Shown here: in pieces, positions 1-34,498 of the stretch
How positions within the stretch are numbered: position 1 is the first letter of the stretch
How the letters are laid out: the number at the start of each line of letters is the position of its first letter
From: Candidatus Aminicenantota bacterium
Lineage (GTDB): Bacteria; Acidobacteriota; Aminicenantia; Aminicenantales; Saccharicenantaceae
DNA length: 34,498 bases
Reading direction: 5' to 3'
Assembly: GCA_002877915.1 (NCBI GenBank)
Contig: PNJE01000166.1
Coordinates: 1-34,498, forward strand
Position numbers and translations under genes: made by a program
The notes under the pieces: model-generated
What the model saw: only the letters and a program-made list of their open reading frames with translations
Told to the model about the DNA's origin: nothing
Database searches by the model: none

Positions 1-1008
1 GAGCTTTTTCAGGTTGGACAGGAAGTAGAAGTGGTGGTGTTAGATTTTAATGAAAATGAGGAAAGAATCTCTCTCGGCTACAAACAGCTGACGCCCGATC
101 CCTGGCTAAGCGTCCCCCAAAAATATCAGCCAGGTACCAAGGTTACCGGTAAGGTGGTAAGCCTGACTGATTTCGGGGCCTTCATCGAATTGGAAAAAGG
201 GGTCGAAGGATTAATCCACATCTCTGACTTAACCTGGTCTAAGAAAATGGTTCATCCCAAAAAAGTCCTGTCCGTCGGCCAGGAAGTTACCGTCCAGGTT
301 CTGGAAGTGAATGTCGAAAATCATCGTATTTCTCTTGGCCTGAAACAGGCTACCCCTCATCCGCTGGAGCTTTTTGCTCAAAAATATAATGTTGGTTCAA
401 GGCTCAAGGGAAGAGTAACCAACCTGACTGATTTTGGAGCCTTCGTCCTGGTAGACAAAGATATCGAAGGATTAATCCATATTTCAGATATTAGCTGGGA
501 AAAAATTAAGCATCCCTCAGAAAAGCTTAAAGTTGGACAAGAAGTGGAAGTTGTATTACTCAACATCGACTTAGAAAAGCAAAAAGTTTCACTTGGTCTA
601 AAGCAACTTGAGGGAGATATCTGGGAAGACTTTTTCCATCGCCAAAAAGTCGGTGACGTTCTAAAAGTAAAGATCGCCCGACTGGTGGATTTTGGAATTT
701 TCGTGGAAATTATGCCAGGCATTGAAGGAGTCGTTTTTAATTCCGAACTGGATGAAAACAAGATAGAAAACCCCGCCGAGGTTTTCAAGGTGGGAGAAGA
801 AAGACTGGCGAAAATTATAAAAATGAATCCGGCTAACAGAAAAATTTCGCTAAGTTTCCGGCAGGCTCAAGCCGACCTTCAAAAAAAGGAATTCCAAAAA
901 TACTTAGAGACTCAAAGCGATCGGTTAACTCTCGGGGATTTATTGAGGGAGCAATTCAAGAATTTATCTTCCAAGGACAACAGCAAAAAGGAGGGCCATC
1001 ATGATTAA
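1..1008 (+). CDS. rpsA: 30S ribosomal protein S1, C-terminal part (truncated by window start)
   Basis: Reading frame is open from base 1; repeated S1 motifs (KVTGKVVSLTDFGAFIELEKGVEGLIHISDLTW, LKGRVTNLTDFGAFVLVDKDIEGLIHISDISW). Confidence 0.95.
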   Translation, partial: ELFQVGQEVEVVVLDFNENEERISLGYKQLTPDPWLSVPQKYQPGTKVTGKVVSLTDFGAFIELEKGVEGLIHISDLTWSKKMVHPKKVLSVGQEVTVQVLEVNVENHRISLGLKQATPHPLELFAQKYNVGSRLKGRVTNLTDFGAFVLVDKDIEGLIHISDISWEKIKHPSEKLKVGQEVEVVLLNIDLEKQKVSLGLKQLEGDIWEDFFHRQKVGDVLKVKIARLVDFGIFVEIMPGIEGVVFNSELDENKIENPAEVFKVGEERLAKIIKMNPANRKISLSFRQAQADLQKKEFQKYLETQSDRLTLGDLLREQFKNLSSKDNSKKEGHHD

Positions 1009-1282
1009 AGCCGATCTGGTCGAGATTGTTTCCAAGGAATTGAATATTTCCAAGCAGGAAGCCGAACTGGGAGTTAATTTATTTTTCGAATCCATTAAGG
1101 AAGCCATCCTCAAGGGAGAAGAAATTGAGATCAGGGGTTTTGGCAGTTTTCGTTTTCGCCAAAGAGCCCCCCGCTCTGGAAGAAACCCCCGGACGGGTCA
1201 GTTAGTCGAAGTCCCGCCCAAAAAGGTTCTGTATTTCAAACCTTCAAAACTTCTTAAAGAGATGCTGAATCAGCCTAAATGA
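1001..1282 (+). CDS. HU/IHF-family DNA-binding protein
   Basis: 93 aa with GFGSFRFRQRAPRSGRNPRTGQLVEVPPKKVLYFKPSK; ATG overlaps the rpsA 3' end by 8 nt. Confidence 0.95.
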   Translation: MIKADLVEIVSKELNISKQEAELGVNLFFESIKEAILKGEEIEIRGFGSFRFRQRAPRSGRNPRTGQLVEVPPKKVLYFKPSKLLKEMLNQPK

Positions 1283-1782
1283 AATACCTGGCCGCCCCCT
1301 GGAGACAGACCTATGTGCAAAAGGCACTGAAAATGAAAGGTTGTATTTTTTGTGAAGCCTGGAAAAAGAAAAATTTGGAGGAAGCCTTGATCCTTTTCCG
1401 GGGTAAACATAACTTTATCCTTCTTAACCGGTATCCTTATACCACCGGCCACTTAATGATTGCTCCTTACCGTCATATAAAGAATTTTGACCGCGCTCCC
1501 AAAGAAATAGTTATGGAAGGCATTGAGTTAGCCCAATTAGCCTTAAGAATTCTAAAAAGGATCTATCATCCCCATGGGTTTAATCTGGGTTTGAACTTAG
1601 GCCATAGTGCTGGAGCGGGAGTAGCTGGTCATTATCATCTTCATCTGGTTCCTCGATGGACGGGCGACGCCAATTTTATGCCCATCATCAGTGAAACTAA
1701 AATATTCTGCGAGGATTTGCTAACTACCTACAACCGATTAAGGCCTTACTTCCTCCGGGAAGAGCAGAAACAGGAGAAATAA
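1279..1782 (+). CDS. HIT-domain nucleotide hydrolase/phosphorylase-like protein
   Basis: HIT motif HYHLHLVPRW, CIFC near N-terminus; ATGA overlap with the HU stop. Confidence 0.9.
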   Translation: MKYLAAPWRQTYVQKALKMKGCIFCEAWKKKNLEEALILFRGKHNFILLNRYPYTTGHLMIAPYRHIKNFDRAPKEIVMEGIELAQLALRILKRIYHPHGFNLGLNLGHSAGAGVAGHYHLHLVPRWTGDANFMPIISETKIFCEDLLTTYNRLRPYFLREEQKQEK

Positions 1783-1785
1783 GCC

Positions 1786-3708
1786 ATGCTTAAAACAATG
1801 CGTAAAAATGTCAAAACGTTGACTCCAGTGCTGTGGATAGTAATTGCCACTTTTATCATCGCCATTTTCGCCGTCTGGGGCGGAGCTGGACGCCTGGGAG
1901 AAGCTAACCGGACTAATACTCTGTTTCAAATTGGTAACCGAAGAGTTACCGCCGATGAATATTTCCAGGTTTTGCGCCAGAGAGTAGAAGCCATGAAAAA
2001 GCAATATCCTGATCTTAATGCCAACCTGATAAAGCAGATTAACCTTCCTCAGCAGCTCCTTGAACAGTTAATTCAGCAAAATTTACTCCTGGAAATAGCT
2101 CGGCAGATGGGAATTAAAGCCACCGATCAGGAACTCCAAGAAAAAATAATGTCTTTCCCGGTATTCCAAAGGGAAGGAAAATTTGTTGGGTTTAATGAAT
2201 ATAAGCAAGTACTGGATTGGAATCATATTCCAGTTCAGAGGTTTGAAGATAGCCTGCGAGAAGAAATAATTTTGAATAAAGTCACCAGGTTGCTGACAGC
2301 CGGGGTGGCCGTGAGCGAAGAAGAAGTCTGGGAAAACTATAAGAATCAAAATGACACCGCCAAAATAGAATATCTTATCTCCTCAATCGACAAGATCCAG
2401 CTGAATATTAAGCCAACAGAAGAAGAAATAAAATCATTTTTTGAAAAAAACAAAACTAAATATCGGGTTCCTGAAAAGCGCGCTGGCCAATATGTTTTTC
2501 TAAAGACCGAAGACCTGAAAAAAGAAATTGCCGTTTCTGATTCAGAGATTCAGAAATATTACCAAGATAATATTAACCAGTTCAAGGAGCCAGCCAAGAT
2601 GCGGGTCAGTCGTATTTATCTTCCCTATACCGAAACTGATAAAAAACAGGTGATGGAGCAGGCTCAGAGTTTAAAAAGTAAATTGAGCAGTGGAGAAGAT
2701 TTTGCTCAGTTAGCCAAAACCTATTCTAAGGATGATAAAGCCAAGAATGGTGGCGACTGGGGCTACACTGACTGGCAAAACCTGGCCGCAGCCGAAATTC
2801 AAGTTATCAATAAGCTGGAAAGCGGGCAGATTTCAGAAGTGGTCGATACCGGGAACGGCGCAGTAATTTTAAAAGTAACAGAAAAAATGCCCGAGATAAC
2901 CAGGTCTCTGGCTGAAGTCAAAGCCATTGTTCAAAATGCCCTTTTAGAACAGAAAGCCAGGAATAAAGCTTCAGATCGACTGGAAAATCTGGCTAAAATT
3001 GCCAAAAAGGCCAGAAGTTTGGACCAAGCCGCCAGGCGGGAAGGCCTGACTGTTCTAAACACTGGACTGCTCAAAAATGGCGATCCCCTGCCTGGAGTTG
3101 ATTCTTCAGGAGCTCTCAGTCAGACACTATTTGAACTCAAGGAAAAAGGCATCTCTCCTCCGATTTTCACTTATGAGGGCGTAGCCCTGGTTCAGCTGAG
3201 CAAAATTGAGCCTGAACACCAGGCCAGCTTGGAAGAAGTTAAAGCTCAAGTAGAAGAAGATTTTATTAAAGAAAAGAAAAAAGAAGCCGCCAAAGAAAAG
3301 TTGCTTTCACTTAAATATTCTCAAGCTACCAACTGGGAAGAATTTGCTAAAAATAATGGCCTGGAATATAAAAAAGTCGAAAATCATAAACGTGGTCAGT
3401 ACCTCAGTCTGATCGATGATACCAGTAAGATTGACCAGTTAGTTTTTTCTATACCCGTTAACCAGGTTAGTGAACCATTTGAAATCGGCGAGGGGTATGC
3501 AGTGGTAAGAGTTTTGGAAAGGAAAGAAGTCTCCAGAGCAGATTTTGAAAAGGTTAAAACCGAAGAAATAGATAAAGCTCTAAATCAGGCCCAGGAAATG
3601 TTTCTCTTCAGTTATTTGCAAAAAGCTCAAGAAAAGCTGAAATTCAAGATAAATTATAATCTTTTCACCAAGACAACTGACGATTTCTTGACGCGGATGG
3701 GAGAATAG
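1786..3708 (+). CDS. SurA/PpiD-like peptidylprolyl isomerase with N-terminal membrane anchor
   Basis: N-terminal TM (VLWIVIATFIIAIFAVWGG), SurA_N-like segment, parvulin core (LSSGEDFAQLAKTYSKDDKAKNGGDWGY), second parvulin-like region. Confidence 0.9.
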   Translation: MLKTMRKNVKTLTPVLWIVIATFIIAIFAVWGGAGRLGEANRTNTLFQIGNRRVTADEYFQVLRQRVEAMKKQYPDLNANLIKQINLPQQLLEQLIQQNLLLEIARQMGIKATDQELQEKIMSFPVFQREGKFVGFNEYKQVLDWNHIPVQRFEDSLREEIILNKVTRLLTAGVAVSEEEVWENYKNQNDTAKIEYLISSIDKIQLNIKPTEEEIKSFFEKNKTKYRVPEKRAGQYVFLKTEDLKKEIAVSDSEIQKYYQDNINQFKEPAKMRVSRIYLPYTETDKKQVMEQAQSLKSKLSSGEDFAQLAKTYSKDDKAKNGGDWGYTDWQNLAAAEIQVINKLESGQISEVVDTGNGAVILKVTEKMPEITRSLAEVKAIVQNALLEQKARNKASDRLENLAKIAKKARSLDQAARREGLTVLNTGLLKNGDPLPGVDSSGALSQTLFELKEKGISPPIFTYEGVALVQLSKIEPEHQASLEEVKAQVEEDFIKEKKKEAAKEKLLSLKYSQATNWEEFAKNNGLEYKKVENHKRGQYLSLIDDTSKIDQLVFSIPVNQVSEPFEIGEGYAVVRVLERKEVSRADFEKVKTEEIDKALNQAQEMFLFSYLQKAQEKLKFKINYNLFTKTTDDFLTRMGE

Positions 3709-3758
3709 CAGACCAACCCTCTTTTACATAAAATTTATAAAATTTGTTAGGAGGGCAA

Positions 3759-5765
3759 ATGGAGGCTAATAAGAAAACCCTTCCACCCGAGGCTTATCGT
3801 CAGTTAGGACCTGGAGAAAGATACATTCCCCTTGTCCCGGCAGAACAAATAATTCCCGAAGTTACTTCCCGCTCGGTTCTCTGGGGTCTTTTCATGGCGC
3901 TTTTTTTCACTTTTTCCATGGCTTATCTTGGATTAAAAGTTGGAACTGTGCCGGAGGCCGCCATCCCCATAGCCATCCTGGCGGTGGGCTTGGGCTACAC
4001 CTATTCCCGTAAGAATACCATTCTGGAAAACGTCATCATTCAATCTATTGGAGCTGCTTCTGGGGCGCTGGTAGCCGGAGCCATCTTCACCATTCCGGCG
4101 CTTTTTATCATTGGCCTGCCAATTGATATTTTTAAAATTTTCCTTTCGACCTTCCTGGGAGGCTGCTTAGGGATCTTATTTTTAATCCCCCTTCGTCGTT
4201 ATTTTGTTTCAGAAATGCACGGGAAGTTGCCATTTCCAGAAGCTACCGCTACCACTGAGATTTTAGTTTCTGGCGAGGCAGGTGGGGCTCAAGCGAGACC
4301 TTTAATTTTAGGAGTGATCATAGCCAGCATTTATGAATTCTTGGCTATCGGAGTAAGATTATGGAATGAAGTAATTACGTTCCGCTTTTTACCCTTCCTG
4401 AACAATCTGGCAGAAAAAAGCCGCTTAGTGCTAAAAATTGACGCTTTATCAGCTTTTTTGGGCCTGGGATACGTTATTGGTCTCCGCTACAATGCCATTA
4501 TTGTGGCCGGCGGGTTGCTATCTCATTTTGGTTTTATCCCGATTATCTGGTTTCTGGGGCAGCACTTCCCCGAAGCTATTTACCCAGGGAAGATTCCCAT
4601 TTCCCAGATGGATGAAGTCCAGATTTTTTCCACCTATGTTCGCAATATTGGCATTGGAGCCATTTTTATGGCCGGGGTAATAGGTATAATCAAATCAATG
4701 CCGATTATGGTTAAATCCTTTTCCCTGGGCTTCCGGGAAATTCTCAAAGGAAAGCAAGGCGGCGGAGTTAACCAGGCGATTCGGACCGACCGGGATCTTA
4801 AGATGTCCACCATTATTGCCGGCCTGATTCTTACCTCGATAGGTATCTTTCTTTACTTTCTCTGGATTTCCAACCTGAAATTTTCCTTGATCGGGCTTAT
4901 CATTTGCCTTCTTTTATCTTTTCTATTCACCACCGTAGCGGCAAACGCCATCGCTATTGTCGGAACCAATCCAGTTTCAGGGATGACTCTAATTACAATA
5001 ATTCTTTCCAGCGTCATTCTCATTGGAGCCGGATTATCAGGAAAAGAAGGAATGGGAGTGGCCCTTTTGATAGGAGCAGTGGTTTGCACCGCTTTATCAG
5101 TCTCCGGAAGTTTCATTACCGACCTTAAAATAGGATACTGGATTGGAGCTACGCCTCGAAACCAGGAAAGATTTAAATTCAGCGGTATCCTGGTATCTGC
5201 TCTCACAGTGGGAGTAGCCATTTTTATTCTGGATAAGGCCTTTTCTTTTCAAAGTGGAGCTCTGGCTGCCCCCCAGGCCAATCTGATGGCCGCAGTCATT
5301 AGATCATTAATGTCCAGAGAGCCAGTAACCTGGCTGCTGTATGGCATCGGAGCCGCTGTGGCCGTGGTGGCAGAAATTTCTCAAATCCCACCGCTGGCTT
5401 TTGGCCTTGGAATGTACTTGCCACTTCACCTGACCACTCCGTTGCTGGTTGGAGGTTTTCTTTCCCATTTAGTTAAGACCTCGAGCAAAGATAAAGAGCT
5501 ATCAGAAAAAAGGCATTACCAGGGCATGCTTATCTCCTCTGGTTTTATCGCCGGTGGAGCATTGATGGGAATTGTCCTGGCAGTCTTGAAGTTAACCAAC
5601 CTGGACCACTATGTTAGCCTGGGAATCCCCATGATTCTGAAAAACGGCAAGTGGGTAGATGGAGCTCCGGCCGGCTGGTTTAATCAATATGGTGAAATTA
5701 TCAGTCTGATTGCCTTTATTATTTTAATAGCTTTTGTCTACTGGCAATCGAAAAAAGCAAAATAA
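3759..5765 (+). CDS. OPT-family oligopeptide transporter
   Basis: Polytopic protein; PEAAIPIAILAVGLGYTYSRKNTILENVIIQSIGAASGALVAGAIFTIPALFI. Start moved to ATG 3759 behind AGGAGGG rather than the TTG at 3744. Confidence 0.9.
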   Translation: MEANKKTLPPEAYRQLGPGERYIPLVPAEQIIPEVTSRSVLWGLFMALFFTFSMAYLGLKVGTVPEAAIPIAILAVGLGYTYSRKNTILENVIIQSIGAASGALVAGAIFTIPALFIIGLPIDIFKIFLSTFLGGCLGILFLIPLRRYFVSEMHGKLPFPEATATTEILVSGEAGGAQARPLILGVIIASIYEFLAIGVRLWNEVITFRFLPFLNNLAEKSRLVLKIDALSAFLGLGYVIGLRYNAIIVAGGLLSHFGFIPIIWFLGQHFPEAIYPGKIPISQMDEVQIFSTYVRNIGIGAIFMAGVIGIIKSMPIMVKSFSLGFREILKGKQGGGVNQAIRTDRDLKMSTIIAGLILTSIGIFLYFLWISNLKFSLIGLIICLLLSFLFTTVAANAIAIVGTNPVSGMTLITIILSSVILIGAGLSGKEGMGVALLIGAVVCTALSVSGSFITDLKIGYWIGATPRNQERFKFSGILVSALTVGVAIFILDKAFSFQSGALAAPQANLMAAVIRSLMSREPVTWLLYGIGAAVAVVAEISQIPPLAFGLGMYLPLHLTTPLLVGGFLSHLVKTSSKDKELSEKRHYQGMLISSGFIAGGALMGIVLAVLKLTNLDHYVSLGIPMILKNGKWVDGAPAGWFNQYGEIISLIAFIILIAFVYWQSKKAK

Positions 5766-5785
5766 ATTAATGAAAGGATAAAAAA

Positions 5786-6733
5786 ATGAAGGCTAATAAA
5801 CTTTATCAGGCGGCTGAGAAAGCTATTTTCCAATCTTTAAAGCTTAAACCAGGGGAAAGTTTCCTCCTGGTTACTGATAAGCAAAAGATGGAAATAGCCG
5901 AAGCTCTGGCTTTTTACGCTAATAAAGCTGGGGCTGAGACCACCACCTATCTGATGACTGAAACTCTAAGACCGATAACCAAACCAACCAAGCTATTCCG
6001 GTTGCTGACTGAAAAAGCTCAGGTGATCGCCTACTTGCTCGACGCCAGAATTGAAGAGAAACCTTTCCGTGGTTTCATGGTCAGTGAGGGGATGAAAAGA
6101 AGCCGCATCTGCATGATGCCCGGAATCACTAAGGACATGATGGAAAGACTGGTCAATGTTGATTTTGCCAAGATGAACGAGTTCACTAAAAAAGTCATCC
6201 GGGCACTGAAAGATGCCGACAAGGTCATCATTGAGAATCCCGATGGAACAAATATCAGTTTTAGCGTTAAAGGAAGGAAATGGCATAACGACAATGGCGA
6301 TATCAGCAAAAAAGGCAAAAGCGGCAATCTACCCGCCGGCGAAGGTTACACCTGCCCGGTGGAAGAAACCTTTACCGGTAAGCTGGTCATTAGCCTGATC
6401 GATGATAAGCTCGGTTACGGCGAAATGGAATTTAAAGAGGGCCGGCTTATTCGCTGGAAAGGAAAAGGGATTGAAGCCATCGTCAAAAATATTGGTTCGG
6501 ATGAGACTGGATTTATTATTGGCGAGTTCGGTATAGGAACTAATCCCGGGGCTCGCCTTTGTCCGAACATGCTGGAAGCAGAAAAGGCTTTTGGCACTGT
6601 CCATTTTGCTATCGGAGATTCTTATGGAATTGGCAAAAACAAGAGCCAGCACCACTATGATGCCCTGATTGATAAAGTTACCATTATTGCCAAGGGTAAA
6701 TACATAGCTAAGAATGGCCGCTTTTTAATTTAA
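5786..6733 (+). CDS. M29-type leucyl aminopeptidase (AmpS/AmpT-like)
   Basis: Fold-typical segments GEFGIGTNPGARLCPNMLEAEKAFGTVHFAIGDSYGIGKNKSQHHYDALI. Confidence 0.85.
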   Translation: MKANKLYQAAEKAIFQSLKLKPGESFLLVTDKQKMEIAEALAFYANKAGAETTTYLMTETLRPITKPTKLFRLLTEKAQVIAYLLDARIEEKPFRGFMVSEGMKRSRICMMPGITKDMMERLVNVDFAKMNEFTKKVIRALKDADKVIIENPDGTNISFSVKGRKWHNDNGDISKKGKSGNLPAGEGYTCPVEETFTGKLVISLIDDKLGYGEMEFKEGRLIRWKGKGIEAIVKNIGSDETGFIIGEFGIGTNPGARLCPNMLEAEKAFGTVHFAIGDSYGIGKNKSQHHYDALIDKVTIIAKGKYIAKNGRFLI

Positions 6734-7234
6734 TATTTGAAACTGACGGCTACTGAGACCATTTTTTAGTAAGCCAAGGCAGAAATCAAAGAGAAAAGCG
6801 AATCTAACTGAATCATCTGGCTTTTATCCTAAATTTTTAAGCCACTCAGATTTTCCCTTCCAAATTTATTGGGAAAGCGTTTTTTCGGTTTCGTGGCTGA
6901 CGGGTAATCCACTATAAAGCCAAATGGTCAAAAATAATTGTCATCCGGTGAGCTTAGCAGCAACAACTTTTGACTATTTTTAAAATTCTTTTAAGACTTT
7001 GAAGATATTTTTCAAAAATTTTTTTAAAATAAACTTTCCTTGTTCTGAGATTATTTCTCTCTTCTCCTATCCGATTTTAGTTCTGCTATTCATCTATTAT
7101 TCTTAAGAGTGAGACAAATATCTGTCTTTTTCAGTCTCTATTAATGATGTTTAAAACTAAACCGGTTTCTCAGCTGTCCGAAGCGGCTCAGTTGGCATCT
7201 TTTTTGCTCAATTTCTTGGTGAAGGGAGGTTAAC

Positions 7235-7459
7235 ATGAAAAGAGCTATCGCTCTCACCTTGCTAACACTTATTATCCTATCATCTTTCCTGCTTATCCCG
7301 GCCGCTTCTCAGTCTACCAATCCAGCTGATTCCTGCTGGAACAACTGGGAAAGGTGCAAAGCCCGAGCCCTGGCGTCTGATATGGGAGTAATCAAGACGA
7401 CCCTGGCTTTAACGCTTTGCGACATTGCACTTGGTAATTGCTTGATGAAAGCGGTCTGA
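7235..7459 (+). CDS. Small secreted peptide precursor with twin CX6C motif (74 aa)
   Basis: GGGAGG Shine-Dalgarno just upstream; N-terminal hydrophobic signal MKRAIALTLLTLIILSSFLLIPAASQS; mature region CWNNWERC-X20-CDIALGNC. Confidence 0.75.
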   Translation: MKRAIALTLLTLIILSSFLLIPAASQSTNPADSCWNNWERCKARALASDMGVIKTTLALTLCDIALGNCLMKAV

Positions 7460-7466
7460 GAAACCG

Positions 7467-7503
7467 GGGAGTTCTGGCTATTTAGCCAGGACTCCCTTCT
7501 TTC
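7467..7503 (+). terminator. Strong hairpin (13-bp stem with one G:U pair, 4-nt loop) followed by TTCTTTC; possible leaky terminator
   Basis: GGGAGTTCTGGCT-ATTT-AGCCAGGACTCCC starting 8 nt after the peptide stop codon. Confidence 0.7.
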
Positions 7504-7527
7504 AAATATCGCTGGAAAGGAGATTAA

Positions 7528-7821
7528 ATGCCGAAAGCAGCCGCCTTGAGGAGCGACCTAATTTTTGTTTCAGGCTCTTTCTGGAGATGGGAAATTAAAG
7601 GCCATTTGTCCGGTCAAAAAAGGCTGCCGTTTTCTTACCAGCTTAAATTTCGGAGCAAGCCAGATGAGCCTGCTATCGCCCCCCCACAAGTAACCTTGAT
7701 AAGATTAATGTCCGCGGAACAATTAAAAATAAGAAAACCTCGAGGCGCAGCCCTCCATCTTGAGCCTGAGATTCTTAATTTTAAAAAGCAATTTAAAGGA
7801 GGTCTAAACTATGAATCGTAA
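7528..7821 (+). CDS. Hypothetical protein, 97 aa
   Basis: AAGGAG 7-8 nt upstream of ATG; fills the gap between hairpin and propeller gene and overlaps the propeller start by 11 nt. No recognisable domain; could be spurious. Confidence 0.4.
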   Translation: MPKAAALRSDLIFVSGSFWRWEIKGHLSGQKRLPFSYQLKFRSKPDEPAIAPPQVTLIRLMSAEQLKIRKPRGAALHLEPEILNFKKQFKGGLNYES

Positions 7822-8785
7822 GTTTAAAGCAACTCTTTTCTTCATCCTTTTGTCGGTTTTCATTTATTCAGAGGCAGCCCAGATAAAAATTTTAGCCGTA
7901 AAGGAAATTCCTTTAAAAAATCCTGAAGCTCGTCCATTCTTTTTTAAGCCAACAGTTATCATTTCTGCTCATCAAGACCTGTTCATTGCTGAATCCGGTG
8001 ATAATAGAATTCGGGTTTACGATAGCCAGGGTGAGCCAAAATATACCATCGGGAAAAAAGGCCAGGGACCGAATGAGTTTGATAATTTAATCGGTCTGGA
8101 TATCCTTGGGGACCGCATTTACGCCGCTGATTCTTTCAATAACATGATAAAAATATTCAGCCAGGATGGTAAATATCTGGGTGGCTTTAAAACCCCCTTT
8201 AAACCTATTTATGTGGCCGTTTTAAGCCAGGATAAAATCCTGGTTACCAACCGACCTTTGCCTTTGAAACCTGAGAAAATGGTTTTTTGCTTTAATTCCA
8301 GAGGTGAGCTCCAATGGAAAGCAATTGATCCGGTTCCGGCCAAAGATCAAATTTTTTACACTCTAATCAACGAGATCATGCTGAAAAAAGACGAGGTTGG
8401 CCATGCTTATATAATCTGGAAGTACCAAAATAAATATATTCTGAAAATAGATGGCCACGGCCAGGTGATTGAAAAAATAGGACTTGACCAGAACTATCCG
8501 GTTAAATCAATCAATCTGCCGCTTAAAGAAGAAAAGAAAATTATAACCTCTGTCTGCTGGAACTGGGCTCTTTCTGATAACAAATTTTACCTTATTCCAC
8601 CTGTCTATACCGAGGATGGAGATATAGGACCGGGGAAAGACATCATGGTAATAAATGATAGAGGAAGCATTTCTGCTTTTATCAAGTTGCCTCAGGCTCT
8701 GCGGCTGCTAACTGTAAATAAAAATATTATTTATGGTATCGACACAGACGATGAGCTCCACATTTATCAACTGGAGGATAAATGA
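7811..8785 (+). CDS. Secreted 6-bladed beta-propeller (NHL-like) protein
   Basis: Signal peptide; repeated blades (IAESGDNRIRVYDSQGEPKYTIGKKGQGPNEFDNLIGLDILGDRIYAADSFNNMIKIFSQDGKYLGGF); AAGGAGG RBS. Confidence 0.85.
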   Translation: MNRKFKATLFFILLSVFIYSEAAQIKILAVKEIPLKNPEARPFFFKPTVIISAHQDLFIAESGDNRIRVYDSQGEPKYTIGKKGQGPNEFDNLIGLDILGDRIYAADSFNNMIKIFSQDGKYLGGFKTPFKPIYVAVLSQDKILVTNRPLPLKPEKMVFCFNSRGELQWKAIDPVPAKDQIFYTLINEIMLKKDEVGHAYIIWKYQNKYILKIDGHGQVIEKIGLDQNYPVKSINLPLKEEKKIITSVCWNWALSDNKFYLIPPVYTEDGDIGPGKDIMVINDRGSISAFIKLPQALRLLTVNKNIIYGIDTDDELHIYQLEDK

Positions 8786-9240
8786 AAAAGATATTTTTTA
8801 TATTTAGGAAATTAATTTTCGCCCTGATGATTATCTGGCCCGGCCTCTCACCAGCCATTTTCTCAGCCCAGGCCCTGACCTTTGATCAGACAGCTCTCAA
8901 TTCAATCCAAAAGGTTCCGGTCAAAATATATTCATCCCTGGAGGAAATTACCAGAGGCTCGGGCCAGTCGGTTTTGCTGGTTTTTTTCTCTCTGAGCTGC
9001 CAGGTCTGCTGGGATGAATTATTTGAAATGAAAGAATTTATTGAAAAATTCAGCCTGCCTGTGATAATAATTGGCGTATCGGCAGATGAGAGAGAAGAAC
9101 TTCAGGCCTTTGCGTCCAGATATTCATTCCCTTACCCTATCCTCCAGGACAAGGATAAAAAGCTTTATCGCCAATTCAGGGTCCGGCTCGCGCCCTTGAT
9201 TATCAAACCAGGAGAGATAAAGCTAAGCAATGTTTATTGA
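8782..9240 (+). CDS. TlpA/redoxin-like thioredoxin-fold protein, exported or membrane-anchored
   Basis: N-terminal hydrophobic segment; VLLVFFSLSCQVCWDEL (CxxC), VIIIGVSADEREELQAFASRYSFPYPILQDKDKKLYRQFRV; ATGA overlap with the upstream gene. Confidence 0.8.
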   Translation: MKKIFFIFRKLIFALMIIWPGLSPAIFSAQALTFDQTALNSIQKVPVKIYSSLEEITRGSGQSVLLVFFSLSCQVCWDELFEMKEFIEKFSLPVIIIGVSADEREELQAFASRYSFPYPILQDKDKKLYRQFRVRLAPLIIKPGEIKLSNVY

Positions 9241-9964
9241 ATCTCAGTTCCAAATGAATTTCTTTTTAGTTAAGAAAAAATTATTAAGGAGCAAAAATGC
9301 TCTTTTTATAAGCGCCTTGCCCTTAGTGGCGGTTCTTTATGTCCTCCTGGCTGACTCTCTGAATACTGCCTTAAAGTTTTTTCTTTTTCTCTTCCCCTAC
9401 CTTTTTCTGTTTTTCTCTGGCGATATGATGAAAGATGAAATTGATAGCGGAATTCTGGAAAATGTCATTTTTCTGGAGGATCGGTATCGCCATTACCTTT
9501 TCCAAAAAAATTTTATTCTGTTTGTCCTGGCCTTTTTATTTTCCGCCTCGATTTTTTTCTCCCTGACTATAGCCAGCCTATTACCGGGAACGTTCAAATG
9601 GTTCTATCTCTTCCAGTTTTTGGCCGGAACAATAATCGGAGCTTACTATATCGCCCTCAGCGGGTGGTTGAGCTTTTATTTTCGAGGAGGTGCAAATATA
9701 ATCATTGTAATCGTAGGACAGATCACCGCCATCGTATCCTTATTCTTCTCAATGCAGGAGAGAACTGGCTTTTTATATTATTTAGAAAAAGGAGAATTTC
9801 CCAACCTGATAGCTAAAATCAAATTGAGCCTTTTGGTTCTGATTATTCCCAATTTTTTAATTACCAAAAATTTATCAAGTTATCTATTTCTGGCGATTCT
9901 GGGAGCTGGTTTATTCTTATTCCTCCAGTGGCATACAATTAAAAACCTGGAGTTAAAAAAATAA
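9230..9964 (+). CDS. ABC-2-type transporter permease-like membrane protein
   Basis: About 6 hydrophobic segments; DMMKDEIDSGILENVIFLEDRY resembles ABC-2 permease loops; directly followed by an ABC ATPase. Confidence 0.75.
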   Translation: MFIESQFQMNFFLVKKKLLRSKNALFISALPLVAVLYVLLADSLNTALKFFLFLFPYLFLFFSGDMMKDEIDSGILENVIFLEDRYRHYLFQKNFILFVLAFLFSASIFFSLTIASLLPGTFKWFYLFQFLAGTIIGAYYIALSGWLSFYFRGGANIIIVIVGQITAIVSLFFSMQERTGFLYYLEKGEFPNLIAKIKLSLLVLIIPNFLITKNLSSYLFLAILGAGLFLFLQWHTIKNLELKK

Positions 9965-10671
9965 TGGGTGAAAATCTTATCGAGTCATTCAATCTGTCTA
10001 AAAATTACGGACAAATCCAGGCCCTCAAAGAGGTCTGCTTTTCCATTAAAAAGGGAACTATTACTGCCTTTCTGGGAGAAAACGGAGCCGGCAAAACAAC
10101 TACGATAAAAATTATTCTTGGCTTCTTGAAGCCAGATTCCGGAATAGTGAAAAAAGGAAACGCTCGAATCGGTTATGTACCTGACCGTCCCCTTTTTTTC
10201 CCCTGGGCTACAGGAGAAGAGATTCTCGAAGTTACGGCCAAGCTTTTTAGAATTGATCTTTTCAGATTGCCGGGTTTAATAGAAAATACCAGTGCCCGTA
10301 TTGGATTTGATCAAGCTCTTCTGAATAGAAAAGCTCAGACTTATTCCATGGGGAACCAGAAAAAGATGTCTTACCTGCAAAATCTCCTCATCAAGCCGGA
10401 ACTTTTAGTTGTGGATGAACCTTTCACCGGTCTTGATCCCATCTCAATCAGACTGGTCCGGGACCTTTTCTTAGAGCTAAAAAAAGAAGGAAAGACCATC
10501 TTTCTGAGTTCGCATTTAATATCCGAGCTGGAAAAAATCTGTGAGGAAGTAATAATTATAAGAAAAGGACAGGTTCTCCTTGAAGATAATCTGAAGAAGA
10601 TAAGACAAACCACCAATTCCGACCTGGAAACTATATTTCTATCACTTCACCAGAAGTTACTAACCGGATGA
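9964..10671 (+). CDS. ABC transporter ATP-binding protein
   Basis: Walker A GENGAGKTT, degenerate signature YSMGNQKKM, Walker B LLVVDEPFTGLDP, H-loop LSSHL. Confidence 0.95.
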   Translation: MGENLIESFNLSKNYGQIQALKEVCFSIKKGTITAFLGENGAGKTTTIKIILGFLKPDSGIVKKGNARIGYVPDRPLFFPWATGEEILEVTAKLFRIDLFRLPGLIENTSARIGFDQALLNRKAQTYSMGNQKKMSYLQNLLIKPELLVVDEPFTGLDPISIRLVRDLFLELKKEGKTIFLSSHLISELEKICEEVIIIRKGQVLLEDNLKKIRQTTNSDLETIFLSLHQKLLTG

Positions 10672-10774
10672 AAAATTCTTTTAGCCTTGTTTCCGTTTTG
10701 ATAAAAAGCTGGCTAACTTGCTGAGCTATTATTTGCTTAGTTGGATGAAATCTCGAAAGAAATTTATAAACTGA
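10668..10774 (+). pseudogene. Possible decayed start of a second ABC permease gene
   Basis: ATGA-coupled start after the ATPase: MKNSFSLVSVLIKSWLTC*; a frame change continues NLLSYYLLSWMKSRKKFIN*. Not in the ORF track. Confidence 0.35.
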
Positions 10775-11054
10775 ATTATAATTTGTTTTTAGAGATCTGA
10801 TCAATTCAAGATTTCTCAACTGCCCCGGGGAATTTAATAAACCAGATTTTCCTCCACCCGGCCGACCATTGAGCAAGTAATTTTATCCATTTGGCCGCTT
10901 GAGACGGCAACCAAAATCACTATCATCCATGGCAATTTTCCTCTGAAAATCAAAAAACTTTTTGCCTCCCCCTCCAGATTATTTTAAAATTAAATTGATC
11001 GATGGTTACCATAAACAGCTGGTTAAAACCCCATTGATTTTAATAGGAGGGTTA

Positions 11055-12037
11055 ATGGCTGATTTCGAGCTGAAGCAACTTCTTCCCCTTTATGGTGAAA
11101 TTGGCATCTTGAAATACGGAGGAACGCTGAACTTTAATCGGCTGGAAAAGTTAATGGAACCGGTTCGCCTTGGACAGGAAGAGTTTACCTTAAAACATCT
11201 GGAGATTCTTACCCAGGACCCCCTTTCCCCAGCCTGGTGGAAACTTCCAGAATTGAATCAAGCAGAAATCGAACCTTTAAAATGGGCTTTCAAATTTCTT
11301 CAGCCGCGAGAAGAAACGGTCATTCAAAAAGCCTTTGCCTTGTTTAAAAATATTGAGGTCCTCTCCTGTTTGTTAAGAGTAATTTGTCCGAGATATTACG
11401 GCATTTACAGTGCTCCGGTGGAAATCTCTTATCTATAAAAGCTGAAACTCCGATAAAAAAATACCTTGAATATCTTGATAACCTGACCGAGCTTCAGGAA
11501 ATCTATGCCTTTGACCGAATCGCTGATGTGGATATGGCTCTATGGACCCTGGCCTGCCTGTTAAATGAAGAATATTTATGGAAAAAGCCGGAATATTATC
11601 AAATCATCGATAGTTATATAAATCAATCTAATCCTGTAAAAAAAATCTCTGCCCGCAATGCTCTCCGGGACATTCGGAAGACAAATTTAATTTACCTTGA
11701 TTTGTCTGAATGCTTTATCGATACCGACCCAGAAATTGCCGGTATTTTGGCTGGCAAAGAGCTGGAATGCCTGATTGACCGGCTTTTTATCAAGGTCCAG
11801 AGTGGGCCTAAAATCTATCTCCCGGTAAAAATGCCAGAAAAGCTGGCTGAGTTGGTCAGGAAAAAAGTCTTGACCGATCAGCTAAAGGATGAAATTGGCA
11901 GTTTCTGGGAAACGAGAAATAGCGCTGTCCACTGGGACCTATCGTCGGCTAATGATTGGAAACTTAAAGATTTGAAGAAAAGAGTTGGCGAGATGATTAC
12001 CGGAATCCGGAAATTGAAAGAAAGATTCGGAAGCTGA
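11055..12037 (+). pseudogene. Single gene of unknown function split by a frameshift near 11430-11445; C-terminal HEPN-like RX4H motif
   Basis: ORFs 10962-11438 and 11384-12037 overlap in different frames and join plausibly as ...YYGIYSAPVEISYL/IKAETPIKKYLEYL...; ATG 11055 follows AGGAGG; RNSAVHW near the C-terminus. Confidence 0.65.
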
Positions 12038-12388
12038 ACTTTAGCTTTGGACCGAATCCAATAATCTACTCACTTTCTCTGAAAGTTTAAGCGCCCGAAT
12101 CGGATATTTTATCTTCTAAATAACCTCTAAAATAATCAAAGGATTATTGAGATATGAAAATAGAAAGTTTCCATAAATTAAAACCTAAGTTAATAGCCAG
12201 TGAAGCAATGGCGGGAAAGATCATTCTGCCAATAAAAAATGATGAGAAGAAAAAAATAAACCCAGTTATCAAAGCAAACTCATTTTTAACCTGATGACCC
12301 GGAACTCTCTCAATTGAAAAAGCCCGTAAAAAGCGATATTTTATCGAGGTCGGAACTAGATCATCCCGGCAAAAATGGAGGAAAAAAA

Positions 12389-13216
12389 GTGACAGAAAGA
12401 AGAATAAAAATAGCTTTAGGACAGATAGCTGGTAGCCCGGATCGGCAAAAAAATCTGGAAAAAGGGCTTCGGATTTTAGAAGAAGCCGCTCGAAAGGGAG
12501 CTCAGGTAGTAGTTTTTCCTGAGCTATCCTTTCTTCCCTTTTTACCACAGAAGCCGGCTGAGCCCGGGTATGAAAGCTGGGCCGAACCTGTCCCCGGTCC
12601 AACTACTGAAATGATATCCAGAAAGGCAGGTGAGCTTAGATTAACAGTAATTTTCAACCTGCTGGAAATTTACCAGGGAAAGACTTACGACTGTTCTCCG
12701 GTCATTGACTCTGATGGAAAGCTGGTCGGGAAAAATAGAATGGTTCATGTGCTGGAAGCCCCTAATTTTCACGAAAAGAGTTATTATAATCCTGGAGACC
12801 TGGGTGCCGGTGTTTTTGAAACTTCTATTGGCCGGATCGGATTAGCCATCTGCTATGATAGACACTTTCCCGAGTATATGCGGGTTCTAGCAATGAAAGG
12901 AGCAGAATTGGTGGTCATCCCCCAGGCTGGAGCCAAAGGCGAATGGCCAGCCGGCCTGTTCGAAGCTGAAGTCCAAGTAGCTGCCTTCCAAAACGGTTAC
13001 TTCTGTGCTCTAACCAATCGGGTCGGCCGTGAGCCCAAGGTGGAATTTGAAGGCGGTTCTTTCGTAGTCAGCCCATTCGGCCAGGTAATCGCTCAGGCCA
13101 GAAGAGGAGAAGAAGAACTCTTGCTAACAGAGGTTGACTTAAGTCAGCTGGAAGATTGCCCAGCTCGGAAGCATTTTTGGAAAGATCGCCGCCCAGAGAT
13201 TTATGATCGCCTTTAA
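12389..13216 (+). CDS. Carbon-nitrogen hydrolase (nitrilase superfamily amidase)
   Basis: Catalytic triad context FPELSF, GKNRMVHVLEAPNFHEKSYY, AICYDRHFPEYMRVLAMKGAELVVIPQ; GTG 12389 behind GGAGG preferred over 12314. Confidence 0.9.
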   Translation: MTERRIKIALGQIAGSPDRQKNLEKGLRILEEAARKGAQVVVFPELSFLPFLPQKPAEPGYESWAEPVPGPTTEMISRKAGELRLTVIFNLLEIYQGKTYDCSPVIDSDGKLVGKNRMVHVLEAPNFHEKSYYNPGDLGAGVFETSIGRIGLAICYDRHFPEYMRVLAMKGAELVVIPQAGAKGEWPAGLFEAEVQVAAFQNGYFCALTNRVGREPKVEFEGGSFVVSPFGQVIAQARRGEEELLLTEVDLSQLEDCPARKHFWKDRRPEIYDRL

Positions 13217-13416
13217 GTTTTATTTATTATTTTATTTTTCACCCGTTTGAAAAAGGATAGCCCGGTTGACCTAAACTTTAACTTTTTTCTCGTTTTTTTC
13301 CGCCCGCCAGTCAGATGCTTAGAGCCATAACATTTAGCCACTTAGAAATCTTTAATCAGGGATTGATTTCGGAATAAAGGTGGAAGCTATTGTCCACTTT
13401 CAGAAACTTTTTGGGC

Positions 13417-14115
13417 TTAGCTACCTAAATTATTCTTTCTTTTTTCAGCTAACAAAGCCTCTTCCAGTTCCTCGGGATGGTGGCGGCAATGATACTCAAT
13501 TTTGCTGGCTGACCGATGAGCTTTATAATAAGGCCAGCCTTGTTCCATCAGGTGCCTCTCGTGCAATTCATGAAGAAGAACAAACTTCATCTCTTTTCGG
13601 CTGAGGTCATCATCAAGCCAGACCTCATTTTCTGGAATAAAATGATAAACTTTATCATGCCCGCCCTCAGTAAAATCTATGAAAAAAAGGCTTCTAACGA
13701 GCTCCCCGCGGACTATCCAGACTTTAACTCGGCCACTATATTTTTTTATTAATTTCTCATGAATTTCATCAATTACGCCTTTTTTCTTCAGAGCTTCCAT
13801 TCGTCGGATTAATTCGGCCTTGCGCCTCTCTCTTTCTTCAACGGCATCAGCCTCAGTAAGAGCTTTATCATAAGGCAGACCAGAAGCCATCAACCGATAT
13901 TCGACCAGTAAATGATCAATGAAAAATTGCTGCTCGCCAGCGCCATGTTCCTGATCTATCCAGAATTCATGCTTTGGAATGAAGCGGAATCTGTAGTGCT
14001 GGCCAAAATTAGTAAATTCTTCATCTATATTTTTTCGGACATAATTACCATCAACAATCCAAACAGTAATATCCTCAATCTGGTCGAGTTTTTTCACATA
14101 AGGCTTTTTTAACAT
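13417..14115 (-). CDS. Hypothetical protein with two tandem copies of a domain; second copy carries HELHERH
   Basis: Copy 1 VWIVDGNYVRKNIDEEFTNFGQHYRFRFIPKHEFWIDQ...IDHLLVEYRLMASGLPYDKA; copy 2 VWIVRGELVRSLFFIDFTEGGHDKVYHFIPENEVWLDD...LLHELHERHLMEQGWPYYKA. AGGAGAG RBS. Confidence 0.8.
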   Translation of the reverse strand: MLKKPYVKKLDQIEDITVWIVDGNYVRKNIDEEFTNFGQHYRFRFIPKHEFWIDQEHGAGEQQFFIDHLLVEYRLMASGLPYDKALTEADAVEERERRKAELIRRMEALKKKGVIDEIHEKLIKKYSGRVKVWIVRGELVRSLFFIDFTEGGHDKVYHFIPENEVWLDDDLSRKEMKFVLLHELHERHLMEQGWPYYKAHRSASKIEYHCRHHPEELEEALLAEKRKNNLGS

Positions 14116-14268
14116 TTTTCTCTCCTTTTTATTTTTTAAAATAATTTTTCGGGATTTCTGCCTTTACCTTCGCCATAAAAGCTTTGGGTTGACAAAAAAA
14201 ACGGCTGAGAGAACCCAGCTCATTAATTTAATTTTCATTATCTCCCTAATTTTAAGCCCTATTTTAAT

Positions 14269-14379
14269 TTAGCCTGTAACAAAATAGTCAACAGCCAGGC
14301 TCAAAATTTCCTTTCCCCTGATTTTTTCCTCAAAGGTTTCCTCCAGCCAGGAAATAACCTTTTTTCTTTCTTCTATCAT
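14269..14379 (-). CDS. Candidate small protein (36 aa)
   Basis: MIEERKKVISWLEETFEEKIRGKEILSLAVDYFVTG*, starting 16 nt after the stop of the glycosidase-like gene on the same strand; absent from the ORF track (below its size cutoff). Confidence 0.4.
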   Translation of the reverse strand: MIEERKKVISWLEETFEEKIRGKEILSLAVDYFVTG

Positions 14380-14395
14380 TCTTCCATCATAATTT

Positions 14396-16855
14396 TTATT
14401 TTACTCTGGTCAAATGATAAATCGAATACGGCTCCAGATTAAAAATCGCTACTCCACCATTAAAATTAAATTTAACTTGAGTGGAGGCAGCCCCTTTCTG
14501 GCCGCTAAAATACTTGTCTATCTTACCCAGGCTATTTATTTTTATTTCTAACCAATCAGCCGGGAGATGAACCACTGCTTTTAAAGATGAACCTGTCGGG
14601 TTAATTAATCTGAGTTCGCCTTCTTCTTCGGCTATTTCCTGTAAGTCAGAATGTTCTACTCTAACGTCTTTTTCAAAAGCCTGGAGGTAGGGCAGTTCAT
14701 ATAGGTTGGAAACGATGACCAAGCTGTCATCATCCTCGTAGAATTTTTTTAGGTAAGTATTAAAATGACCACAAAATTCAAACTTACCACCGGTAGCTTC
14801 TTTCATCTTTTTATTAGCTTCTAAGGAATGCCAGAGCAACTGATGGGCATAATCAAGATACATTTTCTTGCCGGTATGTTTATATCCCGCAACCAGAGCT
14901 TCCATGATCCAGGGAATATAGGTAGGAGCGGTGGCTACGGAAGAATCTGTTCCAGTAGTCGGTTCGCCAAACTGGCCAGTCCAATCGCCATCCTTCCTGG
15001 AAACACCGCCTTTTAGCCAGCTGAATTCACCTTGGTATTTATCCATATGAATAAAGGACATCAACAAAGCATCAAGGATTTTGGTACCGTTTTCTAACCA
15101 TTTTTGCTCACCGGTGTAATCATAGAGTCGGTACAGGACCTTAGCGGCAAAGGCATAAACATTAACCGATGGCTCACCGGCATGGTCCTCAAGAAGCAAA
15201 CCATAATTTTCCAGCACCTGAAGCTGATTTTCCATGGCTTCAACCGCCCGCCTCAGATACTTCTTATCGCCAGTAAAGGAATAGGCTGAAAGCATGACAT
15301 CAATACCAAATTCGCAGGCATCAAAAGTATTCAGGTCATCTTTCCAGATTAGCTTGGGTGGCTTGGTCGATGGATCAACCACTGCCCGCCAGAACCATCT
15401 TTTCCCCTCAGGATTCCACATCAACCCGGAATAAACTTTTTCAAAATTGAGTAACAGGGCTTCTTTGACTTTCTGATTCTCAGTCAGAGGATATTCCGCC
15501 AGCAGGGATTCAACGTTGTAAGGTTGTGACCAGAGAAAGCACTGTCGCTGCTTGATATCCACAGTTTGATCCATAAAATAGCCATAAAAAGGATGCTCAG
15601 GGGAATTCCAGCGCATCTTTTCTAAATAATACTTGTTGGCCATAACAGTATAATTCAACCAGGTTTTATCTCCCGTTAGATAAAACATAGTCATAAAAGC
15701 TTTGCCAGTCATCTCATTGTGCCAGTCATTAGTTGGCCACTCATAAGCATGGTACACCCAGCCTTCTTTAGTAATTGTCCGGGGCACATTTCGGACAAAA
15801 TAATCCTGCACTTCCCTCAGGTTTACCTTTTCAAAATTAAGGCCATTTTCCTTGAGATAACGTTCATAGCGAGAATATATATTTTCATCTGAAAAAGTAG
15901 CTACCAGATTGAATTTGGCCTCGCCCCCCGCTTTTATTTTGGCTGCTTTCCAAACAAAAAGACCGTGCTGGTGAAGAAGCCACCACCCGCCAGTAAAATA
16001 ATTGTCCTTAGTATCACGTTTTATTTTCCACGGAAGCATTCCCGAACCGGCCAGCCCATCTCCTCGAACGGTAAAAGTAAAGTTCTCCGTGAACCCCAGA
16101 GGTTCAATTTGACGACAGCAAAGAAGTTCGGGCGGTCCAAAATTGGTATCGATGATCTTATTGGCCGGAAGGGTTAATAAATTGAGGTATTGTATTTCTT
16201 TGTCCTGCTTGTTCCGGACTTTAAGATCAAAAAATAATTGCGGCCCTTTTAAACTTATTTCCAGATTATATTCTAACCCCTGGCCCTTATCCGATTTGAG
16301 AATTAAAATTGGCCCTTTTTCTTTATCCTTCCTGGTAGCCCGCTTTTCAAAATAGACATACCACTTATACGATGGGTTCTTGACTGATTCCTTAGAATTC
16401 CAAAGAGAAAGAAACGGATTATCGGGGTAGCTCTCGGGCTGGCCGACGAGGCCAATAACATCATTGGAACTCAGGGTGGGGTAAATTTGCCGGGCTATAT
16501 CCCAGCCGACATATCGATAGGCCACTTCGTTTCGGTATCGAAGTTCTTGAAGATAATAACCATTCCAACGAGGATCAAGGTCTCTTTTCTCCGGCGGGTT
16601 ATCAAAAGTATTAAGTGCCTGGTGTCCCTTCCAGACATCAACATAATCAAACCGTAAATAAATCTGTCCATTGGTCATTTCAATTACATCTCCGGGAGAA
16701 TCCTGGCCATTGTGATCATTATCATGCCAAACTAAGCTTACTTTTTGAGATGTGCTGATTGGACTCAAAAGAAGGTAAAGAAGAAGTGATAGGAAAATCA
16801 AGCCGAGAATAAGGATAAAGCTAAACCACAGCCCTCTTTCTTGTCTTAAATCCAT
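14396..16855 (-). CDS. Membrane-anchored protein, probably an alpha/alpha-barrel carbohydrate-active enzyme
   Basis: ORF extends to 16987 (GTG), but ATG 16855 follows AAGGAGGTGG. Single N-terminal TM (WFSFILILGLIFLSLLLYLLL); helical repeats with aromatic/acidic motifs (EWPTNDWHNEMTGKAFMTMFYLTGDKTWLNY, WFWRAVVDPSTKPPKLIWKDDLNTFDACEFGIDVMLSAY); beta-rich ends. Confidence 0.65.
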   Translation of the reverse strand: MDLRQERGLWFSFILILGLIFLSLLLYLLLSPISTSQKVSLVWHDNDHNGQDSPGDVIEMTNGQIYLRFDYVDVWKGHQALNTFDNPPEKRDLDPRWNGYYLQELRYRNEVAYRYVGWDIARQIYPTLSSNDVIGLVGQPESYPDNPFLSLWNSKESVKNPSYKWYVYFEKRATRKDKEKGPILILKSDKGQGLEYNLEISLKGPQLFFDLKVRNKQDKEIQYLNLLTLPANKIIDTNFGPPELLCCRQIEPLGFTENFTFTVRGDGLAGSGMLPWKIKRDTKDNYFTGGWWLLHQHGLFVWKAAKIKAGGEAKFNLVATFSDENIYSRYERYLKENGLNFEKVNLREVQDYFVRNVPRTITKEGWVYHAYEWPTNDWHNEMTGKAFMTMFYLTGDKTWLNYTVMANKYYLEKMRWNSPEHPFYGYFMDQTVDIKQRQCFLWSQPYNVESLLAEYPLTENQKVKEALLLNFEKVYSGLMWNPEGKRWFWRAVVDPSTKPPKLIWKDDLNTFDACEFGIDVMLSAYSFTGDKKYLRRAVEAMENQLQVLENYGLLLEDHAGEPSVNVYAFAAKVLYRLYDYTGEQKWLENGTKILDALLMSFIHMDKYQGEFSWLKGGVSRKDGDWTGQFGEPTTGTDSSVATAPTYIPWIMEALVAGYKHTGKKMYLDYAHQLLWHSLEANKKMKEATGGKFEFCGHFNTYLKKFYEDDDSLVIVSNLYELPYLQAFEKDVRVEHSDLQEIAEEEGELRLINPTGSSLKAVVHLPADWLEIKINSLGKIDKYFSGQKGAASTQVKFNFNGGVAIFNLEPYSIYHLTRVK

Positions 16856-17375
16856 TACCACCTCCTTACCAGAGTCTCGAATTGCATCTTTGGTAATGTT
16901 TTTCTGATCGGTCTCAGGTGAATTGGCTCGGGGACTGAACTTGGTTAGACTTCCTTCTCTCTTTTCCTCTCTTAAGCTTACGTTCACCTCCAGTCTAATA
17001 AATCTCTTGATGATAAGTCAAGAAATTAAGAGTTGTTCAATACGTTGAAATCAGAATAAAAAGATAAACCAGCAATAAAAAGGAGGAAGCCGACTCTCTA
17101 AATAAGTCAGAATTAATAATTATATAAATAAATCCATCTTAAAGACCACTCTTGGGGTCAAGCATCTTGGCTAATATTTTGGCTGCTTGATTAAAACCTA
17201 AAAGGAAACCTCAGCCGTTATTGAATACCTTTATCCTTCTGCTATTCTCGTTCAGTCAATGGTTTAACCAATGTTTTTGGGCGAGGAATGGTTTCTTCTG
17301 ACGACCAAAAAAAGTTCAAATAAGATTCCAATGATATTTTGATTTTTAGTAAATTGAGAGCAATTTATTCACTTA

Positions 17376-18572
17376 TTACTTATTCAGGCGGCGCTTAAAG
17401 GCTCTCGTCAGGGCCGGAACCACAGTGAATAAATCGCCAACTATTCCATAGTCAGCAATCTGGAAAATCGGGGCTTCCGGGTCTTTGTTGATAGCCACAA
17501 TGACCTTGCTGGTGCGCATGCCAGCCTGGTGCTGGATGGCGCCGCTAATCCCGCAGGCGATGTAAAGGTCGGGTCGAACGGTTCGGCCAGTCTGTCCGAC
17601 CTGGTGAGCATAGGAAATCCAGCCGGCATCAACTGCCGCCCGCGAAGCTCCAACCGCTCCTCCCAGGACCTCAGCCAGTTCGTGCAATAGGCTAAATCCT
17701 TCTGGTCCCTTAAGTCCCCGCCCGCCGGAAACAATGATTTTAGCATCGGCCAGATTGACCTCATTTTTTTCCACAATCAAGTCCAACACCTTGGCAGCAA
17801 TACTTTCTTCTTCCAGGACTGCCTTTTCCCGAATGATCTGCCCTGTTCTCGATTCGTCAGGCCGGGGCATTTCAAATACATGGTGCCTGACGGTGGCCAT
17901 TTGAGGTCTTCGTTCCGGACATTTAATGGTCGCCATGATGTTCCCACCAAAAGCCGGACGTATTTGAAGCAGCAGATTTGAACCCTCCTCAATTTCGAGC
18001 CCAGTGCAATCAGCCGTCAGGCCGGTATAAAGGTAAGTGGCCACCGCTCCAGCCAGATCTCGCCCCCGGGTACTGGCTCCTAACAGGAAAATTTCGGGTT
18101 TATATTTTTTTACCAGCTCCACGAGGATGCGAGCATAAGGATCTGTTCGATAAGCTTTCAAAGTCGGGTCATCAACCAGGAATACCCGGTCCGCTCCATA
18201 AGCAATCGCCTGGTGGGCTAACTGTTCCACTCCGTGGCCGAGCACGCAGGCAGTGAGGACACTGCCTCTTTTATCAGCCAGCTTTCTGCCCTCACCCATC
18301 ATTTCCCAGGAAATGGAAGAAGCTTGCCCGCTGAGCTGCTCGACCCAGACCCAGACTCCAGAATAATCGGCGAGATTAACCCCTTTTTTTTCAATTTCCG
18401 GAAGGCTCAGGGCATTAACCGGGCATTCGGGCACACACGCCCCGCAGCCGGTGCAGGATTCATTAACCACTACAATATTTTCAGCATCCAGGATCAAAGC
18501 ACCAAATGGGCAAACCTGAAGGCATAGACCACAACCGGTGCAAACATCTCTATTAATTTGAAGTAAAGCCAT
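17376..18572 (-). CDS. etfA: Electron transfer flavoprotein alpha subunit with N-terminal 2x[4Fe-4S] ferredoxin domain
   Basis: [16 protein letters not shown] and [16 protein letters not shown], then an ETF-alpha core with [36 protein letters not shown]. Confidence 0.95.
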
Positions 18573-18583
18573 TTTTTCTCTCC

Positions 18584-19384
18584 TCAAGTAATGATTTTTT
18601 CGGCAATGAGTTTTTCGGCCAGAAGGTCAGCTTGAACTTCAGATGATTCGGCCAGGATAAGTTCGCATTTGCCAGCTCGAGGTGGCGGAGTGGCGATTTT
18701 AACTACCCTGGTGGGAGAGCCTTCGAGCCCGATTAGTTTCGGGTCAACATCCAGGTCCTTAGACGTCCAGGTTGGGATCTGGGCTTTCTGAGCTTTTCTT
18801 ATGCCCAGGATAGTCGGGTAACGCGGCTGATTGATGTCTTTTACCACGGTTATCAAGCAGGGTAATGTCGCCCTAACCACCTCTTTTCCTTCTTCCACCA
18901 ATCTCTCCACCTCAATTAACTTTTTTTCAAAGTCTATGCTTGAAATTTTGGAAACATAGGTCAGCTGGTTTATCTGGAGCTGGGTAGCAATGCCCGGCCC
19001 CGTCTGACCAGTATCGCCGTCTATCGCCTGGCGGCCGCATAAAATTACGTCAAACTGCCCTATTTTTTTGATAGCCCTCGACAGGGTATAGGCGGTTGCC
19101 CAGGTATCGGCTCCAGCAAAAGCCGGGTCGCTTAGCAAGATGGCCTCGTCAGCTCCCATAGCCACCGCTTCTTTTAAGGCACTGATGGCCTGGGGCGGGC
19201 CCATGGTTATCACCGTAACTTTCCCACCGAATTTCTCTCTGAGCCTCAAAGCTTCTTCGATAGCATAAGTATCAAAAGGATTGATGATGCTGGGCACGCC
19301 CTCTCTGATGAGAGTCCCTCGCTCAGGATCAATCTTGACCTCGGTCGTATCAGGAACCTGCTTGATACACACTATAGCCTGCAC
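18584..19384 (-). CDS. etfB: Electron transfer flavoprotein beta subunit
   Basis: MQAIVCIKQVPDTTEVKIDPERGTLIREGVPSIINPFDTYAIEEALRL...CGRQAIDGDTGQTGPGIA; GTG start. Confidence 0.95.
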   Translation of the reverse strand: MQAIVCIKQVPDTTEVKIDPERGTLIREGVPSIINPFDTYAIEEALRLREKFGGKVTVITMGPPQAISALKEAVAMGADEAILLSDPAFAGADTWATAYTLSRAIKKIGQFDVILCGRQAIDGDTGQTGPGIATQLQINQLTYVSKISSIDFEKKLIEVERLVEEGKEVVRATLPCLITVVKDINQPRYPTILGIRKAQKAQIPTWTSKDLDVDPKLIGLEGSPTRVVKIATPPPRAGKCELILAESSEVQADLLAEKLIAEKIIT

Positions 19385-19386
19385 GG

Positions 19387-19402
19387 TTCACCTCCTGGTG
19401 AA
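19387..19402 (-). promoter_or_regulatory. Palindromic hairpin enclosing the etfB Shine-Dalgarno
   Basis: Minus-strand TTCACC-AGGA-GGTGAA: perfect 6-bp stem, 4-nt loop, with AGGAGGTG lying in loop and 3' arm. Confidence 0.45.
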
Positions 19403-19825
19403 ATTAATTTTCCTCTCATCTCAGGTCAACAAAAATAAAACCTGAGGAATCGTTTTCCTCGTTGTTTCCAGCCGTCAACCCGGGCTGGCTCAGATTCTCC
19501 AGCAAATTTTAAATTTCGAAAAAATATAATTCACCCGGCGCTCGATGTCAAGGAAAACCGGCAGCCTGTTAATTTAGATCTTGAAGTTTAAACAAAGAAA
19601 TAGGCTTTTGCCCTAAAGAATACTATTTTACCATTTCTTCCTCAAAAGACCACCTTTCTACCCAATTCTTCATAGACTCAGTTAGATTTTGAGGGCTTCA
19701 TAAAAATCCGAAAATAATAGCTGGTTAGTTAAATAATTAGGTACTGACTTGCTATAAGGCAGGTTCTAATCTAAAATCTATTTTATTTTTTGAGCCAAAA
19801 AGAAATATAGACAACGGAGAAAAAG

Positions 19826-21013
19826 ATGAACATTAAACTATTCGACTTTGATGCTGGCCTTGACCGAAGGAATACCTGTTCCCTTAAATGGGATTTCTGT
19901 GAGCAGGTTCTCGGCGTGCCGGATGTTATTCCGATGTGGGTAGCGGACATGGATTTTTCGGCTCCGCCGGAAGTGGTTAAAGCCGTGCAGCAAAGAGCCG
20001 CTCACGGCGCTTATGGCTATCCGTTTATACCCCGTTCTTTTTGGTCAAGCATCATCAACTGGATGAAAACCAGACATAACTGGGAGATAAAAAGAGAATG
20101 GCTCAGCCGCGCTCCGGGCGTGGTGCCTGCTCTGAACCTTTGCGTGCAAGCCTTTACTTCCCCCGGTGATAAAATCATCATCCAGAGCCCTGTTTATTAT
20201 CCGTTTTATTCAGCGGTAGAAAATAACGGTCGCCGGGTGGTTAAAAACCCGCTAATTTTTGAAAATAAGACTTGGAGAATGGATTTTACTGACCTGCGCC
20301 AGAAAATTGACCACCGGACGAGGATGCTTATCCTTTGCAGCCCGCACAACCCGGTGGGACGGGTCTGGAAGAAAGAAGAGTTGGAGCAGTTAGCAGAAAT
20401 TTGCCTAAGGCATGATATTCTGATCGTCTCGGATGAAATTCACGCTGAGCATGTTTATAAAGGTCATAAGCACATTCCGATTGCTTCCCTTTCACCAGAA
20501 ATTGCTGCTCGCACGATTACCCTCAACGCTCCGAGCAAGGCTTTTAACATTGCCGGGCTGACGACTTCTTTTGTCATAATACCAAACCCTCAACTTTTAA
20601 ACCGCTACAAAATACAACTGGAAAACCTCGGGTTGACCGTCAACAACATCTTTGGCTTGGTAGCCCTCGAGGCCGCCTACACTCACGGGGCAGCCTGGCT
20701 GGACGGATTAGTCCAATACCTTGAAGCTAACATGGACTTTGCCCTACAGTATTTTGAACAGCGCATTCCCCAGATTAAGTTTTTAAAGCCAGAAGGAACA
20801 TATCTGGCCTTGCTTGATTGCCGGGCTCTGGGACTTCCTCAGAATCAACTAAACGAGTTATTTCTGAAAAAAGCAAAGGTTTATTTTGATGAAGGTCCAA
20901 TTTTTGGAGAGGAACTGGAAGGATTTGAAAGGATGAACTTAGCCTGCCCGAAGAAAACCCTGGAAGAAGCCCTTCGCCGTATTGAACAAGCCGTAAAAAG
21001 TCTGATTGTCTGA
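19826..21013 (+). CDS. MalY/PatB-type PLP aminotransferase (cystathionine beta-lyase)
   Basis: VIPMWVADMDFSAPPEV, SPVYYPFYSAVENNGR, SDEIHAEHVYKGHKHIP, TLNAPSKAFNIAGL. Confidence 0.92.
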   Translation: MNIKLFDFDAGLDRRNTCSLKWDFCEQVLGVPDVIPMWVADMDFSAPPEVVKAVQQRAAHGAYGYPFIPRSFWSSIINWMKTRHNWEIKREWLSRAPGVVPALNLCVQAFTSPGDKIIIQSPVYYPFYSAVENNGRRVVKNPLIFENKTWRMDFTDLRQKIDHRTRMLILCSPHNPVGRVWKKEELEQLAEICLRHDILIVSDEIHAEHVYKGHKHIPIASLSPEIAARTITLNAPSKAFNIAGLTTSFVIIPNPQLLNRYKIQLENLGLTVNNIFGLVALEAAYTHGAAWLDGLVQYLEANMDFALQYFEQRIPQIKFLKPEGTYLALLDCRALGLPQNQLNELFLKKAKVYFDEGPIFGEELEGFERMNLACPKKTLEEALRRIEQAVKSLIV

Positions 21014-21022
21014 AAATTCTAT

Positions 21023-21051
21023 TTGACAATTATCCACGCTTAGTTTAATAA
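21023..21051 (+). promoter_or_regulatory. Candidate sigma70-like promoter for the HD-GYP gene
   Basis: TTGACA at 21023 followed at 15-17 nt by TTTAAT/TAATAA. Confidence 0.35.
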
Positions 21052-21183
21052 ATAACCATCAGAATGTTTTTCAGGTCCAAGCCTTGGATAGGTCGACATA
21101 ATGCTCGGGGAAAAAAGTTTCAAACAAGGTCAGTCATATTTAAAACTTGAGGGCTTCACAATTTTTATCTTTAAAGCCTGAAA

Positions 21184-23094
21184 ATGTACGTTTCGCTGGT
21201 TTTAAATGTCTCTTTAATTCTGGCTTTAGTTGCCCTTTATAGTCTGATCATACGTTCTACCACTCTCGGGAAAAAATCATGGGCTGTTTTGAATGGCCTC
21301 GTTTTCGGGTTGACGGCTGTATCTGCCATGAGTGTGGCTTACCATTACGGCGGCGGTGTAATTTATGACGGGCGCTCGATTATACTTTCACTTTCTGGGC
21401 TTTATGCCGGCACAATTCCCACCATCATTGCCTCGCTCCTGGCCATGCTCTATCGCCTCTTTCTTGGAGGGAATGGCGTTTACGCTGGTTTGACCACGAT
21501 ATTATTTTGCGCCACCACAGGATTGCTTTTCCGCCGGAAATTTTTAAACAAGATAAATAACCTGAACAAGCTGGAGCTCCTGATTTTTGGGTTAGTTGTA
21601 CACTTTATCATGCTGGCCTGCCAGCTTTTGATAAAGCCCTGGCCTGCCGGTCTGGCCGTCATCAGCCGAATCTGGCTCCCCATTATGTCAACCTTTCCTC
21701 TGGCCACCATGCTTACCGGGCTTCTCCTGCAGCAAGAAAATCGTCGATTTGAAGCAGAATTAAAGCTCAGGGAAAGCGAAGAAAAATACCGCGTGCTTTT
21801 TGACCACGCGGGTCAGATGATTATCGTGGCCCAGGATGGAGTTTTCAAACTGGTCAACAAGAAATGTCTCGAATATGGATATACCCAAAAAGAAATTATT
21901 GGCCGACCTTTCCTGGATTTTATTCACCCCGAAGATAGAAAGTTAGTGGCTGAAAGACATCTGCGGCGGATAACCGAAGCGGATTTTGAGGCTAACTATG
22001 AATTTCGCTTCCTGACCAAAGATGGAAGCACCCGATGGGTAGAAATAACCGCTGTCAGGATAGAATGGGAAGGTCGCCCTGCCTCCCTCAACTATATCAC
22101 AGACATAACTGACCGGATTAGAGTTCAGCAAGAAAAAGAAGAACTGCTCAAGGTGATAGAAAACAGTCATAATGAGATTTATATTTTTGACCCAAATTCT
22201 TTAAGATTCACCTACGTCAACCAAGCCGCTTTGGTCAACTCCGGCTACACTCTGGAAGAAATGCTGAACCTGACCCCTTTGGACCTAAAACCTGAATTCG
22301 ACCAAACTGGTTTTCGAGCTTTATTGCAGCCACTGCTTTATGGAAGTAAGAAAAAGCAGGTTTTTGAAACTTACCATCGGAGAAAGGATGGCTCTACTTA
22401 TCCAGTAGAAGCTCATTTGCAGCTGGTTGAAGTAGGAGGCAAGAAAAGTTTTTTAACTATCATCTTGGATATCAGTGAAAGAAAGCAGGCCGAAAAAAAT
22501 TTAGAAAAAACACTTAATGGAATAGTCAGGGCCGTCGCACGAACAGCCGAAGTCCGAGACCCATACACAGCCGGTCACCAGGAAAAAGTAGGCGAGCTGG
22601 CTGAAGCCATTGCTAAAGAAATGAACCTCGACGATTCGCGTGTTCAGGCGGTGAAATTAGCCTCCATGATTCACGACTTAGGTAAAATTGCCATCCCGCC
22701 AGAAATTTTAAACAAACCTGGGCGTTTGACGGCCATCGAGATGGAATTAATCAAAACCCATCCCACCGTCGGTTACGAAATCCTCAGGGATATTGAATTC
22801 CCCTGGCCGCTGGCTGAAATCGTCTATCAGCATCACGAAAAAATGGATGGCTCTGGGTATCCACGTGGTTTAAAGGGCGAGGAAATTTTGTTAGAAGCCA
22901 GGATAATAAGCGTGGCTGATGTGGTGGAAGCTATCTCCTCTCACCGACCATACCGGCCTTCCTTAGGCCTGGACAAAGCCTTGGAAGAAATTAAAAACAA
23001 CGCCGGAAAGTTGTATGACGAAAGAGTAGTCAGGCACTGCCTCGAACTATTTGAAAAAAAAGGGTTTAAATTCAAGGAAACTCAAACTTTTTAA
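21184..23094 (+). CDS. LytS-like 5TM sensor, two PAS domains, HD-GYP c-di-GMP phosphodiesterase-like protein
   Basis: 5TM-5TMR_LYT-like N-terminus, PAS segments (SEEKYRVLFDHAGQMIIVAQDG; PNSLRFTYVNQAALVNSGYTLEEML), HDLGKIAIPPEIL...HHEKMDGSGYPRGLKGEEI. Confidence 0.9.
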   Translation: MYVSLVLNVSLILALVALYSLIIRSTTLGKKSWAVLNGLVFGLTAVSAMSVAYHYGGGVIYDGRSIILSLSGLYAGTIPTIIASLLAMLYRLFLGGNGVYAGLTTILFCATTGLLFRRKFLNKINNLNKLELLIFGLVVHFIMLACQLLIKPWPAGLAVISRIWLPIMSTFPLATMLTGLLLQQENRRFEAELKLRESEEKYRVLFDHAGQMIIVAQDGVFKLVNKKCLEYGYTQKEIIGRPFLDFIHPEDRKLVAERHLRRITEADFEANYEFRFLTKDGSTRWVEITAVRIEWEGRPASLNYITDITDRIRVQQEKEELLKVIENSHNEIYIFDPNSLRFTYVNQAALVNSGYTLEEMLNLTPLDLKPEFDQTGFRALLQPLLYGSKKKQVFETYHRRKDGSTYPVEAHLQLVEVGGKKSFLTIILDISERKQAEKNLEKTLNGIVRAVARTAEVRDPYTAGHQEKVGELAEAIAKEMNLDDSRVQAVKLASMIHDLGKIAIPPEILNKPGRLTAIEMELIKTHPTVGYEILRDIEFPWPLAEIVYQHHEKMDGSGYPRGLKGEEILLEARIISVADVVEAISSHRPYRPSLGLDKALEEIKNNAGKLYDERVVRHCLELFEKKGFKFKETQTF

Positions 23095-23248
23095 GAATTT
23101 TGCCCCCGTTAAATTCGCATTGCTAACCGCAATAATAAGAAGGAAAGAGTAAGAAGGAAAGGCGGGAAAGCCCAAACTTTAACTCACAAAATAAGATTCC
23201 TACGCGGCTTCAGCCAAATAAGATATAATAATCTTATGAAGCTTCCTT

Positions 23249-23938
23249 ATGTGGCTGAAGACGACCGGCTCGACTGCTCTCGGGTTTAACGTCGGTTTAG
23301 TAGCCAGAGCGATGAAAAATACTGGGTTTAGCCGACTGCGGATAGTTGGCCAGCCGGAGCTGGGTCCAGAAGCCCTGAAAACTGCCGTCCATTCGACAGA
23401 CATCCTGAAAAATGCCACCTTCTTTGATTCTTTAGCGGAAGCAGTCTCCGACCTGAACTTAGTTTTTGGTTCAACGGCACGCTCCAGGAAAGCTTACAAA
23501 ATTATAACCATAGATGAAGCTGTTTTGAGGATTAAAACTTACTCGCCAGAAACAAAAATAGGCTTAGTGTTTGGAAACGAGAGAACCGGACTGAGCGACG
23601 CCGAGCTGCGTCAGGTCAACTTTGTCTTTTCCATCCCTCAGGTAAGCCGCCAGCCCTCTTACAACCTGGCCGCAGCCGTGTTGATTACCCTTTATACTTT
23701 GTTCAGGGAATCCAGCTCTCGCTTAGTGGCGCAGGCTCCGCCTCCCATACCGCGGAAAGAACAAGCTGACTGCCTGGAATTAATCTTGAAAAAGTTAGAA
23801 AAACGAGGTTTTATGCACGACACTAACCGAGAGCATGTGACCAACTTGCTCTACGACCTTTTTGGCCGCTTGGCTCTTTCTGAACGCGACCGGCGATTCC
23901 TGACGGCAGTGTTTAATAAAGGTCTGGATAAAGAATAA
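23249..23938 (+). CDS. TrmH/SpoU-family RNA methyltransferase (TrmJ-like)
   Basis: NVGLVARAMKNTGFSRLRIV, IGLVFGNERTGLSDAEL, SIPQVSRQPSYNLAAAV knot motifs. Confidence 0.88.
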   Translation: MWLKTTGSTALGFNVGLVARAMKNTGFSRLRIVGQPELGPEALKTAVHSTDILKNATFFDSLAEAVSDLNLVFGSTARSRKAYKIITIDEAVLRIKTYSPETKIGLVFGNERTGLSDAELRQVNFVFSIPQVSRQPSYNLAAAVLITLYTLFRESSSRLVAQAPPPIPRKEQADCLELILKKLEKRGFMHDTNREHVTNLLYDLFGRLALSERDRRFLTAVFNKGLDKE

Positions 23939-24749
23939 CCTCAGATTTAATTTCTCTCAGCCAAGCTAAATTCCTTTAGGAGGCTAAAGCTGATTCCTTC
24001 AGTTAGTCATTTTTTCCACAACTGAATTAAATTTACTCAGCTTCTCTTATGATAAAACTATTAACCTGGATTATTTTTTCTGATTAAATGATTCCATTTA
24101 AGTTCAAGGTTAAAGGGAAAAATGCTCTTTTTCATCTATCTAAGTAAAAAGCCTTGAAGAACTCTGTTTTTATTCAAAATCAAAAGACGGTCCTCTAACC
24201 TTATTACACGATTATTTGCCCTATTTTAGAAAAACAAACTCTTTTTGATCTTAATAAATAATGGACCTTACCTTAATTTATAAATTTTAGATCCAAGGAA
24301 TTAAAACGGAAGTGGTCTAAATATTTGTAAAGGAATTTAGCTCTCCATCTCACCTCCATCAGCTCAATTCCTGACTTTTTAATAAAGTCTCACCTGCTTA
24401 GCCGGGATTAGAAACTATCGCCCGACAATTCTTGAAAAATCAGCTTGGCCTAATTTTCTCTAAATAAATTCTAAACCCCTAAAGTTGAAGTTATTAATCA
24501 AGCTAATATCTTTAAGGAGTCCAAGCTTCCAGGCTAAATCAATAAATCCGGCCAAAAGCTCGGGCCCGAACTTTGCCTTATAGTTTTATTTAACAAGTTG
24601 AGAAAAGGCGCAGGCAAGGTGCGGGCCTCATTTAGGTCAGGCCTCTCGTTTTCTTCTGAAGCCAGGTTTTTAGCCGGTAGCTTTCTAATCCTGTTCTATT
24701 CTATTCCCTCTTACCGGCCAGATAGTGTATTCTATTACTTGAGGTAATC

Positions 24750-25148
24750 ATGGATAAGGGAAAAAAATTTATTCTCGGTCTGGTAATCATTGCGGTTATT
24801 AATCTGTTTGTCGCTTTAATGACCATATCATTCTGGCTCGGGCACCTCCTGGCTCATCGTTTCCCAAATACTCTACCAGTCCCCGATAATCTTTATAATG
24901 CCTTCGCTATTCCGGATCTTATTCTCTCTGCTATCCTTATCATCAGCTCTTACGGACTTTTGCGCTTTAAAAAGACCGGTTACATCTTTGCCCTTATCGG
25001 GATTGGCATGTGGTTGTTTGATGTTCTACTGGTAACAGGTTTGACTGGACTTTTCCGGTTGAGCTTAGTCGTACCCAGCCTGCTATTTTGCTTCTGGGCC
25101 ATTTTTTATCTTTGGAAAAGGCGAGATGTATTCCAGCTTTTTTCTTAA
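24750..25148 (+). CDS. Small polytopic membrane protein of unknown function
   Basis: 132 aa with about 4 hydrophobic helices. Confidence 0.6.
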   Translation: MDKGKKFILGLVIIAVINLFVALMTISFWLGHLLAHRFPNTLPVPDNLYNAFAIPDLILSAILIISSYGLLRFKKTGYIFALIGIGMWLFDVLLVTGLTGLFRLSLVVPSLLFCFWAIFYLWKRRDVFQLFS

Positions 25149-25230
25149 AAAGGCCATTAAGAAAAAGAATTAGGCCTTTGTATTCTTATATGAACAAAAA
25201 TTAAAAAGGCAGCCAGTGGCGTAACAGACA

Positions 25231-26572
25231 ATGATTAAAGCTAAGCTGGGCACTTTTGATGTGACTATGATCGTCGTAAGTCTGGTCATTGGCATTGGCA
25301 TCTTCCGGACACCAGCTATGGTAGCATCGGTCGCCAGAACTCCCCTTCTTTTTTTCACTGCCTGGGGAGCAGGAGGCTTGATAACCCTTTTTGGTGCTTT
25401 GACCTTTGCGGAAATAGGGGCCCGATTCTCCGAGCCCGGCTCCTATTATAAAGTAGTGGCCTCCAGCTATGGTTCACTCCTGGCTTTTTTGCTCAACTGG
25501 GCTAACATTTTCATAATTAATACAGCCAGCGGAGCCGGCGTCGCCCTGATAGGAGCCGAATATATTTCGCCCGTAATCCTACCACCCCAGGCTCGAACTT
25601 CCCAGAATACTCTTTTTATCGCCCTTTTAATGGTGGCTGTCCTCCTGGTTTTAAATTATCTTGGCATAAAATCTGGTGCCTGGACTCAGAATATTCTGAG
25701 CCTGTCGAAAATTATATTGATCATTTTTCTGGCTACGGCAGCTCTTCTGAGTGCCAGGACCAATCCCTCTGTCCTGGCAGATTCTCTTCCCCTGCAGAAT
25801 TCATGGTGGGCTGCTCTTGGTCTTGGATTTATTTCGGTTTTTTTCAGCTATGGCGGTTATCAACAGACTATCAACCTTGGGGCCGATATAAAGGAATCGC
25901 CCAAAAAAATGCCCTTAGCCATTATCTCAGGTATGCTCATAGTCATCAGTTGTTATCTTTTAATTAACCTGGCTTACTGGAAAACCCTCGGACTTTCAGG
26001 CATGGCTTCTTCTAAACTCGTGGCTGCTGAAACAGCTGGAGTAATTTTTGGTCCCCTCGGCGACAACCTGGTTTCCATAGCCATTTTCCTTTCGGCCTTA
26101 GGATTTCTCAACAGGATTTCTCAACGCTATTCTGATGCAGCTTCCCCGCACCTATTTAGCGATGGCTGAGGACCGGACCCTGCCGGCTATCTTCAAGAAA
26201 ATAAATCCCCGGACTCAAGTTCAAGAATTTGGCTTACTTTTCCTGGGAGCTTTCATTTTGTTAAGCCTCGTTTTCCTCCGGACCTTCGAAAATATCGTCA
26301 ACTACGTTATGTTTTTAGATAGCTTGGGTATTGCCGTCGTGGCTTCCACTATTTTCATCTTGAGGCGGCCAGCCCGAAAGAGCGAGTCATCCTATAAGGG
26401 ATTTAAGATTCCTCTTTACCCATTCCTGCCTGCGGTTTTTATATTTTTTCTGCTCAGCGTTACCATAAGCGTGCTTTTATCTCAACCGAGGCAAGCGCTC
26501 CTCGGGTCAATTTTTCTCCTCCTGGGTTTCCCTCTTTATTTTTTCCTGCGCCGATTGACAGTCGTTCGGTAA
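25231..26572 (+). pseudogene. APC-family amino acid permease disrupted by a 13-bp tandem duplication
   Basis: ORFs 25231-26169 and 26135-26572 are the two halves; deleting one copy of AGGATTTCTCAAC gives ...ALGFLNAILMQLPRTYLAMAED... in one frame. Confidence 0.85.
26100..26125 (+). repeat. Perfect 13-bp tandem duplication AGGATTTCTCAAC x2
   Basis: Read directly: 26100-26112 and 26113-26125. Confidence 0.97.
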
Positions 26573-26674
26573 AATGACAAGTATTTAGCTCACAAAAATA
26601 GTTATTTTTATAATCAGGCTATAAAATAGTATTCCCTTATCAGACTTTATTAAATTCCCCTCAAGTTGCCTGAT

Positions 26675-27736
26675 TCATAAATTGAAACCTATTATCAAAC
26701 CACAATAAGGATCGAAATAGCGCTGACCTTTAAATTCTTTAGTCCTTAAAACCGCATAGAAGCCCAGGACCGCCTGTTGGCTTTGATAGACCATCCCAGA
26801 GGTCAGCTGACCATAAAGAGCCCTGGCCTCAACCTCAGGGCTGCTCTGGAAGGTATTTCCTTCAAGAAGAAGGTTATGAAAAATGAGTTTTCCTTCCAGC
26901 CGGCAAAAAGCGTAAATGGACGTCCTGGTGGTATTTAATAGATTTAATTGGTTAAACAAAGGCGAGGGAACAAAAGCTTCATTTTGAGGCTTAAGATTCA
27001 GGCCAAATTTCAAATCAAGAACTGTACCGATGGCAGTGGTCAGGTTACCAACCTGTCCGCTCAGACCCATTTTAACTGCGGGTCGACAGGATGAGTGGTC
27101 GCCTTCTTCTGAAAGGTCAGTTAAATTCCACAGACGTCCAAACCATAATTCAAAAATTGGTTCATTTTTAAGCTGGTTTGCCCATCCCTGTGGCTCAACC
27201 CAGCCATAAGTTCGATGAAGCCACTTTTGAGCTGCGTCTGCCAAGGAGGCTGGGCCTATTACTCCAACGGCGGCTCCGAAACTGTCTTGCTGTTGCCCGG
27301 TATTTCTTATTAGAGATAAGCTACCATAAAGAAGACCGGCATAGGGACGATCATCTCGAATAACTTGCGATTCAAACAAATCGGCCGGGGTGAATGTTCC
27401 CTGGGTCAGGGAAATTGCCACCCATCTTTCTGATTGGTGGCTGGCTGATAGGCGAGAGTTTTTATTGACCTGATTATCATCTCCCAAAAGGTTGATATTC
27501 AACCGATATAAAAATCTTAATAAGCCAGACTTTTGTTTTTCCCTAAGCGGCGGCGACACCCAGGTAAAGCCTATTCCGTTGGTATAACCATCGTCTCGCT
27601 GCAGCCAGACATCATTTTCAAGGTTAAAAATAAAACTGCCCCGGCCGCCACCTGGGGCTGGATATTCAGCCGGTTGAGAAACAGAAAAAGAAAAATTCAT
27701 CACCAAAAGCCAAATAAAAAATAAAAGCTTTTTCAT
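26675..27736 (-). CDS. LpxR-like (DUF2219) outer-membrane lipid A deacylase family protein
   Basis: Signal peptide; FNLENDVWLQRDDGYTNGIGFTWVSPP, DDRPYAGLLYGSLSL, beta-barrel-like C-terminus. Confidence 0.75.
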   Translation of the reverse strand: MKKLLFFIWLLVMNFSFSVSQPAEYPAPGGGRGSFIFNLENDVWLQRDDGYTNGIGFTWVSPPLREKQKSGLLRFLYRLNINLLGDDNQVNKNSRLSASHQSERWVAISLTQGTFTPADLFESQVIRDDRPYAGLLYGSLSLIRNTGQQQDSFGAAVGVIGPASLADAAQKWLHRTYGWVEPQGWANQLKNEPIFELWFGRLWNLTDLSEEGDHSSCRPAVKMGLSGQVGNLTTAIGTVLDLKFGLNLKPQNEAFVPSPLFNQLNLLNTTRTSIYAFCRLEGKLIFHNLLLEGNTFQSSPEVEARALYGQLTSGMVYQSQQAVLGFYAVLRTKEFKGQRYFDPYCGLIIGFNL

Positions 27737-28020
27737 TCTTTTCTCATTTTAACCAATTTCTGGTGAAATTTCGCTTCCATTGATCTTTTTAGAGCTATTA
27801 TCCTTTTTGTTTATTTTCAAGCCTTGGCAGGTGGCCATCTTCCTTGAGCTGGTCCTGGCCCACACCGGAAGAATTTCTCTATCAGTTCATCATTAAGCTT
27901 CCTTCCTATAAATCCCGGGTGCTTATTTCAGACGAAAGTTTTTATTTTATTTTATATGATCTTCAGAAATTCTCTGCCCGAGCAACTGGGCTCTTAGCGA
28001 GATTATGTCTCCAGTTCCGC

Positions 28021-29703
28021 TCAGCTGGCAGCAACTTTTTCTAATTTTTTCATTATGCTGAACATAAAAGCAGCCGAAAGCAAACAAGCCACCACCAGAA
28101 TCGACCATAGAGCCCACAGCGGAACCTTCATCCATAACCAGCCGACCACACCCACAAGATAATTGCCGATGGCGGTAGCGGCAAACCAGCCTCCCTGCAT
28201 CAAGCCTTTGTATTTGGGCGGGGCTACCCGTGAGACAAATGAGATGCCCATCGGGCTCAGGAAAAGTTCAGCCACCGTCAACAGGAAATAGGTGCTTATT
28301 AACCAGTAAACAGAAACTTGATACTGGGGAGGAGCCACCTGACCACCCAGAGCTGCCGGGCTGGGTAATCTCAATGAACCTATTACCAAAATAGAAAAGG
28401 CGGCTGCAGTCAATAGCATGCCGTAGCCAATTTTTCTTGGAGCTGAAGGCTCCTTCCCTTTCTTATTTAGATAGGCAAAAAGGGCAATTATTATTGGAGT
28501 TAAAGAAACTATGAAGAAGGGATTAAAATGCTGAAAGCGCTGGGGCTGAAATGGATTTACATCAGGATAAGTTCGATATCGCAGGTAAGTTAAAGCTCCA
28601 AAAACGATTAAAGTTAATCCTCCTCCGATTCGTGAGCCTTTGGAAGCATTTCTCTTTACCAAAAAATAAAGTCCAGTTAGGGCTAAGTACAAAGGAATCA
28701 AGCCGGTCAGATCAAACCAGAGATTGGTCAGCTTATCAACCTGGGGCACGGTATAATCTCGAGCAAAAAAGGTCATACTGACAGCCGATTGCTGGAAAGC
28801 CATCCAAAAGAAAATGACCACGAAGAAAACAAGTCCCAGGGCGACCAATCTTTCCTTGGTCTGTTCTGGCGTCAGTTCCACTACCTGTGATTTTAATTCG
28901 GCTGAGGCCGCCTTCTGTTTTTCGGTTACATCAGCTTTCCGGTAGTATTTTCTAAATCCCCAGAAAATCAGCATGGAAATTATCAAGCTGATACAGGCAA
29001 GGCCGAAACCAAAATGATACGATTTACTCAAGGTGCTCAGGTAGTTCTCGGCAAACGACTTTAGATTATCAAAGGTAATGGAAGGATTCTGTTCTTTGGC
29101 CACCGCCAGGAATTGCGAAACATCAGCCAGCTTGCCTTTAAGAAAATCATGAGCCAGGGCCGGAATCCGGGCATCATACCTGAAATTGTTCCTGGACAGA
29201 ATCCAGTTGCAAGCCTTTTCTGAAGCCGAAGGCGCAAACATCGCTCCGATGTTTATCCCCATGTAAAAAATGTTAAAGGCTCGGTCTCTGAGGGAACTAT
29301 ATTTTGGATCATCATAAAGGTTGCCGACCAGAGCCTGCAGGTTTCCTTTGAATAATCCCGTTCCGAGGGCGATAACTGCCAGGGCAGCCAGGACCAAGAC
29401 AAAGCCTGTTTCAAATCGGGTAGGAAGAGACAGCATCAAATATCCGATAAACATTACCACCAGACCAAGGCTGATAGTTTTCCCATAGCCAAGTACTCGA
29501 TCAGCTAAATACCCACCGAGCAACGGGAAAAAATAAACACAGAACATAAAAATCCCATAAATGTAACCGGAAGTGCCAGAACTCAATCCGTATTTAGCCT
29601 GCATGAAAAGAACAAAAATGCTGACCATCGTGTAGAATCCGAATCTTTCGCCCATGTTGGCAAAGAACGCGACAATCAATCCCTTGGGATGTCCTTTAAA
29701 CAT
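28021..29703 (-). CDS. POT/PTR-family oligopeptide:proton symporter
   Basis: ERFGFYTMVSIFVLFMQ (E..xER-type motif), GGYLADRVLGYGKTI, GTGLFKGNLQALVGNLY. Confidence 0.9.
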   Translation of the reverse strand: MFKGHPKGLIVAFFANMGERFGFYTMVSIFVLFMQAKYGLSSGTSGYIYGIFMFCVYFFPLLGGYLADRVLGYGKTISLGLVVMFIGYLMLSLPTRFETGFVLVLAALAVIALGTGLFKGNLQALVGNLYDDPKYSSLRDRAFNIFYMGINIGAMFAPSASEKACNWILSRNNFRYDARIPALAHDFLKGKLADVSQFLAVAKEQNPSITFDNLKSFAENYLSTLSKSYHFGFGLACISLIISMLIFWGFRKYYRKADVTEKQKAASAELKSQVVELTPEQTKERLVALGLVFFVVIFFWMAFQQSAVSMTFFARDYTVPQVDKLTNLWFDLTGLIPLYLALTGLYFLVKRNASKGSRIGGGLTLIVFGALTYLRYRTYPDVNPFQPQRFQHFNPFFIVSLTPIIIALFAYLNKKGKEPSAPRKIGYGMLLTAAAFSILVIGSLRLPSPAALGGQVAPPQYQVSVYWLISTYFLLTVAELFLSPMGISFVSRVAPPKYKGLMQGGWFAATAIGNYLVGVVGWLWMKVPLWALWSILVVACLLSAAFMFSIMKKLEKVAAS

Positions 29704-29748
29704 ATTTTCTGTCTCCTTTAATTAAACTAAAGTTGAATAATCATCTGC

Positions 29749-30513
29749 TTAACGTTCCCTTAAAATCTGCATAAATAGCTTATTGACCGTTGTTTCCAGC
29801 GCCCGCCTGAAATTTTCAACTGTCTCACTACCTTTATCTGACCAATAATGGCTGATCCGAAGCGGCGGGCCAACATTGACCCAGATCTTGGCCGGGACTC
29901 CAAACGGGATGTGGGTCCCAAAAATAGCCATTGGTGTGACCGGTACATCCAGGCGAAATTCCTTAAATAGATCAAAAGCCATAACTGCCGCCCCATGGCG
30001 GAAGCGGGAAACATAAGGATTGGGATCGGCATCATTAAAATGCCCTCTACCTTGAAGGGCAATTATAGCCCGACCCTGCCTGAGGTATTCCTCGCACTTT
30101 TTAACAGCTTCGGCCCGCCCGGCATAAAGGTCCACCGGGATATAGCCGACTTTGGCGATGTTACCCGAGATATAACGAACAAAAAGGGAAAAAAATGGAG
30201 CTAATAGGAAATGGACAACCAATCCAGCATCTTTCAGGCTACGATAGAGGTGTTTCTTAACCAGGAAGCTGAATTCTTCCTTATTGAAAATCATTTTATT
30301 GGCGGTAAAAAAAATCGGACGCGGAACCGTTTTAAATAAAACAGCCACATCTTTATAACTGCCAACGTGATTTCCAACTATGATATTGGGCCCCTCCTTG
30401 ACAAAATTCTCCGCTCCTTTGATCACCAGCTTTTTGGGGAAGAGGGCCAGACTGCTTAATCTTTGGATTACTTTTTCAAAACTTTTTAACTCTTCTTCAA
30501 ACGTTCTTGGCAT
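29749..30513 (-). CDS. PlsC-type 1-acyl-sn-glycerol-3-phosphate acyltransferase
   Basis: GNHVGSYKDVAVL (NHxxxxD-like) and IALQGRGHFNDADPNPYVSRFRHGAAVMA. Confidence 0.82.
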   Translation of the reverse strand: MPRTFEEELKSFEKVIQRLSSLALFPKKLVIKGAENFVKEGPNIIVGNHVGSYKDVAVLFKTVPRPIFFTANKMIFNKEEFSFLVKKHLYRSLKDAGLVVHFLLAPFFSLFVRYISGNIAKVGYIPVDLYAGRAEAVKKCEEYLRQGRAIIALQGRGHFNDADPNPYVSRFRHGAAVMAFDLFKEFRLDVPVTPMAIFGTHIPFGVPAKIWVNVGPPLRISHYWSDKGSETVENFRRALETTVNKLFMQILRER

Positions 30514-30877
30514 GAGCTTTATATTCTAACCCAGAATTTTTTTGATTTCAAAAAATATCAGTCATTACCTCTAAAAAATACAATGATTATTTGGAAGAAG
30601 GAGAAGTCCACACCAGAAGAAAAAGCAATAGCTGGCCATTAAAGGAATGCCAAATTACCATCATGAAACCAAAGATATAATCAAGGAGGCGCCCGACCTA
30701 ACTCGCTTTCCAGGAGACTTCTTTTTGTGGAGTGTTAGAAGGCTCTATCTCCATTAGCCTTTTTACATTTCTAATTTTCCTCTGAAGAAATGTATTGGAA
30801 TTATCTAAGAGCCATAAAAATTATGGCTAAACCGCATCTCTTATCTTTCAAACTGTTCTTTTCCTTAAATCATTAAG

Positions 30878-31861
30878 TCATTTTTCCTTTAGCTGAAAAT
30901 TCACCGTGACAGTGAAAACTATGGGCTTCGGTTTACCATCTATTATGACCGGTTCATAAACCCATTGCTTGACTGCATCAATAGCCGCCTCGTCGAGCAA
31001 AGGCACTGACTTCAGCACCCGGACACTGGCTACCCGGCCGAATTGGTCAGTGGTTACTTCGAGAATCACAATTCCCTCCACTCCCGCTTTCCTGGCCTCT
31101 TCCGGGTAAACGGGATCAACCTTTTTGATAAGCTTTGGCGGTTTTATTTCCCCTATCGCCCGGACGGCATCAATAAACAGTAATGACTCAACAGACTGTG
31201 ATCCTATTACCCCTCCTGTTGCTCCGCCCGCCGGCACTTTTGGAGTAACTTCAACCTTTTCCCCGCCAATCGGGATAACAGCTATACCCACCGGCCTGAT
31301 ATTCTGCACCTTAAGCGAAAGGAAATAAGGTTGGCCAGATTTGTCCTCAAAGCCTAAGGTGGTAATGACATTTTTATAAAGTGATAATTCTGAATCAAGG
31401 AGGCTAACTTTCATTTCCCCATTCTGTTCCATCACCTCAATTCGGCCGGTTATTTTCTCAGGATGGTCAATTCGAACCAGAGTAATGATGATGGCATATT
31501 CTTTGTTGTCGAGCTGAAAAATATGAAAATCCTTGGCCCCGATTTGAGTCCAGCTAAGGTTGGCTTCAGTCAGCAACCTAACAGCCTTGAGATTAAAAAC
31601 CCGTTGGAGCTGGCTCTCTTCTTTTTCCGAGGTGTCTTCACCCTTAATGCTGGCCGAGAGAGTATATTGCCAAAAAGAAGAAGTTACCGCCTTGATCGGC
31701 TCCACCCGCCCTTCCCGGATTCCTTCAAATACCTTGAGCTTCAGTTCAGCCAGTGGCGTCTTCTCTTTTGCTGATTTCTGGTTTTGAGCCTGTAAACCTG
31801 AGGCAGGCAGCAGAACAATAATTAATATTCCCACTATCGATAATTTTTTTATCTTTTTCAT
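30878..31861 (-). CDS. Exported protein with TonB C-terminal domain
   Basis: Signal peptide (LLPASGLQAQ); PPKLIKKVDPVYPEEARKAGVEGIVILEVTTDQFGRVASVRVLKSVPLLDEAAIDAVKQWVYEP. Confidence 0.85.
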   Translation of the reverse strand: MKKIKKLSIVGILIIVLLPASGLQAQNQKSAKEKTPLAELKLKVFEGIREGRVEPIKAVTSSFWQYTLSASIKGEDTSEKEESQLQRVFNLKAVRLLTEANLSWTQIGAKDFHIFQLDNKEYAIIITLVRIDHPEKITGRIEVMEQNGEMKVSLLDSELSLYKNVITTLGFEDKSGQPYFLSLKVQNIRPVGIAVIPIGGEKVEVTPKVPAGGATGGVIGSQSVESLLFIDAVRAIGEIKPPKLIKKVDPVYPEEARKAGVEGIVILEVTTDQFGRVASVRVLKSVPLLDEAAIDAVKQWVYEPVIIDGKPKPIVFTVTVNFQLKEK

Positions 31862-31906
31862 GTTGATCTCCGCTCATCAGATTAAAATAAAATAAAATTG
31901 AATAAA

Positions 31907-32416
31907 TTAGTTAACTGCTTCTGCCCAGATAATGATCATCTCTGGTTCGTCAGTTTGAAAAATATAAGCGGCGGCTGGATGCCCCCTGGCCTGAAGATAA
32001 TTTATTGATACATTTGATACTGTTTTCGTTTTTTCAGTATCAAATTTTTGAAGGGTATAGTCCTTTCCCTTTTGGCTGGCAAGATGCCAGGCGAATCCGG
32101 ACATCAGAAAAGTGATAATCAGGGCAGTAATCCCAGCATAAATTCGCCTCAACCATCGGCCGCCTCTTTTAACTGAAGAGGACTCAGTATTTGGATCATC
32201 CTGCCTGGCCAGGGTTTCCGCCCTGATTAGCAGTCCTTCAGACCAAAGATTATTTAAGGGAAAAAGCAACCTCCGGGCCTCTTCCTGGGTGACCAGCCTT
32301 TTCTGACAGTCAAGGCAATGGTCGAGGTGCACCCGGAGCAACCAACATCTTAAGCCGGCAACTGGAATCAGCCGCCAGCTAAGATCAACCAGATGACACC
32401 AGAACCTTCTTTTCAT
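31907..32416 (-). CDS. Putative membrane anti-sigma factor (ZAS-like)
   Basis: HxxxCxxC (HLDHCLDC), single TM (IYAGITALIITFLMSGFAW), overlaps the ECF sigma gene by 32 nt. Confidence 0.75.
   Translation of the reverse strand: MKRRFWCHLVDLSWRLIPVAGLRCWLLRVHLDHCLDCQKRLVTQEEARRLLFPLNNLWSEGLLIRAETLARQDDPNTESSSVKRGGRWLRRIYAGITALIITFLMSGFAWHLASQKGKDYTLQKFDTEKTKTVSNVSINYLQARGHPAAAYIFQTDEPEMIIIWAEAVN
32012..32045. repeat. 11-bp perfect inverted repeat, 12-nt spacer, inside the anti-sigma gene
   Basis: ATTTGATACTG-TTTTCGTTTTTT-CAGTATCAAAT. Confidence 0.9.
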
Positions 32417-32906
32417 TTCCCCTCTCCATTAACTTTTTTAATTTTTTCCGGGCCTGAAAAAGGTGGACCCGGACAGTGCCCGGAGCACAGCCAACAATAT
32501 GGGCTAATTCCTCCGTGTTATAACCCTCCTTGGCCCAAAGCAGCAAACAAGCTTTTTCCTTTGGTTTGAGCCGGTTAAGGACAGATTCAGGCAACCTCAT
32601 TTGGATAGAATTTTCTGGCCCGTCCTCTTTCCGGGCTGGACAGGCCTCGGCGGCTCGCTCAAAGAAATTTAAAAAGCGGCGGCGTTTCTTAAGCTGGTCC
32701 AGGCACTTCCGGTAAAGTATGGTAAAAGCCCAATTCTTAATGTCTCTGTTTCCATCAAAGTTTTCGCTATGTCTAATCATTTGAACCAGCATTTCCTGGC
32801 AGGCATCCTCGGCATCAGGCCGATTTTTTACCAGGCTCAAGGCAAAATACATCACTTCATCTCCATACTTTTCCACAAAATCCAGAAGCTGTTTCTTTTC
32901 TAACAT
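32385..32906 (-). CDS. ECF-type RNA polymerase sigma factor
   Basis: Region 2 (NRPDAEDACQEMLVQMIRHSENFDGNRDIKNWAFTILYRKCLDQLKKRRR) and region 4 (LKPKEKACLLLWAKEGYNTEELAHIVGCAPGTVRVHLFQARKKLKK). Confidence 0.93.
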   Translation of the reverse strand: MLEKKQLLDFVEKYGDEVMYFALSLVKNRPDAEDACQEMLVQMIRHSENFDGNRDIKNWAFTILYRKCLDQLKKRRRFLNFFERAAEACPARKEDGPENSIQMRLPESVLNRLKPKEKACLLLWAKEGYNTEELAHIVGCAPGTVRVHLFQARKKLKKLMERGNEKKVLVSSG

Positions 32907-33181
32907 TCAGGTCCTGGTACCTGAAATTTTATATTTTCTAATTACATCTTCTTTCACCTTCGTAAATCATACGACCAAGAAGCCCATAGTGTTTATTTCC
33001 CTTTTGTTACCATATAATTTTAAGTCATTTTTGAAATTATTGATATTATCCTTGGAAAAAATGAAAACTCCGAACACGGATTTAATTTTCTTGTCAGGGG
33101 CACTTGAAGAGTGTTAATTTATTCTGGAAATGAAGACTGGTTTTCATAAATTCAAATTAAAATCATTTGAGTGGAGATGAA

Positions 33182-34354
33182 ATGTTCAAATTAATAACCA
33201 AAACGAATATTTTTGGACCAGATGGGCAGGGTAGAAAGGATATCCTCATAGCTGGAGAAAAAATTGCTGCTCTGGAAGAGCCAGGAAAAATAAATATTAA
33301 GGGAATAGAAATTGAGGTTATCGATGGTTCAGACCTACTGGCGGTTCCTGGTTTTATTGACCCCCACGTACACATCACCGGAGGCGGGGGTGAGGGTGGC
33401 CCGGCTACCAGAGCGCCAGAAATTCGCGTGGAAGACTGCCTGAGCTGCGGCGTTACCGGGGTAATCGGTTGCCTTGGCACTGACAGCCTTACCAGGCATC
33501 CCTCTTCGCTTCTGGCGAAGGCCAGAGCGCTGGAAATAGAAGGACTCAGCACCTGGATTTTTGTTGGAGCCTACAACCTGCCCACTCCAACCATCACCGG
33601 GAGCGTTCGTTCAGATATCGCTTTGATTGATAAGGTAATCGGAGCCGGCGAGATTGCCCTTTCTGACCATCGATCGAGCCAGCCGACTTTTGAAGAATTC
33701 TTGCACCTGGTGGCTGAATGTCGCCTGGGTGGCATGTTAGGCGGAAAAGCCGGCGTGGCTCATTTTCACTTAGGCGACGGCCGGCGTGGCCTCGAATATT
33801 TTTTCAGAATGGTTGAAGAGACCGAAATACCCGTTACCCAGGTGATTCCAACCCACATAAACCGTAATAGAAGGCTTTTTGAACAGGGACTCCAGTGGGT
33901 AAAGCTTGGAGGTTATATTGACCTCACCACTGGACCTGAACCAGTGGATGAGGAAGAAATCAGTGTGGTCGAAGCCTTAGGTCAGATTAAACAAGCTGGC
34001 CTTCCATTAACCCAGGTTACGGTAAGCTCTGATTCTAACGGGAGCCTGCCAGTTTTTGATAAACAGGGTCAACTAATCGGCCTCACGGTAGCCAGCCAAA
34101 AAGATTTTCTGCGGGCTTTCCAGAAGGTAGTTCAGGATGGAATTTTAACTCTAAAGGAAGCTGCCCAGGTTTTCTCCACTAATGCCGCTCGCTTTTACCG
34201 GCTCTTCGGGAAGGGCAAAATTATAAATGGTAGTGAGGCTGATATTTTACTTTTTAATCGATCACTTGAGCTCCAATACGTCCTCAGCCGGGGCAAAATG
34301 ATGATGGAAAACAGCCAGCTAAGGGCCAAGGGCACTTTTTCTGCCAAGGAGTAG
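33182..34354 (+). CDS. iadA: Isoaspartyl dipeptidase (beta-aspartyl-peptidase)
   Basis: VPGFIDPHVHITGGGGEGGPATRAPEI, GALE-like GAGEIALSDHRSSQPT, HFHLGDG, TVSSDSNGSLP; ATG 33182 behind GGAG preferred over TTG 33167. Confidence 0.92.
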   Translation: MFKLITKTNIFGPDGQGRKDILIAGEKIAALEEPGKINIKGIEIEVIDGSDLLAVPGFIDPHVHITGGGGEGGPATRAPEIRVEDCLSCGVTGVIGCLGTDSLTRHPSSLLAKARALEIEGLSTWIFVGAYNLPTPTITGSVRSDIALIDKVIGAGEIALSDHRSSQPTFEEFLHLVAECRLGGMLGGKAGVAHFHLGDGRRGLEYFFRMVEETEIPVTQVIPTHINRNRRLFEQGLQWVKLGGYIDLTTGPEPVDEEEISVVEALGQIKQAGLPLTQVTVSSDSNGSLPVFDKQGQLIGLTVASQKDFLRAFQKVVQDGILTLKEAAQVFSTNAARFYRLFGKGKIINGSEADILLFNRSLELQYVLSRGKMMMENSQLRAKGTFSAKE

Positions 34355-34498
34355 GCTCCGGAGATTGATTTAAGAGGTTAAAAAATTTACAGAATTTAGC
34401 CGAGACAAAAAACTTTATCAATAAATAAATGGGCAAATAGAATTTATAGAAAAAATAAAAAATAGGAAAAATTATCAAAAAAATAAATGGTCAAGATG

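Follow-up and report, generated by a model that had tools for sequence, protein, structure and literature searches.

A conserved locus for a predicted secreted twin-CX6C peptide and a beta-propeller, with a sigma54-type promoter, in Aminicenantes and other Acidobacteriota

Results

Organization of the locus

The window, a stretch of 34,498 nucleotides, is contig C5 of a MAG; in the genome collection, the records closest to this MAG are those of Candidatus Saccharicenans/Aminicenantes. Positions 7193–10671 of the forward strand hold, in this order, a sigma54-type promoter, the gene of a small peptide precursor (PEP), a strong RNA hairpin, and the genes of a beta-propeller (PROP), a TlpA-like protein (TLPA), an ABC-2 type permease (PERM) and an ABC ATPase (ATP). 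The near-perfect promoter (TGGCATCTTTTTTGCT, 7193–7208) begins 42 nt upstream of the PEP start codon; the initial annotation had missed it and had under-used the hairpin between the peptide and propeller genes. PROP, TLPA, PERM and ATP are packed on one strand as had been described, with overlaps of 4 nt (PROP/TLPA), 11 nt (TLPA/PERM) and 1 nt (PERM/ATP). The stretch from 10671 to 10774 yielded no further element of the locus, and an Rfam search of the window gave no match. The same genome carries two further modules, one on contig C80, where the contig end cuts before the peptide, and one on contig C169, which is of a second type (type 2; the window's own type is called type 1).

An open reading frame of 97 aa (7528–7821, forward strand) had been counted as a member of the locus. 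It had no relative, as protein or as DNA, in 20 other genomes, and the spacer that holds it is peculiar to this genome: 351 nt separate PEP and PROP here, whereas most other loci have approximately 15–95 nt or a slight overlap between the two. Because of the lack of relatives and the unusually long gap it was judged not to be a gene and was dropped.

The peptide family

The PEP gene (7235–7459, forward strand) encodes a 74-aa precursor with a signal-like N-terminus and four cysteines (Cys34, Cys41, Cys62 and Cys69), in agreement with the first description; signal peptides were assigned by eye, as Sec-type. The approximate mature peptide is encoded by 7310–7456. A PEP match at E ≤ 0.1 was obtained in 30 of the 40 genomes searched (window genome included), with far lower values for the better ones, and in 45 aligned mature peptides the four cysteines were the sole invariant residues, in the pattern C-X6-C, loop, C-X6-C. 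By the measure of sequence comparison PEP is a real peptide family. The window peptide matched no family in Pfam, NCBIfam or PHROGs, a PDB search with the peptide profile gave no match, and Foldseek with the peptide model returned merely weak helical-hairpin matches (E above 2).

AlphaFold, run on the family alignment, predicted a two-helix hairpin for the mature peptide (helices 5–22 and 27–48, mean pLDDT 91.9), with cysteines at i and i+7 on each helix. This spacing fits nested disulfides, and the modelled mature peptide would accordingly pair C1 with C4 and C2 with C3. An orphan peptide copy adjoins a VKOR-DsbA-type (VKOR/thioredoxin) gene, which supports oxidation of the peptide. Among ten genus members the mean identity was 66% for the mature peptide, 52% for TLPA and 46% for PROP, and dN/dS of the mature peptide was mostly 0.1–0.3, indicating that it is under purifying selection and that, of the three module proteins compared, it varies least.

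Partner proteins

PROP (7811–8785, forward strand) is a predicted secreted protein. The 6-bladed beta-propeller proposed for it was borne out by a match to PF17170 (E 3e-9), and its score of 36.8 bits reaches the Pfam gathering score of DUF5128 (cut-off 22.9). The next gene, TLPA (8782–9240, forward strand), had been read as a CxxC thioredoxin-fold protein; the domain itself was recovered as an AhpC/TSA-TlpA-like match (E 2e-15), but the annotated frame is damaged in this genome, the match to the usual C-terminus lying in another frame at 9195–9254. Intact relatives are therefore better suited to experiments. The suggestion that the TlpA-like protein oxidises or isomerises the peptide cysteines survives in part: the invariant cysteines, the usually adjacent thiol-redox gene and the VKOR-DsbA-type neighbour elsewhere point to such a role, but TlpA is absent from distant homologous loci.

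PERM (9230–9964, forward strand) has no Pfam match. Its AlphaFold model (pLDDT 82) has a predicted fold nearest to ABC-2 permeases of the NosY/PmtCD type, as expected from its initial reading as an ABC-2-like permease; the best fold matches were NosY chains, with a TM of about 0.64, and none reached E < 0.001. ATP (9964–10671, forward strand; 235 aa, without a C39 domain) was recovered as an ABC ATPase by profile (E 1e-19) and is similar to NosF and to proteins of the ABCA and DrrA types, with scores that stay under every curated cut-off shown. The pair had been put forward as exporting the peptide or giving immunity. We rejected it as an obligate exporter because the peptides carry Sec-type signals and the pair is missing from many genomes, having been lost in many loci.

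The remark in the initial annotation that no radical SAM gene was visible holds at the window locus. It does not extend to the related pair in a same-genus genome (G003), where a fused permease-ATPase and a propeller accompany two radical-SAM proteins and a 60-aa Cys-rich ORF (locus L113); this cluster is without a twin-CX6C peptide. It ties such an ABC/propeller pair to peptides in general.

Conservation of the neighbourhood

Neighbourhoods were mapped by profile and BLAST on fetched loci. Loss of the linkage between the peptide and the propeller, TlpA and ABC genes had been set as refutation of the system; we found the peptide kept beside these genes over several families. PEP lies directly before PROP in approximately 28 type-1 loci across the order and in approximately 11 type-2 loci, usually with TLPA next. 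PERM and ATP are present in outgroup families and in the window, and many Saccharicenans have lost both: numerous genomes of this group retain peptide, propeller and TlpA with no detectable permease. In most type-2 loci PERM and ATP are fused, and in the cases scored the N-terminal part of the fusion matches the PERM profile (E 1e-12 to 1e-8). The PERM profile matched in 11 of 396 sampled genomes of the phylum, and the peptide was present in all 11. Within the genus the locus stays at a single site in the chromosome, next to M29 and OPT genes, and a plasmid search for the system gave no match. Since loci can do without TlpA or without the ABC pair, both of which are better described as frequent add-ons, peptide and propeller form the conserved core.

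Homologous twin-CX6C peptides were also found in a second group of Acidobacteriota, outside the class (L111, L142–L146 and L152). There they lie between a gene for a sigma54 activator, identified by profile for L111 alone, and genes of a propeller-like protein, a permease and an ATPase (the L144 sequence ends within the propeller). No TLPA was present in these loci. The propeller profiles match across the classes (E 9e-6). Neither single-sequence nor profile comparison detected homology between the permease of the window type and that of the second group, and the ABC part may therefore have arisen by convergence. A further lineage (L198) has the order PEP-PROP-PERM-ATP, and in another (L199–L201) PROP directly follows PEP, with no ABC gene adjoining on these short contigs; the propellers of L199–L201 match at E 1e-35 to 1e-41. 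Since peptide and propeller are shared by distant lineages while ABC and TlpA genes vary, these loci point to the same constant core.

Promoter and RNA hairpin

The sigma54 site follows a TGGCAY-N5-TTGCW-like pattern and recurs before the peptide gene: 41–47 nt upstream in 24 of 26 leading type-1 loci, 39–49 nt upstream in 7/8 orphan copies and 52–68 nt upstream of type-2 peptide genes (10 of 11). The exact pattern gave 17 sites in the 2.55-Mb genome versus 0 for a reversed control pattern, and the genome carries rpoN together with about eight strong activator-domain matches. The other genes behind its sigma54 sites encode mostly exported proteins, and the regulation is therefore not specific to the peptide system. 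A search for an enhancer motif shared among the promoter upstream regions found just A/T-rich words and words common to near-identical loci. GTGAC-like half-sites are visible upstream in a few loci.

The strong hairpin noticed earlier at 7466–7497 (forward strand), a possible attenuator or stabiliser, was confirmed with a z of −6.06 against dinucleotide shuffles. In 25 of 27 type-1 loci a hairpin at z ≤ −2 comes after the final peptide gene ahead of PROP, and one stands at the same position in six of the seven loci of the second group, which belongs to another class; among other co-directional gene pairs of these loci, used as control, it was seen in 7/80. L198 has a comparable hairpin. No hairpin was found after the first of tandem peptide copies within the genus, after most orphans, or directly 3' of the peptide in most type-2 loci. 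Several of the hairpins are without a clear U-run, so that termination is not certain. The position of the hairpin suggests that the peptide would be produced in excess over its partners.

Discussion

Relation to known systems

In outline the locus resembles bacteriocin or peptide-signal loci, yet the defining features of glycocins, of NVEALA and of known RiPP classes fail. In glycocins (the sublancin and glycocin F family) a helix-loop-helix carries two CX6C motifs, and the loci include dedicated thiol-redox proteins as well as an ABC transporter. The window system likewise has twin CX6C motifs on two helices (alignment and predicted structure, the disulfide pairing being predicted), and a thiol-redox protein and an ABC transporter lie in the locus. 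Glycocins combine nested disulfides with a C39 transporter (PMC12457901). Here the N-terminus is signal-peptide-like, and no C39-peptidase transporter or GG-type leader was recognised; no SunS/GccA-type glycosyltransferase occurs among the labelled type-1 module genes, and a GT2 gene follows only some type-2 copies. Membership thus fails on glycosyltransferase, transporter and leader, and the propeller partner, the sigma54 promoter and a Sec-type signal in place of a double-glycine-type leader set the present system apart.

NVEALA peptides are short secreted Cys peptides encoded beside 6-bladed propeller genes in Bacteroidota. The window system is also a short, apparently secreted Cys peptide adjoining such a gene, but PF14055 matches neither the peptide nor the genome, and the Cys pattern differs; a literature search found no paper under the name NVEALA. 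In lactococcin 972-type loci a Sec-exported peptide is followed by a membrane protein and an ATPase, an arrangement that the present locus shares; here, however, the peptide has no Pfam match, and propeller and TlpA are extra. The transporters of the PmtCD, LanFEG and DrrAB types have the same type of ATPase and permease, with small peptides as cargo or threat, whereas the window transporter is optional and scores below the curated cut-offs shown. As first stated, known RiPP classes do not explain the locus: no radical-SAM, lanthipeptide or YcaO maturase was recognised beside the precursor in the loci examined. Membership of the radical-SAM RiPPs was rejected, radical SAM occurring in L113 only, which lacks the twin-CX6C peptide. 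No paper describing the peptide or the system was found in the literature. As far as the tools show, the system appears real, conserved and undescribed.

A proposed mechanism and its alternatives

From these data we infer a sigma54-controlled operon that encodes an alpha-helical hairpin peptide, exported by Sec and stapled by disulfides, together with partner proteins dedicated to it, a reading to which we give not quite an even chance. RNA polymerase with RpoN would fire the operon, and the hairpin would stop or trim most transcripts, leaving the peptide in excess over its partners. The peptide would exit by Sec and lose its signal sequence. In the periplasm two nested disulfides (C34–C69 and C41–C62) would form, the TlpA-like protein helping, and the propeller would bind the folded peptide as receptor, carrier or shield. 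Where present, the ABC-2 pair would clear peptide from the inner membrane, in a role like that of PmtCD or LanFEG, without exporting it.

The same parts could make up a bacteriocin-like system, the disulfide hairpin being an antimicrobial peptide and the ABC-2 pair and propeller its self-protection. A small Cys peptide, a tandem second peptide with a two-peptide look and hairpin-attenuated partner genes would suit this explanation, as would the ATPase and permease, which in profile and fold resemble peptide-protection and PSM-export transporters, and the weak similarity in fold between the hairpin and either disulfide-stapled plant hairpin peptides or neurotoxin B-IV. We nevertheless consider it unlikely: purifying selection acts on the mature peptide, which is better conserved than its partners, the locus keeps one fixed place in the genus (M29 and OPT neighbours) in contrast to patchy, mobile bacteriocin loci, the plasmid search had no match, and the ABC pair is absent from several genomes. 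The mature peptide, under purifying selection, exceeds the other two proteins compared in conservation; for this reason we favour a signalling peptide, or one acting on the envelope, with a role in core physiology over a classic bacteriocin.

Rather improbable is a NosDFY-like assembly, in which permease and ATPase would drive the periplasmic propeller, as a stand-in for NosD, and the four-Cys peptide would be a small chaperone or substrate for a metal or thiol cofactor target. NosY chains were the best fold matches of PERM and NosF was among the ATPase matches, and a periplasmic repeat protein, a thiol-redox protein and an ABC-2 pair do occur together; but the match is one of fold class, with none at E < 0.001, the ABC pair is dispensable, and cysteines at i,i+7 on two helices fit disulfides better than a metal site. 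The repeat protein here is a propeller, whereas NosD is a beta-helix, and no NosD beta-helix, NosL or nosZ/N2O reductase was labelled among the typed neighbours, nor was a NosL/NosZ-like gene recognised in the locus. We give little credence to an unrecognised RiPP, with a precursor modified by an unlinked maturase; the related ABC/propeller pair and Cys-rich ORF in the radical-SAM cluster of G003 would speak for it, against which stand the Sec-type signal in place of a leader and the lack of a recognised maturase gene in the peptide loci examined. That the adjacent genes are unrelated and form no functional system, as the damaged TlpA frame, the long spacer and the spurious 97-aa ORF of the window copy might suggest, is already contradicted by order, promoter and hairpin conserved across families and beyond the class, and is hardly credible.

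Implications

The sigma54-controlled peptide operon may be part of something wider. We put forward, tentatively and with considerable doubt, a phylum-wide sigma54-controlled peptide-receptor system of Acidobacteriota, in which a family of exported, disulfide-stapled hairpin peptides would have diversified per genome, each read by its cognate propeller, with ABC-2 and thiol-redox modules added by lineage. Aminicenantes and most Acidobacteriota are uncultured, and we know of almost no peptide systems described for them. If the phylum-wide reading is true, it would represent a peptide communication or envelope-control system new to these bacteria. A peptide family whose cysteines are invariant, which has a promoter class of its own and which keeps its propeller partner over distant lineages, offers a directly testable entry, and if the propeller is a receptor, a function would be gained for part of the large, mostly unassigned DUF5128-type family of 6-bladed propellers.

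The genome to which the window belongs carries 17 perfect sigma54 sites (loci L153–L169). Carboxypeptidase-regulatory/TonB-like, pilin-like and other exported proteins are encoded downstream of several of them, and three of the 17 have a sigma54 activator gene no more than about 1.3 kb away. Among the orphan copies of the twin-CX6C peptide, the one in L028:8604-10462 has a sigma54 site and is divergent from a VKOR-thioredoxin gene, an arrangement shared by L031. The copy in L034:3108-7100 is flanked by M14 carboxypeptidase-like and nitrilase-like genes, and L026 has a copy of this type. A variant in L051:7160-10804 keeps two of the four cysteines; a TonB-dependent receptor gene and a 348-aa unknown gene lie upstream of it.

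In L199–L201, from an Acidobacteriota lineage outside the class, the peptides have one or two added cysteines directly behind the first CX6C and another close to the C-terminus. L113, from a same-genus genome and lacking the twin-CX6C peptide, contains a radical-SAM peptide cluster (4508-12657) with a 60-aa Cys-rich ORF and two radical-SAM proteins, whose nearest types are CcpM and grasp-with-SPASM, together with genes for a sigma54 activator, a fused permease-ATPase, a propeller and a truncated ABC exporter.

In the window, the frame of the TlpA-like gene (8782-9254) is broken, and its usual C-terminal segment can be read in another frame (9195-9254); in L041 the C-terminus of the homologue is likewise altered and the ATPase gene is split. 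A frameshift near 11423 divides the gene at 10962-12037 into ORFs of 158 and 217 aa; its counterpart in relatives is unbroken (e.g. L034:8740-9729, 329 aa, with no Pfam family).
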